From Candidatus Accumulibacter sp. ACC003 (GTDB lineage Bacteria; Pseudomonadota; Gammaproteobacteria; Burkholderiales; Rhodocyclaceae), in contig NZ_CAJQTX010000001.1 in NCBI RefSeq assembly GCF_907163085.1, forward strand, positions 265,001-329,000: a DNA stretch of 64,000 nt, in the 5' to 3' direction. Each line of letters opens with the position of its first letter. Within the stretch, counting starts at the first letter, position 1. This document shows positions 1 to 64,000 of the stretch, in pieces. The notes below the pieces were generated by a model, which did not search any database, was not told where the DNA came from, and saw only the letters and a program-made list of their open reading frames with translations. The position numbers and the translations under genes are program-made.

Positions 1-1086
<1,086 letters not shown>

Positions 1087-1177
1087 ATAACCTTGAGCAG
1101 CAACTCGTAACGAAACAATCACAACACCTTCTTCCCATTTTGCGCACCTCGCCAGCAGGCGGCGTGCGAAACCGTTA

Positions 1178-1293
1178 TGCTTGGCGGCCATAGCCCTTTG
1201 GACCCACCCCTTCCCATCCCGAACAGGACCGTGAAACGAAGGCACGCCGATGATAGTGCATACTACATGTGTGAAAGTAGGTCACCGCCAGGC
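1178..1293 (+). rRNA. rrf: 5S ribosomal RNA
   Basis: A ~116-nt segment begins TGCTTGGCGGCCATAG and ends GTCACCGCCAGGCT. The two ends pair (TTGGCGG with CCGCCAG), and the internal CCCATCCCGAACAGG and GTGAAACG blocks are diagnostic of bacterial 5S rRNA. It lies ~90 bp after the 23S gene in the usual 23S-5S order. Ends are estimated from terminal pairing. Confidence 0.96.
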
Positions 1294-1302
1294 TCCCCTA
1301 AA

Positions 1303-1338
1303 ACAAAGCCCTCCCCGCATCCGCGGCGAGGGCTTTGT
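1303..1338 (+). terminator. rRNA operon hairpin terminator
   Basis: A near-perfect inverted repeat directly after 5S rRNA: ACAAAGCCCTC pairs with GAGGGCTTTGT, extended by an inner CCGC/GCGG. No long T-tract follows, but the position and stem strength fit transcription termination of the rRNA operon. Confidence 0.8.
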
Positions 1339-1429
1339 CCGTCTACTCGATGTGTGCACCACGCGGGTCGCTGACCTGTGCGCCGGAAAGACGCTGCCCA
1401 GCCGCTTTCTCTGTGCTCTGTTTCGCCAA

Positions 1430-2158
1430 TCAGCAGGGCGCGGGATGAGCAAGCGCATTGCTGCCACCGACGCAGCGGAGCTGCATTCGGCCGTCAGTAT
1501 GCGAGGCACGGATGGCGAAGTCGAAGCGGTCGGCATCGGCACAGAGCGCGATGTCGTTCGCTGGCAAATCGGCATTGTCGTCAAGCTGGAAGCGACGGCC
1601 GAAGTCGGAATTGCGGACACGCGCGGCGTACGGTTCGGGGTCCGGGTCGTCGCCGCGGAGCAAGGCTTCGAGATAGTCTGCACAAGCCACGTCCTCGTCG
1701 CCGTCGCGGTCTACCCATTCGCCAGTAATCACGAAGCAGACCTCGGCGGGCTGCAATGCCAGGAGCGCTTTCGCCGTAGCGCGGCCGATGACCAGGCTGC
1801 CGGCGAACAGTGCGCGCGGCGAGTGAAAGCGGGTGAGGCCGCGGACGCCTGCGGCGGTGGTCTGTATCAGCGGCCGGCCAGCCAGGTCTGCACCCTGGAG
1901 GGCTGACGGTGAATTCGCAAAGTCAAAGCCGGGGATCGGCGAGCCGCCGCCAATGGCGCCCGTGGTGAGCGCCTCGGGTAGCCTGCGCTGCAGCTGGAAC
2001 GCCCCGGCGATCGTCTCTACCGGGTAAATCGTCGTGGTGCCCGCGGCAAAGGCGTACGCGGCGGTCGAAAACGAGCGCAACACATCGATTACCACCACGA
2101 CATCTTCAGGGTCAGGTACAGGCTGCAGGCGGTTCAGGTAGATACGGCGGGTGCGCAT
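1430..2158 (-). CDS. comB: 2-phosphosulfolactate phosphatase family protein (ComB-like)
   Basis: A 242-aa protein of the ComB family, known for hydrolysing 2-phosphosulfolactate to sulfolactate in the coenzyme M/sulfolactate pathway. Visible family signatures are an N-terminal DVLRSFSTAAYAFAAG block (about residues 25-40), GGSPIPGFDFANSPS (about 71-85) and GEWVDRDGDEDVACADYLEALL near 147-168, which carries the acidic residues typical of the Mg-dependent family. Length agrees with the family (~230-250 aa). It reads toward the rRNA operon and has no obvious operon partner. Many bacteria carry ComB homologues without making coenzyme M, so the physiological substrate here is uncertain. Confidence 0.85.
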   Translation of the reverse strand: MRTRRIYLNRLQPVPDPEDVVVVIDVLRSFSTAAYAFAAGTTTIYPVETIAGAFQLQRRLPEALTTGAIGGGSPIPGFDFANSPSALQGADLAGRPLIQTTAAGVRGLTRFHSPRALFAGSLVIGRATAKALLALQPAEVCFVITGEWVDRDGDEDVACADYLEALLRGDDPDPEPYAARVRNSDFGRRFQLDDNADLPANDIALCADADRFDFAIRASHTDGRMQLRCVGGSNALAHPAPC

Positions 2159-2551
2159 GGCGGCGGCGATCGAGGGCTTATTCGGAGTATCACGGATCTC
2201 GCCAGGGTCGTCAAACGCAGGCCGGCGCCGGCGTCAGGGCAAGCGCTTGAACCTTGTGCAAGGCCGAGCCTTGAGGACGGAAGGTATTGGCGGTGCTCGC
2301 GATCAGTTGCTGAAACTTAAGTTCGGCCGCGTGGCGGGCTGGTGCGAGGCGACGGTGCCGAGCTTGTGAGCAGCATGATCGCTTCGCGCCCGCAGCTGCT
2401 GGTTGCCCGCTCGGCCAGGTTTGCGGTGCTTTCTGTGCCGACCTCCGCTAGCGACGCGCTGGCTGCATCCGCGGATGTGGCGCTGCAGCCTTTGCCTCGC
2501 GCAGCGGGAATCGCTACACTTCGCCTGCCCGCTGCCAGACAACATTCGCCC
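2159..2551. other. Intergenic region between divergent comB and DUF1415 gene
   Basis: About 390 bp between two divergently read genes. Open frames cross it, but none shows a recognisable domain or a convincing ribosome binding site. It probably holds both promoters; I could not pick confident -35/-10 boxes. Confidence 0.4.
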
Positions 2552-3133
2552 ATGAACCAAGCGCCACCTAGCCACCAGGAAATCATCGCTGCAACGTGCC
2601 ACTGGCTCGAGCGCGCGGTGATCGGCCTCAATCTTTGCCCCTTCGCCAAGGGCGTGCACGTCAAGGGACAGATCCGTTACGTCGTCAGCGACGCCGCTGA
2701 CGAGGATACGCTGCTCGGCGACCTGGAGCGCGAGCTGCTGGCGCTGTTGGCGGTGCCAGCGGCCGAGGTCGATACGACCTTGCTGATCCATCCCGGGGTG
2801 CTCACGGCGTTCGACGACTACGTCGCTTTTCTCGGCGTCGTCAATGTCGTGCTCGCGACGCAAGGACTCGAGGGTATCTTGCAGGTCGCCAGCTTCCACC
2901 CGGATTACGTCTTTGCCGACAGCGAGCCCGAGGACATCAGCAATTGCACCAACCGTTCGCCTTTCCCGACGCTGCACCTGTTGCGCGAGGAGAGTGTGGA
3001 GCGGGCGGTGGCGGCGTTTCCCGATGCGGCGTCGATCTACGAGCGCAACATGCAGACGCTGCGCGATCTCGGTGGCGATGGCTGGCGGGCGCTGGCGGTC
3101 GGCGCGCCGGCGCGCAAAGCGCGCGGCGAGTAG
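2552..3133 (+). CDS. DUF1415 domain-containing protein
   Basis: A 193-aa protein of the DUF1415 family, found widely in proteobacteria with no assigned function. Family features visible are the early WLERAVIGLNLCPFAKG block (about residues 15-31), TTLLIHPGVLTAFDDY in the middle and SFHPDYVFA..DISNCTNRSPFPTLHLLRE toward the C-terminus. The frame opens 70 codons earlier, but that stretch is low-complexity and non-conserved, so the ATG at 2552 (protein MNQAPPSHQEI) is chosen. It is followed after 14 nt by arfB, suggesting co-transcription. No signal peptide or membrane segment is seen. Confidence 0.88.
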   Translation: MNQAPPSHQEIIAATCHWLERAVIGLNLCPFAKGVHVKGQIRYVVSDAADEDTLLGDLERELLALLAVPAAEVDTTLLIHPGVLTAFDDYVAFLGVVNVVLATQGLEGILQVASFHPDYVFADSEPEDISNCTNRSPFPTLHLLREESVERAVAAFPDAASIYERNMQTLRDLGGDGWRALAVGAPARKARGE

Positions 3134-3147
3134 GGAGCAGGGCGCAG

Positions 3148-3561
3148 ATGTCGACGCCGGCGAAACGCATCGAGCTGCGCGAGGACGAGGTCGAGTTCAT
3201 CGCCATCCGTGCGCAGGGTGCCGGTGGTCAGAACGTCAACAAGGTCTCGAACGCCATCCATCTACGCTTCGTCATCGCCGCCTCGTCGCTGCCCGACGAG
3301 CTCAAGGAACGCCTGCTGCAGACGCGCGACCAGCGCATCAGCGCCGATGGCGTGGTGATCATCAAGGCGCAGGCGCACCGCAGCCTCGAACGCAATCGCC
3401 TCGACGCGCTCAGCCGGCTGCGCGAACTGATCGCCCGCGCGGCCTTCATTCCGACGCCGCGGCGAGCGACGCGGCCGACGCGCGGCTCGCAGCTCCGACG
3501 CGTCGATGGCAAGGTGCGGCGCGGTGCGGTGAAAGTGCTGCGCGGGCGGGTCAGCGAGTGA
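3148..3561 (+). CDS. arfB: Peptidyl-tRNA hydrolase ArfB (ribosome rescue)
   Basis: A 137-aa release-factor-like protein. It contains the GGQ tripeptide in RAQGAGGQNVNKVSNAIHLRF (about residues 24-44), the motif that hydrolyses peptidyl-tRNA, and a basic C-terminal tail (KVRRGAVKVLRGRVSE) of the type that enters the empty mRNA channel of stalled ribosomes. It lacks the codon-recognition domains of RF1/RF2, as expected for ArfB (YaeJ). The ATG at 3148 is preceded by GGAGCAGGGCG. The gene lies 14 nt after the DUF1415 gene. Assignment as ArfB is firm from motif and length (E. coli ArfB is 140 aa). Confidence 0.93.
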   Translation: MSTPAKRIELREDEVEFIAIRAQGAGGQNVNKVSNAIHLRFVIAASSLPDELKERLLQTRDQRISADGVVIIKAQAHRSLERNRLDALSRLRELIARAAFIPTPRRATRPTRGSQLRRVDGKVRRGAVKVLRGRVSE

Positions 3562-3631
3562 GAGCGATGATGCGGCCAATCACGAAGCGATTGCTGATGC
3601 GGATTGCCGGTGATTCGCTCATCGGGCGACC

Positions 3632-4174
3632 GTGGTGACGGCCGCTGCCGTTCTCGCTTTTTGGTTCGAAGAGACCCGGCCGGCGCAATGGTGGGCGAAG
3701 TCTGACGCCTTCGATCGCCTGGTCGAGGCGCGTTTCGGCGCGCTGCACGCGGCCGCCATGCGTTGCGAGTTGTACCACTGGCGCTGCGACGCCGACGGCC
3801 GGTTGGCCGAGGTCATCGTCCTCGACCAGTTCTCGCGCAATATCTTTCGTGATCGCCCGCAGGCTTTCGCCGCCGACGCGATGGCCTTGCTGCTGGCCCA
3901 GGAAGCGATCGCTGCCGGCGCCGACCAGGCGCTCGAACCGCCGCGCCGGGCTTTTCTCTACATGCCCTACATGCACAGCGAGTCGCCAGTGATGCACGCG
4001 CTGGCCGTCCAACTCTTCGCCGCGCCGGCGATGGAAGGAAACCTCGACTTCGAACGGCGGCATCAGGCGATCATCGACCGTTTCGGCCGTTACCCGCACC
4101 GCAACGCGATTCTTGGTCGCCAATCGACGGTCGCCGAGATCGAGTTTCTCAAGACACCAGGGTCGGCGTTCTGA
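3632..4174 (+). CDS. DUF924 family protein
   Basis: A 180-aa protein of the DUF924 family. Conserved features are the N-terminal VLAFWFEETRPAQWWAKSDAFD, the central VIVLDQFSRNIFRD and the MPYMHSES...FERRHQAIIDRFGRYPHRNAILGR block near the C-terminus. The family is all-helical and related to TPR-like folds; its biochemical role is not established. The start is a GTG at 3632, with another GTG at 3635, so initiation is uncertain by one codon. It runs in the same direction as its neighbours and may be part of a loose 2.5-5.2 kb transcription unit. Confidence 0.87.
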   Translation: MVTAAAVLAFWFEETRPAQWWAKSDAFDRLVEARFGALHAAAMRCELYHWRCDADGRLAEVIVLDQFSRNIFRDRPQAFAADAMALLLAQEAIAAGADQALEPPRRAFLYMPYMHSESPVMHALAVQLFAAPAMEGNLDFERRHQAIIDRFGRYPHRNAILGRQSTVAEIEFLKTPGSAF

Positions 4175-4240
4175 GCGCTGCGCTCGCTTGATCGCGACGC
4201 CTTGCCATGCGCGCAATCGATTGGCCAGAGGGAGAAGCAA

Positions 4241-4654
4241 ATGGCTTTCCAGCAGAGTTTCGATGTTCACAGTCGTGGTCGCGGGACGATTGAAATCACC
4301 GCCGAAGTAGCGCGCGTCGTGCGCGCTTCGGGGATAGACGTCGGACTGGCCAATATTTTCGTTCAACACACCAGTTGTTCGGTGGTGTTGACCGAAAACG
4401 CCGATCCCTCGGTGCGCCGCGATCTGGAAACGCTGGCGGCGCGCTGGGCGCCCGATGGCGACGCCGCCTATCGTCACGACAGCGAAGGCGACGACGACAT
4501 GGCCGCGCACGGGCGAAACATCCTCGCCGGCGCGTCGCTGGGCGTGCCGGTTGGCAAAGGCGCGATGTTGCTCGGCACCTGGCAGGGGATTTACCTCTGG
4601 GAGCACCGCACGATCGCCCATCGGCGCCGCGTAGTGGTCACCGTTGTCGGTTGA
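4241..4654 (+). CDS. YjbQ / UPF0047 family protein
   Basis: A 137-aa protein of the YjbQ (UPF0047) family, small trimeric enzymes with reported weak thiamine-phosphate synthase activity in vitro. Seen are IFVQHTSCSVVLTENADPSVRRDLE (about residues 36-60), the HDSEGDDDMAAH stretch with family metal-binding residues, and the C-terminal GTWQGIYLWEHR signature. The frame opens 13 codons upstream, but the ATG at 4241 has a clear GGGAGAAG ribosome binding site and matches the family start. No signal peptide. The true cellular role of the family is unsettled. Confidence 0.9.
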   Translation: MAFQQSFDVHSRGRGTIEITAEVARVVRASGIDVGLANIFVQHTSCSVVLTENADPSVRRDLETLAARWAPDGDAAYRHDSEGDDDMAAHGRNILAGASLGVPVGKGAMLLGTWQGIYLWEHRTIAHRRRVVVTVVG

Positions 4655-4695
4655 GATTGCTGCTTGATCGACGTGATCCTGCGTTATCCTGCGCC

Positions 4696-5199
4696 ATGAG
4701 AAAGATCCTGACGCTCGTCGTGGCCGCATTGATCGTCCAGCTGAGCGCTTGCGCCGGCCTTGGCGGCCTCGGCCAGCGACCCGAAGTCAGCGTCGCCGGC
4801 GTCAGGCTGCTGCGCCTCGGGCTCTTTGAGCAAAGCTTCGCGCTGCAACTGCGGATCCGCAATCCGAACGATGTCGAGCTGCCGATTAGCGGTCTGAGCT
4901 TTAGCATCGAAGTCAATGGCCAGCCCTTTGTCGCCGGCTTGTCGGATCAAGCGGTAAACGTTCCGCGTTTCGGCGAAGCGCTGCTGGCGGTGACCGCCAC
5001 CAGTACGCTGGCCACCGCCCTCAAACAGTTCCACGAATTGCAGAAGGGTGGTCGTGAGGCGATCGACTATCGGATTGTCGGGCGTCTGCAGCTCGCCACT
5101 ATCGGCGCCGTACCCTTTGAACGGCGCGGCGAACTGCGCCTGCCTGGGGGCGACAAGCTGCCAGCGAAGCCAGCAGCGCGCGGCGCGGAAGGCCTTTGA
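4696..5199 (+). CDS. LEA14-like lipoprotein (WHy-type domain)
   Basis: A 167-aa exported lipoprotein. The N-terminus MRKILTLVVAALIVQLSACAG is a lipoprotein signal peptide with lipobox LSAC, so Cys-19 would be lipidated. The mature part resembles the LEA14/WHy fold: LRIRNPNDVELPISGLSFSIEVNGQPFVAGLSDQ followed by a Pro-rich beta pattern and IDYRIVGRLQLATIGAVPFERRGELRLP. Such proteins are thought to act in envelope stress or desiccation tolerance. The ATG at 4696 is chosen because it begins the signal peptide; upstream in-frame sequence overlaps the YjbQ gene. Its position 41 bp after that gene allows co-transcription. Confidence 0.82.
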   Translation: MRKILTLVVAALIVQLSACAGLGGLGQRPEVSVAGVRLLRLGLFEQSFALQLRIRNPNDVELPISGLSFSIEVNGQPFVAGLSDQAVNVPRFGEALLAVTATSTLATALKQFHELQKGGREAIDYRIVGRLQLATIGAVPFERRGELRLPGGDKLPAKPAARGAEGL

Positions 5200-5299
5200 G
5201 CGGCGGCCGCTGGCTGTCGAAAACGCTTTCGGCTCGCTTACCGCGCCGCGAGCGTTGCGCGGCCCGTGCGGGCGGATGTTCCGATGATCGGCGTGCGCC

Positions 5300-5518
5300 T
5301 TACTTGAGCGGGATGATCAGCTTGTCCCAGCCTGAACCTTCTTCGTCCTGCTCGTCCTTCTTGCGGCCAGCGAGCGTGGCCAGGCGTGCTTCCATTTCGG
5401 CGATCGATTGCTCGGTAAACTGAAGTCGGCGACGATCGTTGCCGCAGCGGCGTTCAGCTTCGGCAATCGGTCGGTCGAGCTGCCGTTGGCGTCGATCTGG
5501 TCCTCTTTGCGTGCGCAT
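5300..5518 (-). CDS. Small hypothetical protein, predicted coiled coil
   Basis: A 72-aa frame starting at an ATG with a good upstream AAGGAG (spaced 6 nt), the main argument that it is real. The product begins with a basic stretch, continues with a probable helix (FTEQSIAEMEARLATLAGRKK) and ends in an acidic tail plus GWDKLIIPLK. No known domain is recognised. It stands alone between the LEA14-like gene and the Hsp70 operon. A chance frame in GC-rich DNA cannot be excluded. Confidence 0.5.
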   Translation of the reverse strand: MRTQRGPDRRQRQLDRPIAEAERRCGNDRRRLQFTEQSIAEMEARLATLAGRKKDEQDEEGSGWDKLIIPLK

Positions 5519-5760
5519 TGCTTGCTCCTTGTAAATCGCTGAATCAAACGCTGCCAGCTTTTGCAGAGACTTGTCGACCGATCAAGGCCGGCCACGACGT
5601 CCTGCAAAAACCGTTGGCAAGGCTGCCTTGGCGACTGACTCATCAGCATTATGCGGAAAACGTCGCCACAAGGCCAATGCATGCAGTCAATCCCTGCCGC
5701 GCTTTGTTGGCCCGTGCAGCACCGACAAATGCGTACCGCTGCGCCCGCGCTGGCGTCCGC

Positions 5761-8604
5761 CTACGCCGCTGGCGGGCAGCTGTCAGCGGCCACCAGCCGC
5801 AAGCCGGCGGGCAGCGATTCGCCGAAGGCGCGGCGTTCGTCGGCCTTGTCGAGTTCGACGACGGTGTTGATCTGCGCTATCCAGCCGGCGCCGGCGTTGC
5901 TCGCCGCCAGGCGCTCGATGACCGCTGCGCGGACCACGTCGGGCAGGTCGCGCGAGCGGTCGCCGGTCAGGCGCGCGATCTGCGTCGCGGCGAAAGCGGC
6001 TGGCTCGACCTTCTTCCAGTCAATGGCCAGCAGTCCGTCCAGCCAGCGGCCGGCGACTTCGGCGGGGACGACCTGGTGGGCGCTGCCGTAGAGCGATTGA
6101 CGCGCGCCGATGCGGCCCAGCGCCCACCAGCCGAGCGGCTTCTCGGCGGCGCGCTGCAGGCGGTCGAGCAGCCAGTCGCCGATTTCGACCTTGCGCTCGA
6201 CCGGCAGCCGTTCAAGCGACGCGAGCAGGCGCAGCATGTCGTCGTGACTGCCGGTGATCGGCGCGGCCTGGCGGTTGCGGCCTTTCGCGACGGCCTTCGC
6301 CGGCTCGCTCTGTAGCGGTGGCAGCAGGTCGGCGAGCAGCGCTTCCTGCGTGCTCTGCGCCAGGCCGCCAGCGGCGCGACGCCACAAGGTCCACCATTCG
6401 GACCAGTTCTGGCTCTCGTTGACGTACTGGATTCCCGGCGCCAGCAACTCACACAGTTGCTCGATCCGCCAGTCGTCGAGCGCGTCGCCGAGGCCCGGGC
6501 GCAGGCAGAAGCCGGCGAGATTGAACCACAGTCGCTCGTGCTCGGGCGAGCGGCGGCGGCGCCGCGCGCGTTGCAGGAGTGCGTCGAAGAGCGCACGCAG
6601 CAGCGGCATCTCCCATTCGTCGCGCTTGCCGAGAAGATGCTCGAGCTGGCCGCGCAGGCGCCGGACGTCCTTGTTGTCGACGCTCTGCGAGCGTCCGCCA
6701 AAAATCTGTTCGATGCTCTTGACGGCGTCGGCGAAGCGCGGCGGCAGGACTTCCGACGCGCTGCCTGCGGTGCTGCCGTCGCCGCGCAGCTGGAATTCGA
6801 GCAGCCAGCGGCGCGCCGCGTCGTCGATGCTGACGCAATGGATCTCGAGGCTGCCGACTTCGGTGATCGCGGTGATCAGGCGGACGCGCACTTCGCGCTG
6901 CTTGCTGTCGGCGAGTGCCTGCACGACGGTCGCCATCGGTGGCAGGCGAACGAAGTCTTCGTCGTCGAGCGCGGCGATTTCGCCGGGTCGATAAAGCGTG
7001 TCGGCGACCGACGACGCCAGGTGAAAGCGCACCGGTTGCCCCAGTCGCAAGCCGAAGGCACGCTCGGGCAGGTCGATCTCGTGGCCTTCTTCGCTGCCGC
7101 GTGGCAGCAGGCAGATGCCACGTCGCGGCTGGCTGCCGTCTTCGAGAACCAGGAAGTAGCTGCGCGCCGAGCCGCCGCCGATGCGCCGCCCGTGCCCCTG
7201 GCGAACGAGTGCGTAGGCGACCGCGCCACGCGCCACGGCGATATCGGGATGCGCATTGTGCAGCAGCCGCAAGGGCGCGCCGCGCCAGTCGCCGAGCGTG
7301 CTCTGCAGGCGTTCGGCGAGTGCTTCGGCACGAAACACACCACCGTTGAAGAGCAGCGTATCGGGCACCGGCAGTTCTTGTTCTTCGTCGGCCAGCTGTT
7401 GCCGCGCTTGCGTTTTGTCATCGTCGGCTGCCAGCGCTCGCCGCGCCGCTGGCGCGTGGCGCTTGAGGAAAGCGGCGACGTGCCGCGTAATCGCCGGGTC
7501 GGCGGGGTAGGGCAGGCCAAACTCGACGATCGCCGCGCGCCGCTGCTGCACCGGCTGATCGGCGGTGACACGCGGAAAAAAGCCATCGACCAGCAGTTGC
7601 CGGACTTCATCGCGCGGCAGGTCGACGGTGCGTGCGCCGCCGATCAGGCGCGAACCGCTGCCGAGCAGCGTCAATAGCACCGACGGCGGCGCATCGGCGA
7701 GCAGCAGCTGTTCCTTGGCCGCCCGGCAGCGCGCCGTCAGTTGCGAAAAACGCGCCGCCGAGAGCTTGCCGTCGCTGGCCGGCAGACGCGCTTCGACGAG
7801 ATGCGCCAACGCCAGATCCATGTTGTCGCCGCCAAGCATCAGGTGGTCGCCGACACCGATCCGCGTCAATTCGGGCTCGCCGTCCTTGATCGCCACCTGG
7901 ATCAAGGTCAGGTCGGTGGTGCCGCCGCCGACGTCGCAGACCAGCAGCAGCCGCGTTCCAGCGAGCTCGTCGGCGAGCTGCTGTTGATGGCCGTAGAGCC
8001 AGTCGTAGACCGCCGCCTGCGGTTCTTCGAGCAGGCGTAGCTTGGGCAGGCCGGCCAGCCGCGCCGCCGCCAGCGTTAGCGCCCGCGCGCCCTCGTCGAA
8101 GGATGCCGGGACGGTCAGGATCAGCTGCTGTTGTTCGAGCGGCGCCTGCGGGAAGCGGTGCAGCCAGGCGGCGCGCAGATGCGCCAGATAACTGGCGCTG
8201 GCGGCGACCGGCGAGACCTTGGCGACGTCGTCGGCGGCGCCCCACGGCAGAATCGCCGCCAGCCGGTCGACCGCCGCGTGCGACAGCCAGCTCTTGGCGC
8301 TGGCCACCAGCCGACCCGGCACCTGCGCGCCGAGGTCGAGCGCGAAGCGGCCGGTGACCGCCTCTTCGCCAGCGGCGTCGGTAGTCGCCGCCGCCCACGG
8401 CAGTTGCAGGTCACCCGGGCTGATCTCGCCGGCGGCCGGATGGAAACGCACCGAAGGCAGCAGCGGCCTGGCGGCCACCTCGCCGGCAGCGACCAGTTGC
8501 TCGATCTCGAACAGCTCGACCTGGCGGCTGCCGGGCGCCGCGTAGGCGACGACGGTATTGCTGGTTCCGAGATCGATGCCGACGATGTACTGCTGCTGGC
8601 GCAC
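5761..8604 (-). CDS. Hsp70 family protein with long C-terminal extension
   Basis: A 947-aa divergent Hsp70. The ATPase domain shows phosphate-1 motif GIDLGTSNTVVAYA (residues 9-22), phosphate-2 motif LLVCDVGGGTTDLTLI (about 222-237) and an adenosine-type motif LFNGGVFRAEALAERL (about 420). After a degenerate substrate-binding-like region, a ~350-residue helical extension follows (from about 630, SIEQIFGGRS...), which is characteristic of the DUF3731-containing Hsp70 subfamily rather than DnaK. The start is a GTG at 8604, 5 nt after the stop of the upstream Hsp70 gene, so the two are translationally close. Clients and co-chaperones are unknown; no J-domain protein or GrpE is nearby. Confidence 0.88.
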   Translation of the reverse strand: MRQQQYIVGIDLGTSNTVVAYAAPGSRQVELFEIEQLVAAGEVAARPLLPSVRFHPAAGEISPGDLQLPWAAATTDAAGEEAVTGRFALDLGAQVPGRLVASAKSWLSHAAVDRLAAILPWGAADDVAKVSPVAASASYLAHLRAAWLHRFPQAPLEQQQLILTVPASFDEGARALTLAAARLAGLPKLRLLEEPQAAVYDWLYGHQQQLADELAGTRLLLVCDVGGGTTDLTLIQVAIKDGEPELTRIGVGDHLMLGGDNMDLALAHLVEARLPASDGKLSAARFSQLTARCRAAKEQLLLADAPPSVLLTLLGSGSRLIGGARTVDLPRDEVRQLLVDGFFPRVTADQPVQQRRAAIVEFGLPYPADPAITRHVAAFLKRHAPAARRALAADDDKTQARQQLADEEQELPVPDTLLFNGGVFRAEALAERLQSTLGDWRGAPLRLLHNAHPDIAVARGAVAYALVRQGHGRRIGGGSARSYFLVLEDGSQPRRGICLLPRGSEEGHEIDLPERAFGLRLGQPVRFHLASSVADTLYRPGEIAALDDEDFVRLPPMATVVQALADSKQREVRVRLITAITEVGSLEIHCVSIDDAARRWLLEFQLRGDGSTAGSASEVLPPRFADAVKSIEQIFGGRSQSVDNKDVRRLRGQLEHLLGKRDEWEMPLLRALFDALLQRARRRRRSPEHERLWFNLAGFCLRPGLGDALDDWRIEQLCELLAPGIQYVNESQNWSEWWTLWRRAAGGLAQSTQEALLADLLPPLQSEPAKAVAKGRNRQAAPITGSHDDMLRLLASLERLPVERKVEIGDWLLDRLQRAAEKPLGWWALGRIGARQSLYGSAHQVVPAEVAGRWLDGLLAIDWKKVEPAAFAATQIARLTGDRSRDLPDVVRAAVIERLAASNAGAGWIAQINTVVELDKADERRAFGESLPAGLRLVAADSCPPAA

Positions 8605-8609
8605 CGCGC

Positions 8610-10478
8610 TCAGTCCGCCGCGCGGGAATCACCGCGCGCGTCAAACTCGACCTGCCAGCGTTCGGGACCGTCGTGCGGCAGCGCTTCGAGTTCGAGCGTG
8701 CCGGCCTCGGTGACGCGCGCGTGCAGCTTGACGCGGACGACCTCGCCGACGGCCCGGCCTGCGGCGGGCAGCGTCGTCTGAATCTCGTCGAGTTCCTGCA
8801 GCTCTTCGGGCAGCCACTCGTCGAGCAGCGTGCCGACCTGGTCCTGGCGGCGCACCGACGAACCGAAGAAGCGAAAGCGCACCTGCTCGCCGACGACCAG
8901 CCCGAATTCCTGCGCCGGCAGCGCCGCTTCGCTGCCTTCTTCCATGCCGAAGGGCGCCAGGCACAGCGCCTGCACCGGCGGTTGCATGCCGGGCACCGCC
9001 GGCATCACCGATTCGATCGCCACGTAGTACGAACGCGCCGTGCCGCCACGGATGCGCACGCCCTGGCCGCGCCGCACATAACCGTAGTAAGCGCCGCCGC
9101 GGGCGACGGCGAGGTCGAGGTCGGCGCCTTCAAGGCGGCGCGCGGCCGGTGCGCCCTCGGCGGTCAACCACGAATTGATCGTCGTCAGCGTCCGCTCGGC
9201 GAGCAGTTCGGACTTGAAGACGCCGCCGTTGAACAGCACCGCCGTCGGGTGCAGGAAGGTCGCGCCGTCGGGCAGGGCGCCGCTGAAGCCCTCGAGGTCG
9301 GCGGTCGCTGCCACCTGCCGCGCCAGGAAAGCCGCCAGGTGGCGCGTCACCGCGGCGTCCTGCGCGTAGGGCAGGCCGAGCTGCGTCAGGCCACCACGGC
9401 CGCGGCCCTGCGGGCGATCGGCGATGGCCGCGGGCGGGAAAAAGCCTTCGAGCAGCGTCCGCGTCAGTTCCTCGCGCGTCAGTTCGCTGCGCACCGAGCC
9501 GCCGATCAGCTTGGCGCCGCGGCTGGCGATGAGTAAGGGTACTTCGCTGATCGCCGGGTCGTTGAGCAGCGTTTCCTTGGCTGCCCGGCAGGCATGCGTC
9601 AGTGCGCGCAGTTGCCAGGGCTCGACCTTGGTGCCCTGGGCGCCGAGCTTGCTGGCGACGGCGAAGGCCAGCGCCAGGTCCATGTTGTCGCCGCCGAGCA
9701 GGATGTGCTCGCCAACCGCGACGCGGTGCAATTCGAGGACGCCTGCGCGTTCGAGAACGGCGATCAGCGAGAAGTCGCTGGTGCCGCCGCCGACGTCGGC
9801 GACGAGGATGATTTCACCCGGCTGGACCTGCTTGCGCCAACCGCCGGCGCTCTTGTGAATCCAGCTATAGAGCGCCGCCTGCGGTTCTTCGAGCAGGATC
9901 ATCTGCGCGCAGCCGGCGCTGCGGGCGGCTTCGGCGGTCAATTCGCGCGCCGCCGGGTCGAAGGACGCCGGAATCGTGACGACGATCTGTTGCTCGACGA
10001 AGGGCGCCTCGGGGTGCGCGTGGTCCCAGGCGGCGTGCAGGTGCGACAGATAACGCAGCGACGCTTCGATCGGCGAGATCCGTGCCACTTCCGGCGGCGC
10101 GTCGTTGGGCAGGATCGCCGCGCGCCGGTCGACGCCGGCGTGGCACAACCAGCTCTTGGCGCTGGAGACCAGCCGGATCGGCGTTGCCGCGCCGCGGCTG
10201 CGCGCCATTTCACCGACCGCATAATCGAGCTCGGCGGTCCACGGCAGGCTCAGGTCGCCGGCAGCCAGCTCGCTGGCGTGCGGCAGGTAGATGAAGGACG
10301 GCAGCAGGCCGGGCGCTTCGACCGAGCCCGGCGCGGTCAGTTGCGGGATCGGCAGGACGTCCAGCGCCACCTGTTCGCCATCGCTGGCGGAGATATCGAC
10401 GTAGGACAGCGCGCAATGCGTCGTTCCCAGGTCGATGCCGATAGAGAATTTTGCTTCGTTCATCGATGACTCGCTCAT
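8610..10478 (-). CDS. Hsp70 family protein (second, shorter paralogue)
   Basis: A 622-aa Hsp70-family ATPase. Motifs: SIGIDLGTTHCALSYVD at residues ~12-28 (phosphate 1), ILVADVGGGTSDFSLIAV at about 215 (phosphate 2) and AVLFNGGVFKSELLAERTL near 400. It ends soon after a short beta-type substrate-binding-like domain, unlike the 947-aa neighbour. The frame opens 81 codons upstream, but the ATG at 10478 overlaps the DUF2760 stop by 4 nt (ATGA) and gives the expected N-terminus, so it is preferred; an ATG 5 codons on is also possible. DUF2760, this gene and the 947-aa Hsp70 form one operon, read in that order. Confidence 0.9.
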   Translation of the reverse strand: MSESSMNEAKFSIGIDLGTTHCALSYVDISASDGEQVALDVLPIPQLTAPGSVEAPGLLPSFIYLPHASELAAGDLSLPWTAELDYAVGEMARSRGAATPIRLVSSAKSWLCHAGVDRRAAILPNDAPPEVARISPIEASLRYLSHLHAAWDHAHPEAPFVEQQIVVTIPASFDPAARELTAEAARSAGCAQMILLEEPQAALYSWIHKSAGGWRKQVQPGEIILVADVGGGTSDFSLIAVLERAGVLELHRVAVGEHILLGGDNMDLALAFAVASKLGAQGTKVEPWQLRALTHACRAAKETLLNDPAISEVPLLIASRGAKLIGGSVRSELTREELTRTLLEGFFPPAAIADRPQGRGRGGLTQLGLPYAQDAAVTRHLAAFLARQVAATADLEGFSGALPDGATFLHPTAVLFNGGVFKSELLAERTLTTINSWLTAEGAPAARRLEGADLDLAVARGGAYYGYVRRGQGVRIRGGTARSYYVAIESVMPAVPGMQPPVQALCLAPFGMEEGSEAALPAQEFGLVVGEQVRFRFFGSSVRRQDQVGTLLDEWLPEELQELDEIQTTLPAAGRAVGEVVRVKLHARVTEAGTLELEALPHDGPERWQVEFDARGDSRAAD

Positions 10479-11032
10479 AGTTCGACCTCGGCTGGCGCGA
10501 CGATGTGCAGATCGTGGCTGCCGGCCAGCTTGGGCAGCCGTGTTTCGACGACGCGCCAGCCGCGGTGCGTGATATTGCCGGTGAATGGCGGCTGGCCGAC
10601 GACGTTGCCGGTGATGCGGATCGCCGTGGCGTCGAAACCTTCCGGTAGCGTGAGCGTGCTGCCTTCGGCCTCGGCGCGGATCGGCTCGATGGCGAAATTC
10701 TCGCTCAGCACCTTGCGACAACCCTCGTGCACCAGGCGCGCGGCCGCGCCGACGTCGGCGTCGGGATACGCCGCGACGTCTTCCTGGATGAAGTCGATGA
10801 AGCGCGCTTCGCGCTGCAGCAGCCCGAGCAATTGCAGCGCGCCGTCGGGCGCGGCTTCCTTGAGCGCTGGCGCGCTGGGCGCCGCGGGTGACTCGTCAGC
10901 GACCGCGTCGGCCGGTCCGGCGCGCCGCAAGACCTGCACGCGGCCGGCAAATTCGGCGTCGCCGATGATCCGGAAAAAGCTGCCGATGGCAATCGCGATC
11001 CGGCTAAAGAACGATGGATGGTCTGGCTTCAT
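10475..11032 (-). CDS. DUF2760 domain-containing protein
   Basis: A 185-aa DUF2760 protein, a family of unknown function recurrently next to Hsp70-like genes. The C-terminal half carries the recognisable block: LQLLGLLQREARFIDFIQEDVAAYPDADVGAAARLVHEGCRKVL (about residues 77-120), then PFTGNITHRGWRV and HDLHIVAPAEVEL at the end. The N-terminus (SFFSRIAIAIGSFFRIIGDAEFA) is hydrophobic and amphipathic, possibly a membrane-surface helix. The ATG at 11032 has AGGAT upstream; the frame is open farther 5' without recognisable content. It is the first gene of the operon and overlaps the following Hsp70 gene by 4 nt, which implies a joint function. Confidence 0.87.
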   Translation of the reverse strand: MKPDHPSFFSRIAIAIGSFFRIIGDAEFAGRVQVLRRAGPADAVADESPAAPSAPALKEAAPDGALQLLGLLQREARFIDFIQEDVAAYPDADVGAAARLVHEGCRKVLSENFAIEPIRAEAEGSTLTLPEGFDATAIRITGNVVGQPPFTGNITHRGWRVVETRLPKLAGSHDLHIVAPAEVEL

Positions 11033-11673
11033 GAAATGATCCTGTTGTGGGCCGCCGCAGCGGCCGGGTGACGTGCTGCAAGAGCCGCCGGCGGCAGCGC
11101 CAGAGTTGGCTGCTGCGCCCTGCCGGCCCTGCGCCGAGAGGGCAATGCCGGGGTGTAGGTGGGTCTCTCGTGGAGTATTCGTTCCAGCTTGCGCATGGTA
11201 GTCATCGCCGCAGCGATATGCAACGCCGGTCAGCGCTGAGGGCCGGAGTCGGCCACTGTGAGTTCCTTCCGCGCGGGCCTCGCGGGCGCTATTGTTGCGA
11301 TGCAATATAAACCATTTTGCGGGATTCTGGTAGAGGCGAACGTGGCGATCACGAGCGCGAGATCGCCGGCCCGAATGCAAGATTGTCCGGCCGCTGTGGC
11401 GCACCAGGGAGCTAATTGCCGGGCTTTTGCTCCAATGACGATAGAATCGCGCATTGACGGCCCTGCCGGAGCTGCCCGCGACGTCTCATCGACACCTTCA
11501 ATCGCGGCCGCCAAGCTGGCCACGCCTTGTCAATTTCGACGGCACACGGCAGCGACGCCGTTGACGCTTTTGCATCGGCAAGGCTTGCCGACACCGTTCC
11601 GGTATTCTGCCGCCAGGCCGCTTCCTGCAAGGTGCAACCGAGAAAAACCAACCGAGAAAAGGAAATCGCTTAA
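11033..11673. other. 640-bp intergenic region with a dispersed repeat copy
   Basis: No convincing gene. The region separates the DUF2760 operon from the divergent secreted-protein gene and must hold both promoters. It contains one copy (11383-11458) of a ~75-bp sequence that recurs at 20094-20161. Confidence 0.5.
11383..11458 (+). repeat. Dispersed ~75-bp repeat, copy 1
   Basis: It shares TTGTCCG.CCGCTGTGGCGCAC, then AA.TGCCGGG, TTTTG, GCTCCAATGAC and finally ATTGAC with 20094-20161, roughly 80% identical by eye with a short gap. Both copies are intergenic. No ends of a known insertion sequence were recognised. Confidence 0.6.
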
Positions 11674-12492
11674 ATGAGTGAGACCAGAGCGTTACTCGCA
11701 CGCCATAGCCGCGCCGTCTGTCTGGCCGCTGTCGTTCTGGCGGGCTTCAGCGCCGTACCCGCTGCGGCACAGGGGCCTGATGCACAGTTCCTCAACGCCT
11801 GGGCAGCCGAGGGGAGGCAATCGATACCTTCGCGGCTGGGTAATTTCGAGCTCACCACGTCAATCGCACGTTGCCCTGCCGGCTGCGAGCAAAAAGATAA
11901 TGTGTCCTATCTGCTGATGGGCCTGCGTGCGACCGATGTGGCCCGGGAGAACACGACGATTGCGCAGATCGAGCAGTCTCTCAAGCCGCAGCTACTGAAA
12001 GGCTATTGCACGAGCGAGGCGAAAAGCAGAAACGCCACCCTGGGTGTATTCGTCGACGACAAGAACAGGGCGCAGATTGGGAACTTCTGGATCTACGCTT
12101 CCGATTGCGCCAGCAGTGACGCGCCCGCGCCGGCCGCGGCGCCGCAAAGCGATGTGCAATTCCTCAATCGCTGGGCTGCCGAAACGCGAGAGAAGCTGCC
12201 GAAGACGGTCGGCTACGTCGAACTCGCCAGCGCTTTGTCATATTGCCCGAGTGGCTGCGAGCACAACTTCGGAGATACTTACCTGGCCATCAAGGGATCG
12301 ATGCCGGGTCGGCTCAAGGAAAGCATTACCCTCGATGAGTTGGCCGGCTACCTGCGATCGCAAATGCTCAAGGACTACTGCAGCTCCGATGGCAGGAAGA
12401 GAGGGCTGACCTTGCGATTCCATATCTACGACATGAACAAGGTTCTCACCGGCGACGTCGGCTTGTCGCCCGGCCACTGCCCGGCCAAGTAA
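11674..12492 (+). CDS. Secreted protein with two tandem Cys-containing domains
   Basis: A 272-aa exported protein with no domain I recognise. Residues 1-33 form a signal peptide (AVCLAAVVLAGFSAVPAAAQ, cleavage after AAA-Q). The mature part is an internal duplication: about residues 37-145 (QFLNAWAAE...RCPAGCE...GYCTSE...DC) and 160-269 (QFLNRWAAE...YCPSGCE...DYCSSD...HC). Each half has four cysteines in the same order (C-x3-C, then C, then a terminal C), suggesting two disulfides per domain in the periplasm. An Ala/Pro linker (DAPAPAAAP) joins them. It converges on tag; no operon partner. Confidence 0.85.
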   Translation: MSETRALLARHSRAVCLAAVVLAGFSAVPAAAQGPDAQFLNAWAAEGRQSIPSRLGNFELTTSIARCPAGCEQKDNVSYLLMGLRATDVARENTTIAQIEQSLKPQLLKGYCTSEAKSRNATLGVFVDDKNRAQIGNFWIYASDCASSDAPAPAAAPQSDVQFLNRWAAETREKLPKTVGYVELASALSYCPSGCEHNFGDTYLAIKGSMPGRLKESITLDELAGYLRSQMLKDYCSSDGRKRGLTLRFHIYDMNKVLTGDVGLSPGHCPAK

Positions 12493-12514
12493 AACCCGGG
12501 CTTGCTGGCGACCA

Positions 12515-13090
12515 TCAGCGGCGAACGCAAGCCTTGACTTCGTCGTGACGCGGGCAGCTGCTCAGATGATCGTTGACCATGCCGCTCGACTGCATGAAGG
12601 CATAGCAGATCGTCGGGCCGACGAACTTGAAGCCGGCTTGAAGCAGGGCCTTGCTCATGGCCTCCGAGCGCGTCGTCGTGGCCGGTATCTCGGCCAGCGA
12701 AGTCCATTGATTCTGGATCGGGGCGTCGTCGACGAAGCGCCACAGGAAATCGCTGAACGACAGTCCATCGGCGGTGAGCGCCAGGTAAGCCCGGGCGTTC
12801 TGGATGGCGGCGGCGACCTTGGCACGATTGCGGACGATGCCGGCATCGGCCAGCAGCTCGGCAACCCTGGCGTCGTCGTAGGCGGCGATCCGCGCCGGAT
12901 CGAAAGCGTCGAAGGCGCGCCGATAGTTTTCTCGCTTCTTGAGGATCGTCGCCCACGACAGGCCGGCCTGCGCGCCTTCGAGGATCAGCAGCTCGAACAG
13001 CGAGCGATCGTCGCGCAGTGGCACGCCCCATTCCAGATCATGGTATTGACGGTAAAGGTCGAACGCTTCGCACCACGGACAAGGTTTCAT
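12515..13090 (-). CDS. tag: DNA-3-methyladenine glycosylase I
   Basis: A 191-aa base-excision repair glycosylase that removes 3-methyladenine from DNA. Family signatures: N-terminal CPWCEAFDLYRQYHDLEWGVPLRDDRSLFELL, including the Cys of the zinc site and the substrate-pocket Tyr/Glu; GAQAGLSWATILKKRENYRRAFDAFDP; and C-terminal FKFVGPTICYAFMQSSGMVNDHLSSCPRH, which supplies the remaining His/Cys ligands. The start is taken at the ATG at 13090 (protein MKPCPWC); an ATG at 13096 and a TTG at 13111 are in frame upstream. Length fits E. coli Tag (187 aa). Confidence 0.93.
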   Translation of the reverse strand: MKPCPWCEAFDLYRQYHDLEWGVPLRDDRSLFELLILEGAQAGLSWATILKKRENYRRAFDAFDPARIAAYDDARVAELLADAGIVRNRAKVAAAIQNARAYLALTADGLSFSDFLWRFVDDAPIQNQWTSLAEIPATTTRSEAMSKALLQAGFKFVGPTICYAFMQSSGMVNDHLSSCPRHDEVKACVRR

Positions 13091-13252
13091 CGACATCAAC
13101 TCGGCAAACAAAGATGCAGTACAGTCTACCGTCAGGAGCTCGGAGAGCGTGCGTGTCTGCCCTGGCGAGCGCTAGCGGAACGGCTCCGTCGCGACTTCGT
13201 CTGACTTATCGCCGGCTTCCTGGCCTGGCGAGCCACTATCGGGAGGTGTTAC

Positions 13253-13483
13253 ATGGATACCAACCTGCACACGATGACCAATCTCTTCGCGCAGCTCGGA
13301 CTCGCTGCCGATCCTGCGGCCATCGAAGAATTCATCGACCGCCACCGGCCGCTGGCGAACGACGTCGCCCTCTACCGCGCGCCCTTCTGGACCGATATGC
13401 AGCGAGTCTTTCTCAAGGAGGAGATCATCGAGGATGCCGATTGGGCGGGCGTCATCGATGAACTGAACGGCCGCCTGCGTTAG
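13253..13483 (+). CDS. DUF2789 domain-containing protein
   Basis: A 76-aa protein matching the small DUF2789 family of proteobacteria: MTNLFAQLGLAADPAAIEEFIDRHRPLANDVALYRAPFWTDMQRVFLKEEIIEDADWAGVIDELNGRLR carries the family's FI..H.PL, A.FW...Q..FL.E and DA.W...ID.LN..LR positions. The start ATG at 13253 has GGGAGG eight bases upstream. Cytoplasmic, function unknown. Stand-alone gene. Confidence 0.9.
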   Translation: MDTNLHTMTNLFAQLGLAADPAAIEEFIDRHRPLANDVALYRAPFWTDMQRVFLKEEIIEDADWAGVIDELNGRLR

Positions 13484-13532
13484 CTCATCCTTACTGGCGC
13501 AAGCCATGCGGCCTTGACGGCGGTGGCTCGCA

Positions 13533-14291
13533 TCAGGGATTGAGCTGTCGATAGACGGCATTGGCCACGGCCAACAGGGCCGCCTTGTCGATCTCGCCCG
13601 AAAGCGCATAGCCGCGCTGGCCATCGAGCCAGTAAAAGACGCCGACCTTGCCCTCGTTGCTGAAGCGGAACGCCGTTTCCTGCGCATCGTCGCCGTTGCG
13701 GCGAATGTAGAGCGTCAGGCGCTGGCCCTTGTCGTCCTGATACATGAACTGCGCCACCGGCCCGCTATCGCCGGGCAGCAGGCGGCCACCAACCAGCGCA
13801 TAACCGAATTCGCGCAGTTGCGGAACCTGCAGCGGGGTCGCCAGACGCTTCGACAGCCAGTTGACCAGATGCGCCTCCTGGTCGGCGCCGACTTCGACCG
13901 GATGCCGCACTTCGAGGACGTATACCGCATGCGCAATCGCCGCCCGGCGCGCCAGGTCGAGCTTGCTTGCCGCCGCCATCTGCTCGCTGCTTCCCAGTTG
14001 CCAGCCGATCAGCGTACCCAGAGCAAGCCAGGCGGCCGCCGCCGCGTAAGGCGCCAGCGAGAAGCGTCGGCGCTCGTGCAGCGGCAAGCGCAAGCGCTCC
14101 GGCACGGCCTCGTCGAGCAGCGGGTCGAACAACCGCCGCAGCGTCGTGTTCTGTACTTCGTAGGCGTGAACGCGCGCCGCTTCGTCGGGTGCTGCCGCCA
14201 GATAGGCTTCGACTTCGGCGCGGCGAGCGTCCGGCATAGCGCCGTCGACATAGGCGTGCAGCTCGGCTTCGGTAAGGGCTGGCTTGCTCAT
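13533..14291 (-). CDS. Anti-sigma factor (transmembrane)
   Basis: A 252-aa membrane anti-sigma factor. The N-terminal ~80 residues are a zinc-less anti-sigma-like helical domain (ALTEAELHAYVDGAMPDARRAEVEAYLAAAPDEAARVHAYE). A single membrane helix follows (YAAAAAWLALGTLIGWQLG, about residues 81-99), then a periplasmic domain (PVEVGADQEAHLVNWLSKRLATPLQVPQL...) of the type found in RsiW-like regulators. It overlaps the sigma gene by 4 nt (ATGA), the classic sigma/anti-sigma arrangement. It presumably holds the ECF sigma factor at the membrane until an envelope signal arrives; the signal is unknown. Confidence 0.88.
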   Translation of the reverse strand: MSKPALTEAELHAYVDGAMPDARRAEVEAYLAAAPDEAARVHAYEVQNTTLRRLFDPLLDEAVPERLRLPLHERRRFSLAPYAAAAAWLALGTLIGWQLGSSEQMAAASKLDLARRAAIAHAVYVLEVRHPVEVGADQEAHLVNWLSKRLATPLQVPQLREFGYALVGGRLLPGDSGPVAQFMYQDDKGQRLTLYIRRNGDDAQETAFRFSNEGKVGVFYWLDGQRGYALSGEIDKAALLAVANAVYRQLNP

Positions 14292-14845
14292 CTGACTACT
14301 CGCAGCGTCGTCGCCGCGGGCGCCGATCCGCCACCGGCCATGAGCACGCGCAAGCGCTCGCGCGCCCGTGACAGGCGCGACATGACGGTGCCGATCGGAA
14401 TCCCCAGCGTTTTCGCCGTCTCCTCGTAAGAGAGTTGTTCAAGGGCCACCAGCAGCAGCACCTCGCGCTGCTCGTCGGGCAGCCTGGCCAGCGCGGCGTC
14501 GAGGTCGCGGATCGTCAGTCGATCGGCCGGCGTCGAGTGGGTGGCCAATTCGCTGGTCGATTCACTGGCAAATCCAGCCCACGCTTGCTCGCCTTCGCCA
14601 GCCAAGGACAGCACCGGCGGCGGCCGCCGGCCGCGCAGCTGATTAACGAAAACGTTATGCATGATGCTCAACAGCCAGGCCCGCAGGTCGCTGTCGCGGC
14701 GCCACAGATGGCGCTTGTTGCAGGCCCGTTCGAGCGCGTCCTGCACCAGGTCATCGGCGGCGCTGCGCTCCCCGGTCAGCGCGCGCGCGTAGCGGCGTAG
14801 CCGGGGAATGTGCTCGGCGAGTTGCGCGCCGAAGCCGCTCAACAT
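14288..14845 (-). CDS. ECF-type RNA polymerase sigma factor
   Basis: A 185-aa extracytoplasmic-function sigma factor. Region 2 spans about residues 10-75 (LRRYARALTGERSAADDLVQDALERACNKRHLW...AWLLSIMHNVFVNQLRG) and region 4 about 110-165 (LDAALARLPDEQREVLLLVALEQLSYEETAKTLGIPIGTVMSRLSRARERLR, with the helix-turn-helix). There is no long C-terminal extension. It is followed by its anti-sigma partner with a 4-nt overlap. The next gene in that direction, a small exported protein at 14855-15232, lies just upstream and may belong to the regulon. Confidence 0.94.
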   Translation of the reverse strand: MLSGFGAQLAEHIPRLRRYARALTGERSAADDLVQDALERACNKRHLWRRDSDLRAWLLSIMHNVFVNQLRGRRPPPVLSLAGEGEQAWAGFASESTSELATHSTPADRLTIRDLDAALARLPDEQREVLLLVALEQLSYEETAKTLGIPIGTVMSRLSRARERLRVLMAGGGSAPAATTLRVVR

Positions 14846-14854
14846 CGCCAGGCC

Positions 14855-15232
14855 TTACTGGGCCACGTGCCAGACCCCGTTGAAGCCGTCGCCGGTCTTG
14901 TCGCCAGGCTTCTGGTCCTGGCCCCAGAAATACAGCGGCTTGCCCTTGAAAGCCCACTGCTTGGCGCCGTCGTCGCGGGTGATGATCGTATAGTCGCCGG
15001 CCGCCTTGGCGTCACCGGCTGCTGGCAGCGGTGGCCAGTTGGCGGCGCAGGGCCCATTGCAAGCGCTCTTGCCCGCCGCATCCTTGTCAAAAACGTAGAG
15101 CGTCATGCCATTCGGCGCGACCAGCACGCCGCCGTCGATTTTGGCCGGGGCGCTTTGCGCAATCGCCATGCCGGTCGCCGCGAGCAGTGCCGCGGTGGCG
15201 ACGATGCGGGTCATCAATTTGAGTTGAGTCAT
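14855..15232 (-). CDS. Secreted repeat (COG4315) family protein
   Basis: A 125-aa exported protein. Residues 1-26 are a signal peptide (LMTRIVATAALLAATGMAIAQS). The mature part matches the COG4315/PF03640 secreted-repeat family: VLVAPNGMTLYVFDKDAAGKSACNGPCAANWPPLPA, then KQWAFKGKPLYFWGQDQKPGDKTGDGFNGVWHVA. The two Cys in SACNGPC are typical. The ATG has AGGAGA at good distance. It sits 9 bp before the sigma factor gene on the same strand, so it is probably co-transcribed with it. The molecular function of the family is unknown. Confidence 0.9.
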   Translation of the reverse strand: MTQLKLMTRIVATAALLAATGMAIAQSAPAKIDGGVLVAPNGMTLYVFDKDAAGKSACNGPCAANWPPLPAAGDAKAAGDYTIITRDDGAKQWAFKGKPLYFWGQDQKPGDKTGDGFNGVWHVAQ

Positions 15233-15361
15233 CTGGGTTCTCCTGAGTCGATGTTGCAGGACGTCCCTGCATCTGCGTAAACAGGCTGGGGCGGCGATTT
15301 ATTCCACGCCGGCACCTGCGCATGCAAGAAATCAGTCGACGGCCCTTTGCCGGGCTAAGCC

Positions 15362-16351
<990 letters not shown>

Positions 16352-16531
16352 CGAAGTCTCCGCGAGTCAAAAACGCAGGCTAACACTTGCCGCGCAGGCG
16401 TCAAGCGGCCGCGATCTTGCTCGGCTGCCGGCAGTGGTCGCTACGGCGGCAAGCGGGTAAGCCGCCCCAGCCGGCGCCGGCGATGCGCTCGCGAAGAAAC
16501 GATGATTGGCCGTTTTTTTCGGGCGATGGCA

Positions 16532-16568
16532 CTGGATTGCCGCGTCGGCTGCGCCTCCTCGCAATGAC
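16532..16568 (+). repeat. REP-like element, single copy
   Basis: A ~37-bp sequence, CTGGATTGCCGCGTCGG.TGCGCCTCCTCGCAATGAC, in the 16352-16610 intergenic gap. The same element, in both orientations, builds the repeat fields at 35.6-37.2 kb and 41.9-42.5 kb. No gene is seen in the rest of this 260-bp gap. Confidence 0.85.
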
Positions 16569-16610
16569 AGTGCTTGCGGGAGCAAGTGGCTGGTCGATCT
16601 GCGGCTGCCG

Positions 16611-17297
16611 CTAGCGCGGCTGTTTTGACATCGCGCGTGTCGGCAGGCCGGCTTGTTGCCAGGCTTCCAGGCCGCCGCGATACCACATGACCTTCTGGTA
16701 GCCGAGCTTGATCGCGCGTAAGGCCGCGTTGTACGACATCCAGCAGTTCACGCCTTCGCAGTAGAGCACCAGCGGCCGCGACTTGTCGCCTTTGGCAATG
16801 GTCTGCAGATACTCACCGAACTCGCGCTGCGTATTGTCGGTGAAGCTGCCGCCCTGCGCGGCGGGCACCACCGAAATCGCATCCGGCAGCGAGGTCTGAG
16901 CGCCATAGACGTCGAGTAGCAGCACACCGGACTGTTTGTCTTGCAGCAGTTTCCGCAAGGCCTGCGTGCCAATCACCGAGCCGCCGGGGATTTTCGTCGG
17001 TGTCGGACCGTGCAACTGATTGCTCGGCCTGAGCTCATTTGTCGGCGGGATTCCGAAGTCCTGCGTCTCGGCCATTCCCGAACGCGGCGAGTTGCCGTAG
17101 GACGCCGTGGCGTCGCCAGGTCCAGGGCTGCTCTCTGGAGCGCTGGGCGCGACCGGCTGGGCGGCTTGCTTGCGCGGCGAGTGGGGTGCTACGGGTGCAG
17201 AATCGAAAGTGTTCTGCGCCGCCGCGACCGCCGCATGCAGCGTCGCCACAGCGAACAGCAGCGTCCGCAAGGCAGCATAGGTTTTGCTCGCTTTCAT
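16611..17297 (-). CDS. Secreted rhodanese-like protein
   Basis: A 228-aa exported protein. Residues 1-28 form a signal peptide (LLFAVATLHAAVAAAQ), then comes a Pro/Ser-rich linker (~30-100) and a rhodanese-like domain (about 105-222) with LLLDVYG at its entry and the active-site loop YCEGVNCWMSYNAALRAIKLGY; the Cys of NCW is the candidate catalytic residue. The end VMWYRGGLEAWQQAGLPT is typical of rhodaneses. The extended loop resembles the PQQ-dependent catabolism-associated CXXCW rhodaneses. The start codon overlaps the stop of the upstream secreted-protein gene by 4 nt, so the two act together in the periplasm. Confidence 0.87.
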   Translation of the reverse strand: MKASKTYAALRTLLFAVATLHAAVAAAQNTFDSAPVAPHSPRKQAAQPVAPSAPESSPGPGDATASYGNSPRSGMAETQDFGIPPTNELRPSNQLHGPTPTKIPGGSVIGTQALRKLLQDKQSGVLLLDVYGAQTSLPDAISVVPAAQGGSFTDNTQREFGEYLQTIAKGDKSRPLVLYCEGVNCWMSYNAALRAIKLGYQKVMWYRGGLEAWQQAGLPTRAMSKQPR

Positions 17298-18448
17298 GGG
17301 ACGCGCTCCAGTTGCACACCGTTGCTGGGTGTGTAATTCGGGTTGTCGGTGGAGATATAGCTGCCGTCACCGACCCGCCAAACGTAATCGTTCTGGATGC
17401 TGGCACGCACCGGCGTGTTGCTGGCCGGGTCCTTGTAGGTGTTGTATTCGCCAATACCTTCCAGCGTCCGCCGGTGAATTCGATCGTCGGTTTCCTGAGT
17501 GCTTTTCCAGGTGTTGGAGTAGATCTGCGAGACCTCACTGAGCGTCTTTTGGCGAATCTGCGCGCGATCATTCGCCCCCTGGAGATTGATCTGGGTCATG
17601 CGATCGTTATGCCAGCGGGTGATGCCCATCGATTGCTCCCGGGCGATTCGATCGGAAGCCGCACGCGTCGCTTGCCCCCACATCTCGACCCATTGCTTCT
17701 TTGCTCGCATCGAGTTGCGCAGACGTTCGCCGAGAGCGAAATCGAGCTGACCGTCAGGCGCGTGCTGCGCGTAGATGTTGGGCGTGCCGGCTACGACATT
17801 GCCCTGCATTTCGGAGAAGCTGATCGTCGTGATCAGGGATTCGCGAAATTCCCGGCCATCCTGAGAATAGGCAATCAACATTTGGCCGGCCTCATAGTGC
17901 GCGCGCGCACCGCCCAGGCCCGAGGTGTTCTGCGGTATCTCCTTGACCAGGTCGGGACGATCACGGTACTGGAGAATCCTGGCGCGGTTGCCATAGCGTT
18001 GGTTGACCACCATAGCGAGGTAGCCGCGCACCGAGTTGATCGGCATCGGCGCACAGGGGTTGAACTGGATTTCGGTGCCCTGCACCTGCCAGTTATATCC
18101 AGGCCGGATTTCGAACCCCTGCAGACCATCTGGAGAGGTGGCCTGCCAACTCATGCGCATCATGTTGCCGACACACTGGCTGTTGCGGTCCCAGGTCACG
18201 CCGCCACGCGTCACCCAGTCTTCCGGGATGCGCACGGTGCCCACCTCGACGGCTTGATTGAATCCCTGCTTGTCCATGATCGTGACGTCCTGCCAGCCCT
18301 TGCCGGCGGCTTCGCGCTTCGCGCCTTGCGGGTCCACCGGACTGGCGACGCCGAAAGACGCGGCGCTTGCGGCGGCGGCTGGCGCAGACAGTGCGACAAA
18401 AACGAGCGCCGTCGCGGCCGAAATGGGGAGCCTGTGGTAAATGTGCAT
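17294..18448 (-). CDS. Exported hypothetical protein, operon partner of rhodanese
   Basis: A 384-aa protein I do not recognise. The start is taken at the ATG at 18448 because it gives a clean signal peptide (LPISAATALVFVALSAPAAAASA); the frame opens 27 codons upstream. The mature protein has an alpha/beta N-terminal part with two Cys (SQCVG and NPCAP), a middle with ALGERLRNSMRAKKQWVEMWGQATR and a Gln/Arg-rich helical segment (INLQGANDRAQIRQKTLSEVSQIY), ending WRVGDGSYISTDNPNYTPSNG. The C-terminal ~120 residues look rod-like. Its stop overlaps the rhodanese start by 4 nt, so the pair is translationally coupled. Confidence 0.8.
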   Translation of the reverse strand: MHIYHRLPISAATALVFVALSAPAAAASAASFGVASPVDPQGAKREAAGKGWQDVTIMDKQGFNQAVEVGTVRIPEDWVTRGGVTWDRNSQCVGNMMRMSWQATSPDGLQGFEIRPGYNWQVQGTEIQFNPCAPMPINSVRGYLAMVVNQRYGNRARILQYRDRPDLVKEIPQNTSGLGGARAHYEAGQMLIAYSQDGREFRESLITTISFSEMQGNVVAGTPNIYAQHAPDGQLDFALGERLRNSMRAKKQWVEMWGQATRAASDRIAREQSMGITRWHNDRMTQINLQGANDRAQIRQKTLSEVSQIYSNTWKSTQETDDRIHRRTLEGIGEYNTYKDPASNTPVRASIQNDYVWRVGDGSYISTDNPNYTPSNGVQLERVP

Positions 18449-18559
18449 GGCGATGTGCCTCAGATAACTGACAGCGAATAGTAAGTTATCTGCAAGATTG
18501 ACGGGCGATCGGCCGGCAATGGCCGGCAAGCGGGCGCGCCATGCTCATGATTTTGCTCG

Positions 18560-19264
18560 CCGGTCAGGCAGGGCTTGCACGCTGGCCAGGGAGCGAGGCC
18601 CGCCGACGAGCAGATTGGCGTCGCGTCGATCGCCCGCGTCGGCGTGAGCGAGGCTTCTTGCTCGACCCGCAAGCGCCTTTGCTCTTCGGGCGAGCCTTTG
18701 ATTGGCGTTCGCGAGCCCGCGAAACGCGGCGGCGAAGCTCGCTGCTCGATCGGCGTCACGGCGATGTGCGGCGGCAAGGCTCCGAACTTCACGCGCCAGC
18801 CAAAAAGCCTGGCCGGCAAGGCTTTGATCTGCGTTCGTCAGCCCGCGAAGCGCGGTGGCGAAGCTTTTTGCTCGATTGGCGTCACGGCCAACTGTCCCGG
18901 CAAGGTTCTGAACTCCGCGCGCAAGGCTAAAAGCCTTGCGCGCAAGCCTTTTAGCCTTGCGCGCAAAGCGCAGAGGCTTGCACCTCGAAGCTTTGATCCT
19001 TGCGCGCGAAGCTAAAAGCCTTGCGCGCAAAGCGCAAAGCCTTGCCCGCAAGGTCGCGAAGCTTGTACTTGGGCTTGTTTTTCATCTGGATCGAGCATCG
19101 ACGCTTTGCGCGCAAGGCTTTTTGCTTTGCGGCCAAGGCTTTGATGCTTGCACACCGAGGTTCAGAGGCTTGCGGCCAAGCCTTTGAGGCTTGCCGGCAA
19201 GGCTCGGAGCTTTGCGCCTGAAGCTCCGAGCCTTGCGCGCCGGGCGCGAGGGCTGCTGCGGCTC
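18560..19264. repeat. Degenerate 21-22 bp tandem repeat array
   Basis: From ~18918 to 19256 the sequence is a tandem of ~15 degenerate 20-22 bp units of the form CTTGCGCGCAAGGCTNNNAGC. Many units are themselves palindromic (GCCTTGCGCGCAAGGC). From 18688 to 18920 there are two ~105-bp imperfect direct copies (18688-18800 and 18812-18920) beginning GCTTTGATCTGCGTTCG. Both strands stay open and would encode heptads like LARKAQS, but no frame has a credible start or domain, so I treat it as non-coding. It begins immediately after the stop codon of the 19265-19732 gene and lies downstream of it in its direction of transcription. Confidence 0.8.
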
Positions 19265-19732
19265 TCAGGGAGCGGCGACCGGGGTCGGTTTACGCTTGCG
19301 GCTGTAGCGACCCGCCATCGCTTCCTTCAATGAATCGAGCCCAGCACCCTTGCCGAAGACCTTGGCTATCGCGTAACCCTCGAGCGCGGCGTTCAGGATG
19401 TCGCTACCGAGCGCCATTTCGGTGTCGTCGGCGCGCGCCACCAGCTGCCGCAGGCTGGCCAGGTGCGGTCGCAAGAGATCGAGGTTGCGGAGATCGCGCT
19501 CGGCTTCGGCGAGATCGAGTTCGGGCGGGATAATGTTCTTGTTCTGCGCCAGGACGATCAAGGTTTGCCGGCAAAATGCTTCCGACTTGTCGCCCATCTT
19601 GTTCAGGCTGCGCCGCTGGTCGACCGAGAGGTCGATCAGGCCGCCGAGTTTCTCTTGCAGGGTTTCAATCGCGGCGGCTATCGCCGCCAGGTCGTCGGGG
19701 CTGATATTCAGCGATACCATGTTCTGGGTCAT
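19265..19732 (-). CDS. Small protein of unknown function beside repeat array
   Basis: A 155-aa soluble, mostly helical protein without a domain name I can give. Notable segments are SLNISPDDLAAIAAAIETLQEKL at the N-terminus, LSVDQRRSLNKMGDKSEAFCRQTLIVLAQN in the middle (the MGDKSEAF core looks strongly constrained) and ARADDTEMALGSDILNAALEGYAIAKV near the C-terminus, which ends in a basic tail (YSRKRKPTPVAAP). From memory, related small proteins with an MGDK core occur in several phyla, but I could not search. The start ATG at 19732 has a GGAGA upstream. The gene reads straight into the 21-bp repeat array, so both may be transcribed together. Confidence 0.82.
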   Translation of the reverse strand: MTQNMVSLNISPDDLAAIAAAIETLQEKLGGLIDLSVDQRRSLNKMGDKSEAFCRQTLIVLAQNKNIIPPELDLAEAERDLRNLDLLRPHLASLRQLVARADDTEMALGSDILNAALEGYAIAKVFGKGAGLDSLKEAMAGRYSRKRKPTPVAAP

Positions 19733-20344
19733 GAGAGTGTCTCCTTGATAAAACGAGGAAAAACAAGGGCGCGTCGGCAGTATCCCGCGCTCGTATTGGG
19801 GACGTCAATAGGCTGTGATCACGGCGCTGCGGCGGGGCTTTATCGGCGTGATGTGCAGCGCGGCGAAGCGCCGCGTCGTGGCTCGACGACAAGTGCTGTG
19901 CGGATGCTCGGGTAGCGTCGCATGAGGCCGCCGATAACGCCGGCCACCGAGCTGACGGTGACCGGTAAGAGTCGTTCTGCGGTTCGTTGAATCGTCAAAG
20001 ACCAGCGCCGCACGGCCGCCGATAGCGCCGCTTCGCAAAAGCCATCGCGATGCTGGCTCGTCGCCATCGCCCGATGAATCGGGCGAGCCCCACTTGTCCG
20101 TCCGCTGTGGCGCACGACGAAGGTAACTGCCGGGTTTTGGCTCCAATGACTCGTGATTGACAGGGCCGGGCGACGGCACGGCAAGCTCGCTTGCCTTTCG
20201 GTGGCCGCTTTGCAGTATGATCGCCGAGCAGCGCCTTTCGGCCAATTGCAGACAGTGGCTATTTCTCTCAAAAGCGGACATGATGCCATCACATTTTGTG
20301 ACCTAACGTTCTTTGTTCGTACCACCTTTCCGCAAATCCAGACA
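19733..20344. other. Intergenic region at left edge of accessory island
   Basis: About 610 bp without a supportable gene. It contains copy 2 of the dispersed repeat (20094-20161). Base composition visibly becomes AT-richer after ~20250, marking the entry into the island. Confidence 0.4.
20094..20161 (+). repeat. Dispersed ~70-bp repeat, copy 2
   Basis: Imperfect copy of 11383-11458, same orientation, sharing the TTGTCCG, CCGCTGTGGCGCAC, CTGCCGGG and GCTCCAATGAC blocks. It lies ~180 bp upstream of the TIR/DnaB-like gene, near the composition change. Confidence 0.6.
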
Positions 20345-21562
20345 ATGCCCTTGCCTATCAAAATTTTCATAAGTTATTGCCACCGAGACGAGGGGTTGCG
20401 TAAAGACTTAGAAGTACACCTGTCACCTCTGCAACGAGAAGGGGTGATCGAGCATTGGCATGACCGAATGATCATTCCCGGTGATGGATGGGAAGACGCG
20501 ATCGACGAAAAGCTTGGGTCGGCTGACTTGTATTTGTTTCTGATTAGTCCTGACTTCATCGCGTCGGATTACTGCTATGGAAAGGAGTTAGCCCGCGCGC
20601 TTGAGCGCCATCGAGCTGGAGAGGCCTTAGCTCTTCCCATCGTCGTTAGACCGGTAGAGTGGAAAACGACAGCGCTCGGTCAAATTCAGGGCTTACCAAA
20701 AGACGGAATTGCCGTTACGACATGGACAAACTCAGATGAAGCTTGGGTAAACGTTGTTAGTGGCGTAAGAAGTGCCTGCAATAAAATTTCCGAACGATTG
20801 CGCGCAAGAAATGCTTCCGGAGCCGCGTTTCGCACCCAAAAAATAAATTCTGTCCTAACGAGCTTGTTTGAGCGTATTCAACAGCGCCACAACTCCGAGA
20901 CGCCTCCGGTTTCTGGGTTAGCAACCGGGCTGGTTGACCTCGACTCTTTTATTGGAGGATTCGAGCAGAAGGAGCTAATACTTATTGCCTCTGCTCCGCA
21001 GATCGATCGGCTCGGCGTGATATTGAAATTTATCTCCAATTTCTCGGTGGAGATCGGACTTCCATGTGCACTGGTTTGTGCAAGACACGATGAAGTTTAT
21101 TTGGGGAGCAGGTTCCTCTGCGCTACCGGGAAGCTTCCGGTACGAGAAGTGTCATTAGGAATGCTGAGTGACGAACAATGGTCCTCTTTGTCCCATGTTC
21201 TGGACGGGGTGCATGAGGCGCCGCTGTCCTTTGTCTCGTATGCCGGCCAAACCCTTGATGAGCTGTTTCAACAGCTCGACGAGTTGGCAAAGCAATATGG
21301 AGTACTCGCTGCAGTTGCTATTGATTCGCTAGATCACCTCGCAGGAGACAAGGGAAGAAACGTTCAAGCTCTGAGGAACTACGCCAGGCGGACCAATAAA
21401 GTTGTCTTAGTGGGCTGCGGGCTAGAAAGGAATCCTGACTCCAGACCCAACAAACGACCGATCCTCGCCGATATTGGGCCTTGGGTGCCGTTAAACGCAT
21501 CTCGTTATACACAACTCACTCAGCATAACGTGGCCGCCCGATGTGCCCTGACAAATAGTTGA
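20345..21562 (+). pseudogene. TIR / DnaB-like fusion protein, 5' part, cut by an IS
   Basis: Residues 4-140 are a TIR domain: IKIFISYCHRDEGLRKDL, an RMIIPGDGWEDAIDEKL loop, then LISPDFIASDYCYGKELARAL, whose Glu-81 aligns with the catalytic Glu of NAD-cleaving TIR domains. From about 185 onward it matches the C-terminal RecA-like domain of replicative helicase DnaB: GLATGLVDLDSFIGGF (DnaB: TG..dLD...GG), a Walker-B-like AVAIDSLDHLA and PDSRPNKRPILADI. The Walker A position reads ASAPQIDRL instead of the usual GKT form, so ATP binding is probably lost. Native sequence stops at 21497; the last 21 codons to 21562 come from the inserted element. The 3' part is at 23001-23182. The start ATG is at 20345 with weak ribosome binding site. 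Confidence 0.88.
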
Positions 21563-22991
21563 CTGATTTTGTCTGGTATACCCCTTGCTTTCCCTTTGCC
21601 ATTTTCATAAGGATCGGGCGATGGCAAACTGGGCGGGAGACGAATTTGGCGGGGCTGAACTGGGGGACGGACGTCTGAGACGGAGGCTGATCAAACTGGC
21701 GACACGCTTTGCAGAGCAGCCGACGGCGAGCATACCGGGCGCCTGTGGGGATTGGGCGGAGACTGTGGCGGCGTACCGTTTCTTCGATCAGGCCCACGCT
21801 GGCAAGCGCGGGTTGAACTGGCAATCGATCCTGCAACCGCACATGGATTGCAGCCAAAGGCGCATGGCACAACACCCGGTGGTGTTGTGCCTTCAGGACA
21901 CCACCGAACTGGACTTCAACGGTCAGGAGATCGAAGGACTCGGGCCGCTCTCGTACGAAGCCCAGCGCGGCATGTATCTGCACCCGACCTATGCGGTGAC
22001 CCCGGAACGCGAACCGCTCGGGGTGATCGACGCCTGGATGTGGGCGAGAGAAGCGAAAGCGGCCGACGGAAGCCGGCCGGGCATCAGCGAGAGCACGCGC
22101 TGGATTGAAGGCTACGAGCGGGTCGCCGAAACCGCGGCGGGGATGCCACAAACGCGATTGGTCTATGTGGCCGACCGCGAAGCGGACATCGTCGGCCTGA
22201 TGCAGCGCGCCCAGGCGTTGGGAACGCCGGCCGACTGGCTGATTCGCGCCAAACACAACCGCTGTTTGCCGCAAGGCGGCAAACTGTGGGCGGCAACTCT
22301 TGCCGAAGCGCCCCTCGGCGAGATCGAATTCACTCTGGCATCGCGGCACGGGCAGCCAAAACGGATCGTGCGCCAGCAGTTGCGAAGCCATGCGGTCGAC
22401 CTCCCGGCTCGTGACACGGACGGCCGCCACATCAGAGTGACCTGCCTGATCGCCACGGAAATCGGGGCGCCCGCCGGCTGCAAGCCGGTCGAATGGCGCT
22501 TGCTGACCAATCGTAAAGTTGCCGATCTTGAGGCGGCCGTCGAATTGATCGACTGGTATCGCTGCCGCTGGGAGATCGAAACCTTGTTCCATGTGCTCAA
22601 GAACGGCTGCCGGGTCGAGGCCTTGCAACTGGGCAGCCAGAGCAAGCTGGAACTGGCTCTGGCGGTCTATCTGGTTGTTTCCTGGCGCCTTGCCCGCCTG
22701 ATCCGCCTGGGACGCATCCACCCGCAGTGGCCTGCCGATCTGCTCTTCTCCGAAACGGAATGGGCCGGCGCCTTTATCCTCAACAAGAAGAAACCACCGA
22801 AGAAGGTGCCGAGCATTCGCGAGGTCATCCGTTTGATCGCGCAGCTCGGCGGATTCCTCGCCCGCAAGGGCGACGGCGAACCCGGCGTCAAATCCCTCTG
22901 GCTCGGCATCCAGCGCTTGCGTGATTTCGTCTCCGGCGTAGAGCATATGCGCGAGCTCCGTCATGTCATGTGAGTTGTGTATAACGGGATG
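21498..22991 (+). mobile_element. IS4-family (IS50 group) insertion sequence
   Basis: A complete 1494-bp insertion sequence. Terminal inverted repeats are 21 bp with one mismatch: CATCTCGTTATACACAACTCA at 21498-21518 and the complement of CATCCCGTTATACACAACTCA at 22971-22991. It is flanked by a perfect 9-bp target duplication CGTTAAACG (21489-21497 and 22992-23000), the size usual for the IS50 group. One transposase gene fills it. Removing the element plus one duplication rejoins the TIR/DnaB-like frame exactly. Confidence 0.95.
21621..22973 (+). CDS. IS4-family transposase (Tn5/IS50 group)
   Basis: A 450-aa DDE transposase. The N-terminus WAGDEFGGAELGDGRLRRRL...SIPGACGDWAETVAAYRFF is typical of Tn5-like transposases. 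Catalytic Asp residues lie in VLCLQDTTELDF and VYVADREADI, and the Glu in YRCRWEIETLFHVLK, which fits the Y-x2-R-x3-E-x6-K signature of the IS4 family exactly. The ATG at 21621 has AAGGA upstream; the frame opens 12 codons earlier without support. The gene appears intact, ending inside the right inverted repeat, so the element could still be active. Confidence 0.95.
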   Translation: MANWAGDEFGGAELGDGRLRRRLIKLATRFAEQPTASIPGACGDWAETVAAYRFFDQAHAGKRGLNWQSILQPHMDCSQRRMAQHPVVLCLQDTTELDFNGQEIEGLGPLSYEAQRGMYLHPTYAVTPEREPLGVIDAWMWAREAKAADGSRPGISESTRWIEGYERVAETAAGMPQTRLVYVADREADIVGLMQRAQALGTPADWLIRAKHNRCLPQGGKLWAATLAEAPLGEIEFTLASRHGQPKRIVRQQLRSHAVDLPARDTDGRHIRVTCLIATEIGAPAGCKPVEWRLLTNRKVADLEAAVELIDWYRCRWEIETLFHVLKNGCRVEALQLGSQSKLELALAVYLVVSWRLARLIRLGRIHPQWPADLLFSETEWAGAFILNKKKPPKKVPSIREVIRLIAQLGGFLARKGDGEPGVKSLWLGIQRLRDFVSGVEHMRELRHVM

Positions 22992-23000
22992 CGTTAAACG

Positions 23001-23182
23001 AGCATATCGATCACGTCATCTGCGTCTATCTGGACCAAATTTATAACCCCGACACCGTAGACATAGGCGTAGCTGAACTACTCATTCAAGGGATGAATCA
23101 TACTCGTTCCGGCACGGTGCGAGTAAGTTATCTCCCGGAATCCCAGTCCTACACCAATCTAAAACAGAAGAAGTCGCGATAG
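23001..23182 (+). pseudogene. TIR / DnaB-like fusion protein, 3' part
   Basis: After removal of the insertion sequence and one CGTTAAACG, codon 385 (G from 21497 plus AG) continues in frame for 60 residues to a TAG at 23180-23182. The tail starts EHIDHVICVYLDQIYNPDT and continues GVAELLIQGMNHTRSGTV, matching the end of DnaB (IEqDADvv.f..R...Y......giaEliiaKqRnGptG.v). The reconstructed protein is 444 aa. This confirms that the C-terminal half is a DnaB-type core domain and that the insertion is what broke the gene. Confidence 0.88.
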
Positions 23183-23580
23183 GCGCCCTCGCTAATTTGA
23201 TGTTCGCACGAAACTCTGTCAGACCGTTTGCGTTGTAGGACTCCTTTCACAAAGCCCGAAGGTCACCTCTGCGTCGGTTGCCGCCGATGGGAATTCCTGA
23301 GAGCGGCCACTGCCAGTTTTTTACGAAAAAAGTCGCTCAAACACTTCTTGTACGTTCCAAAGCGATAATAATTGGCATGCCGATTGAGATTATTTCCAGC
23401 AACTCATGCCGTTCGGATTGTCGCTCGAAATAAATCATCTATATGCAACCACTTGGTCAAGATGATTACTTCACAAGTGCTTTTTGCCATCCTGAATTCC
23501 CATTCATTGAACACGTCGCCGGATTGTGCGACAGTTTTGTCGTTTACTACTAAGCTTCATAATTCCCCACGAGGATTTCC
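23183..23580. other. AT-richer intergenic region upstream of second TIR gene
   Basis: About 400 bp between the TIR/DnaB-like remnant and the next TIR gene. No frame with recognisable content. A run TTTTTTACGAAAAAA at ~23316-23330 could be a weak hairpin. It probably carries the promoter of the downstream gene. Confidence 0.35.
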
Positions 23581-24699
23581 ATGCCCAAGAAAGTGCTTCT
23601 CGTTGGCTGCAAATACACAGGAGCCCCCATCCCTGACACGGCGATCGATGTCCTTGGACTTGTACGACCCAGAATCGACAAAGACAGGGCTGCTTACGCA
23701 TTGTATGAGTACGACCTAATCATCATCAATCCTGAAAGTTACTCGCATTTTATTTTTGGAGTCCCAACAGAGCACTCGATCTCCGACAACGAGTTGTGGG
23801 ACTTGAAAGCCGAGAACAACAACTACGATCTGGATACCGCCTTCGACTCTTCTGACCGTACCGACGAGCTATCGGCAGCAATTGAGCAGGGCACACGAGT
23901 AATTTGGCTTCTCGCTACGCAGAAGCACATCAAGTTCTTCGGACTTCGCAGCGTTTTCAGTGGCTATGCGAATGCAACTGCCAAGAAGTTGGTGGAGTCC
24001 GGAATCCTTCGCGAAAAGAAGTCCCGCCGCCTTTCCACTACCCCGGATGTCAGAGAGTTCAAGCTGTATTTCGAGCGGTTGCAGACCGATGGATGGAGGC
24101 TCTGCCTCTCCGATCACCAAGACATACTTGAGCCGTTTGCATTGTCGCCTGAGGGATACTGCCTTGGCGGTCGCGTGAAGGTTAGCGCTGCTTTCGCCTG
24201 GCTCTTGACGCCGCCGACAAGTCAGGATGCTATGAACATTCTTATCTGCTGCGCACTAGGCCTGGAAGCGGTTCATGTTGCTTCGCCGCCATATTACGGG
24301 ATATTTCTTAGTCATACAGCCGCAGATAAGCCGTTTGTCCGGGAGCTGAAGAGCCGACTCGAAGCCAAGGGAGTAAAAGATGTGTGGCTGGACGAAGCTG
24401 AAATCCTTGTCGGGGACTCTCTGACCAAGAAGATCCAGGAGGGGCTGGAGAAAACCAAGTACATCGGGGTTGTTCTCTCGCCTCGATCCATTAAATCAGC
24501 ATGGGTCGAAAAAGAATTGGAGATTGCAATCAATCGCGAGATTTCGACGGGCGAAGTTGCCGTGCTTCCACTCCTGTACGAGAAGTGCGAACTTCCGGCG
24601 TTCCTCGTGGGGAAGATGTATGCAGACTTCACCTCTCCAGCCGAGTACGACGAGAGCCTCGAAAAATTGCTACGGCGACTTAAGGCTGAGAAAATCTAA
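23581..24699 (+). CDS. TIR domain protein with unknown N-terminal domain
   Basis: A 372-aa protein. The C-terminal TIR domain (about residues 239-365) shows YGIFLSHTAADKPFVRELKSRLEAKGVKDVWLDEAEILVGDSL, then KYIGVVLSPRSIKSAWVEKELEIAIN with a candidate catalytic Glu near 312. The first ~235 residues form a separate alpha/beta domain starting KKVLLVGCKYTG, with YDLIIINPESYSHFIFG and RVIWLLATQ as likely beta strands. This could be a Rossmann-like (GATase- or SLOG-like) sensor domain, but I cannot name it. The start ATG has GAGGA upstream. As a TIR protein in an island it likely works in anti-phage immunity by NAD cleavage; this is inferred. Confidence 0.87.
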   Translation: MPKKVLLVGCKYTGAPIPDTAIDVLGLVRPRIDKDRAAYALYEYDLIIINPESYSHFIFGVPTEHSISDNELWDLKAENNNYDLDTAFDSSDRTDELSAAIEQGTRVIWLLATQKHIKFFGLRSVFSGYANATAKKLVESGILREKKSRRLSTTPDVREFKLYFERLQTDGWRLCLSDHQDILEPFALSPEGYCLGGRVKVSAAFAWLLTPPTSQDAMNILICCALGLEAVHVASPPYYGIFLSHTAADKPFVRELKSRLEAKGVKDVWLDEAEILVGDSLTKKIQEGLEKTKYIGVVLSPRSIKSAWVEKELEIAINREISTGEVAVLPLLYEKCELPAFLVGKMYADFTSPAEYDESLEKLLRRLKAEKI

Positions 24700-24958
24700 C
24701 GCGAAGGTTGAACGACCGCTTTTCAAAAGCCTGAACGGCAGCAACGGGTCGTCAACGGCCATTCGGAAACACAAGAAGCGGCCCTTCGTCATCGCGGAGC
24801 CTCAATAAGCTTTTCCAGTAGCGGCTTGCGACCCAGGAGAGTTGCTCCGAGGTTTTATCAGAATGGCCGCTCTACCGTGATAAGCATCCAGTCAGTTGAT
24901 GCGCCCCATAATCGCCATCATTGTTATCTGACACCCTTGAATCAGGAATCCCCTTCGT

Positions 24959-25201
24959 ATGACTCCGTCTGTCCGTGGTTTGATGTTGGGCGCTCTTGGC
25001 GTGCTTATTTTCAGCCTCACCATGCCGATCACAAAAATTGCACTTTCTGGTGACGTGATGTCTGCATGGTTTGTCTGGGCCGGTCGTGCGGTGTTGGCAG
25101 CATTCGCTGGAATTGCTTATTTGCTTCTAACGAAGAGGAAGCTGCCGCCGCGTGCGGCTTGGTGGCCTTTGATTGGCACGGCGGCGGGCGTTGTCTTTGG
25201 C
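24959..25201 (+). pseudogene. EamA/DMT family transporter, 5' part
   Basis: The first 81 codons of a drug/metabolite (EamA) transporter: two predicted membrane helices (GLMLGALGVLIFSLTMPITKIAL and WFVWAGRAVLAAFAGIAYLLL) with the typical SGDVMSAWFVWAGRA region. The frame is cut after GVVFG by the IS21-like element and resumes exactly at 29691 with WPLLNSIALQW. Base composition is that of the host chromosome, so this is resident DNA. The 24700-24958 gap upstream holds no recognisable gene. Confidence 0.88.
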
Positions 25202-25672
25202 CCTCGACGCTCACGAAACCTGACCCTTTTTCGCTCACTGGAACGGATCCAGGAGATGCGCAGGAGTCGGCCATCTGCGCGATGCCGGCAGTGATCGAAT
25301 GAGGTTTTGTGGCGGCGCGGCGGCGCGGCGGCGCGGCGGTGCGGCGACACGCTTGGTCCGACGGGGATTTTTTTGAGGGTAAATGGATGCGCTCGGCGCG
25401 TGCGGCAGGGAAGCCTCGGAGCTGGGTCAAGGGCAGGCGGCGGCTTTTTGCCGCCTGGCGAAGCCTCCCTTGACGCAGCGGAGGGGCGCGAGACTGAGGG
25501 GTGGCAGTAAGCGCGGCAGTATCGTGCTTACTGCCTTGGAGACGGGTGTTTGCGTGGATCGAATTCGCGCCGATCGCCGTTTCAGCTACAGACCATCGTG
25601 GCCCTCCCGGCGCGCGAGCGGGCGACCAGCTCAGCCGCTGGCGAGCGAGCCAGTGCACACGCCGCCGCGCCT

Positions 25673-26512
25673 TCAGGACGCTGCGGACTCGTCCGTTGGG
25701 GCGACGTTCCTCGACGCCGAGCCTTTCGCCGTCGCTACCGAGGCCGCCGTCGTGATCGTCGGGGCGCTTCCTGGTTCGCTGCGCAGAGAAGGTCCGCTCA
25801 AGCGCAGGATGATGCAACGATGCTGAAGTCGGTCGAGCAGCGCATCGACGAGCGGCTTCCTCTGGAACAACTCGTACCAGTCGGGCAGATCGAGATTCGT
25901 CGTGATCAGCGTTGACAGCCCCAGGCTATAGCGCTGATCCATCAGGCGGAAGAAGGCGTTGACCTGTTCCGGCTTCAGGTTGAGGTAGCCCAGCTCATCG
26001 ATGGCGATCAGCGGCATGCGGCACAGCTGGTTGAGCAGCGCCACCGTCGAACGATCGGCAAGCGAGGCATACAAAGCGTCGAGCAAAGCCTGCGCGGTGT
26101 AGAAGCGCGCGCGATAACCGTTCAGACACGCCTCGCGAAGCAATCCCACCGCGATCCCGGACTTGCCGGTTCCCGGCGGACCGATCAACAACACGTTCTC
26201 GCCCCGGCGCAGGAATTCCAGTCCGGCCAGCGCCATCACCTGCGCCTTGTTCACGCTCGGCTGCCGCGCAAAAGGAAACGACTGCAAGGTCCACGGCCAA
26301 GGCAAATGCGCCTGGCTCAGGCGATAAGCCAGACTCTTCTCACGTCGGGCCGCGTCTTCCGCGCCGAGTAGACGGAAGAGCACCTCCGGAACCGGCGTCC
26401 CCTGGCGCTCGGCCAAATCGAGCTCCTCATCGAGCACCGCCGCCATCCCCGACCAGCGCATCTGCCCAAGCAAAGCCTTCAGACGCTCACGCATCATCAT
26501 CATCAGCTCCAT
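25673..26512 (-). CDS. istB: IS21-like helper ATPase IstB
   Basis: A 279-aa AAA+ ATPase that assists IstA transposase in IS21 transposition by target selection. Walker A GPPGTGKSGIAVGL near residue 110, Walker B LIAIDELGYLNL and sensor STLITTNLDLPDW are all intact. The N-terminus RERLKALLGQMRWSGMAAVLDEELD matches the IstB N-terminal helical domain. The C-terminal ~25 residues (ITTAASVATAKGSASRN...) are low complexity and extend slightly beyond the usual family length. The start overlaps the end of istA by 26 nt. Confidence 0.94.
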   Translation of the reverse strand: MELMMMMRERLKALLGQMRWSGMAAVLDEELDLAERQGTPVPEVLFRLLGAEDAARREKSLAYRLSQAHLPWPWTLQSFPFARQPSVNKAQVMALAGLEFLRRGENVLLIGPPGTGKSGIAVGLLREACLNGYRARFYTAQALLDALYASLADRSTVALLNQLCRMPLIAIDELGYLNLKPEQVNAFFRLMDQRYSLGLSTLITTNLDLPDWYELFQRKPLVDALLDRLQHRCIILRLSGPSLRSEPGSAPTITTAASVATAKGSASRNVAPTDESAAS

Positions 26513-27920
26513 CGTCGAGATTGAAGAACTCCCCCGCCACCTGCTGCAGGATCATGTGCTCCAGGCGACCCATGTCGAACAGACCGAACTGCAGCGCCTG
26601 TGCCACGGCCGCCAGCAAAGGCTCCTGCGGATAGGTCCGCTTGAAGTCCAGCAAGCGGCGCAAAGGTCGTACCCCCCGGCCATGCGCCTGCCGAACCAGC
26701 GCCGCCACGTACGCATCGAGCAGCGGGTCGTGCCCCTGCAGCAAAATCGCCTCGCGCGGCGGCGTGCGCGGCCGCGGCTGCGGGGTCGGGTGATGCCCAG
26801 GAAGCTTCTGCTTCGTATCGCGCACGCCAAGCAGGCGGGTATGCACCGCGAGCAGCCGATCACCCCGGCAGACCCTGACCTCGGTGGCATACAGATAGAC
26901 GCTCAGCGCCTGGCCCACCCAGCGTTCGGGCACTGAATAGCGATTCGTCTCAAGCGACACGAAACCTTGCAGATCGACCACCCGCTCGACGACTTGATAG
27001 ACCGGCGGCAGCACCGCCGGCAGCGGCTGCAGGCAAGGCCTCTCGACGGCGTAGGCGGCGTTCGGCGCCACCCCCAGAGCGCGCTTCGGTTTGGCATTGG
27101 CGACGTTCTCGCACCAGGCCAGCACCTGCGCGTTCAGGTCGGCGAAATCGCGAAACGTCCGGCCGGCCAGGAAATTGCCTTCGATCCAGGAAAAAGGTCT
27201 TTCAATCCTCCCCTTGCGATCAGGTTTGTTCACCGCGTGCGCGCGGAAAGCGAAGCCCAGCGTACGTGCCAGGGCGACCATCTCGGGCGCAAACACGGCC
27301 TCGTCGCCGGCCCCGGCGACGACGATCACGCTGGTATTGTCGATGACGCAGGTCGGGCAGCTGCCGGCCATGAAACGGACGGCTTCGAGCAGGAACTGCT
27401 TGGCTTCGAAACGCGTGAAACGCGGAAAGTACTGAACGAAGAGCCGCCGCGAATACGCCAGGATCAGTGACGCGCATTGCGCCGTCAGCGGCTTGCCGGC
27501 CAGGATCACGCGATGCGGCGAGGTGTCGTGCTGCATCTCCTGGCCTGGGGCGAAGTAATATTCGCCGGCGCGTTTCGGCGGCGTGCGCAGATCGGCTTCG
27601 CGGATCCAGCGGGTCAGCGTGCTGTAGCCCGGACGAAGGTCCATCTCCGCCGCCAGCATCTCCTGGATCCGCACCCCATTGCCGCGCGCGCGCTCGAAGG
27701 CCGAGACCAGCCACAGCCGAACCGGCGCTGGGCACGCAACCGGCGCCGGGCACGCGGCTTGCCGCGCACCCTCTGCGGTATCGGGCGGAGCCGCCACGGG
27801 CGAGCGCAAGATACGGCGAACGGTGTTACGCGAGAGCTTCAAGAGCCGGCTGATCTCGCGCAGCGCCAGACCTTGCTGATGCAGGGTCTGCACGGCTTGA
27901 TAAATCTCGGGCGATTTCAT
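26487..27920 (-). CDS. istA: IS21-family transposase IstA
   Basis: A 477-aa DDE transposase. An N-terminal helix-turn-helix (LHQQGLALREISRLLKLSRNTVRRIL) is followed by the catalytic core: QHDTSPHRVIL (first Asp), CVIDNTSVIV (second Asp) and RKGRIERPFSWIEGNFL (Glu). The Mu-type C-terminal beta-barrel region VSLETNRYSVPERWVGQALSVYLYATEVRV is present. The gene begins inside the end of the ParB-like gene (95-nt overlap), so expression is coupled. Complete and apparently functional. Confidence 0.94.
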   Translation of the reverse strand: MKSPEIYQAVQTLHQQGLALREISRLLKLSRNTVRRILRSPVAAPPDTAEGARQAACPAPVACPAPVRLWLVSAFERARGNGVRIQEMLAAEMDLRPGYSTLTRWIREADLRTPPKRAGEYYFAPGQEMQHDTSPHRVILAGKPLTAQCASLILAYSRRLFVQYFPRFTRFEAKQFLLEAVRFMAGSCPTCVIDNTSVIVVAGAGDEAVFAPEMVALARTLGFAFRAHAVNKPDRKGRIERPFSWIEGNFLAGRTFRDFADLNAQVLAWCENVANAKPKRALGVAPNAAYAVERPCLQPLPAVLPPVYQVVERVVDLQGFVSLETNRYSVPERWVGQALSVYLYATEVRVCRGDRLLAVHTRLLGVRDTKQKLPGHHPTPQPRPRTPPREAILLQGHDPLLDAYVAALVRQAHGRGVRPLRRLLDFKRTYPQEPLLAAVAQALQFGLFDMGRLEHMILQQVAGEFFNLDDGADDDDA

Positions 27921-28821
27921 GGGGGCATACTTTCCTCAGGTGGCACTGAAGAGACGCCAGCGCCAATTGCAAAGCGCCGACCGCGGCGGTGACGGCGGGC
28001 GGCAGCTCCGCTGGCGAGGGCGCCAGGGCGAACAAACGCCGAGTCAAGCGGGCGCCCACCGCGTCGAGAATGCGGATGTCGGCCAGGACTTCGCCTTCCG
28101 GACCCTCGCGCAGGCTCTCGGCGCTCTTCTCGTCGGCTTTGGCGGTCAGCGAATTGAGCAACAGTTGCGGCGCCTCGACCATCCGCTCGCGCACCGTCCG
28201 CGAAGCGCCTTGATAGTGCGCGAACCAGGTCGCCAGCTGCCGGGTCGTCAGCGGCGTCGTGTGCAAACTCTCCAGTAGCTGTTCGGCATGGGTGTTGTTG
28301 GCGCGCGCCAACGGGCCGAGAATCCGCACCGCCGCCCAGGTCGAGACCTTTCCCTGGCGTATCGCCGTCAACACCGCATCCGAGAGGACCGTCACAAGTT
28401 GCAGGCGGCGACTGACCCAGCTCACGTCGCGGCCGCAGCGGCGGGCGATTTCATGCTGGCTCAGGGGGCCGCTGGCGATCAGTTCGCGCAGCAGCAGCGC
28501 TTCTTCGATCGGCGCAAACGCGCGGCTGCGGGTTCGTGCCAACACGCCCAGCAGGCCTTGCACCGGATCGCCGTCCCAGCATTCGACCTCGGCCGTATCC
28601 CGGCCGAGTTGCCGCAACGCGGCGACGCGTCGATAGCCGTCGAGCAGGATCGCCGAGTTGCCCTCGCCGGCGACCGCGATGCACGGGACGAGCTGGCCGT
28701 TGACCGCGATCGACTGGGCCAGACGCGTGATGGCCGCCGTATCCAGCACGCGAAGCTCGGCGTAGCGCAACTCCAGGCGGTGCAAATCCAGAGTCTGAGC
28801 CGTAGCGGCCGTGTGATCCAT
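27826..28821 (-). CDS. ParB-like nuclease/partition domain protein in IS21-like element
   Basis: A 331-aa protein of the ParB/RepB/Spo0J type. The N-terminal ParB domain shows RLAQSIAVNGQLVPCIAVAGEGNSAILLDGYRRVAALRQLG (about residues 34-74) and a helix-turn-helix follows (LSQHEIARRCGRDVSWVSRRLQLVTVLSDAV, about 120-150). A helical C-terminal part follows with no recognisable partner-binding domain, and no ParA is present. It sits inside the insertion sequence and overlaps istA by 95 nt, so it is likely an accessory transposition or regulatory protein rather than a chromosome partition factor. Confidence 0.88.
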   Translation of the reverse strand: MDHTAATAQTLDLHRLELRYAELRVLDTAAITRLAQSIAVNGQLVPCIAVAGEGNSAILLDGYRRVAALRQLGRDTAEVECWDGDPVQGLLGVLARTRSRAFAPIEEALLLRELIASGPLSQHEIARRCGRDVSWVSRRLQLVTVLSDAVLTAIRQGKVSTWAAVRILGPLARANNTHAEQLLESLHTTPLTTRQLATWFAHYQGASRTVRERMVEAPQLLLNSLTAKADEKSAESLREGPEGEVLADIRILDAVGARLTRRLFALAPSPAELPPAVTAAVGALQLALASLQCHLRKVCPHEIARDLSSRADPASARSGAARDQPALEALA

Positions 28822-28907
28822 GCGCTTGACCTCCTATGGCATCCAGCCTAGCGAGGCGACCGCCGCAAGGCGATCGAGTCCTCTCTTTGCAAGCCGCGGC
28901 AGGGGCC

Positions 28908-29339
28908 TCAGGGCGAGGCGCAAGCGGCTGAAATAACGGTGATTTCGACCATCCACGCGTCCATCTTTGCAAACGACGCGTCCACCACCGGTGACAAACG
29001 GTAAGTGCCTGAGCGCAGCGGGATTTCCGGCTTTGACGCGTCCATCTTTGCAACGCCGGCCGGGGTGGGCGCGCGTTCCCGCTGCCGAGCCCGATTGCGT
29101 GCGACGTACTCCGGATGCTGCTCTCGATACGCCCGCCAGTAGTCGGGGTGACGCTCCGCCCAGGCCTTCTGCGCACGCTTCTGGTTATCGCGATAGTCGG
29201 GATCGTTCTGGCGCTTGGCCGCCTGCCAACGCCGTCGCCGTTCGCGCTGGCAGGCGGCGGCCGAACAGAAGCATTGGTCGGGGTTCTGCGGACGCGGCCG
29301 AAACGGCTGATGACACGCCTCGCACTGTCGGAATTCCAT
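28908..29339 (-). CDS. Zinc-finger-like accessory protein of IS21-like element
   Basis: A 143-aa basic protein. The N-terminus MEFRQCEACHQPFRPRPQNPDQCFCSAAACQRERRRRWQ has a Cys cluster (C-x2-C...C-x-C-x4-C) likely to bind zinc, followed by a long Arg/Lys/Gln-rich helix (QNDPDYRDNQKRAQKAWAERHPDYWRAYREQHPEYVARNRARQRER) with HPDYWRAYR/HPEYVARNR repeats. DNA binding is plausible. The ATG at 29339 is chosen because it starts the Cys motif; the frame opens 31 codons upstream. It is the first gene of the element's leftward operon. Confidence 0.8.
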   Translation of the reverse strand: MEFRQCEACHQPFRPRPQNPDQCFCSAAACQRERRRRWQAAKRQNDPDYRDNQKRAQKAWAERHPDYWRAYREQHPEYVARNRARQRERAPTPAGVAKMDASKPEIPLRSGTYRLSPVVDASFAKMDAWMVEITVISAACASP

Positions 29340-29690
29340 GACGGTTTCTCCCCACACGACGTCGTGCGGGAAGAATGGGCCTGGCCGGGCTTCCTGTCGC
29401 GCTGCCGGAGATCTGGCGAGGCCTGACCGCAACCTGGCGGCGGTCGGACTGCACTGACGCGGCGAGCTTGGCGAAGGGGCTCGACCGCGCGATCAGAAGG
29501 TCGGGCAGGCGGAGCGACGCGCGCTGCCGCGTTGCCAACGGGCGTGGCCTGCCGAACCAAGCTTGGGGAGTTACGAAGTTCGCTTCCCGGGAACCACTAC
29601 GGGCCTCAACACGGGCTCAATGGGTCACGCTTGATGGGTCAGCTTTGGTGAGCAAAGGCGGGTCAGTTCCGGGGAGCGTCAAGGTTTGGC

Positions 29691-30323
29691 TGGCCTTTGC
29701 TCAATTCGATTGCGCTGCAATGGGTGTCGTCGAGCCACTCAGCGCTGATCAATGGCATTCTTCCTCTGGCCACCGCCGTTATCGGTGCGACGCTGAACCG
29801 TGAACGCTTGCCAGGCGCTTTCTGGGCGTGTGCGGTGGTGGGCACTTGTCTGGTCTGCGGCTACGCCTGGGTTCATGCCTCGGGAGCATTGCACACCCCT
29901 GATGCGTTGCTGCTCCTGGGGGTTTTGCTCGGCGGGCTGGGTTATGCTTGTGGCGCCATCGCCACGAAGTACATCAGCGGTCCGGAAGTGATTTCCTGGG
30001 CGCTGATCATGGGCTTGCCAGTGACGCTGCCGTTTATGCTGTACGTCAGCCCGCCTGGCCTGGCCGCGGTGTCCGTGAGCGGCTGGCTGGCTTTGGTTTA
30101 TCTGGGATTGATGAGTCAATGGATCGGCTTCTTTTTCTGGTATCGCGGATTGCGCATCGGCGGTATTGCCAAAGTCAGTCAGGTGCAGTTGGTGCAACTG
30201 TTCCTGACGCTGGGATTTTCTGCCTTAATACTGGGCGAAGCTATCGAGCCGATGATGCTGCTTGTTGCCGTGCTTACCGTTGGCCTGATCTTTCTGGGTA
30301 GACGTGCCAGCAGCAGCCGGTAA
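29691..30323 (+). pseudogene. EamA/DMT family transporter, 3' part
   Basis: Codons 82 onward of the transporter cut by the IS21-like element, starting [38 protein letters not shown], the typical end of the first EamA repeat. The second EamA repeat follows (LLLLGVLLGGLGYACGAIATKYIS... to ...ALILGEAIEPMMLLVAVLTVGLIFLG). Joined with 24959-25201 the protein is 291 aa, normal for the family. From 29768 on this sequence is duplicated at 33047. Confidence 0.9.
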
Positions 30324-30680
30324 ATGCCTGCTTCAATGCCTGCAGCGCCGGATGTGTTCAGGGATCGCGGCGTGCGACGAGGTCGAAGCAAGCATTGGTC
30401 GTGCGGCGTGAGGAATGGTCCCCGTCAGCCTTCATGAAGGCATGGATTTAAGTGCTGCATATACTCATGGTATGCTCCGCCGAGCAATTCAAAGGAGAGG
30501 TCACGGCGGTGTAAATCTCGTGGTCGCCAAGCGACGTAGGGGGGCCACGGTCCAGCTTCCCGCCGACACGGCAGACGACCGCGCGATGGCAGGCGCTGAG
30601 CACGCGTCTTGCCGGCCCGTGACCGTTGTACTGCGCGTGCCAATTTACGGAAAGGGACACGGCCGATGTTGAAGTTCACC
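29768..30680 (+). repeat. 0.9-kb direct repeat, copy 1 (eamA 3' to gshA codon 5)
   Basis: A 913-bp segment covering the last ~185 codons of eamA, the eamA-gshA spacer and the first five gshA codons (MLKFT). It is repeated at 33047-33956 with a few percent divergence and single-base indels. The two copies flank the ptuA-ptuB cassette. Within this copy the 30324-30665 spacer holds no gene of its own. Confidence 0.95.
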
Positions 30681-30815
30681 CGGGGCATCCCGCCGGGGTC
30701 AGGTCTTGACTTTTGCCCAGGGCACGGGGAAAGACCTGAGCTCCAAGAAGTCCGTATCAACCTTGATCTAAACGAATTGATGGCGAAAGCAACGACGCCA
30801 AAGGAGCTCCAGTGA
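30666..30815 (+). pseudogene. Fusion of gshA start with the tail of a truncated gene
   Basis: A 49-codon frame that starts with the gshA start region (MLKFT) and, after the repeat junction at 30680, continues into foreign sequence ending LQEVRINLDLNELMAKATTPKELQ. The tail looks like a genuine protein C-terminus and its TGA overlaps the ptuA GTG start by 4 nt (GTGA). It is probably the remnant of the gene that originally preceded ptuA in its operon; identity unknown. Confidence 0.6.
30699..30739. repeat. Small inverted repeat at cassette junction
   Basis: TCAGGTCTT at 30699-30707 and AAGACCTGA at 30731-30739 form a perfect 9-bp inverted repeat with a 23-nt loop, 19 bp inside the left junction of the ptuAB cassette. 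It recalls the GGTCAGGTCTTGACTTTTGC type of REP sequence known beside RAYT transposases, but no such transposase is present. Confidence 0.55.
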
Positions 30816-32236
30816 AACTTACGAAATTAAACCTAGACAATTTTCGCTGCTTTGAGCATCTGGAAATGGATTTGCACCCTGAGTTGACCGTACTCGTCGC
30901 CGAAAACGGTCAAGGAAAATCATCCGTGCTCGATGCACTTAGGATTAGCCTCTGGCCGTTCATCAGCAGCTTTGACCTTGCAAGAAATGCGTTTAATGAT
31001 CCCGGCAATGCCATCGCTATCGACGATGTGCGGCTCATAAACCTGGAAAGCGGGGATATGGCGCGCCAGCTTCCGTCGCGCATCGCCATGACTGGTGACT
31101 TCGGCGTAGGTCACGAAAAGACCTGGATTCGCTATCGTGACAAAGAGGCGAAGCTAACCAAGACAAAGGACGACGGCGACACCGGATTTATGCGGAAATG
31201 GGCTTCGGTCATTCAATCTCAGATTCGCGACCCGAATAAGCCAACCCTTGACCTACCAGTGTTCGGATACTACGGAACAGGTCGCCTCTGGGCTCAGAAA
31301 AAACTGACCGAAACCAGTCGCGGCAAGGACGACACGCGCGAGACAGACTTTTATGTCCGCACCTTTGCATACCTCAACTGCCTTGATCCAGCTTCGTCTT
31401 ACAAGCACTTTCAGGAATGGTTTATTCTCGCGAGCCAGATCTATTGGGAAGCCGTGATGAAACACCTTGAAGGCAAAGGGCCGGAAAGCGCTGTTAAGTC
31501 TGCCGAAGAGCCCTTCCAGGTAGTTCGGCAAGCCATAGATTCCCTGTTGCGGCTTAGCACTGGCTGGCACAACCTTGAATACAGCCATAGTCATGAGAAA
31601 TCCCTGATTCTCCATCATGGGCAGCACGGCACGCTCAAGGTGGAGGTGCTTAGCGATGGAATTCGAAGCGTGTTGGCGATGATTGGTGACATTGCCTACC
31701 GTGCCTACAAACTTAACCCGCATCTAAAAGCGGAAGCTGCGCGCGAGGCTCGTGGTGTTGTGCTGATCGACGAAATCGAAATGCACTTGCACCCCTCATG
31801 GCAACAGCGTGTGCTTGGGCAGTTACGAGAGGTTTTCCCGAATATCCAATTCGTTGTCACCACTCATAGCCCGCAAGTACTTACCAGCGTTGATGCCTCT
31901 TGTGTACGCTTGCTCAGGGAGGAAATCGATCCAGAAACTGGTGCGCGAAAAACACTCGTGAAACCGGTAGTTATGCAAACGAAAGGTGTCGCAAGTTCCG
32001 ATGTGCTCACCCAAATCATGGGTGTTAGTCCGACTCCACCGGTGGAGGAGGCTGGTTGGTTTACTGAATACACAGCCAAAATCGAGAACGGCACGTATGA
32101 AGATGCAGATGGTTTGACCTTGCGGCAAAAACTAGAAGTCCATTTTGGCTTGCAGCATCCCCTCATGCTAGATGCGGACAGGCTGATTCGCTTTCAGGCA
32201 TTCAAGCTGCGCAAGAAATCGACGCCACAGGACTGA
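30812..32236 (+). CDS. ptuA: Septu-type AAA ATPase PtuA
   Basis: A 474-aa ABC/SMC-type ATPase of the OLD/PtuA group. Walker A AENGQGKSSVLDAL near residue 31, a FGYYGTGRLW segment near 150, the ABC-like signature region LSDGIRSVLAMIGD near 281, Walker B GVVLIDEIEMHLHP near 312 and a switch His in FVVTTHSPQVL are present. In Septu systems PtuA binds ATP and forms a complex with the HNH nuclease PtuB that degrades invading DNA. The start is a GTG with AAGGAG five bases upstream. ptuB follows after 5 nt. Lower GC than the surroundings and two flanking truncated genes mark it as acquired. Confidence 0.92.
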   Translation: MKLTKLNLDNFRCFEHLEMDLHPELTVLVAENGQGKSSVLDALRISLWPFISSFDLARNAFNDPGNAIAIDDVRLINLESGDMARQLPSRIAMTGDFGVGHEKTWIRYRDKEAKLTKTKDDGDTGFMRKWASVIQSQIRDPNKPTLDLPVFGYYGTGRLWAQKKLTETSRGKDDTRETDFYVRTFAYLNCLDPASSYKHFQEWFILASQIYWEAVMKHLEGKGPESAVKSAEEPFQVVRQAIDSLLRLSTGWHNLEYSHSHEKSLILHHGQHGTLKVEVLSDGIRSVLAMIGDIAYRAYKLNPHLKAEAAREARGVVLIDEIEMHLHPSWQQRVLGQLREVFPNIQFVVTTHSPQVLTSVDASCVRLLREEIDPETGARKTLVKPVVMQTKGVASSDVLTQIMGVSPTPPVEEAGWFTEYTAKIENGTYEDADGLTLRQKLEVHFGLQHPLMLDADRLIRFQAFKLRKKSTPQD

Positions 32237-32241
32237 TCGCC

Positions 32242-32925
32242 ATGCACAAACTGGATCGCTCTGGCGTCGCAGCACCAGATTGCCTGGATGGCTATGACTA
32301 CAAAACCCAGACTTGGGATGACTTTGGTAATGAATGCAAGAAATTGCTTCGTGCCGCACTGGTTCAAATGCAAGGGAGTCCAGGTGTTACGACAGAAGAC
32401 GCGTCCGAATATGGCGTCCGCTGCGCCTATTGCGAAGGCCAAATTTTCCATGAAGGACATATCGAGCACTTCCGTCGCAAAAACCTGAAGCACCATCCCG
32501 AACTGACTTTTGATTGGCATAACCTTTTTCTTGCCTGTGGCTCCAAGTGGCATTGCGGTCACTACAAGGATCGCAAATCGGCTCCGCCGTACGACCCTGA
32601 GCAGCTCATCAAACCTGATGAACACGACCCGGAGGACTATCTCTACTTCCATTCATCGGGCGAAGTCCGTGTCCGGGATCAGTTGAGTGCCGCAGACAAA
32701 CTCCGGGCTGACGCGACAATTCGAGTCTTTGGTTTGGATAACCAGACACTTGCCGGCAAACGAGCGCGGGCGGTCTCCAAATTCCGGCAGATGAAGTCTG
32801 AGGATTTTGAAGAGATCGCTTCGTGGGGCGATTTTGATCGACGGAAATACTTCGAGGGTGAAATCGAAGCTACTCGGTGGGAGCCCTATGCCACCACTAT
32901 CAAACACTTTTTACAGCGCACCTAA
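32242..32925 (+). CDS. ptuB: Septu-type HNH endonuclease PtuB
   Basis: A 227-aa HNH nuclease of the PtuB / retron-associated family. The core is RCAYCEGQIFHEGHIEHFRRKNLKHHPELTFDWHNLFLACGS with a later HCGHYK: two Cys pairs for zinc, the catalytic His in IEHF and the DWHNLFLAC motif. A Cys-x-His-x-Cys-x2-His element (SKWHCGHYKD) follows. The C-terminal half is helical and probably contacts PtuA. The gene lies 5 nt after ptuA. No reverse transcriptase or msr/msd sequence is present nearby, so this is a Septu-type pair rather than a retron. Confidence 0.92.
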   Translation: MHKLDRSGVAAPDCLDGYDYKTQTWDDFGNECKKLLRAALVQMQGSPGVTTEDASEYGVRCAYCEGQIFHEGHIEHFRRKNLKHHPELTFDWHNLFLACGSKWHCGHYKDRKSAPPYDPEQLIKPDEHDPEDYLYFHSSGEVRVRDQLSAADKLRADATIRVFGLDNQTLAGKRARAVSKFRQMKSEDFEEIASWGDFDRRKYFEGEIEATRWEPYATTIKHFLQRT

Positions 32926-32928
32926 CTA

Positions 32929-33075
32929 ATGTCAGCCACCGCCATCAAAACTCCGAAAAAACTCATTGAAGTTGTGCTTCCGCTCGACGTAATCAAGGTC
33001 GCCTCCGCACGCGAAAAATCCATTCGTCACGGCCACCCGAGCACGCGGCCACCGCCGTTATCGGTGCGACGCTGA
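32929..33075 (+). pseudogene. Truncated DUF1156 protein (putative DNA methyltransferase), N-terminus only
   Basis: A frame starting at the ATG at 32929, 3 nt after ptuB, encodes 39 residues that match the start of the DUF1156 family: [20 protein letters not shown] followed by [13 protein letters not shown]1156 proteins are large (~900 aa) putative adenine-specific DNA methyltransferases found in defence operons. The match stops at 33046 where the second eamA repeat begins; nine unrelated codons follow to a TGA at 33073-33075. This shows that the cassette is the 3'-truncated piece of a larger operon. Confidence 0.85.
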
Positions 33076-33602
33076 ACCGTGAACGCTTGCCAGGCGCTTT
33101 CTGGGCGTGTGCGCTAGTGGGCACTTGTCTGGTCTGCGGCTACGCCTGGGTTCATGCCTCGGGAGCATTGCACACCCCTGATGCGCTACTGCTGCTGGGG
33201 GTTTTGCTCGGCGGGCTGGGTTATGCCTGTGGCGCCATCGCCACGAAGTACATCAGCGCTCCGGAAGTGATTTCCTGGGCGCTGATTATGGGTTTACCAG
33301 TGACGTTGCCGTTTATGCTTTAGGTAAGCCCGCTTAGCCTGGCCGCGGTTCCCGTGAGCGGCTGGCTGGCTTTGGTTTATCTGGGATTGATGAGTCAATG
33401 GATTGGCTTTTTTTTCTGGTATCGCGGATTGCGCATCGGCGGTATTGCCAAAGTCAGTCAGGTGCAGTTGGTGCAACTGTTCCTGACGCTGGGATTTTCT
33501 GCCTTATTACTGGGCGAAGCTATCGAGCCGATGATGCTGCTTGTTGCCGTGCTTACCGTTAGCCTGATCTTTCTGGGCAGACGTGCCAGCAGCAGCCGGT
33601 AA
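33047..33602 (+). pseudogene. Second, decayed copy of eamA 3' region
   Basis: It carries the EamA C-terminal half from [20 protein letters not shown] to the end, but lacks the 5' part and has an in-frame TAG at 33321-33323 where copy 1 reads CTGTACGTC. It cannot make a functional transporter. Confidence 0.88.
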
Positions 33603-33956
33603 ATGCCTGCTTCAATGCCTGCAGCGCCGGATGTGTTCAGGCATGGCGGTGTGCGAAGAGGTCAAAGCAAGCATTGGTCGTGCGGCGTGAGGAATGGTCC
33701 CCGTCAGCCTTCATCAAGGCATGGATTTAAGTGCTGCATATACTCATGGTATGCTCCGCCGAGAAATTCAAAGGAGCGGTCTCGGCGGTGTAAATCTCGT
33801 GGCCGCCAAGCGACGTGGGGGCCACGGTCCAGCTTCCAGCCGAGACGACAGACGACCGCGCGATGGCCGGTGCTGAGCACCCGTCTTGCCGGCCCGAGAC
33901 CGTTGTACTGCGCGTGCCAATTTACGGAAAGGACACGGCCGATGTTGAAGTTCACC
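33047..33956 (+). repeat. 0.9-kb direct repeat, copy 2
   Basis: A 910-bp copy of 29768-30680. Differences are scattered substitutions and one- or two-base indels, so it is not a perfectly recent duplicate. Its right end runs into the intact gshA gene, so this copy is the native upstream region of gshA. The 33603-33941 spacer holds no gene of its own. Confidence 0.95.
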
Positions 33957-35504
33957 TGTTGCGACGAGATCCGGCATTTCTTCTCGCCAAAGCACGCGCA
34001 GGTCTTGCGCGGTATCACGCGCGGCTACGAGCGCGAATGCTTGCGCGTGGACGCCAACGGCCAGCTGGCGCAGACGCCTCACCCGCTGGCGCTGGGCTCG
34101 AAATTGACGCAGCCGTGGATTACCACCGACTATGCCGAGGCGCTGCTGGAGTTCATCACGCCGCCGTCGCAAGACCCGGAATTCCCCCTGGCTTTCCTGC
34201 GCGACATCCACCGCTTCACGGCCCGGCAGTTGCGCGACGAAGTCATGTGGGCAGGCTCGATGCCCTGCATCGTCGGTGACGACAAGAACATCGCCATTGC
34301 CAACTACGGCAGCTCCAACTCGGCGAAGATGAAGGGCGTCTATCGCGAAGGTCTGGGCCTTCGCTATGGCCGCCACATGCAGACGATTGCCGGCGCCCAC
34401 TACAACTGGTCGCTGCCTGACGAGTTCTGGGTGATCTTGCAAGACTGCTGCTCGGTAAGGGGCAGCCGGCAGGACTTCGTCAGCGCGCGCTATTTCGGAT
34501 TGATTCGCAATTTTCTGCGCTTCGGCTGGTTGATTCCCTACCTGTTTGGCGCCTCGCCGGCGATCTGTCAATCCTTCCTGCAAGGCCGCGGCTCAGACCT
34601 CCAGGAGCTCGTTCCCGGGACGCGTTTCCGCCCCTACGCGACCAGCCTGCGCATGAGCGATCTGGGCTATCAGAACCGCGCGCAGGATCAGCTGCACGTC
34701 AGTTTCAATTCGCTGGCCGAGTACACGCAGGCGTTGGAGACGGCGATTCGTACGCCTGATCCCTTGTACCAGGAGCTGGGCGTTCGCGACGGCGACAACT
34801 GGCAGCAGCTCAACGCCAACCTGCTGCAAATCGAGAACGAATTCTATGCCGGCATCCGCCCCAAGCGCGTTGGCAAGGCGGGTGAGCGCCCGGCGCTGGC
34901 CTTGAAGAAGTACGGTGTCGAATACCTGGAGCTGCGGCTTTTTGACCTGAACCCCTTCGTGGACATCGGTATTGCCCCCGAGCAAAGCACCTTTGCCGAC
35001 ATCCTGTTGCTGATGTGCCTCTTTCGTCAGAGCCCGCCGATCAGCGCTCGCGAGCAGGGAGAGAACGATGAAAACCTGGCGCGGATCGTCAACCGGGGTC
35101 GCCAGCCCGACCTGAACCTGCTGGTGCACAACCGCAAACAGGCGTTCCGACCGATCGCGCACGCGCTCTTCGACGACATGCAGCCTTTTGCCCAGATCCT
35201 CGATTCGGCCTACGCGGGCAATCACTACAGCACGACTCTGGCCAGCCTGCGCACGCGCATTGATCACCCGGAGAGCACGCCGTCGGCGCAGGTGCTGGCG
35301 GCCGCGCGGGAGCACAAGGGCTACTTCAAATACGCCATGCAGCAGTCCCGGCAACACCACGAGAGCTTGCTGGCGCAGCCGCTCGACGCGGCGACTCTGG
35401 CCAGGTTCGAGGCCAGCGTTGCCGCCTCCCTGGTCGAGCAACAGCGATTGGAGTCGCTGCCGCAGGGGCGATTTGAAGACTACGTGGCGAGTTACTACGC
35501 ATGA
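33942..35504 (+). CDS. gshA: Glutamate-cysteine ligase (type 1)
   Basis: A 520-aa enzyme that joins glutamate and cysteine with ATP, the first step of glutathione synthesis. Type-1 proteobacterial GshA features: GITRGYERECLRVDANGQLAQTPHP near residue 24, TDYAEALLEFITPP near 59, RDIHRFTARQL, the GAHYNWSLP motif near 154 and the later KYGVEYLELRLFDLNPF. Length is standard (E. coli 518 aa). The ATG at 33942 is preceded by GGAAAGGACACGGCCG. In the other repeat copy the same start is separated from the gene body by the ptuAB cassette. Confidence 0.95.
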   Translation: MLKFTCCDEIRHFFSPKHAQVLRGITRGYERECLRVDANGQLAQTPHPLALGSKLTQPWITTDYAEALLEFITPPSQDPEFPLAFLRDIHRFTARQLRDEVMWAGSMPCIVGDDKNIAIANYGSSNSAKMKGVYREGLGLRYGRHMQTIAGAHYNWSLPDEFWVILQDCCSVRGSRQDFVSARYFGLIRNFLRFGWLIPYLFGASPAICQSFLQGRGSDLQELVPGTRFRPYATSLRMSDLGYQNRAQDQLHVSFNSLAEYTQALETAIRTPDPLYQELGVRDGDNWQQLNANLLQIENEFYAGIRPKRVGKAGERPALALKKYGVEYLELRLFDLNPFVDIGIAPEQSTFADILLLMCLFRQSPPISAREQGENDENLARIVNRGRQPDLNLLVHNRKQAFRPIAHALFDDMQPFAQILDSAYAGNHYSTTLASLRTRIDHPESTPSAQVLAAAREHKGYFKYAMQQSRQHHESLLAQPLDAATLARFEASVAASLVEQQRLESLPQGRFEDYVASYYA

Positions 35505-35577
35505 GACTCGCGCCCCTGGCAAAGTCCCGGGGTGCTTCTTCGTTGGTGACGCGGCAGTAATGAATAAGTTAGACGGT

Positions 35578-37160
35578 GGAACTGGATTGCCGCGTCGGCT
35601 TTGCCTCCTCGCAATGACGGTGGTGGAGCGCTGCTACGTTCACCGTGCGCCCGGGTCTGACCTCGACGGCGTCGGAGCGCTGTTACGTCCGCCGCTTTCT
35701 GGGGTCTGACGGCGCCAGCGATTTCCTCGCGATGCGCCTGCCCCACGCCGCGTCATTGCGAGGAGGCGCAGCCGACGTGGTAATCCAGGAATTTTTCTGC
35801 TGGCGTTGGCGATGCGGCGGCCGTGAAGAAGTGAGAGCTTGGAGCTGGATTGCCGCGTCGGCTTTGCCTCCTCGCAATGACGGTGGGGGAGCGCTGCTAC
35901 GTTCACCGTGCGCCCGGGTCTGACCTCGACGGCGTCGGAGCGCTGTTACGTCCGCCGCTTTCTGAGGTCTGACGGCGCCAGCGATTTCCTCGCGATGCGC
36001 CTGCCCCACGCCGCGTCATTGCGAGGAGGCGCAGCCGACGTGGCAATCCAGGAATTTTTCTGCTGGCGTTGGCGATGCGGCGGCCGTGAAGAAGTGAGAG
36101 CTTGGAACTGGATTGCCGCGTCGGCTTTGCCTCCTCGCAATGACGGTGGGGGAGCGCTGCTACGTCCACCGTGCGCCCGGGTCTGACCTCGACGGCGTCG
36201 GAGCGCTGTTACGTCCGCCGCTTTCTGAGGTCTGACGGCGCCAGCGATTTTCTCGCGATGCGCCTGCCCCGCGCCGCGTCATTGCGAGGAGGCGCAGCCG
36301 ACGTGGCAATCCATAGGGCTGTCTCCCGGCGTTGGCGATGCGGCGGCCGTGAAGAAGTGAGAGCTTGGAGCTGGATTGCCGCGTCGGCTTTGCCTCCTCG
36401 CAATGACGGTGGTGGGAGCGCTGTGACGTCCACCGTGCGCCCGGGTCTGACCTCGACGGCGTCGGAGCGCTGTTGCGTCCGCCGCTTTCTGAGGTCTGAC
36501 GGCGCGAGCGATTTCCTCGCGATGCGCCTGCCCCACGCCGCGTCATTGCGAGGAGGCGTAGCCGACGTGGCAATCCAGAGATTTTTCTGCTGGCGTTGGC
36601 GATGCGGCGGCCGTGAAGAAGTGAGAGCTTGGAACTGGATTGCCGCGTCGGCTTTGCCTCCTCGCAATGACGGTGGTGGAGTGCTGTGACGTCCGCGGCT
36701 CGCCCGGGTCTGACCTCGACGGCGTCGGAGCGCTGTTACGTCCGCCGCTTTCTGGGGTCTGACGGCGCCAGCGATTTCCTCGCGATGCGCCTGCCCCACG
36801 CCGCGTCATTGCGAGGAGGCGCAGCCGACGTGGCAATCCATAGAGCTGTCTCCCGGCGTTGGCGATGCGGCGGCCGTGAAGAAGTGAGAGCTTGGAGCTG
36901 GATTGCCGCGTCGGCTTTGCCTCCTCGCAATGACGGTGGGGGGAGCGCTGTGACGTCCACCGTGCGCCCGGGTCTGACCTCGACGGCGCGAGTGCTTTCC
37001 TCGTGATGCGCCTGGCACGCGCCGCGTCATTGCGAGGAGGCGTAGCCGACGTGGCAATCCAGGGAGCTGTCTCCCGGCGTTGGCGATGCGGCGGCCGTCA
37101 AGAAGTGAGAGCTTGGAACTGGATTGCCGCGTCGGCTTTGCCTCCTCGCAATGACGGTGG
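35578..37160. repeat. 263-bp tandem array built on REP-like inverted repeats
   Basis: Seven starts of GGA[A/G]CTGGATTGCCGCGTCGGC occur at 35578, 35841, 36104, 36367, 36631, 36894 and 37115: five periods of 263-264 bp and a last one shortened to 221 bp. Each unit holds the ~37-bp REP-like element forward, a ~120-bp middle (GGGTCTGACCTCGACGGCGTCGGAGCGCTG), the element inverted (GTCATTGCGAGGAGGCGCAGC), and a GATGCGGCGGCCGTGAAG stretch. Units differ by a few bases. All reading frames here are repeat artefacts; no gene is seen in 35505-37328. Confidence 0.93.
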
Positions 37161-37328
37161 TGGGGCGCTGTTACGCTCGCCGCTTGCCCGGGTCTGACCT
37201 CGACGGTGCGAGTGCTTTCCTCGTGATGACGGTGGTGGGGGTGGGTGAGCGCGGGCCGGGTGGCTGGATGTTGTCCGCGCCGCGCACGCGGGTGCCGCCC
37301 GATTTAGCCCCGCCCTTAAAGCCCTCGC

Positions 37329-38021
37329 TCAGACCAGGCCGCTAGCCACTCGCGTGGCTGCTGCTGGCAGGTGGCGCACGAACCACTGCGCACTTTCGCG
37401 AGCCACCCGCGCGAAGCCGCTGGTCGAGTCGGCTGCCTCGGCGCTTGCCGGCAGCAGCTTGAGCTCCTTGGCGCCGGCCACTTCGCGCAGCGCTCGTTGG
37501 TTGCTCGCGGCAATTCCTGGCTCGTCGGCGTCGAGCAGCACCAGCAGCGCTGCGCTTAGCGACTGCAGGTAGAGCATGCCGGCGAGGTCGATCAGGCCAC
37601 CGCGGCAGACCAGCGCGTAGATGTCGCGGTCGCGGATCGCCGCGGCGCGGACGACGACCGGCGAGCAGTCGCCGGCGGCGCAGAGGCCGATCGCCAGCGT
37701 CGGCAGTTCTGCGGTGAGCATCCGTTGCTTGATCCGCGTCAGGGTGTCGAGCAGACGATTGGCGAGCAGCGAGACGTTGTGGTGCTTGTCGGCGAAGCGT
37801 TCCTCGCGGGCGCTCAGCAGGTCGAGCGTCAGCGTCGCGAAGCCGGCGTGGCGGAGGATGACGGCCAGCGCGTCGTCACGGTTGTCGGGACTTGGACCGG
37901 CGTGGCAAAGGAGTATCAGCGCGGTGGCGCGTGCGGGCGGCGTCGCTTGCTCCGGCAGCGGCGCGTCGCTACCGTCGATGGCGATCGTCGTGCCGCTCGG
38001 AAAAACGATCGGCTCGCTCAA
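37329..38021 (-). CDS. Alpha/beta hydrolase-like protein (dienelactone hydrolase type)
   Basis: A 230-aa protein with an alpha/beta-hydrolase pattern: ALILLCHAGPSPDNRDDALAVILRHAGFATLTLDLLSAREE (about residues 33-73) resembles the DLH-type hydrolases often linked to phosphoribosyltransferases, and AIGLCAAGDCSPVVVRAA (about 111-128) lies at the nucleophile elbow. The usual G-x-S-x-G or GASTGA form is not seen, so the nucleophile may be Cys-114 or absent. Later segments ALVCRGG and ALLVLLDADEPGI match family strands. The start overlaps the stop of the radical SAM gene by 4 nt, making it the last gene of the AmmeMemoRadiSam operon. Confidence 0.72.
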   Translation of the reverse strand: MSEPIVFPSGTTIAIDGSDAPLPEQATPPARATALILLCHAGPSPDNRDDALAVILRHAGFATLTLDLLSAREERFADKHHNVSLLANRLLDTLTRIKQRMLTAELPTLAIGLCAAGDCSPVVVRAAAIRDRDIYALVCRGGLIDLAGMLYLQSLSAALLVLLDADEPGIAASNQRALREVAGAKELKLLPASAEAADSTSGFARVARESAQWFVRHLPAAATRVASGLV

Positions 38022-39127
38022 GGACGGAGCAGCCTGACGGGTACGCGACGTGGCCCGAAGGGCTTGCCGAAGCGCGCGAAGTGGCCGGCGATCGGCGTCG
38101 CACAGTGCGGGCAGCGACCGTCGCTCGGCAGGTCGTGGTGGCGGATGTGGTACCAGTCGCGCTCGATCAGCGCCGCCTGGCAGCTCGGGCAGAAGGTCGT
38201 GCCGCCCTCGGTGTCATGAACGTTGCCGGTATAGACGTAGTGCAGGCCGGCGTCGAGGGCGATGCGCCGCGCTTGTGTCAGCGTCGACGCCGGTGTCGGC
38301 GGTAGCTCGCTCATTTTCCAGTCGGGGTGGAAGGCGGTGAAGTGCAGCGGCACGTCGGGCCCGAGTTCGCGCGCCACCCACTCGGCGAGCGCCTTGACCT
38401 CGGCCGCCGAGTCGTTACGGCCGGGGATCAGCAGCGTCGTGATTTCGAGCCAGCAGCTGGTTTCGTGGTGGATGTAGGCGAGCGTGTCGAGGACGGTTTG
38501 CAGGTGGCCGCCGCAGAGCTTGAAGTAGAAGTCGTCGGTGAAGGCCTTGAGATCGACGTTGGCGCCGTCCATGACCGCGAAGAACTCGCGCGCCGGCGCC
38601 GGATAGATGTAGCCGGCGGTCACCGCGACGGTGCGGATGTCGAGCGCGCGGCAGGCGATGGCGGTGTCGATCGCGTATTCGGCGAAGACCACCGGGTCGT
38701 TGTAGGTGAAGGCCACCGACTGCGCGCCGTAGGCGGCGGCGGCCTCGGCGATTCCTTGCGGGCTGGCGGCGTCGAGCAGGCGGTCCATGTCTTTCGACTT
38801 CGAGATGTCCCAGTTCTGGCAGAACTTGCACGCCAGGTTGCAGCCGGCGGTGCCGAAGGAGAGGATCGCCGAGCCCGGGTAGAAGTGGTTCAGCGGCTTT
38901 TTCTCGATCGGGTCGATGCAGAAACCCGACGAACGGCCGTAGGTGGTGAGCACCATTTGGCCATCGATGTTCTGGCGAACGAAGCACGCGCCGCGTTGGC
39001 CGGCGTGCAGCTTGCAGTCGCGCGGGCAGAGGTCGCACTGAATCCGATCGTCGGCGATGGCGTGCCACCAGCGACCGGGGTGCGTCGATTCGGGGGTTTT
39101 CGGCGAGTCGTTCAGCTCTCTTGCCAT
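38018..39127 (-). CDS. amrS: AmmeMemoRadiSam system radical SAM enzyme
   Basis: A 369-aa radical SAM protein. Cys-96, Cys-100 and Cys-103 in GCNLACKFCQNWDIS form the C-x3-C-x2-C cluster site. Upstream CDLCPRDCKLHAGQRGACFVRQ (residues 31-52) is the extra Cys block of this family. GVTAGYIYPAPAREF and NVDLKAFTDDFY give later family motifs, and two C-terminal C-x2-C pairs (FCPSCQ, RCPHC) suggest a zinc ribbon. The system links this enzyme to AMMECR1-like (A) and MEMO1-like (B) proteins; the substrate is not known. Its start overlaps the A gene by 16 nt. Confidence 0.94.
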   Translation of the reverse strand: MARELNDSPKTPESTHPGRWWHAIADDRIQCDLCPRDCKLHAGQRGACFVRQNIDGQMVLTTYGRSSGFCIDPIEKKPLNHFYPGSAILSFGTAGCNLACKFCQNWDISKSKDMDRLLDAASPQGIAEAAAAYGAQSVAFTYNDPVVFAEYAIDTAIACRALDIRTVAVTAGYIYPAPAREFFAVMDGANVDLKAFTDDFYFKLCGGHLQTVLDTLAYIHHETSCWLEITTLLIPGRNDSAAEVKALAEWVARELGPDVPLHFTAFHPDWKMSELPPTPASTLTQARRIALDAGLHYVYTGNVHDTEGGTTFCPSCQAALIERDWYHIRHHDLPSDGRCPHCATPIAGHFARFGKPFGPRRVPVRLLRP

Positions 39128-39660
39128 TTTCGTACTCCATAACGCGCGAGTGTCAGTTGTTCGTCCCAGAAGTCGGCGGGCAGGCCGGCCTTGATCTTGA
39201 GTTGGCTCATGAACTGCTGCGGATCGCTCAGCGATTCCCAGACCTGCGGCAGAAAGGTCGCGCGCTGCCGGCCATAGGAGACGATCAGGCCATCGATGCC
39301 GGGGCGCAGGCGCGCCAGCGCGTCGGCTTCGCTGGCCACCGGGAAGGGCTCGGCGGGCGTCAGCAGTGAGACTTCGACGCGCGTGCGCGATAGCTCCGAC
39401 GCCCTCAGGGGTGCGAAGCGCGGGTCGCTATAGGCCGCGGCGACGGCGTTTTTGGCGACGTCGACGGCCAGTGGCCGATGCGCTTCGAGGCTGCCGATGC
39501 AGCCACGCAGGCGGCCATTCTGCGTCAGCGTGACGAAAGTCGCGCCGGGCTCGGCGAGTTCGGGAGCCGCGTCGACGGCCAGCGCGGCGACGCCGAAGCG
39601 CTCGCCGATGGCGTTGCGCGCGCTGCGCAGCAGCGCCTTGCCGAGGCGATCAGTGGACAT
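39112..39660 (-). CDS. amrA: AmmeMemoRadiSam system protein A (AMMECR1-like)
   Basis: A 182-aa AMMECR1-domain protein. Family signature FVTLTQNGRLRGCIGSLEAHRPLAVDVAKNAVAAAYSDPRFAPL contains the strictly conserved LRGCIG motif with its Cys (about residues 49-54). Then come VEVSLLTPAEP, GIDGLIVSYGRQRATFLPQVWE and a C-terminal LARYGVRKWQES. The gene overlaps its upstream neighbour (protein B) by 11 nt and its downstream neighbour (radical SAM) by 16 nt, so all three are made from one message. Function of the family is unknown; a role in a modified nucleic acid or peptide has been suggested by others. Confidence 0.94.
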   Translation of the reverse strand: MSTDRLGKALLRSARNAIGERFGVAALAVDAAPELAEPGATFVTLTQNGRLRGCIGSLEAHRPLAVDVAKNAVAAAYSDPRFAPLRASELSRTRVEVSLLTPAEPFPVASEADALARLRPGIDGLIVSYGRQRATFLPQVWESLSDPQQFMSQLKIKAGLPADFWDEQLTLARYGVRKWQES

Positions 39661-40477
39661 CGCTGTGCGCCGCGCTGAAGGTGAAAGCGCCGTAGCCGAC
39701 GACGCGCGACTTGTCGCCGGCGGTGTCGCCCGAGTTGCGCAGGTCGACCAGTCGCGCGTGCAAGCCGTGCCGCTGCGCGGCTAGCAACAAGCCGTTGACC
39801 GGTGTCGCGCCGCAAGCCTGTTGATGGTCGATGTGTGGCTCGAGCGCGACGATGCGCCGGGCGGTCGCGGCGTCGGTCCGGCAGGCGACGGGGTAGGGCA
39901 GGTAATGCGAAAGGTCGGAGCTGATCACGATCAGCGTCTCGTCGCCGCCCCACAGAAGTTCGAGGACTTCGGCGACCTGCTTCGCCGAGGCGTCGCCGAC
40001 GGCCAGCGGCAGCAGCGTGAAGTGCTCGAGGACGGTTTGCAGAAACGGCAGTTGCACCTCCAGCGAGTGTTCCAGGGCGTGCGCCGCGTCGCTGACAACG
40101 ACTTGCGGCAAGTGTTCGATGGCGGCGACTGCCACGGCGTCGACCGGTACGACGCCGAGTGGCGTGGCGAAGGCGCGCGTCGACGGCAGCGCCAGGCCAG
40201 CGACCGCGACGCGGTGCGTCGGGCCGAGCAGGATGACGCGGCGGACGGTGTCGCGCAGCGCCAGCAGCGGCGCGTAGACGCTGGCGGCGATCGGGCCCGA
40301 ATAGATGTAGCCGGCGTGCGGCGCGATGATCGCCTTGGCGCGCCGGCCTGCTGCCGGTGCCGCGTCGTTGAGCAGGCGGAGGACGTCGCGCGCGAGAACG
40401 CTGGCCGCGCCGGCATAGAAGGCGCCGGCGACGGCCGGCGGACGAATGTTTGCGGTGGCTGGTGTCGAGTGGTTCAT
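39650..40477 (-). CDS. amrB: AmmeMemoRadiSam system protein B (MEMO1-like)
   Basis: A 275-aa MEMO1-family protein, related in fold to non-haem-iron extradiol dioxygenases. The N-terminus RPPAVAGAFYAGAASVLARDV and AIIAPHAGYIYSGPIAASVYAPL (with conserved His in APHAGY) are diagnostic, followed by VILLGPTHRVAV, EHSLEVQLPFLQ and VISSDLSHYLPY, which holds further metal-site residues. It is the first gene of the operon B-A-radical SAM-hydrolase. ispD diverges 124 bp away, so the promoter lies in 40478-40601. Confidence 0.94.
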   Translation of the reverse strand: MNHSTPATANIRPPAVAGAFYAGAASVLARDVLRLLNDAAPAAGRRAKAIIAPHAGYIYSGPIAASVYAPLLALRDTVRRVILLGPTHRVAVAGLALPSTRAFATPLGVVPVDAVAVAAIEHLPQVVVSDAAHALEHSLEVQLPFLQTVLEHFTLLPLAVGDASAKQVAEVLELLWGGDETLIVISSDLSHYLPYPVACRTDAATARRIVALEPHIDHQQACGATPVNGLLLAAQRHGLHARLVDLRNSGDTAGDKSRVVGYGAFTFSAAHSDVH

Positions 40478-40601
40478 GTGCGCGATCCTCGATCGGTTAA
40501 GCGTCGTGCCGCGGCGGGAGCAGCGCGGCGACGGGGGCGCTGGCGTACGGCCGCTGCGCTCATTTCGTCTTTCCCCTGCCGTATTTCGTTAAAATTACGC
40601 C

Positions 40602-41294
40602 ATGCTACGCCACTACGCAATCGTCCCCGCCGCCGGCAGCGGATCGCGCTTCGGCGGCGAGACGCCAAAGCAGTACCAGGCTCTCGCCGGCCGTCCTTTG
40701 ATCTACTACAGCCTCGCCGCCTTGTGCCGCTGTCAGCGCATCGAGCGCGTCTGGGTGGTTCTCTCGCCCGACGATAGATGGTGGCGGCAACACGACTGGA
40801 CAAGCCTTGGCCACAAGCTGGAGACCGTTTTCTGTGGCGGCAGCAGCCGCTCCGCAAGCGTCGCCAACGCGCTGAGCGCCGCGGCAACCGCGGTCGATGA
40901 CGACGATTGGGTGCTGGTGCACGACGCCGCGCGGCCGTGTCTGTCGCAGGCGAATCTGACGACGCTGTGCGACGAGCTGGCCGACGATCCGGTCGGCGGC
41001 CTGCTCGCCGTGCCGCTCGCCGATACCCTGAAGCGCGCCGACGAGCACTTGCGCGTCGCGCGCACCGAGTCGCGCGATGGCTTGTGGCAGGCGCAAACGC
41101 CGCAGATGTTTCGTTATGGCTTGCTGACGCGAGTGCTCGCCGAACACGCCGACGGCACCGACGAAGCGTCGGCGGTCGAGGCTGCCGGTTTCCGGCCGCG
41201 GCTGGTGCGCGGTGACGCCAGCAACTTCAAGGTCACCTATCCGGCTGACCTGCTGCTCGCCGAACTGATCCTGAAGGGACGGGTCGAGCCATGA
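40602..41294 (+). CDS. ispD: 2-C-methyl-D-erythritol 4-phosphate cytidylyltransferase
   Basis: A 230-aa enzyme of the MEP isoprenoid pathway that transfers CMP from CTP to methylerythritol 4-phosphate. Nucleotide-binding motif [27 protein letters not shown] (residues 7-33) has the conserved Arg and Lys. [12 protein letters not shown] (about 104) and [26 protein letters not shown] near the C-terminus complete the family pattern. The stop overlaps the ispF start by 4 nt (ATGA), the common ispDF arrangement. Confidence 0.96.
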
Positions 41295-41770
41295 TGCGCA
41301 TCGGACAGGGTTGCGACATTCACGCGCTGGTTCCCGGCCGCAAGATGATCCTCGGCGGCGTCGACATCGCGCATACGACCGGTCTGCTGGGCCATTCGGA
41401 CGCCGATGCCTTGCTGCACGCGATCACCGATGCCTTGCTCGGCGCCGCCGCGCTCGGCGATATCGGCCGCCACTTTCCCGATAGCGACCCGCGCTATCGC
41501 GGCGCCGACAGCCGGCTGTTGCTGCGCGCCACCGTCGCGCTGCTGAACAGGGCCGGCTGGCAAGTGGGCAACGTAGATGCGACGATCATCGCGCAGGCGC
41601 CCAAGCTGGCGGCGTATCTGCCGCAGATGGCAATCAATATCGCCGAGGACCTGCAGGTTCCCAGCAGCTGCGTCAACGTCAAGGCCAAGACCGCTGAACG
41701 GCTGGGCTTCGTCGGCCGCGGCGAGGGCATCGCCACCGAGGCCGTGGTCTTGATCAGGCACGTCGATTGA
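41291..41770 (+). CDS. ispF: 2-C-methyl-D-erythritol 2,4-cyclodiphosphate synthase
   Basis: A 159-aa trimeric zinc enzyme forming the cyclic diphosphate in the MEP pathway. [24 protein letters not shown] holds the metal-binding Asp-x-His (DIH), [34 protein letters not shown] gives the next His and the cyclisation site, and [24 protein letters not shown] is the CDP-binding end. Length is standard. It is translationally coupled to ispD. Downstream sequence is a repeat field with no further genes of this pathway. Confidence 0.97.
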
Positions 41771-41870
41771 GTCCTGAATCCGGCGCGTCGATTGGCGCTG
41801 GCGCGGGAGCAGCAATGCATGGACGCCAATCGCCAGCGCCTGAGCCGTAACAAGCTCGACAGCCAAAGGC

Positions 41871-42545
41871 CTGGATTGCCGCGTCGGCTGCGCCTCCTCG
41901 CAATGACGCGTCGGTGGTGTAGTGCTGCGGCACACTTGTCGAGACTTTCGGCGCGCACACCGGAAAGCCGCGTGCAAGCCCAGCGCCAGCTACCCCCTCC
42001 CGCGCCCGGCACCGTCATTGCGAGGAGGCGCAGCCGACGCGGCAATCCAGCTGCCATCGTTCGAAGAAACAGACAACAGGAACGCCAGTCAGGCTGTTTT
42101 GGCGATCGCCTTGTCCGCGCGCCGGGCTGCTGCGACTACTAACTTGCCGGCACATCGCCAACAGCGAAAGGTCTGGATTGCCGCGTCGGCTACGCCTCCT
42201 CGCAATGACGCGTCGGTGGGTGTAGTGCTGCGGCACACTTGTCGAGACTTTCGGCAGGGCACACCGGAAAGCCGGGTGCAAGCCCAGCGCCAGCTACCCC
42301 GTCCCGCGCCCGGCACCGTCATTGCGAGGAGGCGCAGCCGACGCGGCAATCCAGCTGCCATTGTTCGAAGAAACAGGAAACAGGAAACAGGCAACAGGCA
42401 ACAGGCAACAGGAACGCCAATCAGGCTGTTTTGGCGATCGCCTTGTCCGCGCGCGGGGCTGCTGCGACTACTAACTTGCCGGCGCATCGCCAATAGCGCG
42501 ACAGGCCTGGATTGCCGCGTCGGCTACGCCTCCTCGCAATGACGA
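41871..42545. repeat. ~300-bp tandem duplication with REP-like inverted repeats
   Basis: Starts of CTGGATTGCCGCGTCGGCT lie at 41871, 42173 and 42507, giving periods of 302 and 334 bp. Each full unit has the REP-like element forward (…CTCCTCGCAATGACGCG), a TGCTGCGGCACACTTGTCGAG core, the element inverted (GTCATTGCGAGGAGGCGCAGCC), a TTCGAAGAAACAG stretch and GGCTGTTTTGGCGATCGCC. It differs in the middle part from the 263-bp array but uses the same element. No gene is seen in 41771-42605. Confidence 0.92.
42372..42413. repeat. 7-bp minisatellite AACAGGM
   Basis: Six tandem copies of AACAGGA/AACAGGC inside the second ~300-bp unit. The first unit has only one or two copies at the same place, which explains the length difference between units. 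Confidence 0.85.
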
Positions 42546-42605
42546 GCGGGCCGAGGCGCTTGCAGCGAGGCTGCCCCGCTTACTTGGCCTTCTCGGCCCG
42601 TGCGG

Positions 42606-43697
42606 TCACTTGGCCTTCGCCGTCTGCACCAAACGCAGCGGCCGTTCAGCCTGCTTGCTGTTCAACCACAGGCTGCCGGTCATGGTCGTGCCGTCGGCGC
42701 TGAGCGTGGCGTGCAGATTGCCGGTATCGACCAGGGTGTCGCCGGGACTGCTGACGATTTGCAGGGCGACGTCGATCACCAGGTCGTCACCCGGCAGGCT
42801 GCTGGCGCTTCCCTTGCCGCGGTAGCTGACGAAGTCGAGGTCGCTGCCAAAACGCTCGCGCCAGAAGCGCCGGTAGTCGGCCCAGTCGGCACGCTGGGCG
42901 ATCGACAGCGGCCGACTGTTCAGTTCGAGGTCTTGGCCCGAATGACGTAGCGCCAGATCGAGTTGCTCGTCGGCGCCGAGCGTCGCCAGCCAGCGGCCGC
43001 TGACGTTGCCGGCGTCATTGGCAGCGGGCGGTGCCGTTTTGTTTGGCGCGGCCGGCTCGTGCGGCGCGGCCGGCGGTCGCTGCAGCGCGTAGCCGCCAAC
43101 GCCGATGGCGAGCAGCGTGGCCGCGGCGGCGGCTGGCAGCAGCCAGCGCGGCCGCCGTGAACTCGGCGGAGCAGGGGGTGCAGTGGCCGGCGGCGGTGCG
43201 CCGGTGTTTGACTGCGGCAGTTGCCGCGTTGGGACGATTCCCAGCGCACGCAGGTCAGCAAGCAGTCGCAGGATGTCGTGCGACCAGTCGTAGGCGCGCA
43301 GCGGTCGCCAGGTGAACTCGCCGATGCGGTCGAAGGGTGCCGGCAGATCGGTCGCCGGTGGTGGCGCATCGACGCCGTCGCAGAGCAAGGGGATGATGTG
43401 CGCGCCGCCGGCCAGCGCGTCGCTCAGCTCGCGTCGGACCGGGTCTTCGGGATCGGCGATACGCAGGCATCCGGCATGATCGGCGGCGGCCAGCAGCTGT
43501 GGCGTCAGCAGGAGGAGGAGGACCGGCCTGGCCTGCATCGTCCGGGCGATTTCGTCGCGCCAGCGGATGCCGGCGCGCAGGTCATCCTTGTCGAGAAAAA
43601 CCTCCTCGTCGCCGAACACGGCGCCGAGGTCGCGCGCCAGTGCGGTCGCCTTGTCGCGGCCGTCGGAGCTGCGATAGCTGATGAACAGCTGCGCCAC
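42606..43697 (-). CDS. Membrane-anchored TIR domain protein
   Basis: A 363-aa protein. Residues 2-160 form a TIR domain: LFISYRSSDGRDKATALARDLGAVFGDEEVFLDKDDLRAGIRWRDEIARTMQARPVLLLLLTPQLL, with PEDPVRREL carrying the likely catalytic Glu. A Pro-rich linker (SNTGAPPPATAPPAPPSS) leads to one membrane helix (RWLLPAAAAATLLAIGVGGYAL, about 184-207), then a Pro/Ala linker and an extracytoplasmic beta-rich domain (~235-363; VSGRWLATLGADEQLDLALRHSG...). So the TIR part is cytoplasmic and the C-terminus periplasmic. It lies ~100 bp downstream of a peptidoglycan amidase on the same strand. GC content is that of the host. Confidence 0.86.
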   Translation of the reverse strand: MAQLFISYRSSDGRDKATALARDLGAVFGDEEVFLDKDDLRAGIRWRDEIARTMQARPVLLLLLTPQLLAAADHAGCLRIADPEDPVRRELSDALAGGAHIIPLLCDGVDAPPPATDLPAPFDRIGEFTWRPLRAYDWSHDILRLLADLRALGIVPTRQLPQSNTGAPPPATAPPAPPSSRRPRWLLPAAAAATLLAIGVGGYALQRPPAAPHEPAAPNKTAPPAANDAGNVSGRWLATLGADEQLDLALRHSGQDLELNSRPLSIAQRADWADYRRFWRERFGSDLDFVSYRGKGSASSLPGDDLVIDVALQIVSSPGDTLVDTGNLHATLSADGTTMTGSLWLNSKQAERPLRLVQTAKAK

Positions 43698-43798
43698 GGG
43701 CTGGCCGTTCGCCCTTGCCGCTCAGCGCCCGCGCCGGACTGCAGGGTGCCGGCCGGCCTGGCGCCGGGCACGCTGCAGCGGCCGCGAGTGGCGGCGGC

Positions 43799-44740
43799 TC
43801 ACCGCCGCCCTTTTTTCTCGGCCTTGCGCTTGCCGCCGCGCTTTTTCAGACTGGTTGGCGCAAAGCCTCGGTCGGTGGTCGCCGGGCCGGCGACGGTAAA
43901 GCGCGGCACGGCGGCGTCGCGGCTGTCGCCGACCGGCGCGATGTAGGCGTTGCTGACCCAGCCCTCGACCTCGGGATCGGCGATGACCTCGATCAGGCTC
44001 CAGCGATCACGCGCTTCCAGGAGCAGTACTTCGCTGCCGTTCTTGAGTGCCGCGGCGGCGCGCGGGTAGCTGCCATCGGGACCCTGGCGGATGTTCAGGC
44101 TGCTGGCGGTGACCACGTAGCGGGGCGGTTCGTCGTGCTCGCGACCGAGCACGCGGCTGCGCACGGCCGCCAACGGAAACGCCGGACCCGGGTCGACCTT
44201 GCGCGTCGGCGCGATGTCTTCGTGACCGAGGACGTCTTGCAGGCCGTAATGGTCGACCAGCAGGTCGGCGAGTTCGATCGCACGTTCGATCTGCGCCTCG
44301 GAATACGCGTGCCAGGGTGACTCCGGGCCGCCGTTACGATGCGCGGCGAGCACCACTTCGTCGTCGGGATAGACCTTGGCGAACCACGCCTGGTACTGGC
44401 TGCCAACCTTCTTCAGCAAGCCGGCGTTGTCCATTTCGATGCCGATCGAGTGCGAATTGAGGCCCACCAGCCCGGCCCACTGGCTGACGCCGGCGTGCCA
44501 GGTGACGACGTTGAACGGCGCCAACTGAACGATTCGCCCGTCGCGCCCGAGAACGATGTGCGCTGACGCGTTGCCGTGCGGCTTGCGGGTGCACAGCGAT
44601 TCGACCGAGCTCTCGAGCGAGCGGCCGGCGGTGTAGTGCAGGATCAGGTAGCTGGGCGCCATGACGCCGCCACAGTTTGGCGTGTCGCGATGGCTGACCT
44701 GGTCGCCGACCAGTTTATGGTTTTCGATTTTCAGAGTCAT
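43799..44740 (-). CDS. N-acetylmuramoyl-L-alanine amidase with SH3-like domain
   Basis: A 313-aa zinc amidase that cleaves the bond between muramic acid and the stem peptide. Amidase_2 features: LILHYTAGRSLESSVESLC with a zinc His, ASAHIVLGRDGRIVQLAPFNVVTWHAG, NSHSIGIEMDNAGLL, and VLGHEDIAPTRKVDPGPAFP with further zinc and catalytic residues. About residues 215-270 form a bacterial SH3-type domain (SLNIRQGPDGSYPRAAAALKNGSEVLLLEARDRWSLI). The C-terminus is very basic (KKRGGKRKAEKKGRR). No signal peptide is seen, so export or release by lysis is unclear. Confidence 0.9.
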   Translation of the reverse strand: MTLKIENHKLVGDQVSHRDTPNCGGVMAPSYLILHYTAGRSLESSVESLCTRKPHGNASAHIVLGRDGRIVQLAPFNVVTWHAGVSQWAGLVGLNSHSIGIEMDNAGLLKKVGSQYQAWFAKVYPDDEVVLAAHRNGGPESPWHAYSEAQIERAIELADLLVDHYGLQDVLGHEDIAPTRKVDPGPAFPLAAVRSRVLGREHDEPPRYVVTASSLNIRQGPDGSYPRAAAALKNGSEVLLLEARDRWSLIEVIADPEVEGWVSNAYIAPVGDSRDAAVPRFTVAGPATTDRGFAPTSLKKRGGKRKAEKKGRR

Positions 44741-45097
44741 GGGCGTTCTCCGGGTGTTGGTCTAGGGCCGAAAACGACGTGGCGGTCGGGCGCCAGTGCT
44801 GGCACGCCCGCGCCTTGTCGCGTCTCTTGAGCATCGTAGCGTTGAATCCTAGCACCATCGTTGATCGCCAAGCCGACTTTACTGAGCGGCCCACCTTGTG
44901 TGGCGGTGCTCGTGACGGTGACCGCTGCCGGCTGTGGCGAGGCGCTCGGTTGTTGGCAAAAAAAGCTTGCGCGGCGTCGTGCAGCGCAGGTGCGCGGGCG
45001 CGCACAATGCGCTAGACTCGCCGCTGATCTGAAGTTTCAGCCAGCGATTTGCGACTGGGCATTGACAATCAATCGAAATTATAGTGAGGGTATTTAG
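44741..45097. other. Divergent intergenic region upstream of glgP
   Basis: About 360 bp between amidase and glgP with no supportable gene. TTGACA at 45062-45067 followed by AT-rich sequence is a possible -35 element for glgP, but no clear -10 at 16-18 nt was found. Confidence 0.4.
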
Positions 45098-47677
<2,580 letters not shown>

Positions 47678-47699
47678 AGCGGGCGGCTTGTAAATTAGA

Positions 47700-47727
47700 A
47701 ACGGCCGGGGTATCCCGGCCGTTTTTC
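47700..47727 (+). terminator. Rho-independent terminator between glgP and glgE
   Basis: AACGGCCGGG (47700-47709), a 4-nt loop GTAT, then CCCGGCCGTT (47714-47723) followed by a T-run. It terminates glgP and, read on the other strand with its A-rich flank, could also serve glgE. Confidence 0.92.
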
Positions 47728-47744
47728 GTTGATCGCCGGCGCGC

Positions 47745-49703
47745 TTACCAGCGGCGAATCTTGATGATGTGCGCCATGCTGCTGTGCGGGCTGAGCTCGA
47801 CGTAGGCGGTCGGACCGCTCCAGCGGTAGGTCTGGTCGGTGAGCAGGTCGTGCGCCTGGTATTGCTCGTCCCAGCCGATGTCGAAGGTGCCGAGCGGGAT
47901 CTGGATCGTCGCCACCTGCTGGTGGAAGGGGTCGAGGTTGACGGCGCAGACGACAATGTCCGAGCGGTCGGCGGTCATCTTGGCGTAGGCGATGATGTTG
48001 GCGTTGTCGGTGGCAAGGAACAGCACGTTGTTGTAGCCGTGCAGTGCCGGACAGTCACGGCGCGCCTGATTGATGCGCGTGATGATGTCGACGATGTTGC
48101 CCGGCGCCCGCCAGTTGCGCACCCTGACCTCGTATTTCTCCGAGTCGAGATACTCCTCCTTGCCGGCAATCGCCTCGTTTTCGCAGAGCTCGTAACCGCT
48201 GTAGATGCCGTAGACCGACGACAGCGTGGCGGCCAGAACCGCCCGCATGATGAACGCCGGGCGACCGCCGACCTGCAGGATAGGCGGCAGGATGTCGGGC
48301 GTATTGGCGAAGAAGTTGCCGGTGAAGTACTCCTTCATCGGGCCTTGCGTCAGCTCGCTGACGTATTCGGTGAGTTCTTCCTTGTTGTTGCGCCAGGTGA
48401 AGTAGGTGTAGGACTGCGCGTAGCCGGCTTTGGCCAGCAGGCGCATCATCTTCGGCTTGGTGAACGCTTCGGCCAGGAAGATCACCTGCGGGTGGCGGGC
48501 GTGAACCTGCGCGATCACCCATTCCCAGAACGCCACCGGTTTGGTGTGCGGGTTGTCGACCCGGAAGGTGGTGACGCCCTTGTCGACCCAGAACAGGAAG
48601 ACCCTGAGCATTTCCTGCCACAAGCCTTCGCGGTCGCTGGTGCCGAAGTTCAGCGGGTAGACGTCCTGATATTTTTTGGGCGGGTTCTCGGCGTATTTGA
48701 TCGATCCGTCGGGGCGGTGGAAAAACCATTCGGGATGCGCGGCGACGTAAGGATGATCGGGCGAGCAGTTCATCACGTAATCGAGCGCTATCTCGATCTG
48801 CAGTTCGCGGCAGGTGGCGACGAACAGGTCCCAGTCGTCCCAGGTGCCAAGCAGCGGCTCGAGGCCGGTGTGACCACCGTGTTCGTTGCCAATTGCCCAC
48901 GGGCTGCCGACGTCGCCGGGGCCGGCGTCGAGGCTGTTGTTCTTGCCTTTGCGGAAGCTGTGGCCGATCGGATGAATCGGCGGCAGGTAGACGACGTCGA
49001 AGCCCATCGTCTTGATCTCGTGCAGACGGCGGATGCTGTCCTGCAGCGTGCCATGGCGGTGCGGCGTGCTGCCCTGCGAACGCGGAAAGAACTCGTACCA
49101 GGCGGCGAAACGCGTGATCGGCCGATTGACCATGATCTTCAGCGTCGGCGCCAACTCGTAGCCTTCGCTGCGATCGGGGTATTTGCTCATCAGGCTGCGC
49201 AAGACGCCGCCGACTCCGAGGTCGACGGCGCCTTGTTGCTCGCCGGCAGCCATCGCACTTTCGATGGCGCTGATGATGCCGGTGAAGCGCCCGCGGTCTT
49301 CGCCTTTGGCCATTGCCGCAGACTTGCGGATGATCGCCAGACCCTCGAGCAATTCGCTCTCGAGTTTGGCACCGGGAACGTTCTTCTTGCTGATCTCTTC
49401 GACCCACGACAGGTAGTGTTCAGCGTAGGCCTCGATGCTGTACTCCCAGGGACCGATCTCGGTGACCGAGAACTCGCCGTACCAGTCGTCGTTGAGGCCC
49501 TGCGTCATCGGGCTTTCCTGCCAATTGCTGTGACCAACCTGGCGCACCTTGACGACGGCTGCCAGCTTGTCGTGGCCCTCCTTGTAGATGTCGGCGCTGA
49601 CCGCGACGGTTTCGCCGACGATGCGCTTGATCGGGTAGCGACCGCAGTCGATCTGCGGCTGCACGGCTTCAATGTTTACACGGGGGTAGTCTTGAGGAAT
49701 CAT
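47745..49703 (-). CDS. glgE: Alpha-1,4-glucan:maltose-1-phosphate maltosyltransferase
   Basis: A 652-aa GH13 enzyme that transfers maltosyl units from maltose-1-phosphate to alpha-glucan. N-terminal beta domain (NIEAVQPQIDCGRYPIKRIVGETVAVSADIYKEGHD) and the GlgE insert (KIMVNRPITRFAAWYEFFPRSQGS) are present. The catalytic barrel shows LPPIHPIGHSFRKGKNN, LDYVMNCSPDHPY, TTFRVDNPHTKP with the nucleophile Asp, and FLAEAFTKPKMM with the acid/base Glu. The start ATG at 49703 is chosen for its AGGAG; the frame opens 42 codons upstream. It follows a GlgM-type gene on the same strand, forming the second half of the GlgM-GlgE route. Confidence 0.95.
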   Translation of the reverse strand: MIPQDYPRVNIEAVQPQIDCGRYPIKRIVGETVAVSADIYKEGHDKLAAVVKVRQVGHSNWQESPMTQGLNDDWYGEFSVTEIGPWEYSIEAYAEHYLSWVEEISKKNVPGAKLESELLEGLAIIRKSAAMAKGEDRGRFTGIISAIESAMAAGEQQGAVDLGVGGVLRSLMSKYPDRSEGYELAPTLKIMVNRPITRFAAWYEFFPRSQGSTPHRHGTLQDSIRRLHEIKTMGFDVVYLPPIHPIGHSFRKGKNNSLDAGPGDVGSPWAIGNEHGGHTGLEPLLGTWDDWDLFVATCRELQIEIALDYVMNCSPDHPYVAAHPEWFFHRPDGSIKYAENPPKKYQDVYPLNFGTSDREGLWQEMLRVFLFWVDKGVTTFRVDNPHTKPVAFWEWVIAQVHARHPQVIFLAEAFTKPKMMRLLAKAGYAQSYTYFTWRNNKEELTEYVSELTQGPMKEYFTGNFFANTPDILPPILQVGGRPAFIMRAVLAATLSSVYGIYSGYELCENEAIAGKEEYLDSEKYEVRVRNWRAPGNIVDIITRINQARRDCPALHGYNNVLFLATDNANIIAYAKMTADRSDIVVCAVNLDPFHQQVATIQIPLGTFDIGWDEQYQAHDLLTDQTYRWSGPTAYVELSPHSSMAHIIKIRRW

Positions 49704-49845
49704 TAATGAGGCTCCTGTGTACTCGACCGGCGGTGCCGGTCGAAGGGTCTGGTCGTGATGTCGGTGGCTGTTCGCGGCGCGGCCCGGGCGACCGCCAGCC
49801 GACGCTTGCCGGGGTGCGCGAGCGGGCACCCCGGCAGGCGTCGGC

Positions 49846-51054
49846 TTATTTCAAGAGCGAATTGTAGAGACTCCTGGTTTGCTGCGCGATGCTCGACCAG
49901 CTGAACACTTCGCGCGCCCGCTGCTGGCCGGCGGCGGCCATTGATTCGGCGAGCGCCGGATCGTCGAGGACCTTGTTGATCGCGGCGGCGAGATCACGAG
50001 AAAAGGCGTCCGGGTCTACCGGCTCGAAGGGCGCCACGCGCAACTGCTCGAGCGGCACCAGGTAGCCGGTGACGCCATCGACGACGACCTCCTTGATGCC
50101 ACCGACGGCACTGGCGACGACGGCGGTGCGACACGCCATGGCTTCCAGGTTGATGATCCCGAACGGTTCGTAGATCGACGGACAGCAGAACACCGTGGCG
50201 TGCGAATAGAGCTGGATCACCTCGGGCTTGCTCAGCATCTCCTGAATCCAGATCAGGTTCTTGAACCCTTCGTGGCGAATGGCCTTGACCGCATCCTCCA
50301 TCTCGGCGCGCACTTCGGCGGTATCGGGAGAACCTGCACAAAGAACGATCTGGGCATCGGGGTTGATGTAGCGGACCGCGTTGACCAGATGCAGGATGCC
50401 CTTCTGGCGAGTGATCCGGCCGACGAACAGGACGATCGGCTTGGCCGGATCGACAAAATACTGGTCGAGCGCGCTGGTGTTGGTCGTCGGGTGGTACTGC
50501 TCGACCTTGATGCCGTTGTAGATGACCGAAATCTTGCCCGGGTCGATGTCGAAATGCTCAAGGATGTCGGCCTTGGTCCCCTCGGAAACGGCAATCACCG
50601 CATCGGCCATGGTCAGCGACGTACGTTCGATCCACGACGACATGTCGTAGCCACAGCCGAGCTGCTCGCGCTTCCACGGGCGCAAGGGTTCCAGCGAGTG
50701 CACGGTGTGCACCAGCGGTATCCCGTAGAGGTTCTTGGCGAGGATGCCACCGAGGTGGGCGTACCAGGTATGGACGTGCACCAGGTCGGCGTCGACCTGT
50801 TCGCTTAGAGTCTCGAGATTGGTCTCGAAGGTATCGAGCGCGCCGCTGAGCTTCTTGTCGACGTGCGCAAAGCTGCCTTTTCCGAAAGGATAACCCTTTA
50901 CCCGCACGCCGCCGCTGACCGTGTCCTGATTGCCAAAACAGCGTACTTCGACGTGCATCAGTCGGGCCAGTTCGTCAGCCAGATACTCGACGTGCACGCC
51001 GGCTCCACCGTACACGTTGGGAGGGTATTCTCGGGTCAGTAGCAGTACTTTCAT
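49846..51054 (-). CDS. Glycosyltransferase, GlgA/GlgM type (Corynebacterium-family glycogen synthase)
   Basis: A 402-aa GT4-type transferase: KVLLLTREYPPNVYGGAGVHVEYLADELARL at the start, DLVHVHTWYAHLGGILAKNLYGIPLVHTVHSLEPLRPWK, FVGRITRQKGILHLVNAV and the acceptor/nucleotide region STYEPFGIINLEAMACRTAVVAS. This is the actinobacterial glycogen-synthase subfamily. In mycobacteria such enzymes (GlgM) make maltose-1-phosphate from ADP-glucose and glucose-1-phosphate, which would feed the adjacent glgE. The gene lies ~140 bp upstream of glgE on the same strand, supporting this. The ATG at 51054 has GGAAAG upstream; an ATG at 51069 is possible. Confidence 0.9.
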   Translation of the reverse strand: MKVLLLTREYPPNVYGGAGVHVEYLADELARLMHVEVRCFGNQDTVSGGVRVKGYPFGKGSFAHVDKKLSGALDTFETNLETLSEQVDADLVHVHTWYAHLGGILAKNLYGIPLVHTVHSLEPLRPWKREQLGCGYDMSSWIERTSLTMADAVIAVSEGTKADILEHFDIDPGKISVIYNGIKVEQYHPTTNTSALDQYFVDPAKPIVLFVGRITRQKGILHLVNAVRYINPDAQIVLCAGSPDTAEVRAEMEDAVKAIRHEGFKNLIWIQEMLSKPEVIQLYSHATVFCCPSIYEPFGIINLEAMACRTAVVASAVGGIKEVVVDGVTGYLVPLEQLRVAPFEPVDPDAFSRDLAAAINKVLDDPALAESMAAAGQQRAREVFSWSSIAQQTRSLYNSLLK

Positions 51055-51194
51055 GGCGGTGCTTTCCATACTGTGGTTGTAGGATCAAACGCGAAAGCAT
51101 CGCGTCTGCAGGGTCTTTCTGCTGCCGCCCATTGTAGCGACAAAGCACGCGAGCGGCCAATCGGGCGGCCACGGAGACCAGCAGGACGGGTAAA

Positions 51195-51881
51195 ATGCGG
51201 CGCATGAATCTGCTTGCCATCGAGACGTCCACCGAGCTGGGCAGCATCGCCATCTGGCGCGACGGCGAACTTTTGCGGCGTCGCTGCCCGCTCGGAGTTT
51301 CGCACTCGGAAACGCTGCTGCCCTTGATCCGGGCGACGATGAACGAAGCCGGCTTGCGCTTTGCCGACCTGCAAGCGATCGCTTTTGCCGCCGGACCGGG
51401 TTCGTTTACGGGCCTGCGCGTCGCCTGTGGCGTGGCCCAGGGTTTGGCATTTGCCCACGAACTGCCGGTGATCCCGGTCGCTACGCTGGCCGGCATGGCA
51501 CTGGTCAGTGCCGGTGAACGGGTGATTGTGGCGCTCGACGCCCGCATGGGCGAGGTCTATTACGGTCTGTTTGCGAACGCCGAGCCGCTCACCGAGGTGA
51601 GCGTCTGCCGTCCGTCGGAAGTTGCGCTACCCGACTCGGCGGGCTGGCTGGCGTGTGGCAACGGCCTGGCGGCCTACCCGCTGTTGCGTGAACGGCTGGC
51701 TGGCTGCGTACAGGTCTGGCAGCCCGAGCTGATGCCCGATGCCGGCGCCGTCGCGCGCCTCGCGGTCGCTCGCCTGGCGCGCGGCGAGACCGTCGACGCG
51801 GCCGACGCGGTGCCGCTGTACGTCCGTAACAAGGTGGCGCTGACCATCGTCGAGCGCCTGGCGAGCGGTGGCAAAGCATGA
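51195..51881 (+). CDS. tsaB: tRNA threonylcarbamoyladenosine biosynthesis protein TsaB
   Basis: A 228-aa ASKHA-fold protein needed, with TsaC, TsaD and TsaE, for the t6A modification of tRNAs reading ANN codons. Visible: NLLAIETSTELGSIAIWRDGE, SHSETLLPLIRATMNEAGL, IAFAAGPGSFTGLRVACGVAQGLAFA (the TsaB hallmark) and LDARMGEVYYGLF. The first ATG at 51195 has better spacing to GGACGGG than the second at 51204, which gives the family start MNLLAIE. It overlaps rimI by 4 nt, the usual tsaB-rimI pairing. Confidence 0.95.
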   Translation: MRRMNLLAIETSTELGSIAIWRDGELLRRRCPLGVSHSETLLPLIRATMNEAGLRFADLQAIAFAAGPGSFTGLRVACGVAQGLAFAHELPVIPVATLAGMALVSAGERVIVALDARMGEVYYGLFANAEPLTEVSVCRPSEVALPDSAGWLACGNGLAAYPLLRERLAGCVQVWQPELMPDAGAVARLAVARLARGETVDAADAVPLYVRNKVALTIVERLASGGKA

Positions 51882-52354
51882 GCGCGGTGCTGGCGCCAAG
51901 GGTCGAAATACGGCCGATGAGGCACGCCGACATCGATCAGATCCTGGCCATCGAAGAAAGCGTCTATCCGTTTCCCTGGACGCGCGGCAATTTTGTCGAC
52001 TCGATGGTTGCCGGCTACGGCTGTTGCGCGGGCTGGGTCGCCGGCCAGTTGTTCGGCTATTACGTGCTGATGCTGGCGCTCGACGAAGCCCACCTGCTCA
52101 ACGTCAGCGTTGCCGAAGGGCACCAGGGGACGGGTTTCGGTGCGCGCCTGCTGCGGCATGCGCTGTGCGAAGCGGGCCGGGGCGGGGCGACGACCTTGTT
52201 GCTCGAGGTGCGGCGATCAAACGACCGGGCGCTGACGCTTTACCGGCATTTCGGCTTTCAACAGATCGGCGTGCGGCGCGCTTACTACGCCGCTGAAGGC
52301 GGTCGCGAGGATGCGCTGGTATTGCGCCGCGCGCTCGGCGAGGTTTCGGCGTGA
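51878..52354 (+). CDS. rimI: Ribosomal protein S18-alanine N-acetyltransferase
   Basis: A 158-aa GNAT acetyltransferase. IEESVYPFPWTRGNFVDSM and LLNVSVAEGHQGTGFGARLLRHALCEA (acetyl-CoA loop Q-x-x-G-x-G/A) are the RimI signature, followed by LLEVRRSNDRALTLYRHFGFQQIGVRRAYY. It starts on an ATG overlapping the tsaB stop and its own stop overlaps the next gene's GTG, so three genes are translationally coupled. Substrate S18 is inferred from family. Confidence 0.95.
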   Translation: MSAVLAPRVEIRPMRHADIDQILAIEESVYPFPWTRGNFVDSMVAGYGCCAGWVAGQLFGYYVLMLALDEAHLLNVSVAEGHQGTGFGARLLRHALCEAGRGGATTLLLEVRRSNDRALTLYRHFGFQQIGVRRAYYAAEGGREDALVLRRALGEVSA

Positions 52355-53175
52355 GCGGCGATGCTGGCGCTGGCAGCGCACTGAGCCGCGCCGAGCTGTT
52401 GCGTGAAATGCGCCTCGGGCCGCTGTGGCGGCTGCGTGCGCCGGCGCCGGCGGCGGCCGCGACGGCAGCAGCGCAGCCAGCGCTGGCCGAGCCAGAGCCG
52501 GACGCCAGATGCCAGGCCAGCGGCGATCGCCCGGCCGCCACCGCTGCAGCGGCGCGGGCGCCGCTGGCCGAGCGGGCGGCGGCGATTGCCACGCTCGACT
52601 GGCCACAGCTGCGGCAAGGCGTTGCCGCGTGCCGCGCCTGCGGGCTCTGCGCTGAGCGGCGGCAAGCGGTGCTCGGAGTCGGCGAGATCAACGCCGACTG
52701 GCTGTTCATCGGCGAAGGCCCGGGCGCCGAGGAAGACGCACGCGGCGAGCCTTTTGTCGGGCCGGCGGGCAAGCTGCTCGACGCGATGTTGGCGGCGATC
52801 GATCTGCGACGCGACAAGGACGTTTATATCGCCAACACCGTGAAGTGTCGCCCACCGGGCAATCGCACGCCGGAGCTTGCCGAGATGAGCGCTTGCGCGC
52901 CGTTTCTGCAGCGTCAGATCGCCTTGATCCAGCCGCGCGTGATCGTTCTTCTCGGCCGTGCGGCGGCCAACTCGGTGCTCGGTGAAGCCGGCTCGCTGGC
53001 CAGTTTGCGCGGCAAGTCTTTCGTTTATCCTGGATCGGCGATCCCGGTGGTCGTCAGCTACCATCCGGCGTACTTGCTGCGGACGCTGCACGACAAGGCC
53101 AAAGCCTGGGAAGACCTGTGCCGGGCGCGGGCGCTCTGGCGGGCGGCCAGCGCGGCCGCTACGCCGCCGCGGTGA
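52351..53175 (+). CDS. Uracil-DNA glycosylase, family 4 (Fe-S)
   Basis: A 274-aa uracil-DNA glycosylase. After a ~75-residue Ala/Pro-rich N-terminal extension, the catalytic domain shows CRACGLCAERRQAVLGVGEINADWLFIGEGPGAEEDARGEPFVGPAGKLLDAML with the two first cluster Cys and the uracil-binding GEGPG loop. VYIANTVKCRPPGNRTP provides a third Cys, and the end VVSYHPAYLLR has the family's HP motif. The start is a GTG overlapping rimI by 4 nt. The extension is typical of the form once linked to phage SPO1 DNA polymerase homologues. Confidence 0.93.
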   Translation: MSGDAGAGSALSRAELLREMRLGPLWRLRAPAPAAAATAAAQPALAEPEPDARCQASGDRPAATAAAARAPLAERAAAIATLDWPQLRQGVAACRACGLCAERRQAVLGVGEINADWLFIGEGPGAEEDARGEPFVGPAGKLLDAMLAAIDLRRDKDVYIANTVKCRPPGNRTPELAEMSACAPFLQRQIALIQPRVIVLLGRAAANSVLGEAGSLASLRGKSFVYPGSAIPVVVSYHPAYLLRTLHDKAKAWEDLCRARALWRAASAAATPPR

Positions 53176-53248
53176 GCGAGCGCGGGCTTGAGAAATCGCC
53201 GCGCGTCGCCATCTTGAACTCAGCTGTTCCCCCCACAAGGAAATCATC

Positions 53249-53869
53249 ATGCGCATTCGCCTTCTCGCCCTCGTCCTGGTCTTGGCCAGCGTCCTCTCGG
53301 GTTGCGGCTACAACAGCTTCCAGACCGGCGACGAGGCGGTCAAGTCGGCATGGTCGGAGGTCATCAACCAGTATCAGCGGCGCGCCGACCTGGTCCCCAA
53401 TCTGGTCAGTACCGTCCAGGGCTACGCCAGTCACGAGAAGGACGTACTGACGCAGGTGACGCAGGCGCGCGCGCAGGTCGGCTCGATTCAGGCGACTCCC
53501 GAACTGGTCAATGACCCGGCCGCCTTTGCCAGGTTCCAGCAGGCGCAGGCCGGTCTGTCGAGCGCCCTGTCACGGCTGCTGGTGGTCGCCGAGAACTACC
53601 CGCAACTGAAGGCCGACGCGGCTTTTCGCGACTTGCAGGCGCAACTCGAGGGTACCGAGAATCGGATCGCCGTCGCTCGCAACCGCTATATCAAGTCGGT
53701 CGAGGCGTACAACGTTTCGGTGCGTACTTTCCCGAACAATCTGACGGCGATGGTCTTCGGCTACAGCGTCAAACCGAACTTCACGGTCGCCGACGAGACG
53801 GCGATCTCGAGCGCCCCGAAGGTCGACTTCTCGGCGCCGGCCAAGCCTTCGCCGGCGCCCGCGTACTAA
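53249..53869 (+). CDS. lemA: LemA family lipoprotein
   Basis: A 206-aa LemA protein. Residues 1-19 are a lipoprotein signal (VLVLASVLSGC; Cys lipidated). The helical body shows DEAVKSAWSEVINQYQRRADLVPNLVSTVQGYASHEKDVLTQVTQARAQVGS, QLKADAAFRDLQAQLEGTENRIAVARNRYIKSVEAYN and the C-terminal FPNNLTAMVFGYSVKPNF, all family hallmarks. The ATG has AAGGA upstream. It is the first gene of a three-gene set with two TPM-domain proteins, the common lemA-ygcG arrangement, whose role is in the envelope but not defined. Confidence 0.95.
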   Translation: MRIRLLALVLVLASVLSGCGYNSFQTGDEAVKSAWSEVINQYQRRADLVPNLVSTVQGYASHEKDVLTQVTQARAQVGSIQATPELVNDPAAFARFQQAQAGLSSALSRLLVVAENYPQLKADAAFRDLQAQLEGTENRIAVARNRYIKSVEAYNVSVRTFPNNLTAMVFGYSVKPNFTVADETAISSAPKVDFSAPAKPSPAPAY

Positions 53870-53872
53870 GCG

Positions 53873-54760
53873 ATGCCCATGCTATTGGCGCGCCCGCTGG
53901 CCTGGCTGCTGGGCATTCTGTTCAGCGTTCTGCTCGCCGCCGGCGCCGGCGCCGGCGTCGCCAGCGGCGCCGAGCAATCGGCGCCGGCGATTCCGCCAAT
54001 GGCGGCGCGGGTGACCGACCTGACCGGGACGCTGGCCAGCGAGCAAGCGGCGACGCTCGATGCCAGGCTGGCGGCCTTCGAACGCGACAAGGGCGCGCAG
54101 ATTGCGGTGTTGATCGTGCCAACGGTAGAACCCGAAACCATCGCGCAGTACGCGCTGCGGGTCGTCGAGGCGTGGCAGCTGGGGCGGCAGGGAATCGACG
54201 ATGGCGCGCTGCTGCTGATCGCCAAGGACGACCGCAAGCTGCGCATCGAGGTCGGCTACGGGCTCGAAGGCGCGCTCAACGACGCCACTGCCAAGCGCAT
54301 CATCAGCGAAACGATAGCCCCGCGCTTCAAGCAGGGCGACTTCGCCGGCGGTATCGACGCCGGCGTCGACGCGATCCTCAAGGTGGTCGCCGGCGAGCCG
54401 CTGCCGAGTGTCGCAGCGCGCCAGCCGGGCGCCAGCAAGGATACTTTCGAGACGCTGTTGATCGGCGCTTTCATGCTGGTCTTCGTCGTCGGCCGCGTGC
54501 TGCGCGCCATTTTCGGGCGCTTTCTGGCGGCAGCGATCGTTGCCGTCGCCGCCGGCGTCATTGCCACGATGCTGTTTTCGTCACTACTGCTGGCGGCGAT
54601 TGTCGGCATGGTCGCTTTCGTCGCCTCGCTGTTTGCCGGCGCCCTGGCTACGGGAATTGGCGCTTCGCGGGGCGCTCGCTGGGGCGGTGGCGGCGGTGGT
54701 GGTGGCTTTTCAGGTGGTGGCGGCCGTTTCGGTGGCGGCGGCGCTTCGGGAGGCTGGTGA
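53873..54760 (+). CDS. TPM domain membrane protein (YgcG type)
   Basis: A 295-aa membrane protein. Signal peptide or N-terminal helix (LAWLLGILFSVLLAAGAGAGVASG), then a periplasmic TPM domain (about residues 40-165: VTDLTGTLASEQAATLDARLAAFERDKGAQIAVLIVPTVEPETIAQYALRVVEAWQLG...VGYGLEGALNDATAKRI), two or three C-terminal membrane helices (~195-260) and a Gly-rich tail (GGGGGGGFSGGGGRFGGG). This is the usual YgcG architecture paired with LemA. It starts 3 nt after the lemA stop and touches the next gene by one base. Confidence 0.93.
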   Translation: MPMLLARPLAWLLGILFSVLLAAGAGAGVASGAEQSAPAIPPMAARVTDLTGTLASEQAATLDARLAAFERDKGAQIAVLIVPTVEPETIAQYALRVVEAWQLGRQGIDDGALLLIAKDDRKLRIEVGYGLEGALNDATAKRIISETIAPRFKQGDFAGGIDAGVDAILKVVAGEPLPSVAARQPGASKDTFETLLIGAFMLVFVVGRVLRAIFGRFLAAAIVAVAAGVIATMLFSSLLLAAIVGMVAFVASLFAGALATGIGASRGARWGGGGGGGGFSGGGGRFGGGGASGGW

Positions 54761-55257
54761 TGCAATTGACGCGACTGCTAAGGCACCTGCTGCTGCCCGA
54801 CTGGTGGCAAGTGCGGGTTTTTTCGCCGCCAGTCCTGCGCCGCCTCGAGCAGGCGGTCGCGGCTTCCGAGTCGGCGCATCTCGGTGAGTTGCGGGTGGTC
54901 GTCGAAGGCAACCTGCCGCTGGCGGGCTTATGGCGTGGGCAAACGCCGCGTCAGCGGGCGATCGATCTGTTTGCACAGCTGCGGGTGTGGGATACCGAGC
55001 ACAACAGCGGCGTTCTGATTTACCTGCAAGGCGTAGACCGGCGCGTCGAAATCGTCGCCGATCGGGGAATTGACGCCAAGCTTGGCGGTGAATTCTGGGA
55101 CGGCGTCTGCCGGCAAATGGCGAGCTCTTTTCGCCGCGGCGAGTTCGAAAGCGGTACGCTGCTGGCCTTGAGCACGATCACCGCGGCGCTGCGCGAACAC
55201 TTCCCGGCCGGCGCCGAGAATGCCGACGAACTGCCGAACGCGCCGCTGCTGCTCTAG
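54760..55257 (+). CDS. TPM domain protein, short form
   Basis: A 165-aa protein with a second TPM domain and no signal peptide: RLEQAVAASESAHLGELRVVVEGNLPL, RAIDLFAQLRVWDTEHNSGVLIYLQGVDRRVEIVADRGIDAKLGGEFWDGVCRQMASSFRRGEFESGTLLALSTI. The start ATG overlaps the previous stop (TGATG). The unit lemA-TPM-TPM is a frequent proteobacterial arrangement. It is probably cytoplasmic, facing the membrane partner; function unknown. Confidence 0.92.
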   Translation: MQLTRLLRHLLLPDWWQVRVFSPPVLRRLEQAVAASESAHLGELRVVVEGNLPLAGLWRGQTPRQRAIDLFAQLRVWDTEHNSGVLIYLQGVDRRVEIVADRGIDAKLGGEFWDGVCRQMASSFRRGEFESGTLLALSTITAALREHFPAGAENADELPNAPLLL

Positions 55258-55292
55258 CGTCCGACGACTCGCTGCCGGCCTGGCGGACGCGT

Positions 55293-55814
55293 CTAACTTT
55301 CGGCGTAGCGGACGCGCTGACGGGGCTTGCTCGGCTGCGTCAGGTGGCTCAGGGGCATCACGTGCGTTTGTTTGACGGTGTTCAAGGCGATGCTGGTCTT
55401 GATGCGGGCTACTCCCGGCAGGCACAACAGGCGCTTCATCATCAGTTCCGAGAACGCTGCCAGGTCCGGGACGAGAATTCGCAGCATGTAATCGGCGTCA
55501 CCGCTGACCGAGAAACAATCGAGCACTTCGGGCATCGCGGCGATGGCGCTTTCGAAGGTCTCGCTGGCGGTTTCGCGGTGGCTCTCGAGGATCACCTGGG
55601 CAAAGGCCGTCACCCCGAGTCCCAGCGCCGACGGCGCGAGCAAGGCGACGTAGCCGGCGATGACGCCGTCTTCCTCCAGGCGCTGGATGCGCCGGCTGAT
55701 CTGCGAGGCAGAAAGCTTGATCTGCTCGCCAAGCGTCGCGTTGGTGGCATTGCCCTTGCGCTGCAGTGCGTCAAGGAGTGCAAGATCGTATCGATCTATG
55801 GTGATTTTAGACAT
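55293..55814 (-). CDS. Lrp/AsnC family transcriptional regulator
   Basis: A 173-aa regulator. N-terminal helix-turn-helix: DRYDLALLDALQRKGNATNATLGEQIKLSASQISRRIQRLEEDGVIAGYVALL (about residues 7-60). C-terminal effector (RAM) domain: FAQVILESHRE...AMPEVLDCFSVSGDADYMLRILVPDLAAFSELM, ending GVARIKTSIALNTVKQT. It diverges from the indolepyruvate decarboxylase gene across 119 bp, which is the usual place for an Lrp-type regulator responding to amino acids; control of that gene is inferred. Confidence 0.94.
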   Translation of the reverse strand: MSKITIDRYDLALLDALQRKGNATNATLGEQIKLSASQISRRIQRLEEDGVIAGYVALLAPSALGLGVTAFAQVILESHRETASETFESAIAAMPEVLDCFSVSGDADYMLRILVPDLAAFSELMMKRLLCLPGVARIKTSIALNTVKQTHVMPLSHLTQPSKPRQRVRYAES

Positions 55815-55933
55815 TTATTGCCCAATATGCGCATGAAGTGTGCGCAGTATAGGGGGTTTTGTCGATTTTTCCAATACCTCTTGCGGCTCATTGGTGTCAT
55901 TATGTTCTCTTCGACAAGCTTGGAGAAGTGGCG

Positions 55934-57556
55934 ATGAAACTCACCGAGTCCCTGCTGAATGCGTTGAAGGAAAACGGTGCCCGCCAGATTTTCGGTATTC
56001 CCGGAGATTTTGCGCTGCCTTTTTTCAAGATTATCGAGGAGTCGCGGATTCTGCCACTCTATACGCTGTCGCACGAACCGGGTGTCGGCTTCGCCGCCGA
56101 TGCGGCGGCACGGATGGTCGGCGGGCTGGGTGTCGCGGCAGTGACCTACGGCGCCGGGGCGCTGAATATGATCAATCCGGTCGCTGCGGCGTACGCCGAG
56201 AAGTCGCCGCTGGTGGTGCTTTCGGGCGGCCCGGGCAAGAACGAAGCCAAGGCCGGCCTGCTGCTGCACCATCAGGCCAAGACGCTCGACTCGCAGTTCC
56301 AGATCTTTCGCGAAATCACTTGCGACCAGCTGCGCCTCGACGACGCCGAGCGGGCGCCGGCCGACATCGCCCGCGTGCTCGGCAATTGCCTGCGCTACTC
56401 GCGGCCGGTGTATATCGAGCTGCCACGCGACATGGTCGGCGCCGCGTGTCAGGCGGTGCCGCCATTGCTCGCACCGACAGTCGATCAGGACGCGCTCGAC
56501 GCCTGCGTAGACGAGATTCGCGCGCGTTTGCAACAGGCGACCCGACCGGCGCTGATGGTCGGCGTCGAGGTTCGCCGCTTCGGGCTCGAAGAGCGCGTTG
56601 CCGAGCTGGCGCGCCGGCTGGCGCTGCCGGTGGTCACCAGTTTCATGGGGCGTGGCCTGCTGGCCGACGCCGACGTCCCCTTGATCGGTACCTACATGGG
56701 CGTTGCCGGTCTGCCCGAGGTGACCGAACTGGTCGAGAACTCGGACGGGCTGTTGCTGCTCGGGGTGATCATCTGCGACACGAATTTCGGCGTTTCGGCG
56801 AGCAAGATCGACTTGCGCAAGACGATTCAGGCGCTCGATGGGCAGGTCACGATGGCCTACCACACCTATCCACAGATCCCGCTGACGGCGCTGGTCGATC
56901 GGCTGCTGGAGTGCGTGCCGGCGGGGCATTACGCCTATTCGATGACGCCGCGCGTGTTTCCGCACGGCATGGTCGCCGATCAGGCGCCGCTGACACCGAC
57001 CGATATTGCCGCCGCGGTCAACGATCTGATGGCCAAACACGGCAAGCTGCCGATTGCCTCCGACATGGGCGACTGCCTGTTCACGGCCATGGACATCGAG
57101 CACACGGCATTGGTCGCACCGGGCTATTACGCGACGATGGGTTTCGGCGTGCCGGCCGGCCTCGGCGTACAGGCGGCGACCGGGCAGCGGCCGCTGATCC
57201 TGGTCGGTGACGGCGCCTTCCAGATGACCGGCTGGGAACTCGGCAACTGCCAGCGTTATGGCTGGGACCCGATCGTCCTGGTGTTCAACAACGCCAGCTG
57301 GGAAATGCTGCGCACCTTCCAGCCGGAATCGTCGTTCAACGATCTCGGCCACTGGGGGTTTGCTGAAATGGCCGCCGGACTCGGCGGCGACGGGCGACGC
57401 GTCGGCAGCCGCGGCGAACTCAAGGAGGCGCTCGAGCAGGCGGTGGCGACGCGTGGCCGCTTTCAGCTGATCGAGTTGACCATACCGCGTGGTGTCTTGT
57501 CGACGACGCTGGCGCGCTTCGTCGCTGGCGTCAAGCAGCTCAATGCCGTGAAGTAG
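55934..57556 (+). CDS. ipdC: Indolepyruvate/phenylpyruvate decarboxylase
   Basis: A 540-aa thiamine-diphosphate enzyme that decarboxylates aromatic 2-oxo acids to aldehydes (Ehrlich-type or auxin-type route). N-terminal binding domain with GIPGDFALPFFKIIEESRILPLYTLSHEPGVGFAADAAARM (catalytic Glu of HEP), and C-terminal cofactor motif LILVGDGAFQMTGWELGNCQRYGWDPIVLVFNN (GDG...NN). Azospirillum-type indolepyruvate decarboxylases are the closest known relatives by pattern. The ATG at 55934 has GGAGAAG upstream; the frame opens 25 codons earlier. An Lrp-type regulator diverges next door. Confidence 0.9.
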   Translation: MKLTESLLNALKENGARQIFGIPGDFALPFFKIIEESRILPLYTLSHEPGVGFAADAAARMVGGLGVAAVTYGAGALNMINPVAAAYAEKSPLVVLSGGPGKNEAKAGLLLHHQAKTLDSQFQIFREITCDQLRLDDAERAPADIARVLGNCLRYSRPVYIELPRDMVGAACQAVPPLLAPTVDQDALDACVDEIRARLQQATRPALMVGVEVRRFGLEERVAELARRLALPVVTSFMGRGLLADADVPLIGTYMGVAGLPEVTELVENSDGLLLLGVIICDTNFGVSASKIDLRKTIQALDGQVTMAYHTYPQIPLTALVDRLLECVPAGHYAYSMTPRVFPHGMVADQAPLTPTDIAAAVNDLMAKHGKLPIASDMGDCLFTAMDIEHTALVAPGYYATMGFGVPAGLGVQAATGQRPLILVGDGAFQMTGWELGNCQRYGWDPIVLVFNNASWEMLRTFQPESSFNDLGHWGFAEMAAGLGGDGRRVGSRGELKEALEQAVATRGRFQLIELTIPRGVLSTTLARFVAGVKQLNAVK

Positions 57557-57579
57557 AGCAGCAGAGGCCTTGCTGGCGC

Positions 57580-57751
57580 GGCTAAGGCGATTTCTGTCAA
57601 AGAACATACCACCTTGCTGGTCTTTTCACCCGCCTTCTGTGTTGCGACAACCAGTTGCATAGTTCGACTATGCGCCTGTTGTCGCGCCTTGAAGACGACC
57701 GAAAATCCGGCGCAATCTGGTACGTCCTTTTCCGGCAATCGCCTTAGTGCC
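57580..57751. repeat. MITE-like ~170-bp palindromic element
   Basis: Imperfect inverted repeats run inwards for ~80 bp from GGCTAAGGCGATT at 57580 and the complement at the right end (GGCACTAAGGCGATT, ending 57751), with shared inner blocks AAAG.AC.TACCA..TTGC and TTTTC. The centre is a strong hairpin: GCGACAAC...GCATAGT, loop TCG, ACTATGC...GTTGTCGC. No transposase is inside. The right edge includes the stop codon of the lplT-like gene. Confidence 0.85.
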
Positions 57752-59006
57752 TGCTGTCGTCGAGATGGATGACGTCGTCGTGGTGCCGCTGGTTGGCCTG
57801 ATGGCGGCGTTTGACGAGGAACATCGAGCCGCTGAGGAAGACGCCGAACAGTGTAATCACCAGGTAGATCGACATTTCGCAGCGGACCATCACGAAGTAG
57901 ATGCCGGTCATCGCCAGGATCGACAGGTTTTCGTTGAAGTTCTGCACGGCGATCGAATGACCGGCACCCATCAGGATGTGGCCGCGGTGCTGCAGCAGCG
58001 CGTTCATCGGCACCACGAAGAAGCCCGACAGCGCGCCGATCAGGACCAGTAGCGGCACCGCCAGCCAGACGTGTTGCACGTAGTTCATCACCAGCACGAT
58101 GATCCCCATGGCGATGCCCAGCGGAATGACGCGCACCGCCTTGCGCAGGGTGATCAGGCGCGCCGCGCCGACGGCGCCCAGAGCGACGCCGACGGCGACC
58201 ACGCCCTGCAGCATGCTCGACTTCGAGAGGTCCAGTTGCAGCGCGCTTTCGGCCCACTTGATGACGATGAACTGCAGAGTGGCGCCGGCGCCCCAGAACA
58301 GCGTCGTCACGGCCAGCGAAATCTGACCCAGGCGGTCGCGCCAGAGCAGCAGCAGGCAGTGATTGAATTCGCGCAGCAGGTACCAGGGATTCTTGTGCAA
58401 CACCCGGTGGTCGACGCCGGTGTCGGGAATGTAGAGGTTGAACAGGGCGGCGAGCACGTAGAAGCCGGCCACGAAACAGATCGCCATCTCGCCGACCGTA
58501 TCGACGCCGGTGTCGATTACCGGGACGTCGAAACTGAGCAGGGCCGCGGCGACGTCCGGCCTGATCAGCAAGCCGCCGACGACGACGCCGAGAATGATTG
58601 CACCGACCGTCAATCCTTCGATCCAGCCGTTGGCGACGACCAGCAGACGATGCGGCAGGTACTCGGTGAGGATGCCGTACTTGGCCGGCGAGTAGGCGGC
58701 GGCGCCAAGACCGACCACCGCGTAGGCCAATAGCGGATGGACATCCCAGTACATCATCGCGCAACCGAGGACCTTGATCGCGTTGCTGATGAACATCACC
58801 CGCCACTTGGGCATCGAGTCGGCAAAAGCGCCGACAAAAGCGGCAAGAGCGACGTAGGAGACGGTGAAAAAGGTTTTCAGCAGCGGCTCGTACTCGCTCG
58901 GCGCCTGCATGTCGCGCAGGATCGAAATGGCGACGATGAGCAGGACGTTGTCGGCCAGCGCGGAAAAAAACTGCGCGGCCATGATGATGTAGAAGCCGAA
59001 AGGCAT
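57744..59006 (-). CDS. lplT: MFS transporter, lysophospholipid transporter LplT-like
   Basis: A 420-aa major-facilitator protein with about 11-12 hydrophobic helices. N-terminus FGFYIIMAAQFFSALADNVLLIVAISIL and the motif AFVGAFADSMPKWRVMFISNAIKVLGC match LplT, which flips lysophospholipids inward. AYSPAKYGILTEYLPHRLLVVANGWIEGLTV is the family's second signature. The gene stands alone here without the acyltransferase (aas) usually linked to it in enterics. The last codons and stop overlap the right arm of the palindromic element. Confidence 0.9.
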   Translation of the reverse strand: MPFGFYIIMAAQFFSALADNVLLIVAISILRDMQAPSEYEPLLKTFFTVSYVALAAFVGAFADSMPKWRVMFISNAIKVLGCAMMYWDVHPLLAYAVVGLGAAAYSPAKYGILTEYLPHRLLVVANGWIEGLTVGAIILGVVVGGLLIRPDVAAALLSFDVPVIDTGVDTVGEMAICFVAGFYVLAALFNLYIPDTGVDHRVLHKNPWYLLREFNHCLLLLWRDRLGQISLAVTTLFWGAGATLQFIVIKWAESALQLDLSKSSMLQGVVAVGVALGAVGAARLITLRKAVRVIPLGIAMGIIVLVMNYVQHVWLAVPLLVLIGALSGFFVVPMNALLQHRGHILMGAGHSIAVQNFNENLSILAMTGIYFVMVRCEMSIYLVITLFGVFLSGSMFLVKRRHQANQRHHDDVIHLDDSRH

Positions 59007-59194
59007 GGAGTTTTCTGGACGAGGGTGTTTCGATATGCTGGGCTTATACCATGAAAGTCAGCAACTTGTTACTCCACCGCCCGTGGCCGCATGGCCAACA
59101 GGCCCAGCGGCGCCTGGTCGGCGGCGTCTCTTTTACGTTTGCTTAAGCTAATATGATCGAACATACTAATATGCAAGTCGAAACAGGGGGACCT

Positions 59195-60097
59195 ATGGCC
59201 GATCGGCGCCTACAGGTGTTTCATGCCGTTGCCAAGCACCTTTCTTTTACCAGGGCCGGCGAGGCGCTGCACATGACGCAGCCGGCAGTGACCTTTCAGA
59301 TCAAGCAACTCGAAGAGCATTTCAATGCCCGCCTTTTCGATCGCGGTGGCGGCCGCATCGCGCTGACTGCAGCCGGCGATCTGGCGCTCGGTTACGCCGC
59401 GCGCATCCTTGAACTGTCCGCCGAGCTCGACATTCGCGTCGCCGAAATGACCGGCCAGATGAGCGGCAGCCTGGTGGTCGGCGCCAGCACGACAATTGCC
59501 GAATTCATGCTGCCGCCGATCCTCGGCGAGTTCAACGTCCTTTATCCGCTGGTGCGGGCGCGGCTTACGGTGGCCAACTCCGAGGCGATTTGCAGCGCCA
59601 TTGCTGCGCACGCGCTCGATATCGGGCTGGTCGAGTCGCCGGTGACGCAAGCCAGCCTGCAATGCGAGGTCTGCGGCGACGATGAACTGCAAGTGGTCTG
59701 TCCGCCGAATCATCCGCTGGCCAGTCACGCCGATATCGATGTGCGCGGCCTGCTGGAGCACGACTTCGTTGCCCGCGAGCCAGGTTCGAGTACCCGCAAC
59801 GTCACTGACGACTACCTGCAGGCCTGCGGCGTCGAGCCCGAACAGCTGCGGACGGTGATGGAGTTGTCGAGTCCGGAAGCCTTGAAAGGCATGGTCGCCG
59901 CCGGCTTGGGCTTTTCGATCGTTTCCCGGGCCAGTTTCGAAAAAGAGCGTCAACTGGGGACGCTGGTCGGCGTGCCGCTGCGGCCAGCGCTCAAGCGGAC
60001 CTTGTCGCTGGTCTATCCGCGTGAGCGATTCCGTTCGCAGGTGGTCCTCAGCTTCGTCGAATTCGCGCGCAACAAGCTCAAGGAGCTGTCCAGCTGA
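59195..60097 (+). CDS. LysR family transcriptional regulator
   Basis: A 300-aa regulator. N-terminal helix-turn-helix: RRLQVFHAVAKHLSFTRAGEALHMTQPAVTFQIKQLEEHFNARLFDR (residues 4-50). C-terminal substrate-binding domain from about 90 (GSLVVGASTTIAEFMLPPILGEFNVLYP...). The pattern resembles CbbR/CysB-like regulators that control carbon or sulfur pathways, but no target is nearby. The ATG at 59195 is chosen for a GGGGG just upstream; an ATG at 59171 is in frame. The stop overlaps the alr start by one base. Confidence 0.9.
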   Translation: MADRRLQVFHAVAKHLSFTRAGEALHMTQPAVTFQIKQLEEHFNARLFDRGGGRIALTAAGDLALGYAARILELSAELDIRVAEMTGQMSGSLVVGASTTIAEFMLPPILGEFNVLYPLVRARLTVANSEAICSAIAAHALDIGLVESPVTQASLQCEVCGDDELQVVCPPNHPLASHADIDVRGLLEHDFVAREPGSSTRNVTDDYLQACGVEPEQLRTVMELSSPEALKGMVAAGLGFSIVSRASFEKERQLGTLVGVPLRPALKRTLSLVYPRERFRSQVVLSFVEFARNKLKELSS

Positions 60098-61197
60098 TGC
60101 CGCGTCCGATCGAGGCGCGCATTGACCTCGCGGCGCTGCGTCACAACTATCTGCTCGCCAGGCAGCACGCCACCCGCCAGCACCGTAGCGCCAGGGCCTG
60201 GGCAGTGGTCAAGGCCAATGCCTATGGGCACGGCCTGCTGCGCGCCGCAGCGGCGCTCGGCGACGTCGCCGACGGTTTTGCGCTGCTCGATCTCGACGAG
60301 GCGATCCGTCTGCGCGAGGCGGGTATCCGGCAACCGATTCTGCTGCTCGAGGGCTTTTTCGAGGCCGCCGATGTGAGCGTCTGCGCGGCCTACGAGCTGA
60401 CCGTCGTGGTGCACCGCCTGGAGCAATTGCAGATGCTGCGGCGGGCGCCGCAGCCGCTGCCGATTTATCTGAAGCTCAATAGCGGCATGAATCGGCTGGG
60501 CGTGAACGCCGAGCAGTTGCCGGCGTTCCGCCGCGAGCTGACGGCCGCGTCGCCGGCGCTGGCCGCGGTGACGCTGATGACGCACTTTGCCGAGGCCGAC
60601 GGTGACCGTGGCGAGGGCTGCATCGCCTGGCAGCTCGAGCGCTTTGCAGCGATGACCGACGGCTGGTCCGAGGCTGCCGGCTGGCCGCTGTCGCTGGCCA
60701 ACTCGGCGGCGATCCTGCGCTACCCGCAGACCGCGCACGCCTGGGTGCGGCCAGGGATCATGCTCTATGGTGGCAGTCCGTTCGCCGACCAGGACGCCGC
60801 CAGCCTCGACTTGCGGCCGGTAATGACGCTGCACAGCCGCATCCTGGCGGTCCAGGACATCGGCGCTGGCGAGCGCGTCGGTTATGGCGGCAGCTTCGTC
60901 GCGGCCGGGCCGACACGCGTCGGCATCGTCGCTTGCGGTTACGCCGACGGCTACCCGCGGCACGCGCCGGGCGGCACGCCGATTGTCGTTGGTGGCCGCC
61001 GGACGCAGACCCTGGGGCGGGTGTCGATGGACATGCTGGCGTGTGATCTGACGGCTTTGCCGGAGGCCGGCGTCGATAGTCCGGTGCTGTTGTGGGGCGA
61101 GGGCTTGCCGGCCGACGAGGTGGCGAGCGCTGCCGGGACGATCAGTTATGAGCTGTTCTGCGCACTGGCGCCGCGTGTGCCGGTGCTGACGATCTGA
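60097..61197 (+). CDS. alr: Alanine racemase
   Basis: A 366-aa pyridoxal-phosphate enzyme making D-alanine for peptidoglycan. The PLP lysine lies in WAVVKANAYGHGLLRAA (about residues 35-51); the second catalytic residue is the Tyr in GERVGYGGSFVA near 263. KLNSGMNRLGV and MTHFAEAD are family motifs, and the C-terminal beta domain is complete (GRVSMDMLACDLT...). The ATG overlaps the previous gene by one base. radA follows after 2 nt, so LysR-alr-radA may be co-transcribed. Confidence 0.96.
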   Translation: MPRPIEARIDLAALRHNYLLARQHATRQHRSARAWAVVKANAYGHGLLRAAAALGDVADGFALLDLDEAIRLREAGIRQPILLLEGFFEAADVSVCAAYELTVVVHRLEQLQMLRRAPQPLPIYLKLNSGMNRLGVNAEQLPAFRRELTAASPALAAVTLMTHFAEADGDRGEGCIAWQLERFAAMTDGWSEAAGWPLSLANSAAILRYPQTAHAWVRPGIMLYGGSPFADQDAASLDLRPVMTLHSRILAVQDIGAGERVGYGGSFVAAGPTRVGIVACGYADGYPRHAPGGTPIVVGGRRTQTLGRVSMDMLACDLTALPEAGVDSPVLLWGEGLPADEVASAAGTISYELFCALAPRVPVLTI

Positions 61198-61199
61198 GC

Positions 61200-62579
61200 A
61201 TGGCCAGGCTTGCCGGCGCCGCGAAAACGATCTTCTCGTGCACCGAGTGCGGTGCCAGCGCTGCCAAGTGGCAGGGGCAGTGCCCCGGTTGCGGCGTCTG
61301 GAATACGCTCGTCGAGACCGTCGCCGAAGCCGCCGCCACTGGCCAGCAGCGACGCTTCGCGGCGCTTGGCGGTACCGCGGGGCTGCAGACGCTCAGTGAA
61401 ATCGAAGCCCGCGAAGAGGACCGTCTGCCGACCGGTATCAGCGAGTTCGATCGCGCGCTCGGTGGCGGACTGGTCGCCGGCGGCGTCGTGCTGATCGGTG
61501 GCGACCCGGGAATCGGCAAGAGTACCTTACTGCTGCAGGCGCTCGCCGAGATGTCCGAGCGGCGCAAGGTGCTCTACGTCAGCGGCGAGGAGTCGGGGCA
61601 GCAGATTGCGATGCGCGCGCGCCGCTTGTCGCTCGAGACGCGCGCGCTCAAATTGCTCGCCGAAATCAATCTCGAAAGAATCCTGGCGACGCTGCAAGCG
61701 GCAAAGCCGCAGGTGGCGGTGATCGACTCGATCCAGACGCTGTGGTCGGATCAGCTCAACTCGGCGCCGGGATCGGTCGCGCAGGTACGCGAATGCGCAG
61801 CCCAATTGACGCGTCTGGCCAAGCAGACGGGTATCACCGTGATCCTCGTCGGCCACGTCACCAAGGAGGGCGCGCTGGCCGGGCCGCGGGTCCTCGAACA
61901 CATTGTCGACACGGTGCTCTATTTCGAGGGCGACGCGCACTCGAGCTTCCGCCTGATCCGCGCCGTCAAGAACCGCTACGGCGCGGTCAACGAGATCGGC
62001 GTCTTTGCGATGACCGATCGTGGCCTGAAAGGCGTCAGCAACCCCTCGGCGATCTTTCTGTCGCCGCACGGCCAGGACGTTCCGGGGTCGTGCGTGCTGG
62101 TCACCCAGGAAGGCACGCGGCCGCTGCTGGTCGAAATCCAGGCGCTCGTCGATCAGGCGCACGGCAACCCGCGGCGCCTGACCGTCGGCCTCGATGCCCA
62201 GCGTCTGGCGATGCTGCTGGCGGTCCTGCACCGCCATGCAGGAATCGTCTGCTTCGATCAGGACGTCTTCGTCAATGCCGTCGGCGGCGTCAAGATCGGC
62301 GAGCCAGCGGCTGATCTGGCGGTCATCTTGGCAATTATTTCATCGCTTAAAAACAAGGCCTTGCCGGATAAGCTCATTGTCTTCGGCGAGGTCGGCCTGG
62401 CCGGCGAAATACGGCCCGCGCCGCGTGGCCAGGAACGCCTCAGGGAAGCCGCCAAGCTCGGCTTCAGCCGCGCCATGATCCCCGAAGCCAACCAGCCGAG
62501 GCAGGCCATCGCTGGCCTCGAGCTGATCGCCGTGCGGCGTGTTGAAGAAGCGGTGCAGCGCTTGCGCGACCTGGAATGA
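61200..62579 (+). CDS. radA: DNA repair protein RadA
   Basis: A 459-aa recombination protein (branch migration). N-terminal zinc finger CTECGASAAKWQGQCPGCGVWNTL (C-x2-C...C-x2-C), Walker A GGDPGIGKSTLLLQ (about residues 98-111), the RadA-specific KNRYGAVNEIGVF motif (about 257-269) and a C-terminal Lon-protease-like domain (VNAVGGVKIGEPAADLAVILAIISS...GEVGLAGEIRP). Length is normal (E. coli 460 aa). It begins 2 nt after alr. Confidence 0.97.
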   Translation: MARLAGAAKTIFSCTECGASAAKWQGQCPGCGVWNTLVETVAEAAATGQQRRFAALGGTAGLQTLSEIEAREEDRLPTGISEFDRALGGGLVAGGVVLIGGDPGIGKSTLLLQALAEMSERRKVLYVSGEESGQQIAMRARRLSLETRALKLLAEINLERILATLQAAKPQVAVIDSIQTLWSDQLNSAPGSVAQVRECAAQLTRLAKQTGITVILVGHVTKEGALAGPRVLEHIVDTVLYFEGDAHSSFRLIRAVKNRYGAVNEIGVFAMTDRGLKGVSNPSAIFLSPHGQDVPGSCVLVTQEGTRPLLVEIQALVDQAHGNPRRLTVGLDAQRLAMLLAVLHRHAGIVCFDQDVFVNAVGGVKIGEPAADLAVILAIISSLKNKALPDKLIVFGEVGLAGEIRPAPRGQERLREAAKLGFSRAMIPEANQPRQAIAGLELIAVRRVEEAVQRLRDLE

Positions 62580-62603
62580 GCCGCCGCGGCGGCCAGGAAC
62601 GCG

Positions 62604-63959
62604 TCAGGGCCGGCTGCGAGCCGGCGGATCCGGGCCGGCCGCTGGCGGCTGCGGCTCGACGCTGCTGCTTGCCGGGTCGGCGGCGGCCGTGGCGAGCGGG
62701 GCGATGGCGACGCGGTTGCGCCCCTGCCTCTTGGCTTCGTAGAGCGCCGTATCGGCGCGCCTCAGTGCCGCTGCCAGGGAAGCGCTGCCGACGTCCGCCA
62801 GACCCAGGCTCAGAGTGATCGGCAGGCAGACGTCATTGGCCAGCTCAAGCGGGTTCCTGGCGACGCGTTGGCACAGTCGGTCGGCCAGACGATGCGCTTC
62901 CTCGACGCCGGTTTCCGGGAACAGGAAGGCAAATTCCTCGCCACCGTAGCGGCAAACCCAGTCGGACTGCCGCAAGGTCTTCTCGATGACTTGTGCTACC
63001 GACTGCAATACCAGGTCGCCGACAGCGTGTCCGTAGTTGTCGTTGATCTGCTTGAAGAAATCGAGGTCGGCCATGGCCACGCAAATCGGCCGATCGTAGC
63101 GCTGTGCGCGTTTGATTTCTTCGTCGGCCAGGGCCATGAAATGGCGGCGGTTGAACATCCCGGTCAGGTCATCGATGGTCGCCAGCAGCAACAGTTGCCG
63201 AGCGGCCTGTTCTTTCTCGTGCATCGCTTCGCGTAACTCGCCGATGGCGCCCTCGACGGCGCCGATCTCGCGCATCAAGGCGGTGGCGAAGGGCTTGCTC
63301 GCTTGCCCGGAACGGAGCGCCGACAGCGCCTCGTCCATGGCCTGGAGCGGCCGAATCAGGTAGCGATGGATCAAGAACAGGATGGCGCCGACAAAGGCGG
63401 CGACGACCGCCAGGACAATCGCCAGTCTGACGCGGCTGCTCGCCATGGTCGCCGCCATCTGGCGCAAATCGTCGGTCGCCAGGTTGACGCCGTCGATCGA
63501 CACATCGTCGGCCAGCAAGCTCAGGCGATTCGACAGGGTGGCCCATTCGGCAGAATCGTCTACTTTGCTGTCCGCGCGCGCCGCCCGCGCCAGGAAAGCT
63601 TCGACTTCGTGGGCCAGTGCAGCGGCGCGGGCGTCGGCCAGTAGCGCCGGATGGCTGGCCAGCAGGCTGACGATGAACAGTGCCTGCTGACGCGCAACGG
63701 GCGTCGGCCCCGACAGAACGCGCTCGCCTTCCAGGCGCAGTTGTTCGACATTGCGCGCCAGGCGAAACTGTTCGAGGGTACTGGGGACGGTCTTGTCGAG
63801 CAGGCGCTGCGAGCGTTCGAGCACCACGCGCTGGTCGGCTGCCAGCCAGATCAGCAGCGCCAGAAAAATGCTGCCGAAGACGCCACCAATGAACGCAAAG
63901 GCCTTGCCGGCAGGCCAGCCACCGTTACGCCAGCGCTCAGGAAAAAATCGCGGCGCCAT
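62604..63959 (-). CDS. Membrane diguanylate cyclase (GGDEF)
   Basis: A 451-aa c-di-GMP synthase. Two membrane helices (about residues 20-41 and 179-198) bracket a ~135-residue periplasmic helical sensor; a HAMP-like linker (LIRPLQAMDEALSALRSG) follows. The GGDEF domain spans ~275-440: TIDDLTGMFNRRHF, DLDFFKQINDNYGHAVGDLVLQ and active site YGGEEFAFLF, with inhibitory I-site RQSD five residues before it. The C-terminal ~25 residues are Pro/Ala-rich and disordered. It is read toward radA. No EAL domain, so synthesis only. Confidence 0.95.
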   Translation of the reverse strand: MAPRFFPERWRNGGWPAGKAFAFIGGVFGSIFLALLIWLAADQRVVLERSQRLLDKTVPSTLEQFRLARNVEQLRLEGERVLSGPTPVARQQALFIVSLLASHPALLADARAAALAHEVEAFLARAARADSKVDDSAEWATLSNRLSLLADDVSIDGVNLATDDLRQMAATMASSRVRLAIVLAVVAAFVGAILFLIHRYLIRPLQAMDEALSALRSGQASKPFATALMREIGAVEGAIGELREAMHEKEQAARQLLLLATIDDLTGMFNRRHFMALADEEIKRAQRYDRPICVAMADLDFFKQINDNYGHAVGDLVLQSVAQVIEKTLRQSDWVCRYGGEEFAFLFPETGVEEAHRLADRLCQRVARNPLELANDVCLPITLSLGLADVGSASLAAALRRADTALYEAKRQGRNRVAIAPLATAAADPASSSVEPQPPAAGPDPPARSRP

Positions 63960-64000
63960 GTTTAATAGAAATCGTAGGGGAAATACCGGCGCCAGAGGCG

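What the first reader, a model, noticed from the sequence alone, without database searches (positions are those of the whole stretch)
20345..23182. TIR domain fused to a DnaB-like domain, cut by an IS but exactly reconstructable
The 5' frame (20345-21497) and the 60-residue tail at 23001-23182 rejoin in frame when the IS50-group element and one CGTTAAACG duplicate are removed. The result is a 444-aa protein: TIR domain (1-140) plus the whole C-terminal core domain of replicative helicase DnaB. The tail ends like DnaB. TIR proteins act in anti-phage immunity; a DnaB-type partner domain would tie the effector to replication. I know of no characterised system of this design.
Basis: partly seen in the sequence, partly recalled or inferred. 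Interest (0 to 1): 0.82.

Follow-up and report, generated by a model that had tools for sequence, protein, structure and literature searches.

The report
TIR enzyme fused to dead DnaB
A bacterial gene, now broken by a jumping DNA element, joined a likely NAD-cleaving immune domain to a copy of the DNA-copying motor DnaB that has lost its motor residues, which suggests a bait for viruses that target that motor, but only this one broken copy was found.

Summary
ORF 20345-21497 carries a TIR_2 and a DnaB_C domain. An IS50-group element (21498-22991) with a perfect 9-bp target duplication cuts it. The 59-aa tail at 23003-23182 matches the C-terminal end of DnaB. The pieces were searched apart and not joined.

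The TIR glutamate is conserved. TIR relatives carry various other C-terminal modules.

Best explanation: a one-protein abortive-infection receptor, with pseudo-DnaB as bait or scaffold and TIR as NADase. This mechanism is inferred. No second TIR-DnaB protein appeared in 1,492 overlapping genome searches, one scan of about 85,000 genomes (close relatives only), plasmids, phages or IMG/VR, nor in any of the 32 TIR loci fetched. A broken singleton: new variant of a known kind.

The parts
20345..20842 (+). TIR part (aa 1-166, boundary chosen by me; Pfam TIR_2 aa 7-115), putative catalytic Glu81 at 20585-20587
   Evidence: Pfam 4.3e-13; PADLOC PDLC00420 1e-55; Glu81 invariant in 14 of 14 aligned TIRs, the window included, and aligned with Glu in Cat1 (9mud), 3jrn and 7uwg
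20843..21497 (+). linker and first part of the DnaB-like C-terminal domain (pseudo-ATPase)
   Evidence: Pfam DnaB_C aa 191-377, 1.9e-20; PDB DnaB chains, best 9e-16
20990..21013 (+). degenerate Walker A: SAPQIDRL where DnaB has GRPSMGKT
   Evidence: alignments A1 and A5
21083..21085 (+). Arg247 where DnaB has the Glu of the S(L/M)EM motif
   Evidence: Glu in 31 of 31 phage DnaBs, Arg here; also Glu in 13 of 13 other rows of A1
21323..21325 (+). Asp327, Walker B aspartate, retained (IDSLDHL for IDYLQLM)
   Evidence: Asp in 31 of 31 and here
21489..21497 (+). left copy of the 9-bp target duplication CGTTAAACG
21498..22991 (+). IS50-group (Tn5-like) insertion sequence, 1494 bp; transposase 21585-22973 (+)
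   Evidence: Dimer_Tnp_Tn5 1.3e-31, Tnp_DNA_bind 1.1e-24; 5 spanning copies in the genome
22992..23000 (+). right copy of the 9-bp target duplication
23003..23182 (+). cut-off tail of the DnaB-like domain (59 aa + stop); GMNHT where DnaB has the KQRNG finger
   Evidence: NCBIfam DnaB models, best 7.7e-7; 2vye/2r6a residues 391-444

Best explanation
The gene encoded a single-protein antiviral receptor. The N-terminal TIR domain is the effector: an NAD+ cleaver that acts when several copies are brought together. The C-terminal domain is a catalytically dead imitation of the replicative helicase DnaB. Most likely it serves as bait: a phage protein that grips DnaB (a helicase loader, origin protein or helicase inhibitor), or a phage or host DnaB ring into which it mixes, clusters the TIR domains and triggers NAD+ loss and abortive infection. 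Shown by sequence: the fusion, loss of the ATPase signature, conserved TIR glutamate, swappable partner domains in TIR relatives, foreign-looking composition, and inactivation here by an IS50-group insertion. Inferred: NADase activity, clustering, the bait role, the phage trigger.
For: TIR_2 and DnaB_C in one frame. Of 39 columns conserved at 90% or more in 31 phage DnaBs, 21 are kept and 18 changed. Changed ones include R71A, G75D, K76R (Walker A), S99C, E101R, M102H, Y182S, S212C and Q213G; some others are mild (K198R, E219D, L231I, S229A). Kept ones include G45, G49, D52, D54, D181, R216, R221, K224, R225, P226 and D230 (the 31 rows come from a scan with patterns AGRPS[MI]GK and [ND]KRP.., so those columns are biased). 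The same ATP-site losses appear against 13 rows fetched by similarity to the window protein, not by motif: 11 from genomes of the order, 2 from plasmids. Tail: K418 and R420 of the 2r6a chain are Gly and Asn. TIR Glu81 invariant in 14 of 14 and aligned with Glu in Cat1, 3jrn and 7uwg; that this Glu is catalytic is recalled. Ten of 32 fetched TIR loci were scanned with Pfam: they include nSTAND_NTPase4, NB-ARC + TPR, TPR and WD40 partners. Precedents: SpbK, a TIR NADase activated when a dodecameric phage portal clusters it (PMC12847820, abstract); inactive enzyme domains proposed as decoys in bacterial conflict systems (PMC7159879, passages). Third-position GC 0.49-0.54 against 0.76 for the genome's own dnaB.
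Against: Only one copy is known and it is broken, so selection on the DnaB-like domain cannot be tested. Losing ATPase residues also fits decay or plain structural reuse. No phage trigger or partner gene is visible. None of the 32 fetched TIR loci carries a DnaB-like stretch, in the same frame or elsewhere in the fetched DNA. The domain's branch is so long (8.95 changes per column) that its source among DnaBs cannot be placed.
Confidence: 0.4

Rival explanations
1. The pseudo-DnaB is only an oligomerisation scaffold: it builds a ring or partial ring that holds TIR domains in reach of each other, while the trigger is sensed otherwise, comparable to SIR2 effectors working with HerA rings (comparison recalled; related papers seen only as a listing).
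For: DnaB_C homology, DnaB being a hexamer (recalled); many structural Gly/Asp/Arg positions kept; TIR activity through clustering is known (PMC12847820 abstract).
Against: DnaB rings normally hold nucleotide at the subunit interface (recalled), and here both Walker A and the K/R finger are lost, so a self-assembled ring is less likely than for an ATPase-competent domain.
Confidence: 0.25
2. An accidental or decaying fusion: a TIR gene acquired a DnaB fragment by recombination, the DnaB part is drifting, and the insertion hit a gene of little value.
For: No second example found; very long branch; gene broken in this genome.
Against: The frame is open through 384 codons and the tail, with coding-type base periodicity in the three parts. 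Residues such as R110, G126, W133 and the RPNKRP..D stretch are kept while ATP-site residues are changed; this argues only moderately against drift.
Confidence: 0.24
3. The DnaB-like domain still binds single-stranded DNA or the replication fork and recruits the TIR to replicating phage DNA, sensing DNA rather than a protein.
For: DnaB homology; some basic conserved positions kept (R216, R221, K224, R225).
Confidence: 0.1
4. A working TIR-helicase: the DnaB part is an active ATPase motor.
For: Overall DnaB_C match.
Against: Walker A Gly and Lys, catalytic Glu, Gln and K/R finger all replaced.
Confidence: 0.01

Closest known systems
ThsB-named / TIR_2 bacterial TIR proteins (PADLOC PDLC00420)
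   Same: TIR domain of the same model (1e-55), N-terminal placement, conserved Glu
   Different: C-terminal partner is DnaB-like, seen in 0 of 10 TIR relatives scanned with Pfam and 0 of 32 by a local comparison with the window's domain; no ThsA hit in the PADLOC rows shown
Replicative DNA helicase DnaB (TIGR00665; 2r6a, 2vye)
   Same: C-terminal core by sequence, 28-32% identity to 13 DnaBs, tail included
   Different: TIR in place of the DnaB N-terminal part; ATPase residues lost; 85.5 bits against a cut-off of 385.25
SpbK (Bacillus subtilis TIR abortive-infection protein)
   Same: One TIR protein that is an NADase and is activated by clustering (PMC12847820, abstract only)
   Different: SpbK responds to a phage portal; here the second part is DnaB-like and the trigger is unknown
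Inactive-enzyme decoy domains in vWA-MoxR/VMAP and related conflict systems
   Same: Idea of an inactive version of a cellular enzyme as a decoy (PMC7159879, passages)
   Different: Those are multi-component systems; the held text has 0 occurrences of DnaB

Membership tests
TIR NADase effector | TIR domain by profile | tested here: met
   Pfam TIR_2 50.3 bits, cut-off 28; the second TIR model PF01582 stays below its cut-off (18 against 21.3)
TIR NADase effector | catalytic glutamate | tested here: met
   Glu81 invariant in 14 of 14; aligned with Glu in Cat1, 3jrn and 7uwg
TIR NADase effector | NAD+ cleavage | not testable with these tools
   needs an assay
Thoeris (ThsA/ThsB) | ThsB-type TIR | tested here: met
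   PDLC00420 1e-55 over aa 6-155, profile 3-152 of 319; only the TIR half of the profile is matched
Thoeris (ThsA/ThsB) | ThsA gene immediately beside | tested here: not met
   The next larger ORFs on each side, 23581-24699 and 19265-19732, have no ThsA hit. Nine stretches were scanned in all; for PtuA and PtuB only the best 25 rows were shown; other window ORFs were not scanned
DnaB replicative helicase | DnaB C-terminal domain by profile | tested here: met
   DnaB_C 73.8 bits, cut-off 27; tail 7.7e-7
DnaB replicative helicase | Walker A, catalytic Glu, K/R finger | tested here: not met
   all replaced
DnaB replicative helicase | full-length DnaB model score | tested here: not met
   TIGR00665 85.5 bits against 385.25, model positions 147-372; TIR lies where the N-terminal part would be
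DnaB replicative helicase | RecA/DnaB fold and ring | not testable with these tools
   structure prediction switched off
IS4 family, IS50 group | Tn5-type transposase, 9-bp duplication, inverted ends | tested here: met
   the 9-bp length as a group feature is recalled

The most novel reading that the evidence does not exclude
A bacterial 'integrated decoy' receptor: a dead copy of the host's replicative helicase fused to a TIR NADase, so that any phage protein that hijacks DnaB sets off cell death. The host's own replication machine would thus be guarded by a bait of the same shape.
Probability: 0.32. Interest if true: 0.86.

Novelty: new variant of a known kind. Interest (0 to 1): 0.52.

Why it matters
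Many phages must capture or replace the host replicative helicase (recalled). An immune protein that carries an ATPase-dead DnaB as its recognition part would be a bacterial counterpart of the integrated decoys of plant immune receptors, and would give a testable answer to how single-gene TIR systems recognise infection. It would also show that bacterial TIR proteins can recruit copies of housekeeping enzymes as sensors.

Tried and rejected
Active TIR-helicase: rejected on motif loss. Thoeris membership: not filed, because no ThsA was seen beside it. The second TIR gene at 23581-24699 as an obligatory partner: not supported. Full-length relatives sit on Agrobacterium (54%) and P. veronii (53%) plasmids, and no DnaB gene is annotated in the two regions I opened (hypothetical proteins there were not scanned).

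Search for a second TIR-DnaB protein with piece 1 (384 aa). Order: 300 genomes, E limit 1e-20; the listed best matches cover the TIR part or the DnaB part, none both (weaker rows not listed). Class: 369, limit 1e-40. Genus: 28, 1e-29. Family: 395, 1e-40. Phylum: 398, 1e-46. Order of G472: 2, 1e-46. That is 1,492 genome searches with overlap, the window's own genome among them, and 0 fusions besides its own. Limits: in many genomes only the first few candidates were scored, and a very distant fusion would fall below the thresholds. One scan of genome contigs (84,980 species; exact 8-residue words, so close relatives only) gave 8 TIR loci. The matches in L032 and L037 ran past the TIR: L037 carries TPR repeats and the L032 frame stops after the TIR. 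Plasmids: 291 records with a match; 2 cover 80% or more, both annotated as replicative DNA helicase. Phages: 179 records, 0 at 80%. IMG/VR: DnaB part 0 relatives, whole piece 0, TIR profile 1 locus. Metagenomes could not be searched.

Tree of the DnaB-like domain with 56 others: the window branch is too long to place. BLAST favours bacterial and plasmid DnaBs (best 110 bits, the top 24 rows) over the 31 viral rows used (best 97), weak evidence for a cellular source. A joint alignment of TIR and DnaB rows misaligned and was dropped. Paper searches listed no TIR-DnaB protein; passages of PMC7824862 treat TIR and DnaB separately; PMC7075850 has 0 occurrences of DnaB or helicase. A search for integrated decoys listed plant-immunity and plant-pathogen papers (listing only). 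The library holds open-licence papers only. The host organism was not identified by any search. On recheck I lowered the bait odds slightly (0.42 to 0.40; bold reading 0.33 to 0.32) and raised the accidental fusion to 0.24, because.

Full report
What is there. The frame that starts at ATG 20345 runs 384 codons before the insertion and carries two domains: TIR_2 at residues 7-115 (4.3e-13) and DnaB_C at 191-377 (1.9e-20). PADLOC places the TIR part with a model named ThsB, PDLC00420, at 1e-55. NCBIfam sees residues 160-377 as DnaB-like, far below the cut-off for a true replicative helicase (85.5 against 385.25 bits). At 21498 a 1494-bp element begins whose transposase has the Tn5 domains. The element is bounded by near-identical inverted ends and by the 9-mer CGTTAAACG on both sides. 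After it, 59 residues and a stop at 23003-23182 match the end of DnaB by themselves (7.7e-7, 2r6a residues 391-444, weak at E 0.014). The finding is therefore real and the coordinates are right.

The insertion. The same element occurs in five copies spanning it in this genome, plus one long partial copy (5-1019 of 1494) and three weak matches. I looked at the flanks of six copies. Both ends were found by my probes in three, and two of these, the window's own and L048, have perfect 9-bp duplications; L047 does not. The near-identity of the copies and the perfect duplication suggest a recent break. The gene's third-position GC is 0.49 (TIR part), 0.54 (DnaB-like part) and 0.54 (tail), against 0.76 for the genome's own dnaB. 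The neighbouring TIR gene (0.61), PtuA (0.57) and PtuB (0.55) are also low. This fits an acquired defence region.

The DnaB-like part is very probably a pseudo-ATPase. Against 13 canonical DnaB C-terminal domains, 11 from genomes of the same order and 2 from plasmids, the window domain is 28-32% identical. Where 12 of them have GRPSMGKT (the other GRPSIGKS) it has SAPQIDRL; the Glu of SMEM is Arg; the Gln of ALSQL is Gly. Against 31 phage DnaBs, 21 of 39 columns conserved at 90% or more are kept and 18 are changed. The kept set includes the Walker B Asp and the RPNKRP..D stretch. The viral rows were chosen by patterns that include the Walker A and KRP motifs, so conservation in those columns is partly built in; the first comparison does not have that bias. 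In the tail, K418 and R420 of the 2r6a chain are Gly and Asn. That these residues form the ATP site and the finger is recalled knowledge of DnaB. ATP hydrolysis by this domain is thus very unlikely.

The TIR part looks active. Glu81 is invariant in 14 of 14 aligned TIRs and falls on a Glu in Cat1 (9mud), 3jrn and 7uwg in profile alignments. The TIR subfamily is modular. Ten of the 32 TIR loci I fetched were scanned with Pfam. One carries an nSTAND NTPase, one NB-ARC with TPR, one strong TPR repeats and one WD40 repeats. One has a marginal TPR hit and one a receiver hit below its cut-off. Four show only the TIR. None of the ten carries DnaB_C, and none of the 32 has a frame similar to the window's DnaB-like part anywhere in the fetched DNA. 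In such proteins the C-terminal part is generally thought to sense or assemble (recalled), and in the window this slot holds the pseudo-DnaB.

How common it is. Searches with piece 1 at order, class, genus, family and phylum level (300, 369, 28, 395 and 398 genomes, overlapping) and one of 2 genomes found no other protein matching both parts. In many genomes only the first few candidates were scored. A scan of about 85,000 species genomes found 8 TIR loci, but that scan needs exact 8-residue words and reaches close relatives only. Plasmids, phages and IMG/VR gave no fusion. Within these limits the design is rare or unique. Distant or metagenomic relatives are not excluded.

How it most likely worked. 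A TIR NADase can be activated by clustering, as shown for SpbK, where a phage portal does it (PMC12847820, abstract). A dead copy of DnaB is well suited to be gripped by phage proteins that handle DnaB, or to mix into DnaB rings. Inactive versions of cellular enzymes have been proposed as decoys in other bacterial conflict systems (PMC7159879, passages). I therefore favour a bait receptor (0.40), then a plain scaffold (0.25), then an accidental or decaying fusion (0.24). None of the activity steps was tested. The structure could not be predicted, and the source of the domain among DnaBs could not be placed on a tree. BLAST scores lean to cellular rather than viral DnaBs.

Novelty. TIR effector proteins with one further module are a known kind; a DnaB-like pseudo-ATPase as that module was not found in my paper searches, which cover open-licence papers only. 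I file it as a new variant of a known kind, with a bolder reading (an integrated decoy of the replicative helicase) left open. The score is held down because there is one copy, it is broken, and nothing about its function has been tested.

Noticed in passing
window 23581-24699 (+): A second TIR protein (372 aa, N-terminal part without a Pfam match, TIR_2 at 241-364) about 400 bp downstream; near-full-length relatives at 54% on Agrobacterium plasmids and 53% on a P. veronii plasmid, and one at 67% in 1 of the 296 other genomes searched in the family.
   Followed up: partly
window 30812-32925 (+): A Septu-type pair: PtuA-like ATPase (PADLOC 2.7e-168) followed by a PtuB-like protein (2.9e-69).
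   Followed up: partly
window 24959-30323: An EamA transporter gene appears to be split: EamA matches (a weak one of 22.1 bits, below the cut-off, and one of 64.7 bits) lie on both sides of an IS21-type IstB gene, a transposase-like gene (Mu-transpos_C_2) and a ParB-like gene.
   Followed up: partly
window 18689-19204: Imperfect tandem arrays with units of 126 bases (2.1 copies) and 21 bases (6.4 and 4.7 copies) upstream of the TIR gene; nature unknown.
   Followed up: no
NZ_CP049159.1 699400-699834 and NZ_CP049319.1 481267-481701: In two Caballeronia plasmids a TIR gene of this subfamily lies about 1 kb from an IS4-family transposase gene related to the one in the window.
   Followed up: no
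L032 322-1944: In genome G472 a TIR of the same subfamily sits at the C-terminal end of a longer open frame whose N-terminal part reads like an ATPase (read by eye, not scanned).
   Followed up: no
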